From assembly GCF_001704155.1 (NCBI RefSeq), contig NZ_CP016294.1, forward strand, positions 229,001 to 293,000: a DNA stretch of 64,000 bases, written 5' to 3'. Under the pieces are notes generated by a model that was not told where the DNA came from, searched no databases, and was given only the letters and a program-made list of their open reading frames with translations. The DNA is from Stenotrophomonas rhizophila. GTDB taxonomy: Bacteria; Pseudomonadota; Gammaproteobacteria; Xanthomonadales; Xanthomonadaceae. This document shows, in pieces, positions 1 through 64,000 of this stretch. Every line of letters begins with the position of its first letter. The stretch's first letter is position 1. Position numbers and translations under genes: made by a program.

Positions 1-1940
1 TGGGCAACACCGATTTCGATCTCAATGCCTCGCAGCCGGTGTCGCTGGTGTATGACGATGTGGTGCAGGAAAGCCCGCTGCTGAAGGGCTTCCCGCTGTT
101 CGACCTGGCCGGCGTGGAAGTACTGCGCGGCCCGCAGGGCACGCTGTTCGGGCGCAACACGCCGGCCGGCGTCGTGAAGTTCGATTCGGCCCGCCCGTCG
201 CAGGATGCCGATGGTTACGTCAAAGTCTCCTACGGCACCTATGACACCTGGAACACCCAGGCCGCCTACGGTGGCCCGCTGACCGACCGCTGGTCCGCGC
301 GCGTGTCGGGGCTGTACCAGCGCCGCGACAACTACGTGGACAACACCCGCCCGAACGCACCGGCCGAAGGCTTTGAAGGCTACGACGAAGCCGCCGGCCG
401 CGTGCAGTTCCTGTACGAAGGCGACGAATTCGAAGCGCTGTTCAACCTGCACAAGCGCAAGCTCAACGGCACCGCGCGCCTGTTCCGCGCCAACATCATC
501 CAGCCGGGCAGCAATGCGCTGGTGGAAAACTTCGACCGCGACAAGGTCTCCAACGACGGCGAGAACTTCTCCGAGCTGGAGACCTGGGGCGGCAGCGCGC
601 GCCTGCAGTGGAACCTGGGCAGCGTGACGCTGCACTCGATCACCGGTTATGAAACCGCCGAATCGCTCAACCATGGCGACATCGACGGCGGCTACGGCGC
701 CAGCTTCCTCGGCGCGGGCAACTACGGCCCGGGCTTCATTCCCTTCCCGTCCGAATCGGCCGACGGCCTGCCGCACCACCGCCAGTGGACCCAGGAATTC
801 CGCGTGGAATCCAACGAGTGGGGCCGCTTCGACTGGCAGGCGGGCGTGTTCTACTTCGATGAAGACGTCACCATCGACAGCTTCAACTACGATTCGCTGA
901 CCCCGGGCAACCCGCAGACCGGCCATGCCGTGCAGAGCCAGCGCAACAAGGCGTGGGCAGCGTTCGCGTCCGGCGATTTCGACGTGACCGACAAGTTCAA
1001 GCTGCGCGGCGGCGTGCGCTACACGCAGGACAAGAAGGACTTCACCGCCAGCGTGCTGCAGGCGGTGCCGGGCGGCACGCCGGTGAGCGGTCCGTACATC
1101 GCCAACACCGATGTCGACGATGTCAGCTGGGACCTGAGCGGTGTCTATCAGATCACCGACAACGTCAACACCTACGCCCGCGTGGCCAAGGGCTTCCGCG
1201 CGCCGTCCATCCAGGGCCGCCTGGCCTTCGGTGGCGTCTCGCAGGCCGACTCGGAGAAGGTGATTTCGTATGAAGTGGGCGTCAAGGCCGACCTGTTCGA
1301 CCGCCGCGCGCGCCTGGGCTTCAACATCTTCCGCTACAACGTCGATGGCCAGCAGCTGATCGCGGTGGGCGGCAGCAACAACACCGCCACCCTGCTCAAT
1401 GCCGACAAGACCATCGGCCAGGGCGCGGAGCTGGACTTCGAAGCCTACCTGACCGACCACGTGCTGCTGACCCTGGGCAGCAGCTACAACGACACCGAGA
1501 TCAAGGACCGCGACCTGGCGGTGGCGATCTGCGGCGGCGGCTGCACCATCACCGACCCGACCACCGTGATCAATGGTGGCACCTACGCGCTGGTCAACGG
1601 CAACCCGTTGCCGCAGGCGCCGAAGTGGATCCACAACCTGACGCTGCGCGCCGGCTTCCCGATCAACGATGCCAGCGAGCTTTACGTCTACACCGACTGG
1701 GCCTACCGCAGCCCGGTGAACTTCTTCCTGTACGAGTCGCCGGAGTTCCGCAGCCGCTCGTCGCTGGAAGGCGGCCTGCGCCTGGGCTACAACTGGGATT
1801 ACGGCCAGTACGACGTGGCCGTGTTTGGTCGCAACCTGACCAACCAGACCCGCGTGGTGGGTGCGATCGACTTCAACAACCTGACCGGCTTCCTCAACGA
1901 GCCGCGTACGTTTGGTGTGGAGTTCACCGCGAAGTTCTGA
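1..1940 (+). CDS. TonB-dependent outer-membrane receptor (5' end cut by window)
   Basis: The frame is open from base 3, so the gene begins before the window; about 645 C-terminal codons are present. The visible start is the end of the plug domain (VEVLRGPQGTLFGRNTPAGV, a strong plug signature), followed by a long beta-barrel of alternating aromatic and polar strands ending in Phe (FGVEFTAKF), as is usual for BAM-assembled barrels. Such receptors import siderophores, cobalamin or glycans using TonB energy; the substrate cannot be told from this sequence. A strong intrinsic terminator follows within 30 bases, so it is the last gene of its transcript. Any signal peptide and TonB box lie outside the window. 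Confidence 0.95.
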   Translation, partial: GNTDFDLNASQPVSLVYDDVVQESPLLKGFPLFDLAGVEVLRGPQGTLFGRNTPAGVVKFDSARPSQDADGYVKVSYGTYDTWNTQAAYGGPLTDRWSARVSGLYQRRDNYVDNTRPNAPAEGFEGYDEAAGRVQFLYEGDEFEALFNLHKRKLNGTARLFRANIIQPGSNALVENFDRDKVSNDGENFSELETWGGSARLQWNLGSVTLHSITGYETAESLNHGDIDGGYGASFLGAGNYGPGFIPFPSESADGLPHHRQWTQEFRVESNEWGRFDWQAGVFYFDEDVTIDSFNYDSLTPGNPQTGHAVQSQRNKAWAAFASGDFDVTDKFKLRGGVRYTQDKKDFTASVLQAVPGGTPVSGPYIANTDVDDVSWDLSGVYQITDNVNTYARVAKGFRAPSIQGRLAFGGVSQADSEKVISYEVGVKADLFDRRARLGFNIFRYNVDGQQLIAVGGSNNTATLLNADKTIGQGAELDFEAYLTDHVLLTLGSSYNDTEIKDRDLAVAICGGGCTITDPTTVINGGTYALVNGNPLPQAPKWIHNLTLRAGFPINDASELYVYTDWAYRSPVNFFLYESPEFRSRSSLEGGLRLGYNWDYGQYDVAVFGRNLTNQTRVVGAIDFNNLTGFLNEPRTFGVEFTAKF

Positions 1941-1966
1941 TCGGGGTGCGCAGCATGTAGAGGGAG

Positions 1967-1995
1967 ACGGCGCGGAGCAATCCGCGCCGTTTTTT
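1967..1995 (+). terminator. Intrinsic terminator of the TonB receptor gene
   Basis: A perfect 10-bp stem (ACGGCGCGGA with TCCGCGCCGT), a 4-base GCAA loop and a run of T form a textbook rho-independent terminator 26 bases after the stop codon. Confidence 0.9.
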
Positions 1996-2034
1996 GTCGA
2001 TCACAAACCGGTAACGCCGACGGTGACGCCGACG

Positions 2035-2199
2035 GTAGTGCCGACTGTTAGTCGGCAGCTCTCCCTTCCGAGGTCATGAGCGCCGGACGGGTGGCTTCGG
2101 CCGGGCGTAAACGTCGGTGTCGCTTCCACAATGGCAGTCATTCGACTTCGGATGCTTGCGCCGCGCTGCGCGCGGTCGCCGACTAACAGTCGGCGCTAC
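2035..2199. repeat. Inverted pair of GTAG (SMAG/REP-like) hairpins
   Basis: GTAG at 2035-2038 is followed by a GCCGAC/GTCGGC hairpin with a TGTTA loop; the same unit occurs reversed at 2177-2199 and ends in CTAC. The two units face each other across about 120 bases. This matches the SMAG elements described in Stenotrophomonas. The whole stretch 1941-2292 between the receptor and the acid phosphatase contains only the terminator, this pair and the flanking repeat at 2199-2270; no gene was recognised there. Confidence 0.85.
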
Positions 2200-2270
2200 G
2201 AATTGCTGGCGAACGTCCGTGGATCAGGATACGTCGCGAATTGCTGGCGAACGCGATCAGATCCGGATGC
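2199..2270. repeat. Direct repeat CGAATTGCTGGCGAACG next to the GTAG hairpin
   Basis: The 17-mer CGAATTGCTGGCGAACG occurs at 2199-2215 and 2237-2253. A third copy lies on the opposite strand at 25573-25589. At 2199 and at 25573 it directly abuts the GTAG tetranucleotide of a hairpin. The copy at 2237 lacks a hairpin but shares further sequence (ATCCGGAT) with the 25.5-kb copy. Confidence 0.8.
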
Positions 2271-2292
2271 GTCACCATCGGGCGACCCACCG

Positions 2293-3138
2293 TCACAGCG
2301 CGCTGGCGGGTCGCACCTTCAGTACCGTTTCCTCGGCCGCGCAATCGCGGCTGACGGTTGCGCCTGCCTTTCGGGCTGCGGCGATTTCCTTTCGGGCGGC
2401 CAGCAGGTCGCGGTTGAACTCGGCGTTGTCGTGCAGCCTCGCCACCGCCGCCGCGCCCATGAAGCGCCCTTCGAGAATGTCGCTCTGCCAGTGCACGTTG
2501 CACACCAGGCGGCTTTCACCGTAGTTGCGGCCGCGGGCCTGGATGGCGTCGGCGCGCTCGGGGACGACTTCCGACAGGATCAGCGCCCACGCCCAGCCGA
2601 TGGAGGTGTGGCCGGACGGGTAGGAGCCATTTTTGCGCAGGCCTTCTTCATCCTCCGGCGTGCAGGTCGGTTCGCCATTGACCATGAACGGGCGCGCGCG
2701 CTGGTAGTGGTGCTTGGCGGCGCGGGTGGCGGCGCTGGCATCGATGCGGCTGCGCTCGAGCAGGCGGTACAGCGCGGGGGTCTTCTGCGCATCCACGTCC
2801 AGCCCGATCGCGCAGGCGAACTGGTTCGCGCCCTCGGGGAAGCTCAGTTCGGCATCGCGGTGGGCCTGCGCGAAACGCGGGGTCTCGCGCAGGGCGCGCG
2901 CCTCCCGGCTGACCTGCTCGTCCAGCGCGAACCCGGCCGAGCCCGCCGCCGGCGGGGCCGGCACCAGCGCCAGGCTGTCCGGTACCGCGTCGGCCGCCAG
3001 GTAACCCACCGCCTTGGTCACCACCGAGGCCTCCACCGGCGTGGCCGGCGCGGCCACCGTGGTACAGCCGGCCAGGGCCGCAATCAGGGCGGTGGCCAGA
3101 AGGGGGCGCAGGAACGGGGCGGAAGCGGCAGCGTGCAT
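2293..3138 (-). CDS. Class A non-specific acid phosphatase (PAP2 fold), lipoprotein-type signal
   Basis: A 281-aa exported phosphatase. The N-terminus is a hydrophobic signal with a lipobox-like LAGC near residue 25. The three PAP2 motifs are present in order: KHHYQRARP (K-x6-RP), GSYPSGHTS, and SRLVCNVHWQSD (SR-x5-H-x3-D) with the catalytic His. GSYPSGHT is the class A bacterial acid phosphatase signature (PhoN/PhoC-like). It probably releases phosphate from organic monophosphates in the periplasm or at the envelope. It stands alone, divergent from the hydrolase gene at 3358; the 219 bases between them must hold both promoters. Family assignment is firm; substrate range is unknown. Confidence 0.92.
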   Translation of the reverse strand: MHAAASAPFLRPLLATALIAALAGCTTVAAPATPVEASVVTKAVGYLAADAVPDSLALVPAPPAAGSAGFALDEQVSREARALRETPRFAQAHRDAELSFPEGANQFACAIGLDVDAQKTPALYRLLERSRIDASAATRAAKHHYQRARPFMVNGEPTCTPEDEEGLRKNGSYPSGHTSIGWAWALILSEVVPERADAIQARGRNYGESRLVCNVHWQSDILEGRFMGAAAVARLHDNAEFNRDLLAARKEIAAARKAGATVSRDCAAEETVLKVRPASAL

Positions 3139-3357
3139 CGGCAGGTCTCAAAAGCGTGAAGCGCGCATGATCGCAGCTTCCCAGGCCCCTGCCAGCGGCC
3201 ACTGGTCATGCCGCCAGACCCGGCATGGCGCAGTGAAGGGCCGCGTTGGGAGTCGTTTCAAATGATAGGAATCCTCTACTGGTTCACGGAAACCGATTCG
3301 CAGGCGGAATAGCTTCTGTCGGCAATCAGGGGGATCACCGGGAAAGGGAGTCACAGG

Positions 3358-4239
3358 ATGCAAAGCACTGCAGTGGGGAAGGGCGCGGGCCTGGCCCTGG
3401 GAATGATGCTGGCCTGCGCCAGCGCGCATGCCGCCGACGTGGTGGGCGTGGCGTTCGTGCACGGCACCGGCAAGCAGACCGATGCGCGCGCCGATTACTG
3501 GCAGCCGGGCATCATCGACACGGTACGCCAGGGCCTGCCCAACAGCGCCAATTACACCGTGGTCAACTGCGATTTCGAGCAGTACATGTGGAAGCCTGAA
3601 GCGGCCGGTTGCCTGGCCGGGCAGCTCACCACCTTCATCAACACCCGTGGCATCACCAGGCTGGTGGTGATCACCCATTCCAACGGCGGCAACGTGGTGC
3701 GCTGGATCCTGTCCAACCCCACCTACGACAGCCGCTATCCGAAGCTTATCCTGACCATCAGCAAGGTCACTGCGCTGGCGCCCTCGTCGGCCGGCACGCC
3801 GCTGGCCGACGCGGTGCTCAACGGCAACGCCTTCGAAGCGTCGGTCGGCTGGCTGCTGGGTTACCAGAACGATGCGGTGCGCATGCAGCAGGTGGGCTGG
3901 ATGGCCACCTACAACGCGCAGAACCTGTACGGCACTTCCGGTCGCCCGGCGCTGCCCAAGCCGTTCCGCGCGGTGGTGGGTTCGGATGTGGAATCGGCGG
4001 TGTGGGACAGCAACAGCTACTGCGGTGGCTATGCGCAGAACGTGGGGCTGGAGCTCACCCAGAACTGGCTCGACAGCTGTTCCGATGGCTTCCTGGAATG
4101 CAGCAGCCAGAAGGCGGCCGGCAGCGTGCTGTTCACCGACAAGGCGCGCACCAACGGCGCCGAACCGCTCAGCCACAACCAGAGCCGGCGCGAATGCTTC
4201 GGCCTGGGCGCGATCCTGCGCAACGACCTGACCCTCTGA
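3358..4239 (+). CDS. Secreted lipase-like alpha/beta hydrolase
   Basis: A 293-aa protein with an N-terminal signal peptide ending near ASAHA/AD. An oxyanion-type VHGTGKQ lies at about residue 34 and the nucleophile elbow is THSNGG (Ser108), a variant of G-x-S-x-G in which the first Gly is Thr, seen in several lipases. Several cysteines in the C-terminal half suggest disulfides in an exported enzyme. A GGGAG ribosome site lies about 10 bases before the ATG. The next gene starts 10 bases after the stop, so the two are probably co-transcribed and may act together. The substrate (lipid or other ester) is not determined. Confidence 0.8.
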   Translation: MQSTAVGKGAGLALGMMLACASAHAADVVGVAFVHGTGKQTDARADYWQPGIIDTVRQGLPNSANYTVVNCDFEQYMWKPEAAGCLAGQLTTFINTRGITRLVVITHSNGGNVVRWILSNPTYDSRYPKLILTISKVTALAPSSAGTPLADAVLNGNAFEASVGWLLGYQNDAVRMQQVGWMATYNAQNLYGTSGRPALPKPFRAVVGSDVESAVWDSNSYCGGYAQNVGLELTQNWLDSCSDGFLECSSQKAAGSVLFTDKARTNGAEPLSHNQSRRECFGLGAILRNDLTL

Positions 4240-4249
4240 GGAGCACGCC

Positions 4250-5458
4250 ATGACGTCACGATTGATGCTTGCCATGGCCGTCGCCTCGGCGCTGTCCGCG
4301 CTGCCGCTGCACGCCGCCCAACCGCTGCAGGCCGCGCGCGGCACCGACCAGGTGGCCCCACGCGTGGAACGCGCGCCGATGCCCGATGCCACGGTGGAAC
4401 GCGCCCCCGTGCGCTTTGCCTGGGCGCTGGACCCGACCCGGGCGCTCAGCGCGCCGGCCCCGTTCGTTGCATTGAGCCGCAGCTACTGGGACACCGTGGA
4501 TGCGGCCACGCTGCAGCGCGGCCTGGAGCTGCCGCTCACCGCGCCGGATGCGGTGATCCAGGTCAGCCCGGTGCAGGGTGCCCGCGCGCTGGAGGTGGAG
4601 CAACTGCAGGTGCGCGATCCCTCCGGTGCGGTAGCGCTGGATAAAGTGGTCGATGCCCAGCAGCTGCGCGCTGCAGGCATGGGCGTGGGCGAGGGCAGCG
4701 CGATGGCGCGGACCGGCGCCAGCACGGCGGTGGGCACCTACCGCCTGCAGGCCGCGCAGGCCCAGGGCCGCTACGTGGTGCAGGTGCTGGAGCCCAACAG
4801 CCCGATCGCGCTGACCCTGCAGGCCGACCGCCAGCAGGTGCTGGCCGGTGGCAGCGTGCTGTTGAACGCACGCCTGCAGCACGACGGTGGCAACGCGGCG
4901 CGGGCGGCGGGGCGCTCGGCAGCGCGCACGCTGCCAGCGGGCGGCGAAGCACTGCTGGTGGCACCGGACGGGCGCAGCTGGCCGGTGCCGCTGGTGGCCG
5001 GCAAGGATGGCCTGCGCGCCCAGGTGACCATTCCCGAGGATGTGGGGCAGGCACAGGGGCTGTGGGAGCTGCAGGCCTTCGTGACCGCGCAGGGCGTGCA
5101 GCGTGACGCCAAGGTGGCGTTCGCCGTGGCCCGGCCGACGGCGCGCTTCAGCGGCCAGGTCGAGGTGGATCCCGCCCGGCGCCAGGTGCGGCTGCCGCTG
5201 CAGATCGGCGCGCCGGGCCGTTACGAGGCACGCGGCACGCTGCATGCCACCGGGCCCGACGGCAGGTTGCACCCGGTGGCGCAGGCGCATAGCGCGGCGT
5301 GGTTCGATGCGGCCGGTGCCGGCGAACTGCTGCTGGCGTTCGACACGGTGGCATTACCGGGTGGCTACGGCGCCCCCTTCGAACTGCGTGACCTGCAGTT
5401 GCAGGACCAGGGCCGGATGGCCCCGATCGAAAGCCGCGCAGTAGCGGTGCGGTTCTGA
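4250..5458 (+). CDS. Exported protein of unknown function (possibly DUF4785), partner of the upstream hydrolase
   Basis: A 402-aa protein with a clean signal peptide (cleavage near LPLHAA, residue 23). There are no enzyme motifs. The sequence is rich in beta-prone segments and includes two Ig-like stretches (about residues 180-280 and 290-400). From memory it resembles DUF4785 proteins; this should be tested by profile search. A GAGGAG ribosome site lies in the short gap after the hydrolase stop. The tight pairing suggests a chaperone, foldase-like or surface partner for the hydrolase, but that is inference. Confidence 0.7.
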   Translation: MTSRLMLAMAVASALSALPLHAAQPLQAARGTDQVAPRVERAPMPDATVERAPVRFAWALDPTRALSAPAPFVALSRSYWDTVDAATLQRGLELPLTAPDAVIQVSPVQGARALEVEQLQVRDPSGAVALDKVVDAQQLRAAGMGVGEGSAMARTGASTAVGTYRLQAAQAQGRYVVQVLEPNSPIALTLQADRQQVLAGGSVLLNARLQHDGGNAARAAGRSAARTLPAGGEALLVAPDGRSWPVPLVAGKDGLRAQVTIPEDVGQAQGLWELQAFVTAQGVQRDAKVAFAVARPTARFSGQVEVDPARRQVRLPLQIGAPGRYEARGTLHATGPDGRLHPVAQAHSAAWFDAAGAGELLLAFDTVALPGGYGAPFELRDLQLQDQGRMAPIESRAVAVRF

Positions 5459-5463
5459 TGGAG

Positions 5464-5490
5464 GCCGGGGGCGGCAACGCCGCCCCCGGC
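5464..5490. terminator. Bidirectional terminator hairpin between convergent genes
   Basis: A perfect 12-bp stem (GCCGGGGGCGGC with GCCGCCCCCGGC) and an AAC loop fills the 34-base gap between the plus-strand gene ending at 5458 and the minus-strand ABC gene ending at 5493. There is no U-tract. Confidence 0.75.
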
Positions 5491-5492
5491 TG

Positions 5493-6323
5493 TCACCCCG
5501 CGAAGGCGGTCAAGCGGCCCTCGTGCTCGATGACCTGGATCGGCCCGCCGAATACCTCCGACAGCGGCCCATCGCGCAGCAATTCCGCCCGTGTGCCATC
5601 GGCGGCGATCCGGCCGCCGCGCAGCAGCACCACGCGTTCGATTTCCGGAATCACTTCTTCGATGTGGTGGGTCACCAGCACCAGGGTGATGCCCTGCGCG
5701 GCCAGCGTGCGCATGGTGGCGATCAGATGCTGGCGCGCCACCAGGTCCAGCCCGGTGGACGGCTCGTCCAGCAGCAGCGCCTGCGGCCGGTTCACCAGCG
5801 CACGGGCGATCAGCACGCGCCGGGTTTCACCGGCGGACAATTCGGCATAGCCCCGGTGCAGCAATGGCAACGCCCCGGTCAGTGCCAGCGTCTCGCGCAC
5901 CCGCGCGCGCATGTCGTCGGTGACCTCGCGGAAGGCGGGCACCACGAAGCTGGCAAAGAACCCCGACAGCACCGCTTCTTCCACGGTCAGCCCGGGCATG
6001 TCGGCCAGGTTGCTGCTCAGGTCACCGGTGACGATGCCCAGCTGCGAGCGCAGCCGGTCCACCTGCCAGCGGTTCTGCCCGAGCACGCGCACGGCGACGG
6101 TGCCGTCCGCGTGCGCCAGCGGGTACAGCTCACGGGTGATGAGCTTGATGAAGGAGGATTTGCCGCAGCCATTGGGGCCGAGCAGCGCGGTGTGCTGGCC
6201 CTGGGCGATGCGCAGGCTCAGGTCATGCAGCACGCGGACCTGCCCCCGGATCACACAGGCGCGGTCAAGTTCGATCAGGGGGGCGGCGGCGGCGATGGCC
6301 GGCGGTGGGGTGGCAACGGTCAT
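5493..6323 (-). CDS. ABC-type ATP-binding protein
   Basis: A stand-alone ABC ATPase of 276 aa from the ATG at 6323. Motifs in order are Walker A GPNGCGKSS, a Q-loop region, signature LSAGETRR, Walker B ALLLDEPSTG and switch His in VTHHIEEV. The frame extends upstream to a TTG at 6359, but the added residues look like spurious non-coding extension; the start is uncertain because neither has a good ribosome site. The sequence resembles the ModF/YlmA-like group of ABC ATPases. No permease or binding protein lies next to it, so its partner and substrate are unknown. Confidence 0.87.
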   Translation of the reverse strand: MTVATPPPAIAAAAPLIELDRACVIRGQVRVLHDLSLRIAQGQHTALLGPNGCGKSSFIKLITRELYPLAHADGTVAVRVLGQNRWQVDRLRSQLGIVTGDLSSNLADMPGLTVEEAVLSGFFASFVVPAFREVTDDMRARVRETLALTGALPLLHRGYAELSAGETRRVLIARALVNRPQALLLDEPSTGLDLVARQHLIATMRTLAAQGITLVLVTHHIEEVIPEIERVVLLRGGRIAADGTRAELLRDGPLSEVFGGPIQVIEHEGRLTAFAG

Positions 6324-6472
6324 GAATGCGGGGGCAATGCTCACGAAGGGGGAAAACAACTGAATGACTGCGCAAAAATCGCATCAGACGGATGAAGTTT
6401 GCAACGTCTGGCCCCATGATGGATCCACCTGTCACCGTTTCCCTGCTGGCCATCACGGCCCGGAGTCCTGCG

Positions 6473-7675
6473 ATGCTCGATACCCTCATCAACTTCCTGA
6501 CCGGCGGTGTCGTCGGCCTCGGCTGGTGGGGCATGGGCCTGGTGCTGCTGGTGTTCACCCAGCTCACCATCTTTGCCGTCACGCTCTACCTGCATCGCAG
6601 CCAGGCGCACCGCGGCGTCGATTTCCACCCGGTCATCGCGCACTTCTTCCGCTTCTGGACCTGGCTCACCACCTCCATGATCACCAAGGAGTGGGTAGCC
6701 ATCCACCGCAAGCACCACGCCAAGGTGGAAACCGACGAAGACCCGCACAGCCCGGTGACCAAGGGCATTGGCACGGTGTTCTGGCGCGGCGTGGAGCTGT
6801 ACCGCGAAGCCCGTGGCATGCGCGCGGACATCGAACAGTACGGCCGCGGCGCCCCGGAAGACTGGATCGAGCGCCACCTGTACACCCCGCACGCCAACCT
6901 GGGCCCGGTAGCCCTGCTGGCGGTGAACCTGCTGCTGTTCGGCCTGCCCGGCGTGGCCCTGTGGGCGATCCAGATGGCGTGGATTCCGTTCTGGGCCGCC
7001 GGCGTGGTCAACGGCCTGGGCCACTGGTGGGGCTACCGCAACTTCGAGTCGGCCGATACCTCCACCAACCTCACCCCGTGGGCGTTCTGGATCGGCGGCG
7101 AAGAGCTGCACAACAACCACCATGCCTTCCCCAGCTCGGCCCGCTTCTCGATGCGCCGCTGGGAGTTCGATATCGGCTGGGCGGCGATCCGTGGCCTGCA
7201 GGCCGTGGGCCTGGCCAAGGTGCTGCGCGTGGCGCCCAGCATGGACGTGCGCCCGAACATCGCCGTGCCCGATGCCGAAACCCTGAAGGCCCTGCTCTCG
7301 CACCGCTTCCAGGCCATGACCGATTACCAGCGCAATGTGTTCGTGCCGGCCCTGCGCGAAGAAGCCGCGTTTGCCGGTGCCAAGCTGCGCAAGCTGCTGC
7401 CGCGCCGCATGCGCCGGGGCCTGGTCAACGACGGCCGCTGGCTCAAGCCCGATTGCCGCGCCGAACTCAGCAGCTGGGTCGAACAGCGCCCGCGCATCCG
7501 CGTGCTGGTTGAACACCGCGCGCGCCTGGCCGCCCTGCTGGAAGCCCGTGGCAACGATGCCGCCGAACGCCTGAAGCTGCTCCAGGCCTGGTGCCATGAA
7601 GCCGAGGCCAGTGGCATCGCCGCGCTGCAGAACTACGCCGCGCGCCTGAAAGGCTACGCGCTGACGGCGCACTGA
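6473..7675 (+). CDS. desA: Membrane fatty-acid (delta-9 type) desaturase, DesA-like
   Basis: A 400-aa integral membrane di-iron desaturase. The three His boxes are present: HRSQAH (about residue 43), HRKHH (about 80) and ELHNNHHAF (about 210). The context KEWVAIHRKHHAK and GGEELHNNHH closely matches remembered Pseudomonas DesA, which desaturates phospholipid acyl chains. The ATG at 6473 was chosen because GGAG lies 8 bases upstream; the frame opens earlier at 6392 without a ribosome site. The C-terminal 120 residues are soluble and Arg-rich. A strong terminator lies 30 bases after the stop. No adjacent regulator such as DesT is seen; the ABC gene is divergent. Confidence 0.88.
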   Translation: MLDTLINFLTGGVVGLGWWGMGLVLLVFTQLTIFAVTLYLHRSQAHRGVDFHPVIAHFFRFWTWLTTSMITKEWVAIHRKHHAKVETDEDPHSPVTKGIGTVFWRGVELYREARGMRADIEQYGRGAPEDWIERHLYTPHANLGPVALLAVNLLLFGLPGVALWAIQMAWIPFWAAGVVNGLGHWWGYRNFESADTSTNLTPWAFWIGGEELHNNHHAFPSSARFSMRRWEFDIGWAAIRGLQAVGLAKVLRVAPSMDVRPNIAVPDAETLKALLSHRFQAMTDYQRNVFVPALREEAAFAGAKLRKLLPRRMRRGLVNDGRWLKPDCRAELSSWVEQRPRIRVLVEHRARLAALLEARGNDAAERLKLLQAWCHEAEASGIAALQNYAARLKGYALTAH

Positions 7676-7704
7676 CCGGTGCGGCCTGCCCCTCGCACCA
7701 CCGG

Positions 7705-7730
7705 AAAGCGCCGCCTTGTGCGGCGTTTTT
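7705..7730 (+). terminator. Intrinsic terminator after the desaturase, overlapping the next gene's start
   Basis: A 10-bp stem (AAAGCGCCGC with GCGGCGTTTT, one wobble pair) with a CTTGT loop ends in TTTTT. It lies where the EF-hand gene's best GTG start (7718) also lies, so the terminator and start region coincide. Confidence 0.85.
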
Positions 7731-8047
7731 CCTGCGCGTCCCTGTTGCTGCTCGCCGCCGCCGCGCAGGCCCAGGTCACCGACACCGGCAGTTACCTGCA
7801 GCGCATGGATGCCGATGGCGACGGCAAGGTCAGCGTCGAGGAGTATGTGCAATGGATGATGTACGCCTTCGACCGCATGGACCGCAACGCCGACGGCGTG
7901 CTCAGCGCCGATGAACTGCCCGGCGGCAAAGGCAGGCCGATCACCCGCGAGCAGCAACGGCAGACGATCATCGAACGCTTCCACAAGCAGGACGCCAACG
8001 GTGACGGCTTCCTGAGCGCGAAAGAACTCGCCGCCCCACCCCGATGA
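7718..8047 (+). CDS. Exported EF-hand calcium-binding protein
   Basis: From the GTG at 7718 the product is 109 aa: a signal peptide (RRFSCASLLLLAAAAQA) followed by three EF-hand loops, DADGDGKVSVEE (31-42), DRNADGVLSADE (55-66) and DANGDGFLSAKE (92-103), all with Asp/Asn ligands and the terminal Glu. It probably binds calcium in the periplasm. The alternative GTG at 7679 would extend the N-terminus by 13 residues. GGAAAG at 7703-7708 could serve as ribosome site. The 5' end overlaps the desaturase terminator. No calcium-responsive partner is evident nearby. Confidence 0.8.
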   Translation: MRRFSCASLLLLAAAAQAQVTDTGSYLQRMDADGDGKVSVEEYVQWMMYAFDRMDRNADGVLSADELPGGKGRPITREQQRQTIIERFHKQDANGDGFLSAKELAAPPR

Positions 8048-8074
8048 CACCGCGCACCCGCCTGCCATTCCCCC

Positions 8075-8887
8075 ATGCCTGAACTTCCCGAAGTAGAAAC
8101 CACCCGCCGAGGCCTGGCCCCGCACCTGGAAGGCCGCCGCGTGCACGGCGTGATCCTGCGCCGGCCGGACCTGCGTTGGCCGATTCCCGACGAGATCAGC
8201 GCGCTGCTGCCCGGCCAGGCGATTGAAGGCGTGCGCCGCCGCGCCAAGTATCTGCTGCTTGATACCGCCATCGGCAGCGCGGTGCTGCACCTGGGCATGT
8301 CCGGCAGCCTGCGTGTATTAGCGGGGGACACCCCGGTCCGCGCGCACGATCACGTCGATATCAGCCTGGACAACGGCCGCCTGCTGCGTTTCAACGACCC
8401 GCGCCGGTTCGGCAGCCTGCTGTGGCAGCCGGCCGGGGACACCCACCCGCTGCTGGCCGGGCTGGGCCCGGAGCCGCTGGACGACGCCTTCGACGGCGAC
8501 TACCTGTTCCAGCGCAGCCGCGGCCGCAGTGCCTCGGTGAAGACCTTCCTGATGGACCAGGCCATCGTGGTCGGGGTGGGCAACATCTACGCCGCTGAGA
8601 GCCTGTTCATGGCCGGGATCAATCCGCTGCGTGAAGCCGGGAAGATCTCGCGTGAGCGCTACCAGCGCCTGGCCACGGCGGTGAAGCAGATCCTGGCCTA
8701 TGCCATCACCCGTGGCGGCACCACCCTGCGCGATTTCATCAACCCCGACGGCGCCCCGGGCTATTTCGAGCAGGAACTGCTGGTCTACGGCCGTGAAGGC
8801 GAACCCTGCCGGCAGTGCGGGCGCGCCCTGCGCCACGCCACCATTGGCCAGCGCGCCAGCGTCTGGTGCGGCCACTGCCAGCGCTGA
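8075..8887 (+). CDS. mutM: Formamidopyrimidine-DNA glycosylase / AP lyase
   Basis: A 270-aa base-excision repair enzyme that removes 8-oxoguanine and formamidopyrimidines. The mature N-terminus PELPEVET carries the catalytic Pro1 and Glu2, and the conserved Lys lies in RRAKYLLL. The helix-two-turn-helix region [10 protein letters not shown] and a C-terminal zinc finger (CRQCG ... WCGHC) complete the family set. The length equals the usual 270 aa. It stands 27 bases after the EF-hand gene on the same strand; functional linkage to that gene is unlikely. Confidence 0.98.
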
Positions 8888-8952
8888 ACTGTCCTACGCA
8901 TCTGCAGGAAGCGGCGCTATAGTCGGCCAAACGTCACCGGCGGGGGTGTGCG

Positions 8953-9519
8953 ATGGACGAAAGCCCGGATATCACCGTATGGCTGGATTCGGCCCGGTCG
9001 GGCGACCGTGCCTCGCTGGACCGGGTGCTCACCCTGCTCTACCAGGAACTGCACAGCATGGCCCGGCGCCAGCTGGCCGGGCAGCAGGGGCGCACCCTGG
9101 ATGCCACCTCGCTGGTCCACGAGTCCTACCTGAAGCTGCTGGGCGCGCGCGGCGCGGCGCGCTTTGAAGACCGCGCGCACTTCTTCGCCTATGCCGCCTC
9201 GGCCATGCGCAGCGTGGTCGTGGATTACGCGCGCAACCGGCTGGCACGCAAGCGCGGTGGCGATCTCAAGCGCGTGGCGGAAATTCCGGAAAACAGCAGC
9301 AGCGGCGTGCGCCTGGATGAAGACCTGCTGGCGCTGGATGTGGCGCTGGCGCGGTTGCAGGCGGTGGACGGGCACCTGGCCAAGGTGGTGGAACTGCGCT
9401 ACTTCGCGGGGTTGTCGGAACAGGAAATCGCCGATCTGTGCCAGCGCTCGGAGCGCAGCATCCGGCGCGATTGGCAGAAGGCACGGATGTTCCTGCTGGC
9501 GTCGGTCCGCGAGGACTGA
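8953..9519 (+). CDS. ECF-type RNA polymerase sigma factor paired with a Ser/Thr kinase
   Basis: A 188-aa sigma factor of the Sigma70_ECF / TIGR02999 kind. Region 2 includes DATSLVHESYLKLL and HFFAYAASAMRSVVVDYAR; region 4 ends in LSEQEIADLCQRSERSIRR with a helix-turn-helix for -35 recognition. The gene lies 78 bases upstream of a transmembrane Ser/Thr kinase, the arrangement of the ECF43 group, in which a kinase activates the sigma factor by phosphorylation rather than an anti-sigma factor releasing it. No anti-sigma gene is present. Its regulon cannot be told from the window. Confidence 0.9.
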   Translation: MDESPDITVWLDSARSGDRASLDRVLTLLYQELHSMARRQLAGQQGRTLDATSLVHESYLKLLGARGAARFEDRAHFFAYAASAMRSVVVDYARNRLARKRGGDLKRVAEIPENSSSGVRLDEDLLALDVALARLQAVDGHLAKVVELRYFAGLSEQEIADLCQRSERSIRRDWQKARMFLLASVRED

Positions 9520-9597
9520 GCACGGCGGCAGTCGGGTTCCCGCGCGAGGGCGCGGGCGGATGTGCACGGTGGCAACACAGCGCCCGGGGAAGGGACG

Positions 9598-12471
9598 ATG
9601 GACGCAGTGCGCTGGCGGCAGTTGTCGACGCTGCTGGATCAGTTGCTGGAACTACCCCACGACCAGCGCGCCGCACGCCTGGCGCAGCTGCGCTTGGCCG
9701 ATGCGACGCTGGCCGATGACCTGGAACGGCTGCTGGAGCACGAGCAGGAAAGCCAGGAATTCCTGGCCCAGCCGTTGTGGACCGCCGCGCCCGAGGACAG
9801 CCGCGCCGGCACCCACATCGGTCCGTACCGGTTGCTGCGACAGCTGGGCGAAGGCGGCATGGGCGAAGTCTGGCTGGCCGAACGGGCCGACGGGCTGTAC
9901 CAGCGCCAGGTAGCGCTGAAACTGCTGCGCAGCGGCTATGCCGACCCCGGGCTGCGCCAACGTTTCAGCCGCGAACGCGAGATCCTGGCGCGGCTGCAGC
10001 ACCCGCACCTGGCGCAGCTGCTGGATGCCGGCGTGGACCTGCAGGGCCAGCCGTACCTGGCGCTGGCCTATGTGGAAGGCGAGCCGATCACCGATTACTG
10101 CCAGCGCCTGCAGCTGCCGCTGGAACGCCGGCTGCAGCTGATGCTGCAGGTATGCGCGGTGGTCAGCCACGCGCATGCCAACCTGATCGTGCACCGTGAC
10201 CTCAAGCCCTCCAACATTTTGGTCACCGCCAACGGTGAGGTGAAGCTGCTGGATTTCGGCATCGCCAAGCTGCTCGATGACGAGCAGGCGCGCTCGAACG
10301 CCGCGCACCCGCCCACCGAAGCGCGCGCCTTCACCCTGCATTACGCCGCACCGGAACAGGTACGCGGCGAACCGGTGACCACGCTGACCGATGTGTATTC
10401 GCTGGGCGTGGTGCTGTTCGAGGTGATCACCGGGCGCAAACCTTACCGCCTGCGCCGGCACAGCGATGCCGAATGGGAGCGCTCGATCCTGGAAGTGGAT
10501 GCGCCGCGCGCCTCCAGCATGCTGTTGCGCGGCGACATCACCGATGCGGCGGCTACGCCGGCGGCGCGGCGCCTGGCCCGACGCCTGCGCGGTGACCTGG
10601 ATACGATCCTGCTCAAGGCGCTGCAGAAGGTCCCTGCGCAGCGCTATGCCTCGGTGGAAGCGTTGGCGCAGGACCTGCAGCGCTTCCTGGAGGGCCGCCC
10701 GATCCACGCGCGCCCGCAGCGTTCGCTGTACCGCCTGCGCAAGTACCTGGGGCGGCACCGCTGGGGCGTGGCGCTGGCTGCGGTGGCGATCCTGGCACTG
10801 GCGGTGCTGGCGGCACTGGCGGTGTGGCAGATGCAGCAGGCGCGGCGTGAGATCGCGCGTGCGCAGGCCATGCAGGATTTCACCATCGGCCTGTTCGACC
10901 GCGCCGCCAGCGTGCGCCACGGCAGCTTCGATGTGCGCCAGCTGCTGGCCACCGGGCAGCAGCGCGGCGAGGCGGAGCTGGCTGACCAGCCATTGCCGCT
11001 GGCCGACCTGGAAGGGGTGATCGGCCGGCTGCGGATCGGCATGGGCGATTACGCGCTGGCGCTGGAAACGCTGGACCGGCAGCGCGCGCTGCTGGACCAG
11101 GTCAAGCAGGTGCCGCCCGGGCTGCAGCTGGAAGCGGTCACCCAGCGCGGCCGCGCGCTGCGCATGCTGGGCCGCTCGCGCGAGTGCGTGGCGCACATGA
11201 CGCCGATGCAGGCGCTGGCGGCCGAGCAGCGTCAGGCGCTGCCGTCGGTGGTGGCCGAGTTCCACGCCCAGCTGGGACGCTGCCAGCAGCTGCTGGGCTA
11301 CCGCGATGAAGCCCGCGAAGGGTTCGAGCGTGCGCTGGCACTGCGCCGCGACATCACCCACGACGCCACCGGAATGGCCGAGAGCCTGTCCGACCTGGCC
11401 GCACTGGAGAGTGACGACGGCAACGCACAGGCCGCGCTGACCGGCTACCGCCAGGCCCTGCAGCTGCTGCAGGCGCGCACCACCGACCGCCACCCGCAGC
11501 TGGTCACCCTGCGCCGCCACCTGGGCGAAATGATGGCCGCGCAGGGCGACCTGGACAGTGCCGACCGCAGCCTGCGCGCGGCGTGGACCGACGCGGTCAG
11601 CCTGTACGGCAATGACCATCCCGAAACGCTGACCATCCGCCGCCTGCGCGCGACCCTGGCCCTGCAGCGCGGCGATCTGGCCGAGGCCGAGGCCGCCCTG
11701 CAGCAGGTGCACCGGCTGACCCGCCAGGCGCTGGGCGAGCAGCACCGCGACACCGGCCAGACCTGGCATGCGCTCGGCCGCTCGGCGCTGGAACGTGGCG
11801 ACAACGCGGCGGCGGTGGAGGCGTTCGGCCGCGCAGTGGCGATCTGGCGCCAGCCCGACTGCATCGGGCTGCTGCCGCAGGGCTTGTACGACTATGGCAA
11901 CGCGCTGGCCGAGGTCGGCCGCTGGCAGGATGCGCTGGCCGCCTTCCACGAGGGCCGTCAGTGGCAGGCCGCGCAGCGCGGCGACGACGACCCGGAAGTG
12001 CAGCGGGGCGACCGTCGCATGGCCGAGATCATCGGCGAGCATGTCGACCCCTGGCAGGCCGGCGAGCGCCTGGCAAAACTGATGCGGCAATCCGCGCGGG
12101 GTGGCCCGGAGGCCCGCCTGCAGCTGCAGGCGGTACAGCTGGCGTGGGGACGCAACCTGCTCCGCATGGACCAACCGGTGGAAGCACAACGCGCGCTGCA
12201 ACCGCTGACCGAGGGCGAGGCGATGGATCCGCGCAGCGTCAACCTGCGCTGGCTGGCACGGACCGCGCTGGGCCAGCTGGACTGCGCGCAGGCGCCGGCA
12301 CGGGGGCGCGAGGCACTGGTGCGGCTGCAGGCCGAAGTGCGCGCGCAGCGGCCGCAGGGCGGCCGCATTCCCCGGCAGATCGAGCAGGCGCTGCAGGCCT
12401 GTGGCAGCAAGCGCCTGCAGGCGCGCGCCGGCCTGCCTGAACGCAGGCCCGGCGCCACGGCGGCGAATTAA
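9598..12471 (+). CDS. Transmembrane Ser/Thr protein kinase with periplasmic TPR domain
   Basis: A 957-aa protein from the ATG at 9598, preceded by GGGGAAGGG. Residues 1-60 are a helical N-terminal segment. The kinase domain runs about 76-375: glycine loop GEGGMGEV (84-91), Lys108, HRDLKPSN (199-206, catalytic Asp201), DFG (219-221) and APE (251-253). One transmembrane helix spans about 389-410 and is followed by some 540 residues of TPR-like helical repeats, presumably a periplasmic sensor. All catalytic residues are present, so it should be active. Its position after the ECF sigma gene suggests that it phosphorylates or otherwise controls that factor. Confidence 0.92.
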   Translation: MDAVRWRQLSTLLDQLLELPHDQRAARLAQLRLADATLADDLERLLEHEQESQEFLAQPLWTAAPEDSRAGTHIGPYRLLRQLGEGGMGEVWLAERADGLYQRQVALKLLRSGYADPGLRQRFSREREILARLQHPHLAQLLDAGVDLQGQPYLALAYVEGEPITDYCQRLQLPLERRLQLMLQVCAVVSHAHANLIVHRDLKPSNILVTANGEVKLLDFGIAKLLDDEQARSNAAHPPTEARAFTLHYAAPEQVRGEPVTTLTDVYSLGVVLFEVITGRKPYRLRRHSDAEWERSILEVDAPRASSMLLRGDITDAAATPAARRLARRLRGDLDTILLKALQKVPAQRYASVEALAQDLQRFLEGRPIHARPQRSLYRLRKYLGRHRWGVALAAVAILALAVLAALAVWQMQQARREIARAQAMQDFTIGLFDRAASVRHGSFDVRQLLATGQQRGEAELADQPLPLADLEGVIGRLRIGMGDYALALETLDRQRALLDQVKQVPPGLQLEAVTQRGRALRMLGRSRECVAHMTPMQALAAEQRQALPSVVAEFHAQLGRCQQLLGYRDEAREGFERALALRRDITHDATGMAESLSDLAALESDDGNAQAALTGYRQALQLLQARTTDRHPQLVTLRRHLGEMMAAQGDLDSADRSLRAAWTDAVSLYGNDHPETLTIRRLRATLALQRGDLAEAEAALQQVHRLTRQALGEQHRDTGQTWHALGRSALERGDNAAAVEAFGRAVAIWRQPDCIGLLPQGLYDYGNALAEVGRWQDALAAFHEGRQWQAAQRGDDDPEVQRGDRRMAEIIGEHVDPWQAGERLAKLMRQSARGGPEARLQLQAVQLAWGRNLLRMDQPVEAQRALQPLTEGEAMDPRSVNLRWLARTALGQLDCAQAPARGREALVRLQAEVRAQRPQGGRIPRQIEQALQACGSKRLQARAGLPERRPGATAAN

Positions 12472-12520
12472 CGTTCACGTGCCTATGATGGCCGACCCTT
12501 TCCTGCCCATCGCTGCCTGC

Positions 12521-14122
12521 ATGCAACGACGCGACTTCATCCGCAACGCTTCCCTGGCCCTGGCCGCCATTGGTTTTCCCGCGCTGCCGGCCTGCGCCGC
12601 GCAGGGCAGCCAGGTAGGCCTGCGCCGGCTGGGCCAGCCGCAGCCGTTCGATTTCGCCACCCTCAAGGGCCAGGCACGCGCGCTGTCCGAGGCGGCTTAC
12701 AAGAGTCATCGCCGGACCCTGCCGGGGCCGCTGGAGGCGCTGGACTGGGACCAGTACCAGTCGATCCGCTACCGCCAGGACCACGCGTTGTGGGCTGACC
12801 AGCCCGGCCGCTTCCAGGCCAAGTTCTTCCACCTGGGCCTGTATTTCCATTCGCCGGTGCGCATGTTCGACATCGTCGACGGCAAGGCGCAGGAACTGGC
12901 CTATGACCCGGCCGCGTTCGATTACGGCAAGAGCGGCCTGAAGAACGGCCACCTGCCGGCCGACCTGGGCTTTGCCGGGTTCCGGCTCAATACCCGCGCC
13001 GACACCGACCGCGATTTCGCCGCCTTCCTGGGCGCCAGCTACTTCCGCGCGGTAGGCAAGGAAGGCCAGTACGGCCAGTCCGCCCGTGGCCTGGCGATCG
13101 ACACCGGCATGGACCGCCCGGAGGAATTCCCCGATTTCATTGCCTACTTCCTGGAACAGCCGGCCGCCGACTCCAACACGCTGGTGGTGTACGCGCTGCT
13201 GGATTCGCCCAGCGTGGCCGGTGCCTACCGCTTCGCCATCACCAACGGCGATGTGCTGCTGATGGACGTGGACGTGGCGCTGTACCCGCGCAAGGCCATC
13301 GAACGGCTGGGCATCGCGCCGTGCACCAGCATGTACCAGGTGGGCGAGAACGACCGCCGGATGGCCTGGGACTGGCGCCCGGAGATCCACGACACCGACG
13401 GCCTGTCGATGTGGAACGGCGCGGGCGAGTGGATCTGGCGCCCGCTGTCCAACCCGCGCCAGCTGCGCTTCAACATGTTCGTGGACAACAACCCGAAGGG
13501 CTTTGGCCTGCTGCAGCGCGACCGCAGCTTCGACCACTACCAGGACGATGGCGTGTTCTACGAGAAGCGCCCTTGCCTGTGGGTGGAACCGAAGGGTCAG
13601 TGGGGCAGGGGCTCGGTCCAGCTGGTGGAAATTCCCACCGTGGACGAGACCTTCGACAACATCGTGGCGTTCTGGAACCCCGAAGCCAAGCCGCAGCCGG
13701 GCCAGGAAATGCTGCTGGGCTACCGCCTGTACTGGGGTGCCGAGCCACCGGCGCGGCCGCCGCTGGCGCAGGCCGTGGCCACCCGCACCGGCCTGGGCGG
13801 GGTGATCGGCAAGAAGCGCGAGTACTTCTCGTGGCGTTTCGCCGTGGACTTCCAGGGCGGCGAACTGGCCGCGCTGATCGACAAGGGCGAGGTGGAAGCG
13901 GTGGTGCAGGCCAGCCGCGGCCGCACCGAGATCGTCTCGGCGCGCCCGCTGCGCGAGATCAAGGGCTACCGCGCCATGTTCGATCTGGTGCCGCCCGATG
14001 ACAGCACCGACCAGATCGACATCCGCCTGTACCTGCGCAGCGGTGGCAAGACCCTGACCGAAACCTGGCTGTACCAGTACAGCCCGCCGCCGGCGGGGGC
14101 GCCGGAACGTACGTTGTATTGA
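12521..14122 (+). CDS. opgD: Periplasmic glucan biosynthesis protein OpgD (MdoD)
   Basis: A 533-aa protein of the OpgG/OpgD family, which shapes osmoregulated periplasmic glucans after polymerisation by OpgH. The start at 12521 gives a twin-arginine signal peptide (MQRRDFIRNASLALAA ... CAA), as in other OpgD proteins. Family landmarks include PFDFATLKGQA, DQYQSIRYR, FFHLGLYFHSPVRM and FVDNNPKGFGLLQRDR, the last typical of the OpgG/D beta-sandwich core. It follows the kinase gene by 49 bases but is probably independent. Earlier in-frame starts (12401, 12488) would place the Tat motif internally and are less likely. Confidence 0.95.
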   Translation: MQRRDFIRNASLALAAIGFPALPACAAQGSQVGLRRLGQPQPFDFATLKGQARALSEAAYKSHRRTLPGPLEALDWDQYQSIRYRQDHALWADQPGRFQAKFFHLGLYFHSPVRMFDIVDGKAQELAYDPAAFDYGKSGLKNGHLPADLGFAGFRLNTRADTDRDFAAFLGASYFRAVGKEGQYGQSARGLAIDTGMDRPEEFPDFIAYFLEQPAADSNTLVVYALLDSPSVAGAYRFAITNGDVLLMDVDVALYPRKAIERLGIAPCTSMYQVGENDRRMAWDWRPEIHDTDGLSMWNGAGEWIWRPLSNPRQLRFNMFVDNNPKGFGLLQRDRSFDHYQDDGVFYEKRPCLWVEPKGQWGRGSVQLVEIPTVDETFDNIVAFWNPEAKPQPGQEMLLGYRLYWGAEPPARPPLAQAVATRTGLGGVIGKKREYFSWRFAVDFQGGELAALIDKGEVEAVVQASRGRTEIVSARPLREIKGYRAMFDLVPPDDSTDQIDIRLYLRSGGKTLTETWLYQYSPPPAGAPERTLY

Positions 14123-14128
14123 GACGGT

Positions 14129-14153
14129 GTACCGACCAACGGTCGGTACCTAC
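14129..14153 (-). repeat. GTAG hairpin between convergent opgD and tdk
   Basis: A 9-bp stem GTACCGACC/GGTCGGTAC with a 3-base loop is followed by CTAC, so the GTAG end is on the minus strand. It lies in the 39-base gap between two convergent genes and may terminate both. Confidence 0.8.
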
Positions 14154-14161
14154 CGGCAGGT

Positions 14162-14782
14162 CTACAGGGGTAGCCGTGCCTGGGCAGGGTCGATCCTGCC
14201 TTCGCCGCGCGTGATCTTCTTGAACTCCGCGCGGCTGACCGAGACGTAGCGTTCGTTGCCACCGATCTCCACCTGCGGACCGTCCTGCACCGCGTGGCCG
14301 TGTTCGTCCACGCGCACGGTCATGGTGGCCTTCTTGCCACTGTGGCAGATGGTCTTGATCTCCTGCATCTCGTCGGCCCACGCCAGCAGGTACTGGCTGC
14401 CTTCGAACAGCTCCCCGCGGAAATCGGTGCGCAGCCCGTAGCACAGCACCGGAATGCGCAGCTGGTCGACCACTTCGCTGAGCTGCCAGACCTGGCTGCG
14501 GCTGAGGAATTGTGCCTCGTCCACCAGCACGCAGCCCAACGGCCCGTCGCTGGCGATGTCGGCGCGGATCAGCTGCTCCAGGTCGGTATCGCGGTCGAAG
14601 GCAATGCCATCGGCCTTCAGGCCGATCCGCGAGGCCACCACGCCGCGCCCCGCACGGTCGTCCAGGCGCGGGGTGAGGATGGCCACGCGCATGCCGCGCT
14701 CGCGGTAGTTGTGCGCCGACTGCAGCAGCGTGGTGGTCTTGCCGGCGTTCATCGCCGAATAATAGAAATAGAGCTTGGCCAT
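14162..14782 (-). CDS. tdk: Thymidine kinase (type II), zinc ligands missing
   Basis: A 206-aa salvage enzyme making dTMP from thymidine. The P-loop [11 protein letters not shown] (9-19), the VLVDEAQFL Walker B (85-93), the [14 protein letters not shown] lasso-proximal segment and the [12 protein letters not shown] substrate loop are all in place. In enterobacterial TdK four residues bind zinc; here only Cys146 remains, with Ser148, Ser183 and Glu186 at the other positions, so the structural zinc is probably absent. Length and catalytic residues are normal, so the enzyme is likely functional. It converges with opgD across a GTAG hairpin. Confidence 0.95.
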
Positions 14783-14803
14783 CGGCCAATTCTAGACGGC
14801 GCG

Positions 14804-15553
14804 CTACCTCCCGTCGCCCTCTCCGCCGTGGACGGTTTCCGGCCGCCCCACGTCGATCTGCTGCTGGCGCAGCGGGGCCATCCAGTAGGTGTCGTGCAGA
14901 CACCAGTACAGCTCGGGCTTCCAGTACTCCGGGTCGTAGTAGTCCGCACCGGACTGAACCTCGCCCGCCGTGGCGCCGGTGTGCTGTACAACCTGCAGGC
15001 CGCTGTGCACGTGCCCGACCCGGCTGCCGGTGATCTTCGACAGCCTTCCGCGCATGGCGCTTTCCAGCCGCGGCTTGGCGACCTGGTCGCCGTACTGGGC
15101 GAACACGTCCTGCCTGCGCTGCAGCGCCCGCTCGCGCTGCCCCGCGTCCAGCTCGGCCCACCAGGCGTCGCGCAGGCGCACGAAGTCGTGATAGCCGCGC
15201 TCGGCGGCCAGGTCCATCCACGCGTAGGCCAGCTCCGGATCGGCCGGCACCCCACTGCCCTCGCGGTACATGATCGCCACCCGCAGCTGCGAGTACTTGT
15301 CGGCGTACTCGGCGGCCTTGCGGAACCGCGACAACGCGCGTGGCAGGTTGCCCTTCTCGAACTCCTTCAGCCCATAACGGCGCCAGCGCAGATCCGGATG
15401 GCCATCCAGGAAGCCATCGGTCATCAGCGAGGCGGGAATGGTCCGGGGGACCTGCCGCGCACAGCCAGGGGTGCTTGCGCCAGCGACCCCGGTGGCCAGC
15501 CAGAGGGCCGCGCCGACCGCGCTGCCGGCCATCCAATGCATGAATCCATTCAT
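14804..15553 (-). CDS. Exported Sel1-repeat (TPR-like) protein
   Basis: A 249-aa protein with a signal peptide (cleavage near GVAGA/ST) and a GGAG ribosome site before the ATG. Residues 55-125 contain a TPR/Sel1-like helical pair, including LRVAIMYREGSGVPADPELA and AWMDLAAERGYHD, the classic Sel1 spacing. The C-terminal 100 residues are rich in Tyr, Trp and Asp (DYYDPEYWKPELYWCL) without a known motif. It sits 21 bases upstream of tdk on the same strand, so the two may share a transcript. Function unknown; Sel1 proteins usually scaffold envelope or secretion processes. Confidence 0.75.
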   Translation of the reverse strand: MNGFMHWMAGSAVGAALWLATGVAGASTPGCARQVPRTIPASLMTDGFLDGHPDLRWRRYGLKEFEKGNLPRALSRFRKAAEYADKYSQLRVAIMYREGSGVPADPELAYAWMDLAAERGYHDFVRLRDAWWAELDAGQRERALQRRQDVFAQYGDQVAKPRLESAMRGRLSKITGSRVGHVHSGLQVVQHTGATAGEVQSGADYYDPEYWKPELYWCLHDTYWMAPLRQQQIDVGRPETVHGGEGDGR

Positions 15554-15660
15554 GTGATTGCTCCGATCCGATCGCTCTCTGGATATCCCACCGCCCGGCG
15601 CAGGTCAAGCCAGGTCCGGTGGCCCGCCGCCCGTTACAATGCGGCACCCACGGAGAAGGC

Positions 15661-17637
15661 ATGCACGGTCTCAATCCCCCCCAACGCGCGGCAGTGCTGC
15701 ACTGCGAAGGTCCCCTGCTGGTACTGGCCGGCGCGGGCAGCGGCAAGACGCGCGTGATCGTGGAAAAGATCGCCCAGCTGATCAGCACCCGCCGTTACCC
15801 GGCCAAGCGCATCGCGGCGATCACCTTCACCAACAAGTCCGCCAAGGAAATGCGCGAGCGCGTGGCCAAGCGCCTGCAGGGCGGCGACGCCGAAGACGTC
15901 ACCATCTGTACCTTCCATGCGCTGGGCCTGAAGTTCCTGCAGATCGAGCATGCTGCGGTAGGCCTCAAGCGCGGCTTCTCGATCTTCGACGCCGACGATT
16001 CCACCTCGCAGGTGAAAGACCTGATGTACGGCGCCAAGCCGGACGACATCGAGGACGTGAAGAACCTCATCTCGCGTGCGAAGAACGCCGGCCTGTCGCC
16101 CGAACAGGCGATGGCCGAAGCGCGCAGCAACCGCGAGAAGGAAGCGGCCAGCGTCTACGAGCGCTACCAGCTGCGCCTGACCGCGTTCAACGCGGTCGAT
16201 TTCGACGACCTGATCCGGCTGCCGGTGCAGGTGCTGGAGGAGAACCCGGAGATCGCGCTGGCCTGGCGCGAACGCATCGGCTACCTGCTGGTCGACGAAT
16301 GCCAGGACACCAACGATGCGCAGTACCGGCTGCTCAAGCAGCTGGCCGGCACTGCCGGCAACTTCACCTGCGTGGGCGACGATGACCAGTCCATCTACGC
16401 CTGGCGCGGGGCCAACCCGGAAAACCTGCAGCAGATGGCGCGCGATTACCCGGCGCTGGAAATCATCAAGCTTGAGCAGAATTACCGTTGCTCCAATCGC
16501 GTGCTGCGCGCGGCCAACGCACTGATCGCCAACAACCCGCATGAACACCTGAAGAAGCTGTGGAGCGACCAGGCCGACGGCGAACGCATCCGCGTGTGGG
16601 AGTGCCGCAACAGCGAACACGAGGCGGAGAAGGTCGCCGCCGAGATTTCCTACCTGGCCACCTCCAAGCAGATTCCGTGGAGCGACTTCTGCATCCTGTT
16701 CCGCGGCAACTTCCAGTCGCGGCCGCTGGAAAAGGCGCTGCAGCTGGTGCGCGCGCCGTACCACATCACCGGCGGCACCGCGTTCCTGGAACGCCAGGAA
16801 GTGAAGGACACGCTGTCGTGGCTGCGCCTGCTGGTGAACCCCGATGACGATACGGCGTTCATGCGCGCGGTGCAGTCGCCCAAGCGTGAGGTGGGCGCCG
16901 GTACGCTGGCCAAGCTCGCCGAGCTGGCCTCGGACAAGGAACTGCCGATGGCGCATGCGGCCGAGGCAATCGGCGCGCTGGCGCAGCTGCCGCCGCGCGC
17001 CGCCAACAGCCTGAGCCGCTTCACCGACATCCTGCGCGACCTGCGTGCGGAGATGCCCAAGCTGAGCTCGGGCGACCTGGTGCGGAAGCTGGTGAAGGAT
17101 TCGGGGCTGGTGTCCGAACTGCGCAGCACCTGCAAGGAAGAGTCGGTGTACCAGCGCCGGCTGGCCAACCTGGAAGAGCTGGCGCAGTGGTTCGAAGGCG
17201 GTCCGCGTGGCGCTTCTACCGCCGACCTGGCCGCGCAGCTGGCGCTGCTGTCGCGCAATGACAAGGACGACGGTGGCAACCAGGTGCGGATGATGACCCT
17301 GCACGCGTCCAAGGGCCTGGAGTTCCCGTATGTATTCATCGTCGGCTGCGAGGACGGCGTGCTGCCGCACCAGGTCAGCCTGGACGAGGGCAACCTGCAG
17401 GAAGAACGCCGCCTGCTGTACGTGGGCATCACCCGCGCCAAGGTGCAGCTGTGGATGAGCCACAGCAAGCTGACCCGCAAGTTCGGTGAGCATGTGCGGC
17501 TCAAGCCGAGTCGTTTCTTCGACGAGATCCCGGCCGAGGAAATGCAGCGCGATGGCGCCGACCCGGTGGCCGATGCGGCGCGCAAGAAGGAGCGTGCCAG
17601 CGCCGGCCTGGCGGCGATCGAGGCCTTGTTCGACTGA
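15661..17637 (+). CDS. rep: ATP-dependent DNA helicase Rep
   Basis: A 658-aa superfamily 1A 3'-5' helicase that clears replication forks. The ATG at 15661 has GGAGAAGG 4 bases upstream. Motifs in order are Q motif LNPPQRAAV, Walker A AGAGSGKTRV, motif Ia TFTNKSAKEM, motif II VDECQDTN, motif III GDDDQSIYAWRGA, motif IV LEQNYRCS, motif V MTLHASKGLEF and motif VI RRLLYVGITRAK. The DQSIYAWRGA context and length fit Rep rather than UvrD. It ends at a GTAG hairpin pair. Confidence 0.95.
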   Translation: MHGLNPPQRAAVLHCEGPLLVLAGAGSGKTRVIVEKIAQLISTRRYPAKRIAAITFTNKSAKEMRERVAKRLQGGDAEDVTICTFHALGLKFLQIEHAAVGLKRGFSIFDADDSTSQVKDLMYGAKPDDIEDVKNLISRAKNAGLSPEQAMAEARSNREKEAASVYERYQLRLTAFNAVDFDDLIRLPVQVLEENPEIALAWRERIGYLLVDECQDTNDAQYRLLKQLAGTAGNFTCVGDDDQSIYAWRGANPENLQQMARDYPALEIIKLEQNYRCSNRVLRAANALIANNPHEHLKKLWSDQADGERIRVWECRNSEHEAEKVAAEISYLATSKQIPWSDFCILFRGNFQSRPLEKALQLVRAPYHITGGTAFLERQEVKDTLSWLRLLVNPDDDTAFMRAVQSPKREVGAGTLAKLAELASDKELPMAHAAEAIGALAQLPPRAANSLSRFTDILRDLRAEMPKLSSGDLVRKLVKDSGLVSELRSTCKEESVYQRRLANLEELAQWFEGGPRGASTADLAAQLALLSRNDKDDGGNQVRMMTLHASKGLEFPYVFIVGCEDGVLPHQVSLDEGNLQEERRLLYVGITRAKVQLWMSHSKLTRKFGEHVRLKPSRFFDEIPAEEMQRDGADPVADAARKKERASAGLAAIEALFD

Positions 17638-17641
17638 CGTT

Positions 17642-17728
17642 GTAGAGCCGACTGTTAGTCGGCTGCCGTTCGCGCGGCGCCTGCAGAAGGCAGCCGACAG
17701 AAGGCAGCCGACTAACAGTCGGCTCTAC
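17642..17728. repeat. Inverted pair of GTAG hairpins downstream of rep
   Basis: GTAG plus AGCCGAC/GTCGGCT with a TGTTA loop (17642-17664) is mirrored at 17706-17728, ending in CTAC. Between them, AGAAGGCAGCCGAC is tandemly duplicated (17685-17698 and 17699-17712), which adds an extra half-arm. The pair can also fold into one long hairpin and may act as rep terminator. Confidence 0.85.
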
Positions 17729-17782
17729 CCACGTGTTCCCGCAGCCTGCACAATCGGCCAATTCCTGCCTGCGAGCGACGCG

Positions 17783-18316
17783 ATGTCCGCCGTGATCCAG
17801 ACCGAACGCCTGCACCTGCGCCTGATCGATCCCGACCATGATGCGGCGGACATGCTGGCGCTGCTCAATGAACCCGGTTTCATCCGCCATATCGCCGACC
17901 GTGGCGTGCGCACCCTGGCGCAGGCGCGCGATTACACCGCCGAACGCGTGCTCGGCAGCTATACGCTCAACGGGTTCGGCATGTACGCCATCATCCGCCG
18001 CAGCGACGGCGCGTGGCTGGGCAACGCCGGGCTGGTGCGCCGCGATGGGCTGCCCGCGCCGGACGTGGGCTATGCGCTGCTGTCGCAGTACGAAGGCCAC
18101 GGCTACGCGTTCGAGGCCGCGCGCGGGGTGATGCATTACGCGCGCGACGTGCTCGGCTACCCGGACCTGTACGGCATCGTCGCGCCGGAAAACCTGCGCT
18201 CGGCCGCACTGCTGCGCAAGCTGGGCATGGAAGACCGTGGCGATGTGCGCCTGCCGGCGCCGCGCGATGAAGACGTGCTGCTCCTGTTCGCCACGCCCGG
18301 CGCGCCGGCGGTCTAG
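17783..18316 (+). CDS. GNAT-family N-acetyltransferase (RimJ/RimL-like)
   Basis: A 177-aa acetyltransferase. It starts [18 protein letters not shown], typical of RimJ/L-type enzymes, followed by a region with [20 protein letters not shown] and the acetyl-CoA loop [18 protein letters not shown] (Q/R-x-x-G-x-G/A region), then the [16 protein letters not shown] helix. It could acetylate a protein N-terminus, an amine metabolite or an antibiotic; the substrate cannot be told. Its TAG stop overlaps the stop of the convergent yceH-like gene within a CTAG palindrome. The ATG at 17783 was chosen because the family fold begins immediately after it. Confidence 0.88.
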
Positions 18317-18972
18317 CCGCCCAGCTGGGCGCGCAACTCGGCCAACTGTTCCTGCAGCGCGGCCACCGTGGTTTCCAGCTCCTGCACGCGCGCTTCCAGC
18401 GCGGCATTGCCGCCGCCACTGGACGGTGCGGATTTGTACTGCTCGGCCAACGCCTGCACATCCACCGGGCCGGCCAGCAGGTGCATGTAACGGTCTTCGC
18501 GCTGGCCGCCGGCGCGCGGCAGCAGCACGGCCAGGCCGCGCTGGATCATGCGCTCCACGTGGTGGCGCAGTTCGTCGGCGTTTTGGAACTGGAACAGGCG
18601 CTCGCTGCGGGTCAGCAGCTCGTTCACCGTCTGCGGGCCGCGCAGCAGCAGCAGGCCCAGGATGGCCAGCTGCTGCCGGGTCAGGTCCAGCGCGCTGCCG
18701 GCGCGGTGCTCGTAGCGCTCGGCACGCGAGGAGAACTGCTGGCGGGCCAGGCCCAGGGTTTCCAGCTGGCGCAGGGCGTGGTGCACATCGCCGGCCGACA
18801 GCTGCAGCACCGGCTCGCGGGCGGTCTTCTGGTTGGCCGCCACTTGGGTGGCGTTGACCGTGAGCGGGTAGGCGTCCGGGGTGGTCGCTTCCTTCTCGAT
18901 CAGGCAGCCCAGGGCGCGGGCCTGGGCCGCGTTGAGCACGGGCAGGGCAGGGGTCTGGGTGTCGTCGGTCAT
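18313..18972 (-). CDS. YceH family (UPF0502/DUF480) winged-helix protein
   Basis: A 219-aa protein of unknown function in a conserved bacterial family. The characteristic start [25 protein letters not shown] and the segment [14 protein letters not shown] are recognisable as two winged-helix domains. The C-terminus (about 190-217) is a coiled coil ending in [20 protein letters not shown] lies 8 bases before the ATG at 18972; the frame stays open upstream into non-coding sequence. The stop codon overlaps that of the GNAT gene. Role unknown; possible regulator by fold. Confidence 0.9.
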
Positions 18973-19081
18973 CTCGCGCTCCGGGTGTTGCTGGGCCGTG
19001 CAGCATAGCCGAGCCCTGCGGCCGGCATGAACCGCAGCGGCCAAGCCGGTAAACTGGCGCCACTCAGTACTGGTGATTGCC

Positions 19082-20005
19082 ATGCGTCGTACCGCTGTTT
19101 CCCTGTCCGTGCTTGCCTGCGCCGTGATGGCGCTGGGGGCGTGCAAGCGCACCGAGACCCCCGCCGAAGCTGCTGCCCCGGCCCCTGCAGCCGCCGCTGC
19201 CGCGCCTGCCGCAAAGGGCGATGCCGCCGTGGCCGCCAACGACAACCTCAACGCCGTGCTGTGGATGCAGCGTTCGCAGGAATACCGGGCAATCACCGAG
19301 CAGACCTACCGCGCCGCTGCCGACCACCTGGACAAGGCGCTCAAGGAAGCCAACTGGGATGCGCTGGTGCCCGAAGAGCGCGGCAACGCCGCCAAGGGCC
19401 TGAAGCCGGCCGTGGTGCTCGACGTGGACGAAACCGTGCTGGACAACTCGCCCTACCAGGCCCGCCTGGTCCGCGACGGCGGCGAGTACGACGAACTGAG
19501 CTGGGACCAGTGGGTGGCCGAAAAGAAGGCCAAGGCCATTCCGGGCGTGGTCGATTTCGCCAAGGGGGCCAACGCCAAGGGCGTGACCCTGCTGTACATC
19601 TCCAACCGCGCCGTGCACCTCAAGGAGGCCACCCTGGCCAACCTGCGTGCCGAAGGCCTGCCAGTGGCCGATGACAGCGTGTTCCTGGGCCTGGGCACGG
19701 TGGTGAAGGACTGCGAGCAGGCCGGCAGCGAAAAGAACTGCCGCCGCCGCCTGGCCGGGCAGAACTACCGCGTGCTGATGCAGTTCGGCGACCAGCTGGG
19801 CGACTTCGTGGAAGTGACCGCCAACACCAATGACGGCCGCGACGCGCTGCTGCAGCAGTACCACGACTGGTTCGGCGAGCGCTGGTGGATGCTGCCCAAC
19901 CCGACCTACGGCGGCTTCGAACCGGCCCAGTTCAACAACGACTACAGCCAGTCGCGCCAAGCCCGCCACGACGCCAAGCGGGCCGCGCTGGACTACGCGC
20001 CGTGA
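19082..20005 (+). CDS. Acid phosphatase / 5'-nucleotidase of the lipoprotein e(P4) type
   Basis: A 307-aa HAD-superfamily class B (e(P4)-like) phosphatase. The signal peptide ends in lipobox LGAC (Cys20), followed by a 40-residue Ala/Pro-rich linker. The catalytic DVDETVLDN carries both nucleophile and acid Asp; LLYISNR and DQLGDF are motifs II and III. In Haemophilus the family member dephosphorylates NMN and other nucleotides at the outer membrane. Here it probably salvages nucleosides or phosphate. Its stop overlaps the pyrF start by GTGA, so the two are translationally coupled, an appealing pairing with pyrimidine metabolism. Confidence 0.92.
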
Positions 20006-20721
20006 GCCGCGCCCCGCTGCCGCTGCGCGATGACGAACGCCTGATCTTCGCGCTCGATGTGCCGGGCCGCGAGGATGCGCTGGCCTGGGTGGACCGGCTG
20101 GGCGATGCGGTCTCCTTCTACAAGATCGGCATGGAGCTGCTGGCCTCGGGCGAGTACTTCGAAGTGCTCGATGCGCTGGCCGCGCGCGACAAGCGCGTGT
20201 TCGTCGACCTGAAGTTCTTCGACATCCCGGCCACCGCTGCGGCGGTGATCCGCCGGCTGTCGCAGTGGCCGGTGAGCTACGCCACCATCCATGGTTGGCA
20301 CCCGGCGATGATGGAGGCCTGCGCGGCCGCCAACAGCAGCGACATGCGCCTGCTGGCGGTGACCGTGCTGACCTCGATGGGGCGTGAGGACCTGCGTGGC
20401 ATGGGCATCGACCGCGAGCCGGTCGACGTGGTGGTGGAACGCGCGCTGGCCGCGCAGGCCGCCGGCATCGACGGCGTGATCGCCTCGGGCCAGGAAGCCG
20501 GCCCGATCCGCGCCGCCACCGGCGCCGGGTTCTCGATCGTGTGCCCGGGCATCCGCCCCGGTGGCCCGGTTGGCGATGACCAGAAGCGCACCGTGGGCGT
20601 GGCCCAGGCGTTCGCCGACGGCGCCGATGCCATCGTGGTCGGTCGCCCGATCCGCTTGGCGGCCGACCCGCGCGCGGCCGCGCGGGCGATCCAGGACGAG
20701 ATCCGCGCCGCCCGTCGCTGA
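20002..20721 (+). CDS. pyrF: Orotidine 5'-phosphate decarboxylase
   Basis: A 239-aa TIM-barrel enzyme that makes UMP from OMP. The catalytic array appears as [15 protein letters not shown] (K-x-x-D-I-P), preceded by the [12 protein letters not shown] phosphate-binding start and followed by [17 protein letters not shown] and VVGRPI, all typical. The GTG at 20002 overlaps the stop of the e(P4) phosphatase gene, which implies coupling; in-frame codons upstream lie inside that gene and are not used. A hairpin 20 bases after the stop probably ends the transcript. Confidence 0.96.
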
Positions 20722-20726
20722 CTGAT

Positions 20727-20767
20727 GTAGGGGTTGCACGCACCGGGATGGAACTGCATCCCGGTGC
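20727..20767 (+). terminator. Hairpin after pyrF with a preceding GTAG
   Basis: GTAG at 20727-20730 precedes an 11-bp perfect stem GCACCGGGATG/CATCCCGGTGC (20740-20750 and 20757-20767) with a GAACTG loop. There is no T-run. It may be an atypical GTAG element or a terminator, or both. Confidence 0.65.
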
Positions 20768-20926
20768 CAGGTAGCGCCTGTTCGCGGAAATGGATCCATC
20801 AATCGTTGGTGCCGCTGAAACGCGACCGACCACGCAGTTGTTCCGTCTTCTTTGCCGTCGAATCGACCCGGCACACGCCCCGGCGCTGTGCCTGTCGTTT
20901 CCACTTTTCCGCAAAGGAGTTGCTGC

Positions 20927-21748
20927 ATGCGTATCTGTTCCCGGCCGGCCTGGATGTTCGGCCTGATCCTTTCTGCTGTTTCGGTTCCCGCGCTGGCCCA
21001 GCCCGGGCCGGACACCGTGCCTCACATCATCGGCGGGGTCGACGCCGAACCCGGCCAGTACCCGTTCATGGCCAGCCTGCAGCGGCTGGGGCGCGGCGAT
21101 TCGGACCACGCCCGCCACAGCTGCGGTGCCACCTTGATCTCACCCTCCTGGGTGCTCACCGCCGCGCACTGCGTTGACGGGCTGCCGCCGGCGCAGCTGG
21201 CGGTGCTGGTCGGGGAGACCACGCTGAAGACCACGCCGCGCCGCCGCGCCTCCAACGTCAAGGCCATCCACGTCCACCCGGCCTACGACGAAGGCAACCT
21301 GCTCAACGACGTGGCGCTGATCCAGCTCAAGCGGCCGGTGCCCAAGGCCGAGCCGGCCGAGCTGTTGCTGGGCCGGGACAGTGCCTACCTGCGGCCCGGG
21401 CGCGCCTTCACGGTGATCGGCTGGGGGGTGACCGACTTCCCCGGGGAGCAGGATCTGCCGACCACCCTGCAGACAGTGCAGACCCCGTTCGTGACCTTCG
21501 CCGCGTGCCAGCAGGCCTACCCGGATCTGCAGGCCGGCGCGGTGATCTGCGCCGGCGCCGAGGGCATCGACAGCTGCAGCGGCGACTCCGGCGGGCCGCT
21601 GCTGGTGCGCCGCAAGGGCGCCTGGACGGTGCTGGGCACGGTCAGCTGGGGCGAGGGCTGCGCGCTGCCGGATCGCCCCGGGGTGTACGCGCGGTTATCG
21701 CAGGGCTATGTGCGCGATTTCATCCAGGCCACCTGGATGCGTGACTGA
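20927..21748 (+). CDS. Secreted trypsin-like serine protease (S1)
   Basis: A 273-aa chymotrypsin-fold protease. The ATG at 20927 follows AAAGGAG by 7 bases. The signal peptide ends at about ALA/QPG (residue 24). A short propeptide then leads to IIGGVDAE (34-41), the expected mature N-terminus. The triad is His81 (TAAHC), Asp128 (NDVALI) and Ser221 (GDSGGP). Asp215, six residues before Ser221, predicts cleavage after Lys/Arg. The residue before IIGG is His, not Lys/Arg, so activation is not obviously by trypsin-type cleavage. Cys pairs fit disulfides. It stands alone between terminators. Confidence 0.93.
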   Translation: MRICSRPAWMFGLILSAVSVPALAQPGPDTVPHIIGGVDAEPGQYPFMASLQRLGRGDSDHARHSCGATLISPSWVLTAAHCVDGLPPAQLAVLVGETTLKTTPRRRASNVKAIHVHPAYDEGNLLNDVALIQLKRPVPKAEPAELLLGRDSAYLRPGRAFTVIGWGVTDFPGEQDLPTTLQTVQTPFVTFAACQQAYPDLQAGAVICAGAEGIDSCSGDSGGPLLVRRKGAWTVLGTVSWGEGCALPDRPGVYARLSQGYVRDFIQATWMRD

Positions 21749-21773
21749 CATCCAGTAGAAACAACGGGTTGCG

Positions 21774-21804
21774 CCCATCCTGCCGGTCCGGCGGGCAGGA
21801 TGGG
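21774..21804 (+). terminator. Hairpin terminator after the serine protease
   Basis: An 11-bp perfect stem, CCCATCCTGCC with GGCAGGATGGG, encloses a 9-base loop 26 bases after the protease stop. It lacks a long T-run. Confidence 0.65.
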
Positions 21805-21862
21805 TTGCCGCTGTGGGGGCGCAGGCCGCAAGATGCGGACCGGTCCGGGGAAGTCCGAATTC

Positions 21863-22849
21863 ATGTCCATGCCGTTGATGACAGGGCGCTACCGACCCTG
21901 GGTGATGTCGCTGTCGCTGTGCGGGCTGCTGCTGGTGGGGGCGTGCAAGCGCGACACGATCGACCCGGATGCACCGGCCGCCGAGCCGGTGGCCGCGTTG
22001 CAGCAGATCGCCCGCCAGCTGGCCGACAACGACCTGGTGGGCTACGCCCGTGCCTCTGTGCCGCCGGCCCAGTACACCCGCCTGCAGGCAGCCTGGGACG
22101 AGGGTCACAGCCGCTGGCCGCTGACCGACCTGCCGCTGGATGGCCAGCTGCTGCCGATGCTGGCGGCGCTGTCCGCGCCGGACGCGCCCAAGCGCCTGCA
22201 GCGCTCGTTCGACACCCAGATTGCCGGCCAGGCCACCGGGGTGCGCCAGGCGGCCCATTCGATGGGGCTGTTCGGCGTGCAGTACCTGCGCAACCAGACC
22301 GACTACAGCGAGGCCGAGCGCGCCCACTACAGCCAGGTTGTGGATGTGCTGAGCCGCTGGGCGGCCGCCGCGCCGCTGACCGACAAGCAGCGCGCAAAGA
22401 CCACCATCACCCTGTTGACCGCCACCGCACGCAATGCCGGGCTGTCCACCGACGCCGAGCTGCAGGCGGCCGGCATGGAGGGCAGCCTGCGCCGGCTGGG
22501 GCCATTCGCCAAGGCGCTGAAGACCGCGCTGGCCAGTTACGGGCTGTCGCTGGACGCGGCAATGACCGACCTGCGCGGCGAACTGGTGTCGCACGAGGGC
22601 GACACTGCCCTGCTGCGGATCCAGTACCCGCTGGCCGGCGAACAGATCGAAGCCCAGGTGCGCATGAGCCGCCGCGAGGGCCACTGGTACCTGGCGCGCA
22701 CCCTGGAAGAGACCGACGCACTGCTCAAGGCGGCTGACGAAGCGAAGGCCGCCATGGCCGCGCAAGCTGAACATGACGCCCAGCTGGCCGCCGAAGCAGA
22801 GGCCGCCGCGCAGGTCAAGGACGGTGCTTCTGCACCGGCTAAGCCATAA
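21863..22849 (+). CDS. Lipoprotein of unknown function, coupled to plsB
   Basis: A 328-aa lipoprotein starting at an ATG with GGGGAAG upstream. The lipobox is LVGAC (Cys at about residue 28). The mature region is mostly helical without a recognised enzyme motif; the last 50 residues are an Ala/Glu/Lys-rich helix (KAADEAKAAMAAQAEH). No family was recognised. Its TAA stop overlaps the plsB start (TAATG), so translation is coupled to the acyltransferase. This suggests an envelope role linked to phospholipid synthesis, but that rests only on position. Confidence 0.78.
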   Translation: MSMPLMTGRYRPWVMSLSLCGLLLVGACKRDTIDPDAPAAEPVAALQQIARQLADNDLVGYARASVPPAQYTRLQAAWDEGHSRWPLTDLPLDGQLLPMLAALSAPDAPKRLQRSFDTQIAGQATGVRQAAHSMGLFGVQYLRNQTDYSEAERAHYSQVVDVLSRWAAAAPLTDKQRAKTTITLLTATARNAGLSTDAELQAAGMEGSLRRLGPFAKALKTALASYGLSLDAAMTDLRGELVSHEGDTALLRIQYPLAGEQIEAQVRMSRREGHWYLARTLEETDALLKAADEAKAAMAAQAEHDAQLAAEAEAAAQVKDGASAPAKP

Positions 22850-25524
22850 TGAAGCCGATGCCGAACCAGAATCCCCTGCCTTTCCCCGGCGAAGAGCCGC
22901 CCAAGACGCCGGACGCCCCGTCCGCGTCGCCCGACACCGTGCCCGGCGCGGACGCCCCGACCGCGGGCGCAACCGACCCGGCGGCGATCGTGCCCAGCCC
23001 GGTCAGCGCGGCAGCGCGCACCTCGTTCGGGCGCCGCCCGTGGTGGGCCCGCCTGCTGGGCCGCCTGGTCGAGCCGTGGCTGTCGCTTAAGATCGAACCC
23101 GAACACCCCGGCCAGTACGACGACGGCCGCCCGGTGGTCTACGTGCTGGAAGATTACGGTCTGTCCAACGCGCTGATCCTGGACAAGGCCTGCCGTGAAG
23201 CCGGGCTGCCCTCGCCGCTGGTGCCCATTGCCGGCGACCCGACCGGGCGCAGGCGGGCCTATCTGGCGCTGTCGCGGCGGAGCAGCAGCAACTCGCTGAT
23301 TCCCGAGCAGCGCGGCGCCAAGACCCATTCCGATTCGCTGGCCAAGGTGCTGCAGGCCCATCGTGCCCGCGGCGAGCTGGACGTGAACCTGGTGCCGGTG
23401 TCGATCTTCGTCGGCCGCGCGCCGGACAAGCAGAGCGGTTGGTTCGCGGTGCTGTTCTCGGAAAACTGGGCGCTGGTGGGCCGCTTCCGCCGCCTGCTGG
23501 CGGTGCTGCTCAACGGTCGCAGCACCATTGTGCGGTTCGCCCCGCCGATCTCGCTGCGCGCCACCGTGGACGAAGGGCTGGACCCCGAGCGCACGGTGCG
23601 CAAGCTGCAGCGCGTGCTGCGCACCCACTTCCGCCGCATCCGCGAATCGGTGATCGGGCCGGACCTGTCCACCCGCCGCCTGCTGGTGGACAAGGTGCTG
23701 GAGGCGGACACGGTGCGCGAGGCGATCGCGTCGCAGGCCAAGCGCGACAACACCAAGCCGGCCGACGCCTGGAAGAAGGCGCACGCCTACGCCTGGGAAA
23801 TCGCCGCGGACTACTCCAGCCCGGTGGTGCGCTCGGCCAGCTTCATGCTCAGCCATGTGTGGAACCGCATCTACGCCGGCGTGCTGGTGCACCACCTGGA
23901 CAAGTTCAAGGCCGCCGCGCCGGGCCATGAAGTGGTGTACGTGCCCAGCCACCGCAGCCACATGGATTACCTGCTGCTGTCCTACCTGTTGTACGACCGC
24001 GGCATCGTGCCGCCGCACATCGTGGCGGGCATCAACCTGAACCTGCCGGTGGTGGGCACGCTGCTGCGCAAGGGCGGCGCTTTCTTCATCCGCCGCTCGA
24101 TCCGCGGCAACGCGCTGTATTCGGCGGTGCTGAGCGAATACGTGGCGCAGCTGGTGGCCGGTGGCTATTCGATCGAATACTTCGTCGAAGGCGGCCGTTC
24201 GCGTACCGGGCGCCTGCTGCAGCCCAAGGGCGGCATGATCTCGATGACGCTGCGCGCGTTCCTGCGCCAGCCGCGCAAGCCGGTGCTGTTCCAGCCGGTG
24301 TACATCGGCTATGAAAAGCTGATGGAAGGCGGCAGTTACCTGGACGAGCTGTCCGGGCGGCCGAAGGAAAAGGAATCGATCTGGCAGCTGCTGTGGTCGA
24401 TCCCCAAGGTGCTCAAGCAGAACTACGGCCAGGTGGTGGTGAACTTCGGCGAACCGATCGCGCTCAACGACGTACTGGCCCGCCAGGCACCGGAGTGGGA
24501 TGGCGCGCCGGTTGGCGAGGACGAGAAGCCGTCGTGGCTGTCGGGCACGGTGGACCACCTGGCCGAACGCATCCAGGTGCACATCAACGGCGCGGCCGAC
24601 GTCAATCCGATCAACCTGCTGGCGCTGGCGCTGCTGTCCACGCCCAAGCATGCGATGGGCGAAGCCGACCTGATCGCGCAGATCGAGCTGTGCAAGACCC
24701 TGCTGGTGGAAATGCCGTATTCGGACCGGGTCACGGTCACGCCGCATTCGCCGGAGCGGATCATCGCGCACGCCGAGGAAATCAACGTGCTGACCCGGGT
24801 CAAGCACCCGCTGGGCGATGTGCTCAGCGTCAGTGGCGATACCGCGGTGCTGCTCAGCTACTTCCGCAACAACGTCATCCACCTGTTCACCGCGTCGTCG
24901 TGGGTGGCGTGCTGCTTCCAGAACAACCGCCGCATGAGCCGCACCGGGCTGGTGCAGCTGGGCCGCACCGTGTACCCGTTCCTGCAGGCCGAGCTGTTCC
25001 TGCCGTGGACCGAAGACGAATTCGCCCAGCGCATCGAGCAGACCATCGCAGTGTTCGTGCGCGAGGGCCTGCTGCAGAACGTCAATGACGACGATGGCGG
25101 CATCCTGGCGCGCAACACCGGGCAGACCGACGAGGTGTTCCGCCTGCGTGCGATCGGCCATTCACTGCAGCAGGCGTTCGAGCGGTATTACATCGCCATT
25201 TCGGTGCTGGTGAAGAACGGCCCGGGCACGCTGGGCGCAGCCGAGCTGGAAAGCCTGTGCCAGCAGGCCGCGCAGCGCCTGAGCCTGCTCTACGCCCCGG
25301 CCGCGCCGGAGTTCTTCGACCGCACCCTGTTCCGTGGCTTCATCCAGAAGCTGCGCGAGCTGCGCCTGGTGTGGCCGGACGAGAACAGCAAGCTGCTGTT
25401 CGACGAACGCCTGGACATGTGGGCCAAGGACGCCAAGTTCATCCTGGGCCGCGAGCTGCGCCACACCATCGAGCGGGTGAGCCCCGAAGCCGCGAAGCCA
25501 GAGGAACCGGTAACGCAGGATTGA
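22849..25524 (+). CDS. plsB: Glycerol-3-phosphate 1-O-acyltransferase PlsB
   Basis: An 891-aa membrane-associated enzyme that makes lysophosphatidate from glycerol-3-phosphate and acyl-ACP/CoA, the first step of phospholipid synthesis. Block I is VPSHRSHMDYLLLSY (H-x4-D), block II GGAFFIRRSIRGN, block III FVEGGRSRTGRLLQPKGGM and block IV LFQPVYIGYEKL, the full acyltransferase set. It is somewhat longer than E. coli PlsB (about 807 aa), mainly through a Pro-rich N-terminal stretch (first 60 residues). Start overlaps the stop of the upstream lipoprotein gene. Confidence 0.97.
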   Translation: MKPMPNQNPLPFPGEEPPKTPDAPSASPDTVPGADAPTAGATDPAAIVPSPVSAAARTSFGRRPWWARLLGRLVEPWLSLKIEPEHPGQYDDGRPVVYVLEDYGLSNALILDKACREAGLPSPLVPIAGDPTGRRRAYLALSRRSSSNSLIPEQRGAKTHSDSLAKVLQAHRARGELDVNLVPVSIFVGRAPDKQSGWFAVLFSENWALVGRFRRLLAVLLNGRSTIVRFAPPISLRATVDEGLDPERTVRKLQRVLRTHFRRIRESVIGPDLSTRRLLVDKVLEADTVREAIASQAKRDNTKPADAWKKAHAYAWEIAADYSSPVVRSASFMLSHVWNRIYAGVLVHHLDKFKAAAPGHEVVYVPSHRSHMDYLLLSYLLYDRGIVPPHIVAGINLNLPVVGTLLRKGGAFFIRRSIRGNALYSAVLSEYVAQLVAGGYSIEYFVEGGRSRTGRLLQPKGGMISMTLRAFLRQPRKPVLFQPVYIGYEKLMEGGSYLDELSGRPKEKESIWQLLWSIPKVLKQNYGQVVVNFGEPIALNDVLARQAPEWDGAPVGEDEKPSWLSGTVDHLAERIQVHINGAADVNPINLLALALLSTPKHAMGEADLIAQIELCKTLLVEMPYSDRVTVTPHSPERIIAHAEEINVLTRVKHPLGDVLSVSGDTAVLLSYFRNNVIHLFTASSWVACCFQNNRRMSRTGLVQLGRTVYPFLQAELFLPWTEDEFAQRIEQTIAVFVREGLLQNVNDDDGGILARNTGQTDEVFRLRAIGHSLQQAFERYYIAISVLVKNGPGTLGAAELESLCQQAAQRLSLLYAPAAPEFFDRTLFRGFIQKLRELRLVWPDENSKLLFDERLDMWAKDAKFILGRELRHTIERVSPEAAKPEEPVTQD

Positions 25525-25542
25525 CGACCGCGCCGACAATCC

Positions 25543-25610
25543 TGCGTATCCCGAGGTATCCGGATTTCACCGCGTTCGCCAGCAATTCGTAGCGCCGGCC
25601 GTTGGCCGGC
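25543..25610 (+). repeat. GTAG hairpin with conserved 5' flank
   Basis: GTAG (25589-25592) is followed by GCCGGCC/GGCCGGC with a GTT loop (25594-25610). Immediately upstream, 25573-25589 is the reverse complement of the 17-mer at 2199 and 2237, and ATCCGGAT at 25557-25564 is also shared. It lies between plsB and the minus-strand YdcH-like gene. Confidence 0.8.
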
Positions 25611-25615
25611 ATGCC

Positions 25616-25819
25616 TTACGCCGGCTCGTCCGGAATCAACATGTCTTCGAGCTTCGCAATGCGGTCCTTGAGCTGGAGCTTGCGGCGCTTCAGGCGCTTG
25701 AACTCCAGCTCATCCTCGCCATTGGCGGCCATGCGCTGGATCTTGTCATCCAGGTCACGATGCTCCTGCCGGAGGTTGGCAAGCAGGTCGGTGATCTGTT
25801 CGGGCGTCAGGGTATCCAC
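25616..25819 (-). CDS. YdcH family (DUF465) small coiled-coil protein
   Basis: A 67-aa acidic and basic helical protein. The core FKRLKRRKLQLKDRIAKLED is the DUF465/YdcH signature. Function is unknown in the family. The GTG at 25819 is the best in-frame start; no good ribosome site is visible, and no ATG is available close by, so the start is tentative. It is divergent from ttcA; about 95 bases separate them. Confidence 0.82.
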   Translation of the reverse strand: MDTLTPEQITDLLANLRQEHRDLDDKIQRMAANGEDELEFKRLKRRKLQLKDRIAKLEDMLIPDEPA

Positions 25820-25915
25820 AGTCGTCGAGCATACACATCCGGCATGACGCCCGGGAGTGAACGCAGTCACTTCCCCACACCGATGGCAACCAGTGCGAGC
25901 CGGTAGAATGACCGG

Positions 25916-26788
25916 ATGCCTGCCGTGCTGCCCCTGCCCGATCCGCTCCCCCGCGCCCCGCGCACGGACGCGGCCGCGCAGGACAAACTGGCGCGCAGGC
26001 TTCGCCGCCAGGTGGGCCAGGCGATCGCCGACTTCGGCATGATCGAGGACGGCGACCGCATCATGGTCTGCCTGTCCGGCGGCAAGGACAGCTACACCCT
26101 GCTGGACGTGCTGCTGCAGCTGCAGAAAAAGGCCCCGGTGGCCTTCGAACTGGTGGCGGTGAACCTGGACCAGAAACAGCCGGGCTTCCCCGGACACGTG
26201 CTGCCGGAGTACCTGGCCTCGATCGGCGTGGCTTACCAGATCATCGAACAGGACACCTATTCGGTGGTGAGCCGGGTAATTCCCGAAGGCCGCACGATGT
26301 GCTCGCTGTGCTCGCGGCTGCGTCGCGGCGCCCTGTACCGGCATGCGGCGGAAAATGGCTTCAGCAAGATCGCACTCGGCCACCACCGCGACGACAGCGT
26401 GGCCACGTTCTTCCTCAACCTGTTCCACCACGCCAAGCTCTCCGCGATGCCGCCCAAGCTGCGCAGCGACGACGGCCAGCACGTGGTGATCCGCCCGCTG
26501 GCCTATGTCAGCGAGCGCGACATCGCACAGCATGCGCAGGCGCGCGGCTTCCCGATCATTCCGTGCACGCTGTGCGGCAGCCAGGACAACCTGCAGCGCC
26601 GCCAGGTGGCGCAGATGCTGCAGCAGTGGGAGGATCAACACCCCGGGCGGATCGACCAGATTGCGCGTGCGCTGGGCAACATCCACCCGTCGCAGCTGGC
26701 CGACCCGGCCCTGTTCGATTTCATGGCGCTGGGCCGCACCGCGGTCGCGCCCAGCCCGCCGTCGGCCTGGACCGACGGCACCCCCTGA
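25916..26788 (+). CDS. ttcA: tRNA 2-thiocytidine synthetase TtcA
   Basis: A 290-aa enzyme that thiolates C32 of certain tRNAs. The PP-loop is [13 protein letters not shown] (about residues 52-64). Cys ligands for the 4Fe-4S cluster are in [14 protein letters not shown] (C-x-x-C) and CTLCGSQDN. The motif ALGHHRDD is characteristic of the TtcA/TtuA group. Length is close to the usual 310 aa. It is followed after 33 bases by rdgC on the same strand; the two may share a promoter but are not functionally related as far as known. Confidence 0.96.
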
Positions 26789-26821
26789 CGTTCCCTTTCA
26801 CGCCTTCCTATCCGGATTTCC

Positions 26822-27727
26822 ATGTTCTTTCGCAACCTGACCCTGTTCCGCTTCCCGACCGCCACTGATTTCTCCGAAGTCGATACCCTGCTGCCGCAGG
26901 TGCTGCTCAAGCCGGTCGGCCCGCTTGAAATGAGTTCACGCGGTTTCATCTCCCCGTTCGGTCGTGAGGAAAAGGCCGTGTTCTCGCACCGCGTCGGCGA
27001 CGCGCTGTGGCTGACCGTGGGCGGTGAGGACAAGATCCTGCCGGGCGCGGTGGTCAACGACCTGCTGGCCCGCAAGCTGGAAGAGATCGAAGAGAAGGAG
27101 GGGCGCAAGCCCGGCGGTCGCGAGCGCAAGCGCCTGAAGGACGACCTGCTGCATGAGCTGATGCCGCGTGCCTTCGTGAAGAGCTCGCGCACCGACGCGC
27201 TGATCGACCTGACCCACGGCTACGTGGCGGTGGACTGCTCGAGCAGCAAGAAGGGCGAGAACATGATGTCCGACATCCGCGGCCTGCTCGGCAGCTTCCC
27301 GGCCATGCCGCTGAACGCTGAAGTGGCGCCGCGCTCGATCCTGACCGGCTGGATCGCCGGTGAGCCGCTCCCCACCGGGCTGAGCCTGGGCGAAGAGTGC
27401 GAGATGAAGGACCCGGCCGAGGGCGGCGCGGTGGTCAAGTGCCAGCACCAGGAACTGCGCTGCGACGAGATCGACAAGCACCTGGACGCCGGCAAGCAGG
27501 TGACCAAGCTGGCCCTGGTGTTCGAGGACAACCTGTCCTTCGTGCTGGGCGACGACCTGATCGTGCGCAAGCTGAAGTTCCTGGACGGCGCCCTGGACCA
27601 GCTCGAGCACGCCGACGAAGACGGCCGCCGCGCCGAGCTGGACGCCCGTTTCGCCCTGCAGAGCGGCGAAGTGCGCCGCCTGTTCCTGCTGCTGGAAGAA
27701 GCCTTCAAGCTGAGCAAAGCCGACTGA
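26822..27727 (+). CDS. rdgC: Recombination-associated protein RdgC
   Basis: A 301-aa protein that forms a DNA-encircling ring dimer and restrains RecA. It starts MFFRNLTLFRFP, the usual RdgC N-terminus, and includes the RGFISPFGRE, LMPRAFVKSSRTDALID and SIARG-equivalent blocks along the expected length (about 300 aa). Only the overall family match is used here; no catalytic residues are expected. It ends at a GC-rich terminator hairpin. Confidence 0.96.
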   Translation: MFFRNLTLFRFPTATDFSEVDTLLPQVLLKPVGPLEMSSRGFISPFGREEKAVFSHRVGDALWLTVGGEDKILPGAVVNDLLARKLEEIEEKEGRKPGGRERKRLKDDLLHELMPRAFVKSSRTDALIDLTHGYVAVDCSSSKKGENMMSDIRGLLGSFPAMPLNAEVAPRSILTGWIAGEPLPTGLSLGEECEMKDPAEGGAVVKCQHQELRCDEIDKHLDAGKQVTKLALVFEDNLSFVLGDDLIVRKLKFLDGALDQLEHADEDGRRAELDARFALQSGEVRRLFLLLEEAFKLSKAD

Positions 27728-27733
27728 GGCAGC

Positions 27734-27758
27734 GGGCGGGGTCCTGCCCCGCCCCCTT
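27734..27758 (+). terminator. Terminator after rdgC
   Basis: GGGCGGGG and CCCCGCCC form an 8-bp stem with a TCCTG loop, followed by CCTTT, 7 bases after the rdgC stop. Confidence 0.75.
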
Positions 27759-27806
27759 TACACCCCGCAGTCATATCCCGCGCACTACGGGCGCTATGCT
27801 GTACCC

Positions 27807-28586
27807 ATGCCCGGATTCCTCCGCCGCCTGATCTCCCCGGCCGTTGCCCCCACCCTGCAGCGCGACACCGTGCGCCTGCGCCTGGAGGATGCCGAGATCG
27901 ACGTGCTGCGCGTGCGCGATCCGCGTGCCCGCCGGATCAAACTAAGTGTCGACGAACGCGGCGTGCGGCTGACCCTGCCGCCGCGCGCCAGCCTGGTGAT
28001 GGGCGAACGTTTCCTCGAACAGCACCGCGGTTGGTTGTCCACGCAGCTGCGCAGTTACCAGGCGCAGAACCTGCCACCGCCGCTGGTGATCGGCGAACCC
28101 GGCGTGCTGCCGCTGCGTGGCGAACTGCTGCCATTGCGGTGGGATACCGGGCGCTATGCGCACCTGGAGCTGGACGGCACCGGCGTGTGCATGCACCTGC
28201 CGGCCCGCGGTACCGATGCCACGGTGAAGCGCGCGCTGCGCGAGTTCTACGAAGCGCAGACCCGCGCCGATGTCGGCCAGTGGCTGCCGCGCTACCTGCC
28301 CAGCCTGCCGCGCGCACCAGCGCGCCTGCGGCTGAAGGTGATGTCCTCGCAATGGGGCTCGCTGGCCCCCGACGGCAGCATGGCGTTGGACCTGGCGCTG
28401 GTGCTGGGGCGGCCGTCGGCGTTCGAGTACGTGCTGGTGCATGAGCTCTGCCATCTGATCCAGGCCAATCATTCGCCTGCGTTCTGGGACGAAGTGGAAC
28501 AGCGCTTCCCGGCGTGGCGTGAGGAACGGGACTACTTCCAGCTGGAAGGGCGGCGGCTCAAGGCGATGCTGCGGCAGCTGCTTTGA
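27807..28586 (+). CDS. YgjP-like (DUF45/M48-type) zinc metallopeptidase
   Basis: A 259-aa cytoplasmic protein. The C-terminal half carries VLVHELCHLIQANHSPAFW, that is HExxH with a third ligand His seven residues on, the YgjP/WLM signature. The preceding SSQWGSLAPDGSM (usually SRWGSC) segment is also typical, here with Leu-Ala replacing the usual Cys. The N-terminal half (LRVRDPRARRIKLSVDERG) is the YgjP beta-domain. Substrate unknown. It stands alone downstream of rdgC. Confidence 0.88.
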   Translation: MPGFLRRLISPAVAPTLQRDTVRLRLEDAEIDVLRVRDPRARRIKLSVDERGVRLTLPPRASLVMGERFLEQHRGWLSTQLRSYQAQNLPPPLVIGEPGVLPLRGELLPLRWDTGRYAHLELDGTGVCMHLPARGTDATVKRALREFYEAQTRADVGQWLPRYLPSLPRAPARLRLKVMSSQWGSLAPDGSMALDLALVLGRPSAFEYVLVHELCHLIQANHSPAFWDEVEQRFPAWREERDYFQLEGRRLKAMLRQLL

Positions 28587-28675
28587 ATACGCTTTCTGCG
28601 TCGCTGCTTTCGACCTTGTTGCATGGGATCGCTGCGTGAGGCGCGCGAATCTGGCGGCTTCTGCCGCCACCCGGA

Positions 28676-29284
28676 ATGCCCATGTCGACGATGGCCTCGG
28701 TTGCCTTCGATGTGCTCACCAATGTGCTGGCTGCCGCGGTGCTGGGCACGGCGGCGATGCTGCGTGCGCGCGTACCGGATGTGTCCGGGGTGTGGACGCT
28801 GACCCGTTACGGCCAGGGACCTGAGCGCCACGCCGAGGCCGTGTACCTGGTCATGCTGTCCCAGAACGGGGTGCGCGTGGAAGGCGTGGCCGAGTGCGTG
28901 CAGTGCCGCGTTGGAAACGGACCGTTACGGTTGCTGCCCGGCCGCGAACGGCCACGGGTGGAGGTCAGTGGTGGGCTGTACGGCAGCGTGTTCCATCGCA
29001 AGCGCTTCCGCCTGCTGTTCCGCGAAAGCGCACGCCGCCAGGGCAGCATCGCCACCCACGGGATGGATCGCCGTGAAAGCGATGACCACTGGCGCGGCAG
29101 CTACATCCTCAGTGCCGGCGGCCGCAGTGGCGACAGTGAGTGGCGACGGGGGCAGGGCGCGCATGATTTCGCCGTGGCCAGCGATGCATACCCTCCCCGT
29201 GATCAGGGCAAAGCGCGTGCGCGCAGTGTGGCCGCCTGCGCCCAGCGTGCGGCCACGCGCGGGGCGGTGATGCACACCGCCTGA
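28676..29284 (+). CDS. Hypothetical protein with N-terminal membrane segment
   Basis: A 202-aa product of unknown function. Residues 7-28 are hydrophobic (VAFDVLTNVLAAAVLGTAAML) and could be a signal anchor. The middle is a beta-rich stretch with GVWTLTRYG, AECVQC and LYGSVFHRKRFRLLF; the C-terminal third is Arg/Ala-rich. No family was recognised. Its last 27 codons overlap the 3' end of the convergent methylglyoxal-synthase-like gene, which is unusual in length; the true 3' end could be affected. ATG at 28676 or 28682 are both possible. Confidence 0.6.
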   Translation: MPMSTMASVAFDVLTNVLAAAVLGTAAMLRARVPDVSGVWTLTRYGQGPERHAEAVYLVMLSQNGVRVEGVAECVQCRVGNGPLRLLPGRERPRVEVSGGLYGSVFHRKRFRLLFRESARRQGSIATHGMDRRESDDHWRGSYILSAGGRSGDSEWRRGQGAHDFAVASDAYPPRDQGKARARSVAACAQRAATRGAVMHTA

Positions 29285-30090
29285 TCGGTCACGGTGGTGA
29301 CTGCGCGCTCCAGCAGCTGGATGTCGGCTTCGTGCTGGCGCGCCACGTGCGGGTCTTCGAAGAAGATCGCGCGCTGGCAGCGGCCTTCCAGCACCTGGTC
29401 GGCGATCTGCGCGTCGCCGCCCATCGGGCCGCTCTGGTAGCGGGTCACCCACTCCTGGTCCCTGGCCCAGCCCCGGCTCCAGGCCAATTCATTCAGGCGC
29501 TGGCCGGTGGTACCGGTGCCCACGCGGCTGCGGAAGCGCGAGAGCAGCGCGAAGTGCTCGTCGGCGAAGGCCAGCATGGCCGGCTTCATCGCGTCGTGCG
29601 CGATCAGCGCCAGCGTGTGCTGCTCGAATGCATGCAGGTCCTCGGCGCCGGGATCGGCGGCCAGGTCGGCGTGCACGCGTTCCACTTCGATCCAGTCGCG
29701 CGCGGTGGCCACGGTGGAGATGAAGGGCTTGCCGTGGATCACGCACTGGCGCTTGAGTGCGGTGGCTTCGGGGAACACCGAGGACGGGTCGACCGGGTCC
29801 ATCAGGTAGATCGCCCCATCCAGCGTCCGCTCGGGCGTGCCCATGCCCACCACCTCGGCGACCAGCTTCATCAGGCCGCCCTCGCGGCCGTTCGGGTAGC
29901 GGCGCAGGGTGGCGAAATCGGGCAGGAAGCCCAGCCGCTGGATGGCGTCGAAGGTGCGGCCGACCGCGTGCAGCTCCACGCCCAGCTCGCGCAATCCGCT
30001 GTCGCTGGCACGCAGCCAGCGGAACAGGGCGGCGTGCTTGTCGTGGTGGTGCAGCCGATTGGCGGCCAGGCCGATGCGCATGGGGATCAT
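29203..30090 (-). CDS. Two-domain methylglyoxal synthase-like protein
   Basis: A 295-aa protein, twice the usual 150 aa. Residues about 160-285 match methylglyoxal synthase: AHD (164-166), GTGTTG, SGPMGGD with catalytic Asp226, and FFEDP...H253..D256 at the spacing of E. coli D91/H98/D101. Residues 1-140 repeat the same fold in degenerate form: GREGGL stands where GPMGGD is expected (Leu73 for Asp), while YLMDP is kept. The C-domain should convert dihydroxyacetone phosphate to methylglyoxal; the N-domain may be regulatory. It overlaps the convergent gene by 82 bases. Confidence 0.82.
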   Translation of the reverse strand: MIPMRIGLAANRLHHHDKHAALFRWLRASDSGLRELGVELHAVGRTFDAIQRLGFLPDFATLRRYPNGREGGLMKLVAEVVGMGTPERTLDGAIYLMDPVDPSSVFPEATALKRQCVIHGKPFISTVATARDWIEVERVHADLAADPGAEDLHAFEQHTLALIAHDAMKPAMLAFADEHFALLSRFRSRVGTGTTGQRLNELAWSRGWARDQEWVTRYQSGPMGGDAQIADQVLEGRCQRAIFFEDPHVARQHEADIQLLERAVTTVTDQAVCITAPRVAARWAQAATLRARALP

Positions 30091-30216
30091 CCGGGAGAGT
30101 GGGGCATCCGCGACATTACCAGCCCTTCACGACAATTCGTAAAAGTTGCATAGCCGTCTACGGGGGCCATAACCGACATTGACCGCCATCAGCCGGTCAA
30201 TCAGGACAGTCCCCCC

Positions 30217-30489
30217 ATGCCTCTCTCCGCTCCCCGCAACGCGCCGTCGGTGCAGACGCTGGCCAACGATCGCGGCGCCCGCATCCGCGCGCTGGGTCGC
30301 CTGCTGCGCCATGCGGCCCACGGCGATGCCGACGTCCTGCTGGTCGGGCTGGCGCGCATGCTGGATGCGCATATCGAATGCGACCACGCCGACGATGCGG
30401 GCAATGCCCGCATCCGCGACCAGCTGGATGAGATCCAGCTGTTGTTGGCCTTGGAAATCGAGCGCGCCGGGGTCCGGGCCGCCGCTTGA
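30217..30489 (+). CDS. Small hypothetical protein
   Basis: A 90-aa, mostly helical soluble protein with an acidic centre (DAHIECDHADDAGNARIRDQLDEIQ). There is no signal peptide or known motif. Codon usage (strong G/C at third positions) supports coding. It lies alone between the divergent methylglyoxal-synthase-like gene and convergent gltD, with a hairpin downstream. Function unknown. Confidence 0.55.
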   Translation: MPLSAPRNAPSVQTLANDRGARIRALGRLLRHAAHGDADVLLVGLARMLDAHIECDHADDAGNARIRDQLDEIQLLLALEIERAGVRAAA

Positions 30490-30505
30490 ATCCGGCACTC
30501 CGTGG

Positions 30506-30522
30506 GCCGGCCAACGGCCGGC
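30506..30522. repeat. REP-like hairpin without GTAG, between convergent genes
   Basis: GCCGGCC/GGCCGGC with an AAC loop has the same arms as the 25.6-kb GTAG element but the flanking tetranucleotide is degenerate. It may terminate the small gene ending at 30489 and gltD. Confidence 0.6.
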
Positions 30523-30545
30523 GCCAGCGTGCCCGGTGACCGCTG

Positions 30546-36464
<5,919 letters not shown>

Positions 36465-36629
36465 CTCTGCCTCAAAGTCGGGTGAGCGGCGACACTCGTC
36501 CCCGCTCAATCCGTTGAGCGCATCTGGAGGCACCGGATGCTTCGACTAGATCACAGTTGCTGCAACGCCGCAATACACGGTTGCACGCGCAACCAAACCC
36601 CTCGAAAACCCGCGTCCGGTGCGCCCAAT

Positions 36630-37037
36630 TCAGCCGCAGCGCAGGCCGGTGACCACGCCCTTTTCGTCGACTTCGATGTTCAGCCGCTCGCCGACGAATT
36701 CCATGGTGGTCATGTCGTCCGGCTTGAGCACGCGCAGCTGGCGCGCGCTGGCATCCTGCTGCGCCTGCGCACCGATGGCATCGCTGTAGGGCTGGCCGAC
36801 CAGGCTCTGCACCTGGTTGGCATCGCAGTTGCCGACCGGCGGTGCCTCGGTGGCCTTGGCCGTGGTGTCGGCGGGCGCCGCAGCGACCTCTTCGGCGGCC
36901 TTCTGCGCGTGGGTACCCGCTGCTTCCTGTTCGTCCATCGGCGGGGCCTTGCAGGCGCCCAGCAACAGCAGGGTGGGGACCAGGGCGGCAGCCAGGATCG
37001 TGGGGCCAAACGGGCGGCGGAAGGAGAAGGACGACAT
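36630..37037 (-). CDS. I78-type peptidase inhibitor lipoprotein (first of three)
   Basis: A 135-aa lipoprotein: signal, lipobox LLGAC, a 40-residue Ala/Glu linker, then NCDANQVQSLVGQPYSDAI ... FVGERLNIEVDEKGVVTGLRCG, the I78 (elastase-inhibitor-like) pattern with the two framing Cys. Family members block serine proteases. A CCGGAG ribosome site precedes the ATG. It probably guards the periplasm or envelope against proteases. It is divergent from topoisomerase IB and is one of three such genes within 6 kb. Confidence 0.85.
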   Translation of the reverse strand: MSSFSFRRPFGPTILAAALVPTLLLLGACKAPPMDEQEAAGTHAQKAAEEVAAAPADTTAKATEAPPVGNCDANQVQSLVGQPYSDAIGAQAQQDASARQLRVLKPDDMTTMEFVGERLNIEVDEKGVVTGLRCG

Positions 37038-37172
37038 CGAGACTCCGGAGTTCCAGGCGGTAAACCGTGGAGCATATCGTCAAGGCGGGTGTGAGGTGTT
37101 TGTGTTGCGTTATTGACGCGGCGCCGTCGCGCCACCCACCACACTGCAGGCCCGTTCCGTCGCCCTGCTTCC

Positions 37173-38243
37173 ATGCCCGCACGCCTTGCCACCCCCGAAG
37201 CCACCGCAGCCCGCGACGCCGGCCTGCGCTATGTCACCGACGAGCTGCCCGGCATCGCCCGCCGCCGCGCCGGCAAGGGCTTCAGCTACCGCGACGCCGA
37301 CGGTCACGCGGTCCGCGACGCTGCCACCCTGGCCCGGATCCGCTCGCTGGCGATCCCCCCCGCATACACCGATGTGTGGATCTGCGCGCTGGCCAACGGC
37401 CACCTGCAGGCGACCGGGCGCGATGCCCGCCGGCGCAAGCAGTACCGCTACCACCCGGACTGGGCGCGGGTGCGCGGCGATGGCAAGTTCGACCGGGTCA
37501 TCGCCTTCGGCGAGGCGCTTCCGGCGCTGCGCCGCCGCCTTCGCCGCGATCTCAAGCTGCCCGGCTTCCCGCAGGACAAGGTGCTGGCGATCGTGGTCGC
37601 GCTGCTGGCCGAAACCCTGGTCCGCGTGGGCAACCCCGAGTACGCCCGCGACAACCGCTCCTACGGCCTGACCACCCTGCGCAACCGCCACCTCGAACTG
37701 GTCAAGGGCGGGCGTGCGCGCATGCGCTTCCGTGGCAAGTCGGGCCAGCAGCATGAGGTGGACATCGACGACACGCGGCTGGTGGGCCTGATCAAGGGCT
37801 GCCAGCAGCTGCCGGGGCAGGCCCTGTTCCAGTACCGGGATGATGACGGCGCGCTGCAGCCGGTCGATTCGGGCCAGGTCAACGCCTACCTGCGCGATGC
37901 GATGGGCACCGATTTCAGCGCCAAGGACTTCCGCACCTGGGGTGGCACGGTGGCCGCGCTGCGCCATTTCGCTGCAACGGCGCTGCCGGAGACGCCCAGC
38001 GAGCGCGCGCTGGCCGCGCTGCAGAAGGAAGTGGTGTGCGAGGTGGCCACCCTGCTGGGCAACACCCCCTCGGTGTGCCGCAAGGCCTACATCGATCCCA
38101 GCGTGTTCGACGGCTGGCGCAGCGGGTCGCTGGCGCGGTTGGCCGGCCTGCGCGGCGAGCGGCAATGGGAGCAGGCGACGCTGAAGTTCCTGCGCAGCGC
38201 GCGGCGCACGGTGAAGAAGGCCAAGGCCGGGACCGCGCGCTGA
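37173..38243 (+). CDS. Bacterial type IB DNA topoisomerase
   Basis: A 356-aa eukaryotic-type (poxvirus-like) topoisomerase that relaxes supercoils without ATP. N-terminal residues GLRYVTDELPGI ... GKGFSYRDADG form the DNA-clamp domain. Catalytic residues appear in order: Arg in RDNRSYGLTTLRNRH, Lys in MRFRGKSGQ, Arg in DFRTWGGT and Tyr in CRKAYIDP. Start at 37173 fits the family N-terminus. This enzyme supplements the usual type IA and II enzymes in some Proteobacteria. It ends at an imperfect hairpin shared with the convergent inhibitor gene. Confidence 0.93.
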   Translation: MPARLATPEATAARDAGLRYVTDELPGIARRRAGKGFSYRDADGHAVRDAATLARIRSLAIPPAYTDVWICALANGHLQATGRDARRRKQYRYHPDWARVRGDGKFDRVIAFGEALPALRRRLRRDLKLPGFPQDKVLAIVVALLAETLVRVGNPEYARDNRSYGLTTLRNRHLELVKGGRARMRFRGKSGQQHEVDIDDTRLVGLIKGCQQLPGQALFQYRDDDGALQPVDSGQVNAYLRDAMGTDFSAKDFRTWGGTVAALRHFAATALPETPSERALAALQKEVVCEVATLLGNTPSVCRKAYIDPSVFDGWRSGSLARLAGLRGERQWEQATLKFLRSARRTVKKAKAGTAR

Positions 38244-38259
38244 GGGCGCGATCCCGGCC
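38225..38259. terminator. Bidirectional hairpin between topoisomerase IB and an I78 gene
   Basis: GGCCGGGACCGCGC (38225-38238) pairs with GCGCGATCCCGGCC (38246-38259) with one mismatch and a 7-base loop. It overlaps the last topoisomerase codons and lies 7 bases before the convergent stop at 38266. Confidence 0.65.
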
Positions 38260-38265
38260 AGGACA

Positions 38266-38607
38266 TCAGCCGCAGTAGATGGCGGTGATGTTGTTGGTGC
38301 GGCCGGTCTCGATGGTCAGGCGTTCGCCACCGCTCTCCGCGCCCGGGCTGGGGTTGGCCGCGCCGCTGGCGGTGGGGCCACTTTCGGTGCGCTGGCCACG
38401 CAGCACGTTCACCTGCAGGCTGTCGCTGTCCACGCGGGCGCGCTCGACGGTGGCAGCCGAGGCGGCCAGGCCCACGGCGCCACGCACCTTGTCGACATGG
38501 CACTGGCCGGAGATGACGCCGTCGATCGGCTGCACCTGCGCCACCGGCGTGCTGCTGCAGGCGGAGAGAAGGGTCACGGCGGCAACGGCAAGCAGGGGAC
38601 GAAACAT
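38266..38607 (-). CDS. I78-like inhibitor lipoprotein (second, divergent)
   Basis: A 113-aa lipoprotein starting at 38607 (GGAG upstream). Lipobox LLSAC, then QCHVDKVRGAVGLAAS and ERLTIETGRTNNITAIYCG match the two ends of the I78 fold, but a Gly/Ser/Pro-rich insertion of about 20 residues replaces the usual reactive-loop region. Either it has a different target or it has lost inhibition. It is convergent with topoisomerase IB. Confidence 0.7.
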   Translation of the reverse strand: MFRPLLAVAAVTLLSACSSTPVAQVQPIDGVISGQCHVDKVRGAVGLAASAATVERARVDSDSLQVNVLRGQRTESGPTASGAANPSPGAESGGERLTIETGRTNNITAIYCG

Positions 38608-38783
38608 GGGGCGGCTCCAACGGGGATTCTGGTGCCCACGATGCCGCTGGGTGCGTATGCGGCGGATGAAGCCGTACACGTCATGGCGACATGCAATTCA
38701 CCGTATGCGACCGGCCCGGCGGCCACACTGCCCTTGCCTCGCCCTCCACCCGCATCGAGGCGAATGCTACGAAGGAGTTGACC

Positions 38784-39884
38784 ATGGCCACGGCCAAGAA
38801 AACCCGTAAACGTACTACCACCGCCGCGACCTCCGCCGAGTCCAAGGCAACGCGCACGCGCACCCCGGTGGTGAAGACCGCTACCCGCAAGGCCGCCGCC
38901 ACCGATCCGCGCGCCGCGCGCGTGGCCGCCCGCCAGCGCCGCCTTCAGGACCAGGAAAAGGCCAAGGACGCGCGCGCCGCGGCGAAAAAGGCCAGCAAGA
39001 AAGCCACGAAGAAGGCCACCCAGGCCGGCAGCCGCAAGCAGCCTGAAACCATGCCGGCGCAGCACATTGCCAAGCCGGGCAACGAACACGAACTGGATCT
39101 GGCCCCGCGCTTCCTGGCGCCGGATTACGTCGGCAGCGGCAAGCTCAAGGGCAAGCGCGCCATCATCACCGGCGCCGATTCCGGTATCGGCCGCGCGGTG
39201 GCCGTGCTGTTCGCGCGCGAGGGCGCCGATGTCGCCGTCCTGCATCTGGACGAACACGACGACGCCGAGGTGACCCGCCAGCACGTGGACGCCGAAGGCA
39301 CCCGCTGCGTGGTGATCGCCGGTGACGTGCGCGATCCCAGGTTCTGCAACAAGGCCGTCAAGCAGGTAGCCAAGGCGTTCGGCGGCATCGACATCCTGGT
39401 CAATAATGCCGCGTTCCAGCTCCACTGCGAACGCCTGGAAGACCTGGAAGACGAACACCTTCAGGAAACCCTGCAGACCAACATCGGCGGCTACATCCAG
39501 ATGGCGCGCGCGGTACTGCCGCACCTGGAAGAGGGCGACTGCATCATCAACACCGGTTCGGAAACCGGGTTGTTCGGCAGCAAGGCGCTGATCGATTATT
39601 CGTCCACCAAGGGCGCCATCCATGCATTCACCAAGGCGCTGGCCAGCCAACTGCTGCCGCGCGGCATCCGCGTCAACGCGGTCGCCCCCGGCCCGGTATG
39701 GACCCCGCTCAATCCGGCCGACAAGCAGGCGCCGGACGTCGCCGAATTTGGCAAGGGCAGCGACATGGGCCGGCCGGCACAGCCGGAGGAACTGTCGCCG
39801 GCCTATGTCTTCCTGGCGTCGCCGATCACCGCCAGCTACATCAGCGGGGTGATCCTGCCGGTGATGGGCGGTCCGAAGGGGTAA
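38784..39884 (+). CDS. SDR oxidoreductase with histone-H1-like basic N-terminal tail
   Basis: A 366-aa protein. Residues 1-85 are a Lys/Ala/Thr/Arg-rich low-complexity tail (MATAKKTRKRTTTAATSAES and KKASKKATKKATQAGSRKQ) resembling bacterial histone H1-like/AlgP tails. The remainder is a complete short-chain dehydrogenase close to general-stress SDRs: TGADSGIGRA cofactor loop, NNAAFQ, catalytic Ser in NTGSETG, and Y-x-x-x-K in YSSTKG. GAAGGAG lies 7 bases before the ATG. The tail suggests DNA, RNA or membrane association. Substrate unknown. Confidence 0.88.
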   Translation: MATAKKTRKRTTTAATSAESKATRTRTPVVKTATRKAAATDPRAARVAARQRRLQDQEKAKDARAAAKKASKKATKKATQAGSRKQPETMPAQHIAKPGNEHELDLAPRFLAPDYVGSGKLKGKRAIITGADSGIGRAVAVLFAREGADVAVLHLDEHDDAEVTRQHVDAEGTRCVVIAGDVRDPRFCNKAVKQVAKAFGGIDILVNNAAFQLHCERLEDLEDEHLQETLQTNIGGYIQMARAVLPHLEEGDCIINTGSETGLFGSKALIDYSSTKGAIHAFTKALASQLLPRGIRVNAVAPGPVWTPLNPADKQAPDVAEFGKGSDMGRPAQPEELSPAYVFLASPITASYISGVILPVMGGPKG

Positions 39885-39960
39885 AGGCCAGGCCGAAGGG
39901 AACGACATGCGACGCGGCGGCTTCCGCATTACCGTTCGTCGGCTGCGACCGTCCGGCACT

Positions 39961-40005
39961 TGACGACACCTGTAGTCACGGGCATGGTGACGACACGTGT
40001 AGTCA
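39961..40005. promoter_or_regulatory. Two BlaI-type operator dyads upstream of blaI-like gene
   Basis: TGACGACACCTGTAGTCA (39961-39978) and TGACGACACGTGTAGTCA (39988-40005) differ at one base and are each near-palindromic, of the GACTACA/TGTAGTC type bound by BlaI/MecI dimers. Their centres are 27 bases apart. A TTGACG -35 candidate overlaps the first. This suggests autoregulation of the BlaI/M56 operon. Confidence 0.82.
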
Positions 40006-40017
40006 ACGGAGTGTGCC

Positions 40018-40404
40018 ATGCGCGGCAAGACCATCGGGGACCAGGAACTGGCCCTGCTGCAGTACATAGCGGAACAGGAGGACGCCAGCGTCGGCGAAGT
40101 GGCGGCCGGCTTCGGCGAGGAGCGTGGCCTGGCCCGCTCGACCGTGCTGACCATGATGGAGCGCCTGCGGGGCAAGGCGTATCTCCAGCGCCAGCAGGTC
40201 GAGGGCGTGTACCGCTACTCCGCCACCGGCGAGCAGGACAGCGTGGTGCAGGGCGCAGTGGCGAGCTTCGTGGAGAAGACGCTGCAGGGCTCGGTGTCAC
40301 CCTTCGTCGCGTTCATGTCGCACAAGGCCGAGGTCAGCGACAGCGAACTGGCCGAACTGGAAGCGCTGGTCGCACAGCTGCAATCACGCAAGCGGGAGGG
40401 CTGA
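40018..40404 (+). CDS. BlaI/MecI/CopY-family repressor
   Basis: A 128-aa winged-helix repressor. It starts IGDQELALLQYIAEQEDASVGEV, with the recognition helix RSTVLTMMERLRGKAYL and wing VEGVYRYSAT, and a C-terminal dimerisation helix (EVSDSELAELEALVAQLQ). In the family, repression is lifted when the partner M56 protease cleaves the repressor. Two matching operators lie just upstream. The next gene, three bases on, encodes that protease. Confidence 0.95.
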   Translation: MRGKTIGDQELALLQYIAEQEDASVGEVAAGFGEERGLARSTVLTMMERLRGKAYLQRQQVEGVYRYSATGEQDSVVQGAVASFVEKTLQGSVSPFVAFMSHKAEVSDSELAELEALVAQLQSRKREG

Positions 40405-40407
40405 CCG

Positions 40408-42249
40408 ATGGACACCCTGATGATGGAACTGCTGACCCGCCTGGCCTGGACTTCCGTGCAGAGTGGCGTGCTGGTGGCACTGGTGTGGGGCGTGTGCCGG
40501 CTGCTGCCGCGGCTGCCCGCCGCCACGCGCTGCCGCCTGTGGTGGCTGGTGGCCCTGCAGGCCGTGCTGGGGCTCGTATGGAGCAGCCCGCTCGAACTGG
40601 CGGTACTGCCGGCGCCGGGCATCGACAACGTCACCCTGGTGGCCCAGCCGATGGCGCAGGCGCCGACGACGCTGGCCCCGATGGCAATCGATACCCTGAC
40701 CGCCGCGCCGACCGCTGCGTCGCTGTCCTGGCAGAGCGTGGTGTTCGCGCTGTGGGCGGCAGGCGTGCTGTTGATGATGGTGCATAGCCTGCGTGCCTAC
40801 CGGCAGAGCCGCGCGCTGGTCCGCCATGCGGTGCCCTGCACCGACGCCGGGCTGCAGCAGGCGCTGCAGTTGGCCGCCGAAGCGCATGGGCTTGCCCGCG
40901 CGCCACAGCTGAAGCTGTCCGCGCAGATTCGTTCGCCGCAGCTGATCGGCCCGTGGAACCCGGTGCTGCTGCTGCCCGCACGTGAACTGCCGGCGATGGC
41001 CGCCGATGACCTGGACATGGCGCTGACCCATGAGCTGGTCCACCTGCAGCGCCGCGACCTGTGGTTCGGGCTGCTGCCCGCGCTGGCGCAGCACCTGCTG
41101 TTCTTCCACCCGCTGCTGCACGTGGCCGTGCGCGAATACGCGCTGGCCCGGGAAGAGGCGTGCGACAGCGCGGTGGTGGCCGGGCACGGGCATTGCCGCC
41201 ACGACTACGGCCGCCTCCTGGTGCAGCTGGGCGTGGCCCCGCGACCGGCGGTGGGCGTGGCCAGTGCCTCGCCCAACTTCCGCAGCCTCAAGCGCCGCCT
41301 GCTGACCCTTCAACAGACGGGCAGTTTCCCGCGCGTGGCCTCGCTGACGATCACCGCGCTGTTCGTGGTCATCGGCGTGGCGCCGATGCGGCTGGTGGCT
41401 GCCGTTCCGCCGCCGCCGCCAGCACCCCCGGTGCTGGCCGCTCCGGCTGCACCTGCTGCCCCTGCGGTTCCCGCCGCACCGGCTGTGCCGGCGGCCGTCG
41501 CCGCGCCAGCGGCCCCGGCGGTGCCACGTCCGGCCACTGCACCGCGTGCACCGGCGCCCCCGGCCGCACCCGCACCGCCGCCGCACCCGGACAGTGTGAG
41601 CAGCAGCACCAGCACCAGTACCACCACCATCACCCACGGTCGTCTGGACCTCTCGCACCAGCCGCGCCAAGCCTTCGTGCTGATGGGCGGCGGCGACAAC
41701 TTCGTCGATGCCTCGATGGCCGACCTCAAGCAGGCACAGCGTGATGTGCAGGGTCGCGACCCGGCGCTGTGGGTGCGCGTCGGCAACGAGCGTTACCTCG
41801 TGCGTGATCCGGCGCTGCTGCAGTCGCTGTCCAAAGCCCAGCAGCAGGTGGCCAGGCTGGGCGAGCAGCAGGGCGCGCTGGGCGACCGCATGGGCGCACT
41901 GGGCGAGCAGCAGGGTGAGCTGGGCGAGCGCATTGCCGAGGTGGCGATGCGCGCCAGCCGCGATGCGATGGAGTCGATGGACGCAGCGGAAATGGCCAAC
42001 AATGCCGCGCGTACCACGAAGGGCGATGCAGCGCTGGCCGAACGCGCCGCGCAGCGCGCCAAGGCGGACGCGGCGGCAGCGGTGGACCACCGCCGCATCG
42101 CCGAGATTGCCCGCCAGCAGGCCGAACTGGCCCGCCAGCAGTCAGGCCTGGCGCAGCAGCAGAGCATCGCCTCGGCCCAGATCGCCCGCGACGTGCGCAA
42201 GGCGTTCGACAAGGCACTGGCTGATGGCACCGTGCAGCGCCTGAGGTAA
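40408..42249 (+). CDS. M56 membrane metalloprotease (BlaR1-like) without beta-lactam sensor domain
   Basis: A 613-aa protein. Residues 1-130 hold N-terminal transmembrane helices; the M56 zinc site is THELVHLQRRDLW (His208, Glu209, His212), with EEACDSAVV supplying a further ligand. A hydrophobic segment follows LTITALFVVIGVAPM at about 310-325. After it comes a Pro/Ala-rich stretch (about 335-395) and then a Gln/Ala coiled coil (about 470-610), instead of the penicillin-binding domain of BlaR1. It forms an operon with the BlaI-like repressor. The signal it detects is unknown. Confidence 0.9.
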   Translation: MDTLMMELLTRLAWTSVQSGVLVALVWGVCRLLPRLPAATRCRLWWLVALQAVLGLVWSSPLELAVLPAPGIDNVTLVAQPMAQAPTTLAPMAIDTLTAAPTAASLSWQSVVFALWAAGVLLMMVHSLRAYRQSRALVRHAVPCTDAGLQQALQLAAEAHGLARAPQLKLSAQIRSPQLIGPWNPVLLLPARELPAMAADDLDMALTHELVHLQRRDLWFGLLPALAQHLLFFHPLLHVAVREYALAREEACDSAVVAGHGHCRHDYGRLLVQLGVAPRPAVGVASASPNFRSLKRRLLTLQQTGSFPRVASLTITALFVVIGVAPMRLVAAVPPPPPAPPVLAAPAAPAAPAVPAAPAVPAAVAAPAAPAVPRPATAPRAPAPPAAPAPPPHPDSVSSSTSTSTTTITHGRLDLSHQPRQAFVLMGGGDNFVDASMADLKQAQRDVQGRDPALWVRVGNERYLVRDPALLQSLSKAQQQVARLGEQQGALGDRMGALGEQQGELGERIAEVAMRASRDAMESMDAAEMANNAARTTKGDAALAERAAQRAKADAAAAVDHRRIAEIARQQAELARQQSGLAQQQSIASAQIARDVRKAFDKALADGTVQRLR

Positions 42250-42255
42250 CGGTGA

Positions 42256-42277
42256 TGCCCGGGCGTATGCCCGGGCA
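42256..42277. terminator. Bidirectional hairpin after the M56 gene
   Basis: TGCCCGGGC and GCCCGGGCA form a 9-bp stem with a GTAT loop, 6 bases past the M56 stop and 13 bases from the convergent I78 stop. Confidence 0.6.
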
Positions 42278-42289
42278 CCCCGTCGCCGG

Positions 42290-42616
42290 TCAATTACAAC
42301 CGATGCGCTCAATCTTGTTGTCTGCGTCCACGTTGATCGTCAACCGATCTTCGCGGAAGTCCATGGTGACGGCCATGCCCGGCTTCACCACGCGCGCGTT
42401 CTTTGCACCGCTGGCGGCCACCGCCTTCTTGACCAGCGCTTCGGTCGCCTTCTGTCCATTGAACTGCTCGAGAACGTCGGGATTGCACTTCATGGTGCCT
42501 CCATCAGCGACATGCGGCACCGGGTCGACCACGGCCGGATCGGTGCTGCTCTTGGGCGGGGTGCTGCACGCGGTCAGCGGCAGGGCACAAGCAAGCAACA
42601 GCAGGGACATACGCAT
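42290..42616 (-). CDS. I78-type peptidase inhibitor lipoprotein (third)
   Basis: A 108-aa lipoprotein: MRMSLLLLACALPLTACS signal with lipobox LTAC, then MKCNPDVLEQFNGQKATEAL ... NARVVKPGMAVTMDFREDRL TINVDADNKIERIGCN, an excellent I78 match including VKPG, TMDFREDRL and the terminal Cys. GGAGA precedes the ATG. It probably inhibits a serine protease in the periplasm. It is convergent with the BlaI/M56 operon. Confidence 0.87.
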   Translation of the reverse strand: MRMSLLLLACALPLTACSTPPKSSTDPAVVDPVPHVADGGTMKCNPDVLEQFNGQKATEALVKKAVAASGAKNARVVKPGMAVTMDFREDRLTINVDADNKIERIGCN

Positions 42617-42688
42617 GGCCAGTCTCCGTGAGCGGGTAAGTGCGGCCAGCTTGCACCGCCGCGGCTGCACGGGGTGTCAACGGCCCGC

Positions 42689-43732
42689 TCAGCTGCGGAC
42701 GGGGCCGCCTTCCAGCGCCAGGGTTTCCCGCTCGCGCCGCTCCTCGGCCACCAACCGCTGCATCAGCAGCGACAGCGTCACCACGTCCTGGTGGTTGTGC
42801 TCGGCCACCCGGCGCAGGTTCACCGCGCTGCCACCGCGCAGGTAGTTCAGCCACGCCGTCGGCGCTTCGGAACCGGGCAGGTCGTCTTCGCGCACGATCT
42901 GCAGCAGCTGGCGCTCGATGGTGGCCAGCCGGCAGTTCTCCCAGGTGCCGCGGTAGCGGCGGCGGGTGGGGAACAGCAGGTCCACGTGGTCCAGCGGGGT
43001 GATCGGGCAGCGCTGGCGGGCCAGCCGGTAGCGGGTCTTCAGCAGCGGTGCGTCGTAGCAGCGGCCGTTGTAGCTGGAAAACACCGTGGTGGGCTGCAGC
43101 CAGCGCGCGAACTCGGCCAGCATCGCGGTCTCGGCGGCCATGGTGGTCATCAGCAGCTGGCGGATGCGCAGGCCGTCGCCGCGCGCGGCATCGCGGTGCC
43201 AGTCGGCCGCGCCGATCATGAAGGCACGGGTGCCGGTGCCGCCGGCCAGGCCGGTGGTTTCGGTATCGAAGAACATCAGGTCCTGCGGCTGCACCTGTTC
43301 GCCGTCGCGTTTGGCAAAGGCCAGCGACAGCGGCTGGGTCGGGATGGCCTGCGGCAGGAACGATTCGATCAGGAACAGGCCCGGTGCGATCTCCTCACCC
43401 GGCACATGCCGATCCTGTGCGCTCGCGCGCGGTCGTGCCGCCGCCGTACCGCGATCACGCAGCCCCAGCAGCCGGTGCAGGCCACCCACATCGGGCCTGC
43501 GCAGCGGTGGCGGTGCCGGCACGGGGGCGCTCTCACCGGTCGGCTTGTGGCGGATTTCCTGCTCCACCCAGGCGAACACCGAGTCGGGCGCAGCGCGTCG
43601 CGCCTGTGCATCATTGGCGGCCACCGGCACCGCGGTTGCGGGTACGGCGGCGGGCTCGGCGGTTGCCGGGCGCGGCGTAGCGTCACCGGCCTGGCGCCGC
43701 AGCAGGCGCAGCTTGTCCAGGCTCAGGCTCAA
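42689..43732 (-). CDS. mrfB: RNase H-like exonuclease, MrfB/YprB type
   Basis: A 347-aa protein. Residues 1-115 are Ala/Pro/Arg-rich and of low complexity; residues 150-340 form an RNase H-like exonuclease domain with FFDTETTGLAGGTGTRAF (D-x-E), SSYNGRCYDAPLL, DLLFPTRRRYRGTWENCRL and HNHQDVVTLSLL (H-x3-D). This is the YprB pattern. In Bacillus subtilis the YprA-YprB pair (MrfA-MrfB) removes mitomycin C adducts. The TTG start overlaps the stop of the helicase gene (TTGA), so the two are coupled. Confidence 0.85.
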   Translation of the reverse strand: MSLSLDKLRLLRRQAGDATPRPATAEPAAVPATAVPVAANDAQARRAAPDSVFAWVEQEIRHKPTGESAPVPAPPPLRRPDVGGLHRLLGLRDRGTAAARPRASAQDRHVPGEEIAPGLFLIESFLPQAIPTQPLSLAFAKRDGEQVQPQDLMFFDTETTGLAGGTGTRAFMIGAADWHRDAARGDGLRIRQLLMTTMAAETAMLAEFARWLQPTTVFSSYNGRCYDAPLLKTRYRLARQRCPITPLDHVDLLFPTRRRYRGTWENCRLATIERQLLQIVREDDLPGSEAPTAWLNYLRGGSAVNLRRVAEHNHQDVVTLSLLMQRLVAEERRERETLALEGGPVRS

Positions 43733-46209
43733 AACGGCACCACCTCGGCCTCGTGCTGCGCACGTGCGCTGGCAGCCGGCAGCGCCTGTTCGTCAAACAG
43801 CGCCAGTACCTTCAAGGCCAGCGCCTTGGGCGTGGTGGCATCGTCTTCCTGGCCGGCCAGCACCGGGCCCACGCAGGCCGGGCAACCGGCCTTGCAGTCG
43901 CAGCGCTGCACCAGTTCCTGCGCGCGTTGCAGCAGCTCGGCCTGGCGCAGCCACAGCGGCTCGCTCAAGCCCACGCCGCCGGGGAAGTTGTCGTACAGGT
44001 ACACGGTGGGCACGAACTGCTGCTGCAGTTCGATGGCGCTGGCATCGAACTCGGCGCCACGCAGCTGGCCGCGACCGCTCTGGTCGGCAACTGCAAACCA
44101 CGCGCCGTCGCCATTGCCCACCGCCTTCTGCAGGTCGCGCGCATCGGCCATCACCGCCACCGTGGCGACGATGTGCAGCGCGTAGGCCGCACCCAGGAAG
44201 CCATCCAGTGCTTCCTGTTTCGAATCGAACGCGGTCAGCAGCAGCCCCTGCGGCAGCTGCCACCACACCGCGGTGGTGTGCAGTTCCTGGTCGGGCAGGT
44301 TGACCGGCCCATAGCCGATGTTTTCGTGGGTGTAGTAGCGGATCTTCTTGTAGCCGGCCACGCGCCGCACCACGTGCACTTCGCCGTGGTGCGAATCGCC
44401 CTGGCCGGCCATGCAGCCGTCGAAGCGGTCCAGCACCTTGAGCTTGGTGAAGTCGATGCTGTCGGTGTAGTAGTCCACGTGGGTGCGGGTGACGTAGGCC
44501 TTGCGGCCTTCCCAGTCGAGACGTTCCACCTGGTACGGGGTGGACTGCACCATGTGGATGGCGCCTTCGTACAGGGTCAGCGCGGCGGCGGAGTAATCCA
44601 CCTCGGCAATGATCTGCTGCTTGCCGTCGCTGCGGTCCACCACCACGAAGTTGCCGTCGGCCACCGAGCGCAGGCTCACCGCGTTGGCCGGGTAGCTGTC
44701 GGCGATCCACTCCCAGCGGTCGCCTTCGCGGTGCACCACCTCGGTTTCGGCCAGCGCTTCGAGGAACACCAGCGGATCGATCGGCCCGAACGGGTCGCCG
44801 GCCAGGAACGGCAGCTCGAAGGCGGCGCAGCGGATGTGGTCGAACAGGATCAGCGGCTGGTCCGGGGCGGTGCGCGCGTGTTCGGGCGAGGCCTCGGCGA
44901 AGAAGTCCGGGTGCCGCACCACGTACTGGTCCAGCGGCTGCGAGCTGGCCACCAGCACGCCAAGGGCGGGCTGCTGGCGTCGGCCGGCGCGGCCAAAGCG
45001 CTGCCAGGTGGCGGCCACGCTGCCGGGGTAGCCGTTGAGCACCACCACGTCCAGGCTGCCGATATCCACGCCCAGTTCCAGCGCCGAGGTGCTGACGATG
45101 CCGTCGATGTTGCCGGCGCGCATGGCGCGCTCGGTCTCGCGGCGTTCGGTGGGCAGGTAGCCGCCACGGTAGGCGCGGATGCGTGGGGGCTTGCGCGGGT
45201 CGTGGTCGAAGATGTCCTTCAGGTACTTGGTGAGTACTTCGACCATCAACCGGCTCTGCGCGAAGATCAGCGTCTTCAGCCCGGATTTGATCGCGATGCG
45301 GGCGATGCGGTTGCTCTGCGAACGCGCCGAGGCCCGCAGGCCCAGGTCGGCATTGACCACCGGCGGGTTCCACAGCAGCACGTGCTTGGGCCCGGTCGGT
45401 GCGCCGGATTCGGTGATGGCGGTGACCGGTGCCTCGATCAGCGCTTCGGCATGCGCCTGCGGGTTGCCGATGGTGGCCGAGCACAGGATGAACTGCGGCG
45501 ACACGCCGTAGAAGGCGCAGATCCGCTTGAGCCGGCGCAGCACGTTGGTGACATGGCTGCCGAATACGCCGCGGTAGGTGTGCACCTCATCGATCACCAC
45601 ATAGCGCAGGTTCTCGAAGAACTGCGCCCACTTGGTGTGATGCGGCAGGATGGCCTGGTGCAGCATGTCCGGGTTGGAGACCACGATGTCGCCGTGCAGG
45701 CGGATCGCCTGGCGCGCGTCACCGGGGGTGTCGCCGTCGAACGTGAACGCCTTGACCCCCAGGTCGCCGGCGCGGTTGAGCTCCAGCAGCTCGGCCACCT
45801 GGTCCTGGGCCAACGCCTTGGTTGGGAACAGGTACAGCGCCTTGGCCTTGCCCTGCATGGCGGCGCTGACCACCGGCAGGGTGTAGCACAGCGACTTGCC
45901 GCTGGCGGTGGGGGTGACGATGGCCACGTGCTCACCCCGCTGGGTGGCCTCCCATGCTTCGGCCTGGTGGCTGTACAGCTGCTCGATGCCCCGCGCCTTC
46001 AGCGCGGCGGTCAGCGCGGCCGGCACATCCGCCGGGATGGGCGCATAGCGGCCTTCGCGGCCCGGGATCGTGAAACTGCCGGTGATGCGGTCGGCGTAGC
46101 GCTGCTGCAGCCGCGCGGTGAGCAGCGCGCCGTTGCGCGAGGGCAGCCCGTCGGTGGTCGCGAGGCGGCGCTCGGCATCTTCGGTGCGCTTGGCGAGTTC
46201 GTAGGCCAT
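43729..46209 (-). CDS. mrfA: DEAD/H-box helicase with DUF1998-type zinc module, MrfA/YprA type
   Basis: An 826-aa superfamily 2 helicase. Walker A TPTASGKSLCY, DEVH in VVIDEVHTYRGVFGS, CSATIGN, FAQSRLMVEVL, GIVSTSALELGVDIG and WQRFGRAGRR are all present. The C-terminal region ends with CDCKAGCPACVGP, a four-Cys cluster needed for MrfA function in Bacillus subtilis. The ATG at 46209 has no clear ribosome site; a GTG at 46245 is the alternative. With the downstream exonuclease it makes a UvrABC-independent adduct-repair candidate. Confidence 0.88.
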   Translation of the reverse strand: MAYELAKRTEDAERRLATTDGLPSRNGALLTARLQQRYADRITGSFTIPGREGRYAPIPADVPAALTAALKARGIEQLYSHQAEAWEATQRGEHVAIVTPTASGKSLCYTLPVVSAAMQGKAKALYLFPTKALAQDQVAELLELNRAGDLGVKAFTFDGDTPGDARQAIRLHGDIVVSNPDMLHQAILPHHTKWAQFFENLRYVVIDEVHTYRGVFGSHVTNVLRRLKRICAFYGVSPQFILCSATIGNPQAHAEALIEAPVTAITESGAPTGPKHVLLWNPPVVNADLGLRASARSQSNRIARIAIKSGLKTLIFAQSRLMVEVLTKYLKDIFDHDPRKPPRIRAYRGGYLPTERRETERAMRAGNIDGIVSTSALELGVDIGSLDVVVLNGYPGSVAATWQRFGRAGRRQQPALGVLVASSQPLDQYVVRHPDFFAEASPEHARTAPDQPLILFDHIRCAAFELPFLAGDPFGPIDPLVFLEALAETEVVHREGDRWEWIADSYPANAVSLRSVADGNFVVVDRSDGKQQIIAEVDYSAAALTLYEGAIHMVQSTPYQVERLDWEGRKAYVTRTHVDYYTDSIDFTKLKVLDRFDGCMAGQGDSHHGEVHVVRRVAGYKKIRYYTHENIGYGPVNLPDQELHTTAVWWQLPQGLLLTAFDSKQEALDGFLGAAYALHIVATVAVMADARDLQKAVGNGDGAWFAVADQSGRGQLRGAEFDASAIELQQQFVPTVYLYDNFPGGVGLSEPLWLRQAELLQRAQELVQRCDCKAGCPACVGPVLAGQEDDATTPKALALKVLALFDEQALPAASARAQHEAEVVPF

Positions 46210-46251
46210 GGGTACAACGGTCTGCAAAGGACGCCATGGAAGCACAATCGC

Positions 46252-46268
46252 GTCTCAGCGGTTGAGAC
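46252..46268. promoter_or_regulatory. Short palindrome upstream of mrfA
   Basis: GTCTCA-GCGGT-TGAGAC is a 6-bp inverted repeat just upstream of the mrfA candidate starts. It could be an operator for mrfAB, but it occurs once and no regulator is adjacent. Confidence 0.35.
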
Positions 46269-46383
46269 ATCGCCGGCCGGGCGGGTGAATGATTCAGCGC
46301 CTGCGCTGCGGTCGGGCACGGGCAACGAAATCTGAAGGCGGTCTTCGTACGCTGCGCGCTGGACGCTGCTGACAGGACGACAC

Positions 46384-46842
46384 GTGGCATTACCCACAGG
46401 GATGGCAACAACGACAATGATCGCCGGGCTGCTGCTGGCGAACGGGGCCCAGGCCCAGCAGGATCGCGGCGAACCCGCCGACAGCGCGGACGCCCGCGTC
46501 ACCACGCTGGGCGAGGTGCGCGCGCTCAAGCCCGAGGACGACGTGCCAGTGGACCTGTATCGCTTCAAATCCCCGGTGCAGCCCGAACCCAACGCGTTCA
46601 ACCGCGTCTGGCACGAACCCCCCTCGCTGGAGGAGGTGGGCATGCGCGGCGGCTATTTGATGATGGGCATCAACTACGGCATCGCAAAAACCGCCCAGGG
46701 GCTGCATACCCTGACCCGCGCCCCGGACCCGATCCAGTCCGCCATCGCGCGCCCGCCGCCGCAGCTGGACGCGGCCCAGCAGCGCCGCGCGATGAAATTC
46801 TGTGAGGTGGAGGCGGAGTGTGACCCCGCGTCGGCAAAATGA
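46384..46842 (+). CDS. Hypothetical exported protein
   Basis: A 152-aa product from GTG at 46384 with AGGAC eight bases upstream. It has a signal peptide (cleavage near NGAQA/QQ) and a mature region of no known family; PVQPEPNAFNRVWHEPPSLEE and GGYLMMGINYGIAKTAQGLH are the more conserved-looking segments. Two cysteines at the C-terminus (KFCEVEAECD) may form a disulfide. It stands alone between divergent mrfA and the toxin-antitoxin module. Function unknown. Confidence 0.62.
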   Translation: MALPTGMATTTMIAGLLLANGAQAQQDRGEPADSADARVTTLGEVRALKPEDDVPVDLYRFKSPVQPEPNAFNRVWHEPPSLEEVGMRGGYLMMGINYGIAKTAQGLHTLTRAPDPIQSAIARPPPQLDAAQQRRAMKFCEVEAECDPASAK

Positions 46843-46880
46843 GCGGCTTCAGCCAGTTCATGAGCAATGGTTGTATTATT

Positions 46881-46901
46881 CCCAAGTAATGATTAATTGG
46901 G
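46881..46901. promoter_or_regulatory. Operator dyad and promoter of the toxin-antitoxin module
   Basis: CCCAAGTAAT-G-ATTAATTGGG is a 21-base inverted repeat with nine of ten pairs matching. It lies just upstream of the GGGAGG ribosome site. TATTAT at 46874-46879 is a -10 candidate next to it. The AT-rich stretch stands out against its GC-rich surroundings. It fits autoregulation by an antitoxin or TA complex. Confidence 0.82.
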
Positions 46902-46909
46902 AGGCTGGC

Positions 46910-47377
46910 ATGATGCAGACAGTACAACTCGCCACCGCGAGGGAACTTGCCGCTGCCGGCAGTGTTCACGACACCCTCTTGGTGGGTCAGGCTGGCGGAT
47001 ATGCCGTCACGTTCAAACTTGGGATCGGAGAACGTGCACTGGCCACCAAGGCTGGGGCCACCCGCCTGTTCGCTGGACTCGATGCCGCCGTACGCGTGCT
47101 TCGCAGAGAGCTCGGCATCAACCGGTACCACGTTGATGCAAGTGGCTATTCCGAACCCGAGGAACGGCGTCGGCGACCGGATCGGACTGCAGCGCTGAAG
47201 CAAAGCCATGAGGACGCGGCGTATGCCGAGTTTCTGCGCGAAGGTGCAGCAAAGGCGCTGGCTGACACCCGGCCGCCGCTTTCGAGCGCGGACGCAAAGG
47301 CGCACATGGACGACATCAAAGCCAGGCACCTGGCCCAGCTGGATGAAATGATGAGGCGGAAGGACCGGAAGAGGTGA
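46910..47377 (+). CDS. Antitoxin of a type II toxin-antitoxin module (ParC-like)
   Basis: A 155-aa protein starting at ATG 46910 with GGGAGG eight bases upstream. The N-terminal 90 residues are beta-rich (TVQLATARELAAA, GYAVTFKLGIGERAL) with RLFAGLDAAVRVLRRELGI, similar to remembered ParC-type stability determinants; the C-terminal half is a charged helix likely to wrap the toxin. Stop overlaps the toxin start (GTGA). An operator dyad lies just upstream, so it is probably autoregulated. The DNA-binding part is not certain. Confidence 0.72.
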   Translation: MMQTVQLATARELAAAGSVHDTLLVGQAGGYAVTFKLGIGERALATKAGATRLFAGLDAAVRVLRRELGINRYHVDASGYSEPEERRRRPDRTAALKQSHEDAAYAEFLREGAAKALADTRPPLSSADAKAHMDDIKARHLAQLDEMMRRKDRKR

Positions 47378-47679
47378 GCGTCCTGTGGACACCTTCGGCA
47401 CTGGAGGATCGCCAGCGACTTCTTGATGCGGCATTCGCCCGCGCGATGGACTACGAAGATCCTGCGATCTACCGCGCCTCGTTGGAAGCGGACGCGAACA
47501 TGGAGCAGGAGGCTGATGCCCTGGACGGCGTGGCCACTTGGCGACAGGGACCTCTAAAGGGCACACGCCTCTACGTATGCAGAAGCACGCGCCATCTTCT
47601 TGTATACACGCGCGAAGGTAACGATGTGCGGATCATCTCGTTGGCGCCCGCTGCTTCTGACTGGAAGCGTTCAACCTGA
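47374..47679 (+). CDS. RelE/ParE-family toxin
   Basis: A 101-aa toxin of the ParE/RelE superfamily. It begins VLWTPSALEDRQRLLDAAFA and ends with LYVCRSTRHLLVYTREGNDVRIISL, the beta-hairpin core typical of ParE. The GTG start overlaps the antitoxin stop, so the pair is translationally coupled. ParE toxins poison gyrase, RelE ones cleave mRNA; which applies is not clear. Its last 9 bases overlap the 3' end of the convergent BAT gene, so it is close-packed against that operon. Confidence 0.82.
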   Translation: MSVLWTPSALEDRQRLLDAAFARAMDYEDPAIYRASLEADANMEQEADALDGVATWRQGPLKGTRLYVCRSTRHLLVYTREGNDVRIISLAPAASDWKRST

Positions 47680-49497
47680 GGCGGGCCGTCGACGCCGCTC
47701 GAGCCACCACATCATGCCGGCGACGGCGATGAAGGCGAGGAGCCACGGCCAGCGCGGGCCGGGGACGCTGTCGGGCGTTCCGCTCGAGGTGGCATTCGTT
47801 TCAGCCAGGCGATTCGCAGTGGCGGCGCGCAGCTGCTGGCGGTACAGCGGTTGCGCGGTGGCCGGGTCGAATACGTAGAACGCCTGCACGGTGTCGCCGT
47901 GCTGGAGCTGGTGCCACCCGGGCTGCTGCGGCCAGTAGCCGGCGCACTGCTGGCTGCCGCTGGCCGGATCGACCTGCAGGGCGACCGTATGGCCTTCGGC
48001 GTCGCGGACGCGGGTGCCGTTGGGTACCTCGCACAGGGTCACGCGCTCGCCCGACCAGGGCGTTGCTGTCTGCAGGCGGATGGCAGGCGCACCCGGCAGC
48101 GCGCGCGCGACCTTGGACAACACGCCCGACCACAGCTCGGCGTAGCGGTCGTCGCGGCCGGACAGGACCAGCCGGTAGCTGTCGGTAACCGGGAGCAGGG
48201 CGATGCGGCCGCGACCGACGCTGCGCCAGCCGCCCACGGCGTTGCCCTTGGCGTCGAGCAGCAACGCCTCTGAATCGGTCACCCCCGCGTCGAACCGCTC
48301 CAGCGCGGGCGGCGTGGCGCTATGTGATGCGGCGTCGGCTTCGTCCATCCACGCGGTGCTGTCGGTGGACGGGCGCTGCGGGCCGCGCCGTGCCCGTAGC
48401 AGCGCCGCTTCCGGATCGGCCGGCAGCTGCAGCGGTGCTGCGCGGGTGCCGGCGCTCACCGGCAGGCCCCAATTGCGCAGCGCCTGGCGGGTAGCGTCGT
48501 TGAGCGGGCCGCTGCTGCGCACCACCACGCCCAGCCCATCGCACAGTGCCTGCTGCACCAGCGTGCGTTGCGCCGCACTCAGTGCCGCCAGACTGCGTTC
48601 GTCGAGCACCAGCACGTCGGTGGCGGCCAGACGTGCAGTGCTCAGGGCAACCGGCGCATCGCCCAGCATCACCCCGCCACCGGCGTTGGCCTGGGCCTGC
48701 ACGGCCAGGCGGGTATCGCTGGCCCAGCGACGCAGGTACTTCAGTTCCGGGCCGGGTGCGCCGGCGAGGATCAGCACGCGCGGTGGGGCTGCGGCCACGG
48801 TCTGCTGCGGCACCGGAAGGCTGTCCACCGCGTGCTGCTTGGCGTCGAGCAGGCGCAGGGTGAATTCACTGCGCCCTGCGGCGCGCGCGCTGCCGTGCAG
48901 GCGCACATTGCCCTGCGCGTCCAGCGGTGCGCGGTCGACCACCATGCCAGCCGGGTCGAGCAGTTCGGCCCGCGCCCCGTCGACACCGCCGGCACGTGCG
49001 GCAACCTCGAACAGCGCGCCGGGTGCGGTGACCGACGGCGGCTGGAGATCCAGCCAACCGCGGGGCGCGGCAGGGGATTGCACCGTTACCCGCAGCGGCA
49101 ACGCGGTATCGCGATCGCGCGCGGACAGTCCATCGCCGACCAGCAGCAGCGACGTGCTGCCCGGATGCTGGCGCAACGCGGTGGCCAGATCGGGGGCACG
49201 TACGGCGCCTGCATTGGGCGTTGCCTCGGGCAGCGCGATCATGTTTGCACCGGCGGGCACGGTGCCTGCCGATGCGGCATTGCCGGTCAGTACGGTGAGC
49301 TGGCCGGCTTCCACGCTGCGCTGTGGTGGTACGAGCGTGAAGTAGAGCAGGAGGGCGGACAGTGCCTGCAACACCAGCAATGCGGTGCGTCTGGGTGAAG
49401 GCAGCCCCGCACGGCGTGGCTCTACGCGGAGGATGCGTACGCTGCCTGCGAGGGTGATCAGGGCCAAGGCGATGGCGATCCATAGGGCCATGCTCAT
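47671..49497 (-). CDS. Membrane protein of the MoxR/BAT operon, GATase1-like central domain
   Basis: A 608-aa protein, the last gene of the minus-strand run. It starts at ATG 49497 overlapping the preceding stop (ATGA). N-terminal helices (residues 1-60) and a C-terminal helix (WPWLLAFIAVAGMMWWLERR) anchor it; a long periplasmic region lies between. About residues 240-350 (VLILAGAPGPELKYLRRWAS ... LVVRSSGPLNDATRQ) resemble a class I glutamine-amidotransferase-like fold without an obvious catalytic Cys. Similar proteins close BAT operons elsewhere. Role unknown; likely part of an envelope complex with the MoxR ATPase. Confidence 0.72.
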   Translation of the reverse strand: MSMALWIAIALALITLAGSVRILRVEPRRAGLPSPRRTALLVLQALSALLLYFTLVPPQRSVEAGQLTVLTGNAASAGTVPAGANMIALPEATPNAGAVRAPDLATALRQHPGSTSLLLVGDGLSARDRDTALPLRVTVQSPAAPRGWLDLQPPSVTAPGALFEVAARAGGVDGARAELLDPAGMVVDRAPLDAQGNVRLHGSARAAGRSEFTLRLLDAKQHAVDSLPVPQQTVAAAPPRVLILAGAPGPELKYLRRWASDTRLAVQAQANAGGGVMLGDAPVALSTARLAATDVLVLDERSLAALSAAQRTLVQQALCDGLGVVVRSSGPLNDATRQALRNWGLPVSAGTRAAPLQLPADPEAALLRARRGPQRPSTDSTAWMDEADAASHSATPPALERFDAGVTDSEALLLDAKGNAVGGWRSVGRGRIALLPVTDSYRLVLSGRDDRYAELWSGVLSKVARALPGAPAIRLQTATPWSGERVTLCEVPNGTRVRDAEGHTVALQVDPASGSQQCAGYWPQQPGWHQLQHGDTVQAFYVFDPATAQPLYRQQLRAATANRLAETNATSSGTPDSVPGPRWPWLLAFIAVAGMMWWLERRRRPASG

Positions 49498-51650
49498 CGC
49501 GCGCCCTCCAGGGCATCCAGGTAGCGCTGCGCCATCGGGTCCGGCGCGCTGCGCCGTTCCAACTGCGGCAATGGTCGCTGCAACGCGCGCCACAGTTGTG
49601 CGCGCAATGTGGTGCGGCAGGGTGCACAGTCCGGTGTGAGGCGCAGTTCTTCGACTGCCGCCGCGAGACTGAGGGGGTCGGACAGTCGCGATTGATGGCG
49701 GCCCAGCCACTGGCTCAGCGCGTCGAGGTCCGGCGTTGTGCGGGTGTCGGCCAACTGCTGCCAGACCGCCACGATGGCGGGATCGGGCGCGTCCACGGGG
49801 GTAATGGTGGAGGAGCGGCTGCCGAGATCGGTGCGGTCGCCGGTCATGCGACGGCTTTCGTCGATGGGCGGCAGCTCGGGCCCGACCCGGGCCAGATAGA
49901 TGCGCTCGGCCTGCTGCACCTGTTTGATGAAGGCCAGTGCCTTGTTGGCGAACGGCAGCGCGCGCTCGGGGCGGCCCTGGCGCAGTTCACCTTCCGATGA
50001 CCACATCTGGTCCAGCGCGGCCTTCAGGATCGCGCGGGTCTGCGGATCGAGCAGGGTGGCTGCTTCGGCATGGTCGTGGGTGTGGCCGTACTCGGAGAGC
50101 ACGTCGGTGGCGGCGCCGAATGTCGGCGCGCCGTCGGCCTTGGCCGGGGCATGGTCGTGGTCGTCATGACCCGTCTGGGCAGTGGCAGTCTCGTGATCGT
50201 GCTCGTCAGCATGACCGTCGGCAGGCACGTCGCTGGTGGGCAGGCTGTCACTGGTCGGCGGCGGCTTGGCGCCCCCTTCGCTTTCCTCACCCAGGAACTG
50301 CCCATAGCGCAGGCGCAGAATGCGCTGGTCCACGCCGATCGCATCGGAGCGCTTCACGAATTCGTCGGCCGGCAGCTGGCGGCGCAGTTTGATCAGTGCT
50401 TCGGCGTCGATGATGATCTGGCGCTGGCTGCGGAAGTAGGCTGGCAGGGTTTTCTTGACCATGCCCTCCATATCCGTGCCCAGTACCTGTTCTTCGCTGG
50501 GCAGGCGCAGGATCAGGCTGGTGCTTTGCGCGGTCTGTGCGGTGGGCGTGTGGTTGTCGCGCACCTGCAGCTGCGCGATCACATCGTTGCCCGGTCCGGC
50601 GCCGAGTGCAGCCAGGTCCAGCGTGCGCGCGAAGCGGCGCTGGGTGGCCGGGCCGGTGCCGGCCAGCGCGATGCGCTGCTCACGGAAGGTGATGTTCTCC
50701 CCGCTGCCCTGGGCCAGGGTCAGGTGCAGTTCGGCGCTTGCCGCCACACCGAAGTCATCGCTGGCCTCGAACTGCAGGGTCCATTGGCGCTGGCCGGGCG
50801 TGGCCAGGACCAGGGTGCGGTCCGGTGCGATCACGCGGACACTCGGCGGGCGGTCGGGCACCACATCCAGGCGATACAGCTTGGGTGCGGTCAGCGCCGG
50901 CTCGGTGACGATGCGGTACAGCGTGGGCCTGGCCGCCTTCCACTGCGCCACCCACGCCTCACCATCGCGGCGCAGCGCAATGCGGGTGCCGTCATGCAGC
51001 TGCAATGCGGCCTGCGTGGGCTGTGCGCTGAAACGCAGCGACCAGTCCAGCACGCTGCCCTGCACTACCTTGGCGTCCAGTGCGGTCTGGGTGCGCAGTG
51101 CCTGGCCGGTGTAGGCCGGTGCCTGGATCTGCAACCGGGAGGACTGCAGGCTGGGCGGTTGGGCCGGGCTGGCGGTAGGCGTCGCACGGCCGGGAAGGCC
51201 CGGCAGCGGTGCGCCCGGTGCAGGCCAGCCTGCGGCGAGCACGGCCACCAGCATTCCGCCACACCACGACACGGCCAGCCAGCGCTTCGGCCAAGCGGTG
51301 CGCAGGTCCGGCGGCGCGGCCTGCAGCGCGGCAGTGACGCGTGCCTGCTGGCGTTGCTGCAGGGGATTGAGTGCGGCGGTATCGGCGAACAGCAGATCGG
51401 CGCTGTCCTGCGCGATGGCATGCGTGTCCAGCTGGCGCACCAGCCAGTGCCGGTCCAGCCGTCGCGCGCGCCAGGTGGCCGTACCTGCGACGACCAGCAG
51501 GGCTGCCAGCAGCACGATAGAGCCGATGTTGATGCCCGCCACGCGCGCGGCGATGGCGGTTAGGGCCAGCGCCAGTGGCACCCGCAGCAATGCGGTGATC
51601 CACCACCGCCGGCGACGCGCGCGCTGCCATGCCTGGTGAACGCAGTTCAT
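49494..51650 (-). CDS. DUF4175-like membrane protein with His-rich segment
   Basis: A 718-aa protein. Residues 15-60 hold two transmembrane helices, and another lies near 125-142. The long soluble region carries the PPSVRVIAPDRTL and LQFEASDDFGVAASAELHL segments typical of DUF4175 proteins of BAT operons. A striking His/Asp-rich stretch at about 480-530 (HADEHDHETATAQTGHDDHDH and YGHTHDH) may bind metal such as zinc, nickel or copper. ATGA overlaps join it to both neighbours, so the genes are translationally coupled. Confidence 0.75.
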   Translation of the reverse strand: MNCVHQAWQRARRRRWWITALLRVPLALALTAIAARVAGINIGSIVLLAALLVVAGTATWRARRLDRHWLVRQLDTHAIAQDSADLLFADTAALNPLQQRQQARVTAALQAAPPDLRTAWPKRWLAVSWCGGMLVAVLAAGWPAPGAPLPGLPGRATPTASPAQPPSLQSSRLQIQAPAYTGQALRTQTALDAKVVQGSVLDWSLRFSAQPTQAALQLHDGTRIALRRDGEAWVAQWKAARPTLYRIVTEPALTAPKLYRLDVVPDRPPSVRVIAPDRTLVLATPGQRQWTLQFEASDDFGVAASAELHLTLAQGSGENITFREQRIALAGTGPATQRRFARTLDLAALGAGPGNDVIAQLQVRDNHTPTAQTAQSTSLILRLPSEEQVLGTDMEGMVKKTLPAYFRSQRQIIIDAEALIKLRRQLPADEFVKRSDAIGVDQRILRLRYGQFLGEESEGGAKPPPTSDSLPTSDVPADGHADEHDHETATAQTGHDDHDHAPAKADGAPTFGAATDVLSEYGHTHDHAEAATLLDPQTRAILKAALDQMWSSEGELRQGRPERALPFANKALAFIKQVQQAERIYLARVGPELPPIDESRRMTGDRTDLGSRSSTITPVDAPDPAIVAVWQQLADTRTTPDLDALSQWLGRHQSRLSDPLSLAAAVEELRLTPDCAPCRTTLRAQLWRALQRPLPQLERRSAPDPMAQRYLDALEGAR

Positions 51651-52768
51651 GCGCTTGCCCCGCGTCGCGGTGCGGTGGCCATCCAGCGCTCCAGGGCGAA
51701 CAGCAGCACGATCACCGCCAGCAGCCAGGTTGCCAGATCACGCGGCTGTGCCAGCGGCGGGCTGGCACCGGTCAGCGGCGCCTGCACGGCAGCCGGCGCC
51801 AGTTGCGGCGACGGCAGCGGCCGCACCTGCTCCAGCAGGCGGCGCGGGAACGACGGTTCGCGCACGATCGGCAGTGCATCGGGTGACAGCGCGGCAGTGA
51901 AGCGCAGCACCTGTCCGCGACCGAGGGCATGGCGCATGACCGCAGCCTTGCCGCTGGCATCCTGCAGCACCGTCGTACCGGTACCGGTGGCCGCCTTGGT
52001 CGAAACGGTCAACACGCTGCCGCCATCGTGCACCCAGGCCTGCCAAGCGGCCGGCAGTGGCGCATCGGCCAGCCACACGCCGACCTGACCTTGTTCCGGC
52101 ACGGCATCGGTAGCGAGCGGCGCCGACAGCGGCTGCCCGCTCCACGCGCGCTGCAGGGCATCGAGCACACCCCGTTTGGACGGTTCCTGGTCATCGCCGC
52201 TGACGCGCAGCTGCGGCGCGCTGTCCTGCACCGGCGCGCCCACCGGCATCGCCACCGGCCGCCAGTTCACCGCACGCGACAACCGTGGCCGCTCGCCGTC
52301 GAGCCCGCGCATCGGATCGGGGACGTACACCGTTAATGCCGTGCCCTCAGGCAGGGTTTGATCCAGCTCGCGCAGCAGGCTCGAAAGCGGCTGCTGGCCG
52401 GCCGGGGCAGTGTCCTGCAGCGGCGGGAATCCGGGCGCCAGCCAGCGACCCTCGCTGCCTGCGGGCAGCGTGGGCGGGCTCAGTCCCGGCGCCACCACCA
52501 CCCATGGTGGCGTCTGCACCGGCGCGCCGTGCAGCAGCGGCCGGGCCAGCAGTACGGCCAGCGCGGCAAGCAGCAACAGGCGCACCAGCAGCAGCGGCCA
52601 TTCGTCGAAGCGGATCCGCTGGCGCGGGCGGGCCTTCGCGCGCAGCCAGCGCAGCGCGGCGAACTCCAGCGGCGCGTAGTGGTGGCGGCGCGCCAGATGG
52701 ATCAGCAACGGCACCAGCAGTGACGCCAACGCCAGCAGGCCCAGTGGGAACAGCAGCGACAGGCTCAT
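51647..52768 (-). CDS. BatA-type membrane protein
   Basis: A 373-aa protein with the BatA N-terminal signature (FPLGLLALASLLVPLLIHLARRHHYAPLEFAALRWL) of two anchoring segments, one more helix near residues 62-80, and a C-terminal helix (LATWLLAVIVLLFALERWM). No von Willebrand MIDAS (DxSxS) motif is visible, so it is the BatA-domain-only kind. Its start and stop overlap the neighbours by ATGA. It probably forms an envelope complex with the DUF58 and DUF4175-like proteins, tended by MoxR. Confidence 0.8.
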   Translation of the reverse strand: MSLSLLFPLGLLALASLLVPLLIHLARRHHYAPLEFAALRWLRAKARPRQRIRFDEWPLLLVRLLLLAALAVLLARPLLHGAPVQTPPWVVVAPGLSPPTLPAGSEGRWLAPGFPPLQDTAPAGQQPLSSLLRELDQTLPEGTALTVYVPDPMRGLDGERPRLSRAVNWRPVAMPVGAPVQDSAPQLRVSGDDQEPSKRGVLDALQRAWSGQPLSAPLATDAVPEQGQVGVWLADAPLPAAWQAWVHDGGSVLTVSTKAATGTGTTVLQDASGKAAVMRHALGRGQVLRFTAALSPDALPIVREPSFPRRLLEQVRPLPSPQLAPAAVQAPLTGASPPLAQPRDLATWLLAVIVLLFALERWMATAPRRGASA

Positions 52769-53655
52769 CGCGCGCTCCCCGCCAGCAGCCGCAGCGGCGC
52801 GTCCAGCGGCTGGTCGGTATGGGTCACCACATGGGCAACGCCGCCGCGCTGCAACCGTGCCTGCAGCACGCGCTGCGCCTCGGCGAAGCGGGCCAGGTAC
52901 GCGTCGCGGATCGCGCGGCCATCACCCAGCAGCTCTTCACCCGTTTCCGGATCGCGAAAGCGGTGGCCGTCCTGGAACGGGAAATCACGCTCGTCGGCGG
53001 TCAGGATCTGCAGTTGCACCACATCGCGGCGGGCGGCGGCCAACCGCTCCAGCAGCACGGTGCCGGCGTCGTCGAAGCCATCCCCCAGCGCCACCAGCAT
53101 GTCGTTGGCCTGTACGCGTTCCCAGACCGGGCGCAGTGCGTCCGCAGCGGGCCATGCGCCACGCGCACGCAGGCGGTGCAGCAGCAGGTGGATGCGGTCG
53201 CGCTGGCGCGCACCACTGCCGGCTGGCACCAGCTGCACGCCGTCGCCGTTGATGGCGACCAGGCCGAAGCGGTCCCCCTGCTGCAGCGCCAGTTCCACGA
53301 TGCAGGCCGCGGTGGCGCAGGCATGGTCCAGCCGCGACAGCGCGGGGCGTGCACGGTCGGCCTGCCCGGCCGATGCCGTGGCATCGACGAGGATCCAGAT
53401 CGTGACCGGACTTTCGCGCTCGGACTCGCGCACGAAGAAGCGGTCCGAGCGGGCGTACAGCTTCCAGTCGATCTGGCGCAGTTCGTCACCGGGCTCGTAG
53501 GCACGGTACTGCGCGAATTCCAAACCGGCGCCACGGCTGCGGCTGGCATGCTGGCCGATGCCCTGCGCGCCAATCGCACGCCGCGGCAACAGCCGCAGCG
53601 CCTTGAGGCGGCTGCGGACATCGGCGGGGATGGCGATCGGGGCGTGCGGGCTCAC
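52765..53655 (-). CDS. DUF58 protein (von Willebrand A-like) of the MoxR operon
   Basis: A 296-aa protein. The DUF58 core GAGLEFAQYRAYEPGDELRQIDWKLYARSDRFFVRE is unmistakable. It is followed by a vWA-like stretch starting ILVDATASAG (D-x-T-x-S replacing DxSxS), so metal binding is plausible. Start is a GTG at 53655, 7 bases after the moxR stop. DUF58 proteins nearly always accompany MoxR ATPases and are presumed substrates or partners. No export signal is seen. Confidence 0.9.
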   Translation of the reverse strand: MSPHAPIAIPADVRSRLKALRLLPRRAIGAQGIGQHASRSRGAGLEFAQYRAYEPGDELRQIDWKLYARSDRFFVRESERESPVTIWILVDATASAGQADRARPALSRLDHACATAACIVELALQQGDRFGLVAINGDGVQLVPAGSGARQRDRIHLLLHRLRARGAWPAADALRPVWERVQANDMLVALGDGFDDAGTVLLERLAAARRDVVQLQILTADERDFPFQDGHRFRDPETGEELLGDGRAIRDAYLARFAEAQRVLQARLQRGGVAHVVTHTDQPLDAPLRLLAGSAR

Positions 53656-53662
53656 GGCGGGC

Positions 53663-54649
<987 letters not shown>

Positions 54650-54670
54650 GGCACGCTCGCAGCAATGAAT

Positions 54671-54693
54671 GTAGAGCCACGCCCTGCGTGGCT
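54671..54693 (-). repeat. GTAG hairpin between moxR and the DUF4159 gene
   Basis: GTAG (54671-54674) is followed by AGCCACGC/GCGTGGCT with a CCT loop. It is the only intergenic hairpin inside the nine-gene minus-strand run. It could attenuate transcription or stabilise the upstream mRNA. Confidence 0.8.
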
Positions 54694-54710
54694 GAAGAAA
54701 TCAGCGAAAC

Positions 54711-55412
54711 CTAGTTGTTCAACGCATACATCACGATGTTCACCCCGAACCGGGTGTTGTCCTCGGCCAGGAAGCGCTTGTTGCGCCAGTCGTAATCCCA
54801 CTCGCAGCCATAGTCTTTATTGCTGTAAAGCACGCCCAGCCGGCCATCGACCTCGATGCCCTTGAGGTAATCGTGCACGAGATCATCGCCCCAGCCATTG
54901 AGCTCGAAGCCGGTGGCTGGTGGCCCGTCCGGGAACTTGAAAAAGCTTCGATACAGCGCATGCGTGTTGGGCAGCTTCTTCAGCGCGGCCGGCCCGAACA
55001 GCTTGGCCATCTGTGCTTCGAACGATTTGGCGAACAATCCATCGATATCGTGGTTGCAGTCATCCACGAACACGAAGCCGCCGTTGCGCACATAGCGCAC
55101 GAAGTTCTGCCGCTCGGCGGCGTTGAATTCCACCAGCTTGTGCCCGGCCAGGTAGCAGAACGGGGCTTCCAGCATGCGCGGGTCGGACAGCGCGACCACA
55201 TGCTCGGTCGGGTCGACCCGCAGGGTGGTGTAGTCGATCAGCGAGGTGATCAGGTTGGACGGCATGCGCGCGTCCACGTCCCAGTCGCCGGAGTCGTACT
55301 TGAGCCGGGTGAACCAGAAGTCGTAACGCCCGGCCTGCGCGCGGGCGAACGAGGGCAGGGCCGCCAGGGCGGCCCCGCCAAGCATCAACCGCAGGAACTG
55401 CGCGCGGTTCAT
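54711..55412 (-). CDS. DUF4159 exported protein
   Basis: A 233-aa protein with a signal peptide (LRLMLGGAALAALPSFARA, cleavage near residue 25). The body (YDFWFTRLKYDSGDWDVDAR ... ITSLIDYTTLRVDP ... APFCYLAGHKLVEF ... FVFVDDCNHDIDGLF) is the GATase-like DUF4159 pattern, often fused to or next to BatA proteins. It sits 16 bases after the TldE-like gene and 61 before moxR, thereby bridging the two halves of the run. Function unknown. Confidence 0.87.
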   Translation of the reverse strand: MNRAQFLRLMLGGAALAALPSFARAQAGRYDFWFTRLKYDSGDWDVDARMPSNLITSLIDYTTLRVDPTEHVVALSDPRMLEAPFCYLAGHKLVEFNAAERQNFVRYVRNGGFVFVDDCNHDIDGLFAKSFEAQMAKLFGPAALKKLPNTHALYRSFFKFPDGPPATGFELNGWGDDLVHDYLKGIEVDGRLGVLYSNKDYGCEWDYDWRNKRFLAEDNTRFGVNIVMYALNN

Positions 55413-55428
55413 TGCCGCACGCGCGCCA

Positions 55429-56763
55429 TCAGACCGCGTCGGACAGCGAGGTGAAGGTGAAATCGCGCAGCTTCATCGGCGGGATCATCATCACGAAGCT
55501 GGATTCGTCACCGGCCACACGTACCGGCTTGCCCAGCTCTTCGATGTTGTTGAGCATGATCACCGGCGATTCGTTGAAGCGGAAGTTCTTCACCGGGTAC
55601 TTGATCTGGCCGTTTTCGATATAGAAGGTGCCGTCGCGGGTCAGGCCAGTGAGCAGCACGGTCTGCGGATCGACCATGCGGATGTACCAGGTACGGGTGA
55701 CCAGGATCCCCTTCTGGGTGCCGCGGACCAGCTCGGCGGTGCTCTTGTCGCCGCCGCTCATCAGCAGGTTGCCCGGGGTGGCATTGGCGGTCTTGCCCTG
55801 CTTCTGCGCCCAGAAGCGCGAGTAATCCAGGTTGGCGACCTTGCCGTTCTCGATGATGGCCAGCTTGTTGCGCGGCAGGCCCTGCTGGTCCCACGGCAGC
55901 ACCGGTGCCTCGGGGTGCCACGGGTCGGCGTACATGTTCACGCGCGGGTCGTAGACCTGCTCGCCGAGCTTGTTTCCGCCACCCTTCTTGGACAGGAAGC
56001 TGCGGCCTTCATCGGCAGAGCGCGCATCGAAGAAGTTCATCATGAAGCTGATCAGGCCGGCAGCGGCCGCCGGTTCCAGGATCACGGTGTACTTGCCCGG
56101 TTCCAGCGCCTTGGCTTCGGACGACTCGGTGGCCTTGCGCATGGCGATGCGCACGTCCTGGTCGGCCTTGAAGTCGGCGGCGTCCTTCAGGTTGCGGCCC
56201 ACCCAGCCCGAACCGCGCCCGTCTTCGGTGCGCACCGTGCAGGTGTAGTCGAAGTTGGTGGTGCGCTGGTAGCCGAAGTTGCCGTTGCTGTTGGCGGTGG
56301 CCTGGAAACCCTGGCCATCTTCCAGGAAGCCGGCGGCGATCAGGCCGTTGCCACGGCAGGGCGCGATCGAATCGGCGGCGACCTTGGCGCGGAACGCCGG
56401 GTCGATGGCGGCGGTGGATTCGCTGAAGGTCGGGCTGGCGGTGTAAGTCTGCTTGCCGATGGCCGGCAGGAACTCCGGGTTTTCCGGGGCCAGGCGGGCC
56501 AGGTCCTCGGCACGGCGGACCACGCGCTCCAGCGCGGCGTCGTCGAACTCGTTGATCGAGGCGGTACCAACGCGCTTGCCGAAGGCCACGGTGACGGCCA
56601 GTTCGGTGTTGTCGACGATGCCGCTGGTGGAGACGTTGTTGAGCGCGAAACGGATGTTGCCGTTGATCGAGCCGGCCAGCACCGCGGTGGTCTCATCGGC
56701 CTTGGACAGCGCGATGACCTTGTCGAGGATGGCCTTGGCCTGGGCTTCGGTGAAGATACTCAT
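55429..56763 (-). CDS. TldE/PmbA-like partner protein
   Basis: A 444-aa member of the TldD/PmbA family without the HExxxH zinc site, thus the non-catalytic TldE (PmbA) type. Features are the N-terminal domain with NNVSTSGIVDNTELAVTVAFG and the C-terminal LMSGGDKSTAELVRGTQKG and ILVTRTWYIRMVDPQTVLLTGLTRDG, as in PmbA. It has no signal peptide, unlike its two neighbours, so export may need piggy-back on them or it acts in the cytoplasm. GGAG precedes its ATG. It lies 21 bases after the first TldD-like gene and forms a likely TldD-TldE protease. Confidence 0.88.
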   Translation of the reverse strand: MSIFTEAQAKAILDKVIALSKADETTAVLAGSINGNIRFALNNVSTSGIVDNTELAVTVAFGKRVGTASINEFDDAALERVVRRAEDLARLAPENPEFLPAIGKQTYTASPTFSESTAAIDPAFRAKVAADSIAPCRGNGLIAAGFLEDGQGFQATANSNGNFGYQRTTNFDYTCTVRTEDGRGSGWVGRNLKDAADFKADQDVRIAMRKATESSEAKALEPGKYTVILEPAAAAGLISFMMNFFDARSADEGRSFLSKKGGGNKLGEQVYDPRVNMYADPWHPEAPVLPWDQQGLPRNKLAIIENGKVANLDYSRFWAQKQGKTANATPGNLLMSGGDKSTAELVRGTQKGILVTRTWYIRMVDPQTVLLTGLTRDGTFYIENGQIKYPVKNFRFNESPVIMLNNIEELGKPVRVAGDESSFVMMIPPMKLRDFTFTSLSDAV

Positions 56764-56784
56764 GGAATAAGGGCTCCTGACCGG

Positions 56785-58419
56785 TCAGCCGAGGCTGCGC
56801 GCGGTGTTGATGACGTTGATGCCGTTGAAGCGCGCGGTGGACGAACCGTGCGAGACCGCCGAAACCTGGCCCGGCTGGCCCTTGCCGTCGAAGAATGAAC
56901 CGCCCAGGCGGTAATCGCGTTCGTCGGCCACGGCGCTGCAGGCGTTCCAGAACTCCGGCGTGCGGATCTGGTAGGCCACGTCTTCGAGCATGCGGGTGAT
57001 CTGGCCGTTCTTGATTTCATAGAACAGCTGGCCGCCGAACTGCGCGTTGTAGCGCTGCTGGTCGATGGAGAACGAACCGTCGCCGATGATGTAGATGCCG
57101 TTCTCGACGTCCTTGACCAGGTCGCTCACGCTCAGCGGGGTCTTGCCCGGCGCCATCGACACGTTGGCCATGCGCTGGAACTGCACGCTGGACCAGGAAT
57201 CGGCATAGCAGCAGCCGTCCGATTCGGTCTTGCCCAGGATGTGGGCCTGGTCGCGGATGGTCTGGTAATCCACCAGCTTGCCGTTGCTGATCAGGTCCCA
57301 GCGCTTGGTCTTGACGCCTTCATCGTCGTAGGCCACCGCGCCGAGGCTGCCCGGCTGGGTCTTGTCGGCGAAGATGTTGACCAGGTCGCTGCCGTACTGG
57401 AAGTGCTGCTCGCGCTTGTCGAGGGTGGCGAAGCTGGTGCCGGCGTAGTTGGCCTCGTAGCCCAGCACGCGGTCCAGTTCCAGCGGGTGGCCGACCGATT
57501 CGTGGATGGTCAGCCAGGTGTGCGAGGGGTCAAGTACCAGGTCGTACTTGCCCGGCTTGACCGACGGCGCCTTCAGCTTCTCCTGCGCCTGCTTGGCCGC
57601 CGCGATGGCGTCTTCCTTCATGTCGTACGACGAGCCGTAGTTGACCACGCCGTTCGGCGTGAGCACCTTGCCGCTCGCGGCGCCATCGAGGTATTCGTAG
57701 CCCATGCCCATCGGCGCGGACAGGCCTTCGCGGGTGCGGAACTTGCCACTGGCCTTGTCGATGGCGGTGACCGTCATCGGCGCCCAGATGCGGTGCACGT
57801 CCTGGTCGATGTAGGAGCCATCGGTGGACGCGAAGTACTTCTGCTCGTTGACCAGGAACAGCATCGAATTGACGAAGCTGGCCCCCGCACCCATCGCGGC
57901 GGCGTTGACGTCCAGCAGCAGGTCGACCTTCTCCTTGATCGGCACTTCCATCGCGTTCTTGCGGATCGGCGTCTTCCAGCTCACCTCGCCCACACCCGGC
58001 GCAGCGGCCAGCTGCACCTTGGCGGTCTGCACGCCGGCATTGGCCTTGGCGATGGCCACCGCCTGCTGCGCGGCACGCGCCACGTCGGTCGGGTTGAGCT
58101 GGTTGGTGGCGGCAAAGCCCCAGGCACCATTGACGATCACGCGGATGCCCACACCGGTGGACTCGGTGTTCACCACGTTCTGCACCTTGTCTTCGCGGGT
58201 GATCACGAACTGGCGCAGGTAGCGGCCGATACGCACATCGGAGTAGGTGGCGCCGCCCTGGCGGGCGGCGGCCAGCGCGGCGTCGGCCAGGCGCTTCTTC
58301 AGCGCCGGGTCCAGGGTGCTGTGCAGTTGCTCGGCGGCAATCACCTTGCCGAAGAACGCCGGCACGATCAGGCCGCCAGCAGTAAGCCCGGTCAGGGCAA
58401 GGAAGTCACGTCTTTGCAA
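56785..58419 (-). CDS. Tat-exported TldD-like metalloprotease (copy 1)
   Basis: A 544-aa TldD-family protease. TTG start with GGAGAG six bases upstream gives a twin-arginine signal MQRRDFLALTGLTAGGLIVP ending near AAE (residue 29). The zinc motif is HESVGH (His306, His311), followed by PLELDRVLGYEANYAGTSF, the TldD core. The enzyme should cleave unstructured peptides together with a TldE partner. Compared with E. coli TldD (cytoplasmic) it is exported folded. It is closely similar to the upstream gene, so the pair is a tandem duplication. Confidence 0.92.
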   Translation of the reverse strand: MQRRDFLALTGLTAGGLIVPAFFGKVIAAEQLHSTLDPALKKRLADAALAAARQGGATYSDVRIGRYLRQFVITREDKVQNVVNTESTGVGIRVIVNGAWGFAATNQLNPTDVARAAQQAVAIAKANAGVQTAKVQLAAAPGVGEVSWKTPIRKNAMEVPIKEKVDLLLDVNAAAMGAGASFVNSMLFLVNEQKYFASTDGSYIDQDVHRIWAPMTVTAIDKASGKFRTREGLSAPMGMGYEYLDGAASGKVLTPNGVVNYGSSYDMKEDAIAAAKQAQEKLKAPSVKPGKYDLVLDPSHTWLTIHESVGHPLELDRVLGYEANYAGTSFATLDKREQHFQYGSDLVNIFADKTQPGSLGAVAYDDEGVKTKRWDLISNGKLVDYQTIRDQAHILGKTESDGCCYADSWSSVQFQRMANVSMAPGKTPLSVSDLVKDVENGIYIIGDGSFSIDQQRYNAQFGGQLFYEIKNGQITRMLEDVAYQIRTPEFWNACSAVADERDYRLGGSFFDGKGQPGQVSAVSHGSSTARFNGINVINTARSLG

Positions 58420-58543
58420 GGCAGCTCTCCACGTCGGTGTGGGGGTGGCAGGAACAAGGCGGGATCAGCGGTACAGCGGTGCATCGATTCTTGCGGGCGC
58501 GGCGGTCCAACGGTAGTGACGTTTGGCACGGTGGCCGGGCGGC

Positions 58544-60172
58544 TCAGCCCAGGCTGCGTGCGGTGTTGATGATGTTGATGCCGTCGAAACGCGTGGTCGC
58601 CGAGCCGTGCGACACCGCCGAGACCTGGCCGGGCTGGCCCTTGCCATCGAAGAACGAACCGCCGAAGCGGAAATCGCGCTCGTCGCAGATCGCGCTGCAG
58701 GCGTTCCAGAACTCCGGCGTGCGGATCTGGTACGCGGCGTCTTCGACCATGCCGGCGATCTGGCCGTTCTTGATCTGGAAGTACAGCTGCCCGCCGAACT
58801 GCGCGTTGAAGCGTTGCTGGTCGATGGAATACGAGCCGCGGCCGTGGATGTAGATGCCGTTCTCCACGTCCTTGATCATGTCGGCCACGCTCAGCGGGGT
58901 CTTGCCCGGTGCCAGCGACACGTTGGCCATGCGCTGGAACTGCACGCTGGACCAGGAATCGGCGTAGCTGCAGCCGTGCGATTCGGTTTCGCCCAGCAGG
59001 TGCACTTCATCGCGGGTGGCCTGGTAGTTGACGAGGATGCCGTCCTTGACCAGGTCCCAGCGCTTGGTCTTGACCCCTTCGTCGTCGTAGCCCACCGCAC
59101 CCAGGCTGCCCGGGGCGGTCTTGTCGGCAAAGAAGTTGACCCGCTCGCTGCCCCAGCGGTAGCCGGCGTCGCGCTTGTCCAGCGTGGCGAAGCTGGTGCC
59201 GGCGTAGTTGGCCTCGTAGCCGAGCACGCGGTCCAGTTCCAGCGGGTGGCCGACGTTCTCGTGGATGGTCAGGAACAGGTTGGACGGGTCCAGCACCAGG
59301 TCGTACTTGCCCGGCTTGACCGACGGTGCCTTGAGCTTCTCGCGGGCGTGGCGGGCGGCGGCGATGGCATCCTCCACCGGATCGTACGAGTCACGGTAGG
59401 CGGTGATCCCGCCGGGCAGCTGGATCTTGCCGCTGGCCTCGCCATCCAGGAATTCATAGCCCATGCCCATCGGCGAGGACAGCCCGGCGCGGGTGCGGAA
59501 CTTGCCGGTGCTCTTGTCGATGGCGGTGGCGGTGAACGGCAGCCAGATCCGGTGCACGTCCTGGTCGATGAACGAGCCATCGCTGGAAGCGAAGTACTTC
59601 TGCTCGTTGACCAGGAACAGGGTGGAGTTGATGAAGTCGGCGCCAGCATTGGTCGCGGCCGCATTCAGGCTCAGCAGCAGGTCGACCTTGTCCTTGATCG
59701 GCACCGCCATGGCGTTTTTGCGGATCGGCGTCTTCCAGCTCACATCGCCCACCCCCTTGACCGGCGCCAGCTGTACCGGGCGGGTCTGGATGCCGGCGTT
59801 GGCACGGGCAATGGCGGCGGCCTGCTCCACTGCAGCCAGGATCGCGGCCGGGGTCTGCTGGTGGGTGGCGGCAAAGCCCCACGCCCCATTGACGATGACC
59901 CGGATGCCGATCCCGGAGGACTCGCTGTTGGTGACATTCTGTACCCGCGCCTCGCGGGTGATCACCGCCTGGTTGAGGTAGCGACCGATGCGCACGTCGC
60001 AGTAGCTGGCCCCGGCGCGTTTGGCAGCAGCCAGTGCGGCCTCGGCCAGTGCCTTGTTGCGGACCGCGTTGGCCGGCTCGAGCAGCTGCTCGGCGGCGAT
60101 CAGGCGGGCGTGCGGCACCATCAGGCCCGCCAGGCCCATGCCAGACAGCGTCAAAAACTCACGGCGTTGCAC
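58544..60172 (-). CDS. Tat-exported TldD-like metalloprotease (copy 2)
   Basis: A 542-aa paralogue of the preceding protease, first gene of the minus-strand run. GTG at 60172 gives Tat signal MQRREFLTLSGMGLAGLMVP; an ATG at 60274 would bury it. The zinc motif is HENVGH (His304, His309). The two copies align end to end with conserved blocks such as GIRVIVNGAWGFAAT and KAPSVKPGKYDLVLDPS, and differ in the S1-proximal segments (LLGETESHGCSYADSW versus ILGKTESDGCCYADSW). The 124-base gap to copy 1 holds no obvious terminator. Confidence 0.9.
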   Translation of the reverse strand: MQRREFLTLSGMGLAGLMVPHARLIAAEQLLEPANAVRNKALAEAALAAAKRAGASYCDVRIGRYLNQAVITREARVQNVTNSESSGIGIRVIVNGAWGFAATHQQTPAAILAAVEQAAAIARANAGIQTRPVQLAPVKGVGDVSWKTPIRKNAMAVPIKDKVDLLLSLNAAATNAGADFINSTLFLVNEQKYFASSDGSFIDQDVHRIWLPFTATAIDKSTGKFRTRAGLSSPMGMGYEFLDGEASGKIQLPGGITAYRDSYDPVEDAIAAARHAREKLKAPSVKPGKYDLVLDPSNLFLTIHENVGHPLELDRVLGYEANYAGTSFATLDKRDAGYRWGSERVNFFADKTAPGSLGAVGYDDEGVKTKRWDLVKDGILVNYQATRDEVHLLGETESHGCSYADSWSSVQFQRMANVSLAPGKTPLSVADMIKDVENGIYIHGRGSYSIDQQRFNAQFGGQLYFQIKNGQIAGMVEDAAYQIRTPEFWNACSAICDERDFRFGGSFFDGKGQPGQVSAVSHGSATTRFDGINIINTARSLG

Positions 60173-60285
60173 AGCGTTCGATTCCCCGGGAACGATCAGC
60201 CTTCGACTGTCGTTTGCGACCCGGTGCTGGCACAAGTGACTGCGGTCATGGTTGGATGTGCGCTGATCCGACATTTCCGAACGTC

Positions 60286-60903
60286 ATGAGCCAACAACGC
60301 TGGTCCGAGGCCTGCGAGCGCAACCGCGACCCGATCCTGGCGGTACTGCGCCGCCTGCTGCAGGACCGCCAGCGCGTGCTGGAGATCGGCAGCGGCACCG
60401 GCCAGCATGCCGAATACTTCGCCGCCCAGCTGCCGCACCTGCAGTGGCAGGCCAGCGACCATCCGGACTACCTGCCGGGTATCGCCGAGCGCCTGGCCGC
60501 GGCGGGGCTGCCCAACGCACCGGCGCCGTGGCCGCTGCAGGCGGTACTTGCGCCGGTGCCGGGCCTGGCCCCACTGCCGGAGGCCCCGCTGGGCTTCGAT
60601 GCGGTGTTCAGCGCCAACACCCTGCACATCATGAGCTGGCCGCACGTGCAGGCACTCTTCGCCGGGCTGCCGGCGGTGATGGCCGACGATGCGCTGCTGT
60701 GCGTGTATGGCCCATTCAATTACAACGGCAACTACAGCAGCGACAGCAACCGGCAGTTCGATGGGTGGCTGAAGGCGCGGGACCCGGAATCGGGCATCCG
60801 GGATGCCGAGGCGGTGGATGCGCTGGCCGCAGCGCAGGGCTTGCGGCTGGTTGACGATGTGGCGATGCCGGCCAACAACCGGCTGCGTGTCTGGCGGCGG
60901 TGA
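60286..60903 (+). CDS. DUF938 SAM-dependent methyltransferase
   Basis: A 205-aa protein. The SAM loop is RVLEIGSGTGQHAEYFAAQL (about residues 31-50); LQWQASDHPDYLPGI supplies the acidic ribose ligand; FSANTLHIMSWPHVQALF is the family motif IV segment. It belongs to DUF938 (a class I methyltransferase family of unknown substrate). Start ATG 60286 is chosen because the family begins there; the frame opens earlier. It is divergent from the TldD run and convergent with the effector gene at 60951. Confidence 0.85.
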   Translation: MSQQRWSEACERNRDPILAVLRRLLQDRQRVLEIGSGTGQHAEYFAAQLPHLQWQASDHPDYLPGIAERLAAAGLPNAPAPWPLQAVLAPVPGLAPLPEAPLGFDAVFSANTLHIMSWPHVQALFAGLPAVMADDALLCVYGPFNYNGNYSSDSNRQFDGWLKARDPESGIRDAEAVDALAAAQGLRLVDDVAMPANNRLRVWRR

Positions 60904-60950
60904 GTCGCGCGGCCCGCCACCTGGACACGCATGGCGTGTCCTTACGATAG

Positions 60951-62582
60951 TTACCGTGCAAACCCGCCCAGCGCCGGCTCTGGCGCCTGCTGCGGGGCGG
61001 CGTGCTGCAACTGGAACGCCTGCTGCTGCTCGATCTCGCGGGCGGCAGCCTCCACTTTCTGGTCCGACACCGCTACCGGCGTCTGCTTGGCCAGTTCGAT
61101 ATCAAACGGCACCCGCTGCTGGTCATGCGGTCCGCTGCCATGCTGGACAAGGAAGGCGTAGCCCTTCGATCCGAACACAACCTCATCGACGCGGGAGATC
61201 TCGCTCCCCTGCAGCGGGCCGATCATGCTGCCGGGATACAGCGCCTGGCGCGTCTCCCGGTTGTCCATCGCGCAGGCCAGCGCCGAGCGGCAGAACTGTT
61301 CGCGTTCCAGCCCGTTAGCGAAGCTGACCTCCCCCTTGTCCTCGGCGGCCTGCACGCCTTCCCGGATGCGGGCCAGCGTGGGGTTGTCCACGTGCCCGGG
61401 GGCGTCCGGCGCCTTCCGCTGATCGCGCTGCGCGGCCAGCTCCACCAGGGCCTGCAGCTGCGCCTGTTCCGCCGGATCGGGCTGGATGGAACGGTGTTCG
61501 AACCGCGCCGCCAGCGCCTGGTCAATCGGCTCGGAGTCGTTGCACGGATCGACAATCTTGCAGTTGGCCAGTGCATCACGCAGATTGCGCTCGCCGTCGC
61601 GGTCGATCTTCAAGCCATACAGCGCGGTCGCGCCGCCGGCCTGGTACAGCGTCATCGTATCCAGGTCCATCGGCACGGCGCGCTTCTCGAACAGTGGCTG
61701 GTCGCGCAACGTGTTCAGATAGTCGATGGCGGCGTTGCCGGTCAGGATCTCCAGGCCAGCATCACGGTTCCCGCCGCCCACGTTGGAATGGCCACCTGGC
61801 GCGGCGACGTTGATCGCACGCCCATCCGGCGTCATCCCGGGATCGTTGATGGCCTGGTGCGGAAACAGCTCGCGCTGCTCATGGGCGGCCATGATCGCCA
61901 CGCGCGAGATCACGCTCGGTGGAAGGCGCGCGTCGAAGTTGGCGGGCATGTTGGTCGCCACTGGATCCAGCAACAGGGTGGCCTGTGCGGCCTGGCCTGG
62001 CGGCACCAGCGGTGGTAATCGGCTGATGACGCTGATGTTGCCGTTCCTGTCATGGCCAAACCCAAGGCCTTCTTCAGGAACGATGCCGTACTCATCAATC
62101 AACCGGAGCAGGCCGGCCGTCTGAACCGCGCCACGGCTGTAGCCGATGCCGACAACGCGGATTTCGGCATCGGGATTGGTAGCCTTCCAAGTACTCACCT
62201 GCTCGGCGAGCTCGCGGTACGAGCGTGTTATGCCATCCTCCCAAGTACTTGCAAGCATGCCGTCAAGAGCACGGCTCACTGCGTTTTGTTGAGTGCCGAT
62301 GCCCGCAGCATAATGCGTACCGATCCGACTCTGTGGGTCCTTCGAGAGTTCGAATGCTTGGTCATACAACTCCCCCACAGTGGTGCTCGGACCCAGCTTG
62401 GGATTCCTGACATCCTGACCCGTTCCATCCAAGAAGGCGAAGAACACATACTCGTTCGCATTGTCGTCTCGTTGAAGCATCGGCACCGACAGCTGCTGCA
62501 TCTGCTGCCGCACATCGAGTTCCATCCGAAGGTCATCTGCGCTAGCGGGCCGAACGCCCGCGCTGGAGCCAACCTTGCCCAT
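60951..62582 (-). CDS. Tle1/DUF2235-type antibacterial lipase effector with XVIPCD-like C-terminus
   Basis: A 543-aa protein, ATG at 62582 with GGGAGA upstream. Residues 45-300 match DUF2235/Tle1 lipases: LDGTG (51-55), nucleophile elbow GYSRG (Ser149), LLLDPV (Asp206) and PGGHSNVGGGN (His265). Residues about 400-530 resemble XVIPCD, the signal used by the Xanthomonadaceae VirB/D4 killing system: NPTLARIREGVQAAEDKG, ISRVDEVVFG, AFLVQHGSGPHDQQR and a Gln-rich EIEQQQAFQLQ tail. No signal peptide is present. It follows an immunity lipoprotein gene by 17 bases. It probably degrades phospholipids in rivals. Confidence 0.85.
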   Translation of the reverse strand: MGKVGSSAGVRPASADDLRMELDVRQQMQQLSVPMLQRDDNANEYVFFAFLDGTGQDVRNPKLGPSTTVGELYDQAFELSKDPQSRIGTHYAAGIGTQQNAVSRALDGMLASTWEDGITRSYRELAEQVSTWKATNPDAEIRVVGIGYSRGAVQTAGLLRLIDEYGIVPEEGLGFGHDRNGNISVISRLPPLVPPGQAAQATLLLDPVATNMPANFDARLPPSVISRVAIMAAHEQRELFPHQAINDPGMTPDGRAINVAAPGGHSNVGGGNRDAGLEILTGNAAIDYLNTLRDQPLFEKRAVPMDLDTMTLYQAGGATALYGLKIDRDGERNLRDALANCKIVDPCNDSEPIDQALAARFEHRSIQPDPAEQAQLQALVELAAQRDQRKAPDAPGHVDNPTLARIREGVQAAEDKGEVSFANGLEREQFCRSALACAMDNRETRQALYPGSMIGPLQGSEISRVDEVVFGSKGYAFLVQHGSGPHDQQRVPFDIELAKQTPVAVSDQKVEAAAREIEQQQAFQLQHAAPQQAPEPALGGFAR

Positions 62583-62599
62583 GGCAATTCTCCCTTTGC

Positions 62600-63517
62600 T
62601 CAATAGGTATACGTTCTCACCAGCACAAGATCACGGCGCGAGGTGCTGTAGCGATTCCCAGGATCCTGAAGATGCTTCGTTGGAATCGACGCCTTCATGT
62701 ACAAGCGAATGGTGCGGTCATTGACCTCCAGAAGGATGGAAGGAACACTTTCGTTCTTTCCATCTGGAAGGTCAGCGGCCTCTTCACGTGGAACGAAGTG
62801 GCGAACCAGTTCGTCTTTGAATATGGCCCCGATATCAATCTCTGCTTCGTGCAAAGTTCCGTCCTTCGACCTCCAGGTAACCTTTGCTGGGGCAACAAAG
62901 TTAGGGATGGCACCGTAGCTCCCGTTCCATCCCTTGAGGTAATCGTCGCCGTAGGACGCTGAAGACTTGGTGGGCTTGTCGCGGCCAAAGGAGAATCCGG
63001 CGTAAACAACTTGGCACTCGAGCGTGTCATAACAGCGCGGCTCGAAGCTATGCTTCTCAAACCGCAGCGGCCATTCCACCGGCTTGTAGTTCATCTTCGC
63101 CGAGATGGCAGGATCACCTTCGGGTACCAATTCACCGCTGGTCAATACCGGCGTCTCAGGATAGGTAAAGCGGACTGACGACACCGCCGTGTTCTCCTGC
63201 AACTGTGGGGCCGTGGGCGTGGCCGCCCCGGGCGTGGCGCAGGCGGCCAGCGCCAGGCTGGCGACGGCGGCAACCTGCATGGGGATCTTTGGCATCGCAC
63301 TTTCCTCATCATCGCGCCCAGTGGGCATCGGTGTTTCCGGCAACAGCGGAAGCGGCCTGCGCTTGGGCAGGATCGGTAAACCACCCGGTGGCAGTGCCCC
63401 GAGTGCTTCTTTCGTCTGTGTGTTGATGATCGCCACGTCGCGCAGCAGCTGGGCGTCGTGGAAGGGGTCCTGAACGTTCATTACCCCGGGACCGTGCAGT
63501 TTCCTGTGCTTGTCCAT
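62600..63517 (-). CDS. Immunity lipoprotein (DUF2931-like) for the lipase effector; two in-frame starts
   Basis: The frame runs from ATG 63517 (GGAGGGGGG ribosome site) for 305 aa. An internal ATG at 63295 with GAGGAAAG upstream gives a 231-aa lipoprotein (signal QVAAVASLALAACATPG, lipobox LAAC). The mature region, including WPLRFEKHSFEPRCYDTLEC, YLKGWNGSYGAIPNF, VTWRSKDGTLHEAEIDI and NDRTIRLYMKASIPTK, resembles DUF2931. It lies 17 bases upstream of the lipase and is the expected periplasmic immunity protein. The 74 extra N-terminal residues (Pro-rich, no membrane segment) are unexplained. The mature region has lower GC than its surroundings. Confidence 0.8.
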   Translation of the reverse strand: MDKHRKLHGPGVMNVQDPFHDAQLLRDVAIINTQTKEALGALPPGGLPILPKRRPLPLLPETPMPTGRDDEESAMPKIPMQVAAVASLALAACATPGAATPTAPQLQENTAVSSVRFTYPETPVLTSGELVPEGDPAISAKMNYKPVEWPLRFEKHSFEPRCYDTLECQVVYAGFSFGRDKPTKSSASYGDDYLKGWNGSYGAIPNFVAPAKVTWRSKDGTLHEAEIDIGAIFKDELVRHFVPREEAADLPDGKNESVPSILLEVNDRTIRLYMKASIPTKHLQDPGNRYSTSRRDLVLVRTYTY

Positions 63518-63521
63518 TGCC

Positions 63522-63555
63522 CCCCTCCGATCGTCCCTGTCGTCGCCCGATCATA
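63522..63555 (-). promoter_or_regulatory. Promoter candidate and strong ribosome site of the effector operon
   Basis: On the minus strand a TATGAT -10 candidate (63550-63555) lies about 30 bases before GGAGGGGGG, itself 2 bases before the ATG at 63517. No convincing -35 is visible. Confidence 0.45.
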
Positions 63556-63758
63556 GACGAGCCTGCGGGCGCCTGTGCTACTGGCTGACGCATTCGACCT
63601 CGACCTGCGCCGGCAGGCCATTGGTCACCCGTATTGACTGCCGGGCATTGCCGAGACGCATGGCTGAAGGGCGTTCGCCATCGGGCATCCGGAATGCCGA
63701 GGCGGTGAGTCGTACACATTCCACGCGCTGGGCCCGGGAGACACAGCGGCGGCGGGCG

Positions 63759-63859
63759 GTAGAGCGGACCGTTGGTCCGCTGCCTTTTGCGGGATGCCGG
63801 AAATCGCGAACGCGGGCGGCAGCGCGCTTCGCGCTCAGCGGACCAACGGTCCGCTCTAC
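63759..63859. repeat. Inverted pair of GTAG hairpins downstream of a minus-strand gene
   Basis: GTAG + AGCGGACC/GGTCCGCT (GTT loop) at 63759-63781 is mirrored by AGCGGACC/GGTCCGCT + CTAC at 63837-63859. The wider stretch 63518-63937 otherwise holds the effector promoter, this pair and the terminator; no gene was recognised in it. Confidence 0.85.
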
Positions 63860-63887
63860 CCTCGGGGTGCGCGTGCGTTCCGGGTGT

Positions 63888-63920
63888 CAGGGCGATGCGT
63901 TTGAAGTCGCATCGCCCTGA
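63888..63920 (-). terminator. Hairpin terminator of the final minus-strand gene
   Basis: A perfect 12-bp stem CAGGGCGATGCG/CGCATCGCCCTG encloses a 9-base loop. It lies 18 bases past the stop of the gene ending at 63938. There is no T-run. Confidence 0.65.
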
Positions 63921-63937
63921 GACGCAGGGTCGGCGAT

Positions 63938-64000
63938 TACGCCACCTGCACGATATGCAGCGCCTTCGGGTTGCGCCACTGCGCCAGCAGCACCGCTTCC
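63938..64000 (-). CDS. C-terminal tip of an unidentified gene (5' part outside window)
   Basis: The last 20 codons of a minus-strand gene read EAVLLAQWRNPKALHIVQVA and a TAA stop at 63938. Codon use is typical of the neighbourhood and a terminator hairpin follows. Too little is present to name the product. Confidence 0.6.

What the first reader, a model, noticed from the sequence alone, without database searches (positions are those of the whole stretch)
29203..30090. Duplicated methylglyoxal synthase with a dead-looking N-terminal half
The protein is twice normal length. The C-half keeps the catalytic AHD, GPMGGD, D246, H253 and D256, while the N-half shows Leu for the catalytic Asp but retains YLMDP. 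Fusion of an active and an inactive copy suggests intramolecular regulation of a toxic-product enzyme.
Basis: partly seen in the sequence, partly recalled or inferred. Interest (0 to 1): 0.55.

Follow-up and report, generated by a model that had tools for sequence, protein, structure and literature searches.

The report
Methylglyoxal synthase with built-in dead twin
Many soil and plant bacteria make the enzyme that produces the toxic metabolite methylglyoxal as a double-length protein, in which a working half is joined to a well-preserved non-catalytic half that probably controls or scaffolds it.

Summary
On the minus strand at 29203-30090 lies a 295-residue protein with two methylglyoxal synthase (MGS) domains in a row. 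The C-half keeps every MGS catalytic residue. The N-half is a true but distant MGS relative with Leu73 in place of the catalytic Asp, plus changes at the positions of His19, Asp20, Lys23 and His98. This is not an oddity of one genome. It is a conserved family of Xanthomonadales and Burkholderiales: all 80 best hits in named genomes have both halves, as do 58 of 58 carriers in the host's family. Ordinary single-domain MGS was not found beside it. In 98 non-redundant members the C-half catalytic residues are kept in 98 of 98 (one Asp in 97). The N-half never has Asp at the catalytic-base position (Leu 97, Ile 1). Yet the N-half is under the same purifying selection as the C-half (omega 0.18 and 0.19), and its altered active-site loops are among its most conserved parts. 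Best reading: an active MGS with a pseudo-enzyme domain kept as a ligand pocket and/or partner subunit. Regulation is inferred, not shown. Public annotation calls one such protein simply 'methylglyoxal synthase'; my paper searches found none on this form.

The parts
29203..30090 (-). Two-domain methylglyoxal synthase gene, 295 codons plus stop
   Evidence: single copy in the genome
29674..30090 (-). N-half, residues 1-139: pseudo-MGS domain, no catalytic Asp
   Evidence: NF003559 E 1.2e-6; hhalign to single-domain MGS E 3.9e-9; model order E5-10 H21-36 E39-42 H44-52 E62-64 H72-81 E92-96 H107-118 H127-140
29872..29874 (-). Codon of Leu73, at the position of the catalytic base (Asp71 of the E. 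coli enzyme)
   Evidence: hhalign; Leu in 97, Ile in 1, Asp in 0 of 98 non-redundant members
29623..29673 (-). Linker, residues 140-156, variable in sequence
   Evidence: alignments A2 and A4
29206..29622 (-). C-half, residues 157-295: MGS domain with complete active site
   Evidence: NF003559; Z 17.4, 40% identity to Thermus sp. GH5 MGS 2x8w
29593..29598 (-). Codons of His165-Asp166 (E. coli His19-Asp20)
   Evidence: 98 of 98 members
29413..29415 (-). Codon of Asp226 (E. coli Asp71, catalytic base)
   Evidence: 98 of 98 members
29353..29355 (-). Codon of Asp246 (E. coli Asp91)
   Evidence: 97 of 98 members
29323..29334 (-). Codons of His253 to Asp256 (E. coli His98 and Asp101)
   Evidence: 98 of 98 members for both

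Best explanation
The gene encodes a methylglyoxal synthase whose C-half converts dihydroxyacetone phosphate to methylglyoxal, while the N-half is a non-catalytic MGS domain that is always fused to it. Shown: two MGS domains, complete C-half active site, disarmed N-half, equal purifying selection on both, data that fit one common origin of the form, no ordinary MGS seen beside it. Inferred: MGS activity of the C-half; a mixed oligomer in which each working site is paired with a dead one, in place of the usual six identical subunits; and a pocket in the N-half (Arg45, Thr46, Gly68, Arg69, perhaps Lys113/Arg114) that no longer does chemistry but binds an anionic ligand such as phosphate or a phosphorylated metabolite and so tunes the working half, as the MGS-like domain of carbamoyl phosphate synthetase does as an allosteric site.
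For: NF003559 and fold matches of the C-half. Catalytic residues invariant in the C-half and absent from the N-half in 98 members. The 19 N-half positions that correspond to the MGS active site are more conserved than the other 116 (mean entropy 0.62 against 1.16 bits, Mann-Whitney p 0.009), although the letters are not the catalytic ones. Median dN/dS 0.180 (N) and 0.186 (C) over 176 close pairs. The N-half was found only within the two-domain protein: 6 of 369 genomes of the class, all two-domain carriers. Tree: N-halves and C-halves each form one group. Glyoxalase I and II genes are present in the own genome, as expected for a methylglyoxal maker. No start-type codon lies at residues 140-167, which speaks against a separately made C-half.
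Against: No assay, no ligand, no oligomer data. The conserved N-half loops are rich in glycine and proline and may be conserved for folding or packing alone. The conserved Leu73-Met74-Leu76-Val77 and Ala111-Leu112-Lys113-Arg114 stretches could equally be interface. One divergent member (L091, genome G999) has lost most N-half pocket motifs while keeping the C-half ones, so the pocket is not indispensable everywhere. The C-half differs from ordinary MGS (EDPHVARQHEAD motif, longer loop before SGP, last segment without the NxATA-type motif) and scores below the cut-off of the second MGS model, TIGR00160 (89.9 against 146.9 bits).
Confidence: 0.5

Rival explanations
1. The N-half is purely structural: a dead subunit that fixes the geometry of a pseudo-hexamer or shields the C-half, with no ligand of its own.
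For: The most conserved N-half stretches include helix residues 107-116 (Pro107, Ala111 and Arg114 without variation), which are not all active-site positions; member L091 keeps ALKRxC but loses the pocket loops.
Against: Positions homologous to the active site are on average more conserved than the remainder, which pure scaffolding does not predict.
Confidence: 0.3
2. The C-half is not a methylglyoxal synthase but a related phosphate-eliminating enzyme with another substrate.
For: Clade-specific motif FFEDPHVARQHEAD and longer loop before SGP; below the TIGR00160 cut-off.
Against: Every residue with a named catalytic or phosphate-binding role in MGS (H19, K23, T45-G49, S65-P67, D71, H98; PMC7843640, passages read) is present (the Gly49 position is Gly in 93% of the 43 rows of A4); over the NF003559 equivalog cut-off.
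Confidence: 0.1
3. The N-half has gained a catalytic role of its own (bifunctional enzyme).
For: Conserved polar residues in the altered pocket: Arg45, Thr46, Arg69, Asp98, Glu108.
Against: No general base at the Asp71 position; H19, D20, K23 and H98 positions all changed; N-half never found alone.
Confidence: 0.07
4. The N-half is a decaying relic without function.
For: Very long branch in the tree.
Against: dN/dS equal to that of the active half; 31 N-half columns invariant in the 43 rows of A4.
Confidence: 0.03

Closest known systems
Single-domain methylglyoxal synthase, EC 4.2.3.3 (MgsA; NF003559, TIGR00160; 1b93, 2x8w, 6f2c)
   Same: C-half: fold (Z 17.4 to 2x8w), all catalytic residues, NF003559 over cut-off. 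N-half: same family by profile.
   Different: Twice the length; N-half lacks the catalytic residues; C-half has its own EDPHVARQHEAD motif and altered last segment; below TIGR00160 cut-off.
MGS-like allosteric domain of carbamoyl phosphate synthetase (1a9x, 1ce8 with IMP; human CPS1)
   Same: A non-catalytic MGS-fold domain covalently joined to an enzyme; the model matches this fold (Z 12.2).
   Different: There the partner enzyme is unrelated to the domain; here it is an MGS itself. The N-half profile finds MGS chains in the PDB, not CPS.
Tandem universal stress proteins (UspE, 3olq, 5cb0)
   Same: Overall layout of two like domains in one chain (Z 8.4 over 220 residues at 5.0 A), a level at which the tool warns of merely common arrangements.
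   Different: About 10% identity; no family relation shown.

Membership tests
Methylglyoxal synthase (C-half) | Catalytic base Asp71 and acid/base partners His19, Asp20, Asp91, His98, Asp101 | tested here: met
   98 of 98 members, Asp91 position 97 of 98
Methylglyoxal synthase (C-half) | Phosphate pocket Lys23, Thr45-Gly49, Ser65-Gly66-Pro67 | tested here: met
   Lys23, Thr45, Thr47, Thr48, Ser65 and Pro67 positions 98 of 98; Gly46 and Gly66 positions invariant, Gly49 position Gly in 93%, of the 43 rows of A4
Methylglyoxal synthase (C-half) | Score over curated family cut-offs | tested here: inconclusive
   NF003559 112 of 84 bits: over; TIGR00160 89.9 of 146.9: under; Pfam MGS 20.1 of 24.1: under
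Methylglyoxal synthase (C-half) | MGS fold | tested here: met
   Z 17.4, rmsd 2.1 A over 123 residues, 40% identity to 2x8w
[quoted passage not shown] homohexamer | not testable with these tools
   no assay
Methylglyoxal synthase (N-half as an active enzyme) | Catalytic Asp71 and His19/Asp20 | tested here: not met
   Asp71 position: Leu 97, Ile 1 of 98; His19 position His in 1 of 98; Asp20 position never Asp
MGS-like fold (N-half) | Homology to MGS | tested here: met
   hhalign 96%, E 3.9e-9; NF003559 E 1.2e-6; N-half profile against the PDB: 7 of 9 matched sequences up to E 10 are MGS, best E 0.0014
Allosteric MGS-like domain (as in CPS) | Binds a regulatory ligand | not testable with these tools
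   only indirect: pocket-loop conservation

The most novel reading that the evidence does not exclude
A methylglyoxal synthase that carries its own sensor: a disarmed copy of the MGS fold, fused once in an ancestor, has become a dedicated pocket for a phosphorylated metabolite and replaces the homo-oligomeric phosphate control of ordinary MGS in Xanthomonadales and Burkholderiales. The enzyme would be a pseudo-hexamer with alternating working and sensing sites.
Probability: 0.4. Interest if true: 0.6.

Novelty: new variant of a known kind. Interest (0 to 1): 0.4.

Why it matters
Methylglyoxal is toxic and its synthase must be held in check. A fixed fusion of working and disarmed domains, conserved across two large bacterial orders and named only 'methylglyoxal synthase' where I saw it annotated, is a natural test case of how a pseudo-enzyme domain can govern its own active relative. 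It also warns that the kinetics of E. coli MgsA should not be carried over to these organisms.

Tried and rejected
Operon or partner gene: neighbours were compared in 20 relatives and the window. Glutamate synthase genes gltD and gltB lie near in 8 and 7 of the 21 regions (own included), but not as a constant unit; no methylglyoxal gene stands out. The first gene calling by longest ORF was misled by high G+C and was replaced.

N-half alone: its structure was predicted without an alignment and came out poor (pLDDT 39.6). The lack of a separate N-half match to MGS in the rows of the full model is therefore no evidence.

CPS-like or PurH-like origin of the N-half: the N-half profile finds MGS chains (7 of 9 distinct sequences up to E 10, best E 0.0014), two other hits at E 0.55 and 1.3, and no CPS or PurH.

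Separately started C-half: no start-type codon at residues 140-167; the nearest are GTG 127, 136, 139 and ATG 168, after the first strand of the C-half. A start of the C-half alone is thus unlikely, not excluded.

Papers: searches gave no paper on a two-domain MGS by title or abstract start in the listings. PMC7843640 was read in passages. PMC4655335 was seen only as an abstract start in a listing. The Bacillus subtilis MgsA-Crh paper is not held. The library is open-access only, so absence is weak.

Rows dropped: L066 and L067 were taken out before the counts, because they are single-domain enzymes with an accidental upstream frame. They were still, which I use only for the lack of variation at Pro107 and Ala111. 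Rows at 95% identity or more were collapsed (127 to 98).

Full report
What is there. The window's minus strand at 29203-30090 encodes a 295-residue protein, the only MGS of its genome: the protein search finds one place, and the family search finds the two halves of this gene plus one chance-level place at E 0.18. The NCBIfam equivalog model NF003559 matches at 112 bits against a cut-off of 84. The C-terminal 150 residues alone match at 87.6 bits and the N-terminal 145 residues alone at 28.3 bits, E 1.2e-6. In the PDB, all 11 distinct sequences matched are MGS, with the best stretch always in the C-half. A full-length AlphaFold2 model from 43 aligned members has mean pLDDT 92.1 and pTM 0.91; both halves show the same run of strands and helices. 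Structural comparison of the model puts the C-half on MGS (2x8w, Z 17.4, rmsd 2.1 A over 123 residues). The N-half's own fold match was not obtained, because a model of it alone without an alignment was poor. Its homology rests on sequence profiles: N-half family against single-domain MGS, probability 96%, E 3.9e-9; the C-half in the same test gives E 5.5e-31; N against C gives only E 0.035.

Active sites. The roles of H19, K23, T45-G49, S65-P67, D71 and H98 were taken from PMC7843640 (passages). In 98 non-redundant two-domain proteins the C-half positions for H19, D20, K23, T45, T47, T48, S65, P67, D71, H98 and D101 are kept in 98 of 98, and D91 in 97 of 98. In the N-half the D71 position is Leu in 97 and Ile in 1. 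The H19 position is Asn in 93, the D20 position Arg in 83, T47 is Arg in 94, P67 is Arg in 93, H98 is Ile, Val or Leu in 74, while T48 (97), D91 (94) and Pro92 (98) are kept. The N-half alignment right after its first strand has a gap choice: hhalign places a four-residue insertion there, while my position-by-position reading places Asn11-Arg12 on H19-D20. The D71 reading does not depend on it.

Is the N-half maintained? Yes. Over 903 pairs of 43 members the mean identity is 0.658 (N, residues 4-138) and 0.686 (C, residues 157-284). Median dN/dS over the 176 close pairs that passed the filters is 0.180 and 0.186. The 19 N-half positions that correspond to the MGS active site have a mean entropy of 0.62 bits against 1.16 for the other 116 (p 0.009). 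In the C-half the same contrast is 0.08 against 1.07. So the pocket loops are conserved in an altered, non-catalytic form. This is what a retained binding site would give, but folding constraints could contribute.

Where it occurs. In the host's family 58 of 198 genomes have a match and every one of the 58 has the full two-domain form; G160 has two copies in an assembly with 6% contamination, and G170 has an additional C-terminal fragment. In the order 52 of 250 match: 51 two-domain, 1 single-domain. In a phylum draw 97 of 398 match: 11 two-domain, while 86 are matched by the C-half part only. No genome in these three draws showed both forms at the thresholds used. A class draw with the MGS model gave 21 of 369; the N-half profile in the same draw finds six genomes, all of them two-domain carriers among those 21, and no others (6 of 369). 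In all 80 the window protein aligns from one of its first five residues to residue 277 or beyond. An Acidovorax plasmid copy is annotated 'methylglyoxal synthase'.

Origin. In a tree of 20 N-halves, 20 C-halves and 25 single-domain enzymes, N-halves form one group (support 100/100) and C-halves one group (99/96), which fits one origin of the fusion. The N-halves sit on a very long branch, so whether they came from the C-half by duplication or from another MGS cannot be told.

Limits of the form. Two outliers are informative. L091 (genome G999) keeps the C-half motifs but has lost most N-half pocket motifs. L099/L050 (genome G397) has both halves, very diverged, plus a C-terminal extension of about 200 residues without a Pfam match. 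They show that the C-half is the constant part and that the N-half can drift in rare lineages.

How it most likely works. The C-half makes methylglyoxal from dihydroxyacetone phosphate; the N-half sits beside it as a dead twin. Ordinary MGS is a homohexamer (recalled), so a two-domain chain could form a pseudo-hexamer with three working and three dead sites. The dead site keeps a threonine and glycine loop and gains arginines, which would suit an anion. I infer a regulatory pocket, as in the MGS-like domain of carbamoyl phosphate synthetase, where 1ce8 has IMP as allosteric ligand (title). The own genome has glyoxalase I and II to remove the product. Regulation itself has not been tested, and a purely structural role is the main rival.

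Verdict. The finding is larger than one gene: a widespread variant of MGS that shares its name with the ordinary enzyme. Interest 0.4.

Noticed in passing
window 28676-29284 (+): An open frame of 202 codons runs head-on into the MGS gene and overlaps its 3' end by 82 bases. It has no Pfam or NCBIfam match, and in the loci held outside this genome only the tail that overlaps or adjoins the MGS gene shows similarity, at weak E-values, as a shadow of that gene.
   Followed up: partly
L091:5832-6704 (genome G999): A two-domain MGS whose N-half has lost most of its conserved motifs (no GRT, no GREGGL, no DPVDPSS) while the C-half active site is intact: possible relaxed constraint on the N-half in one lineage.
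   Followed up: partly
L099:6605-8230 (genome G397): A 542-residue version with a further C-terminal stretch of about 200 residues without a Pfam match; MGS model score just under cut-off (83.5 of 84 bits).
   Followed up: partly
L044 and L045 (genomes G257, G280): Single-domain MGS relatives over the NF003559 cut-off that carry Glu in place of both Asp20 and Asp71 (AHE...GGE) and seem to lack His98: probably not ordinary methylglyoxal synthases despite the model.
   Followed up: no
L171 (NZ_CACSJA010000013.1): A record named Pantoea sp. 18069 carries a two-domain MGS that looks like those of Comamonadaceae; the record may be misnamed or mixed.
   Followed up: no
genome G170, C1:544517-544732: Besides the intact gene there is an 83-residue open frame matching only residues 219-290 of the protein, a likely gene remnant.
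   Followed up: no
L191:3947-4879: The two-domain MGS occurs on a plasmid of Acidovorax sp. DW039 (typed mobilizable), next to an IS30 family transposase gene; its N-half has His at the His19 position, unlike the other 97 members compared.
   Followed up: partly
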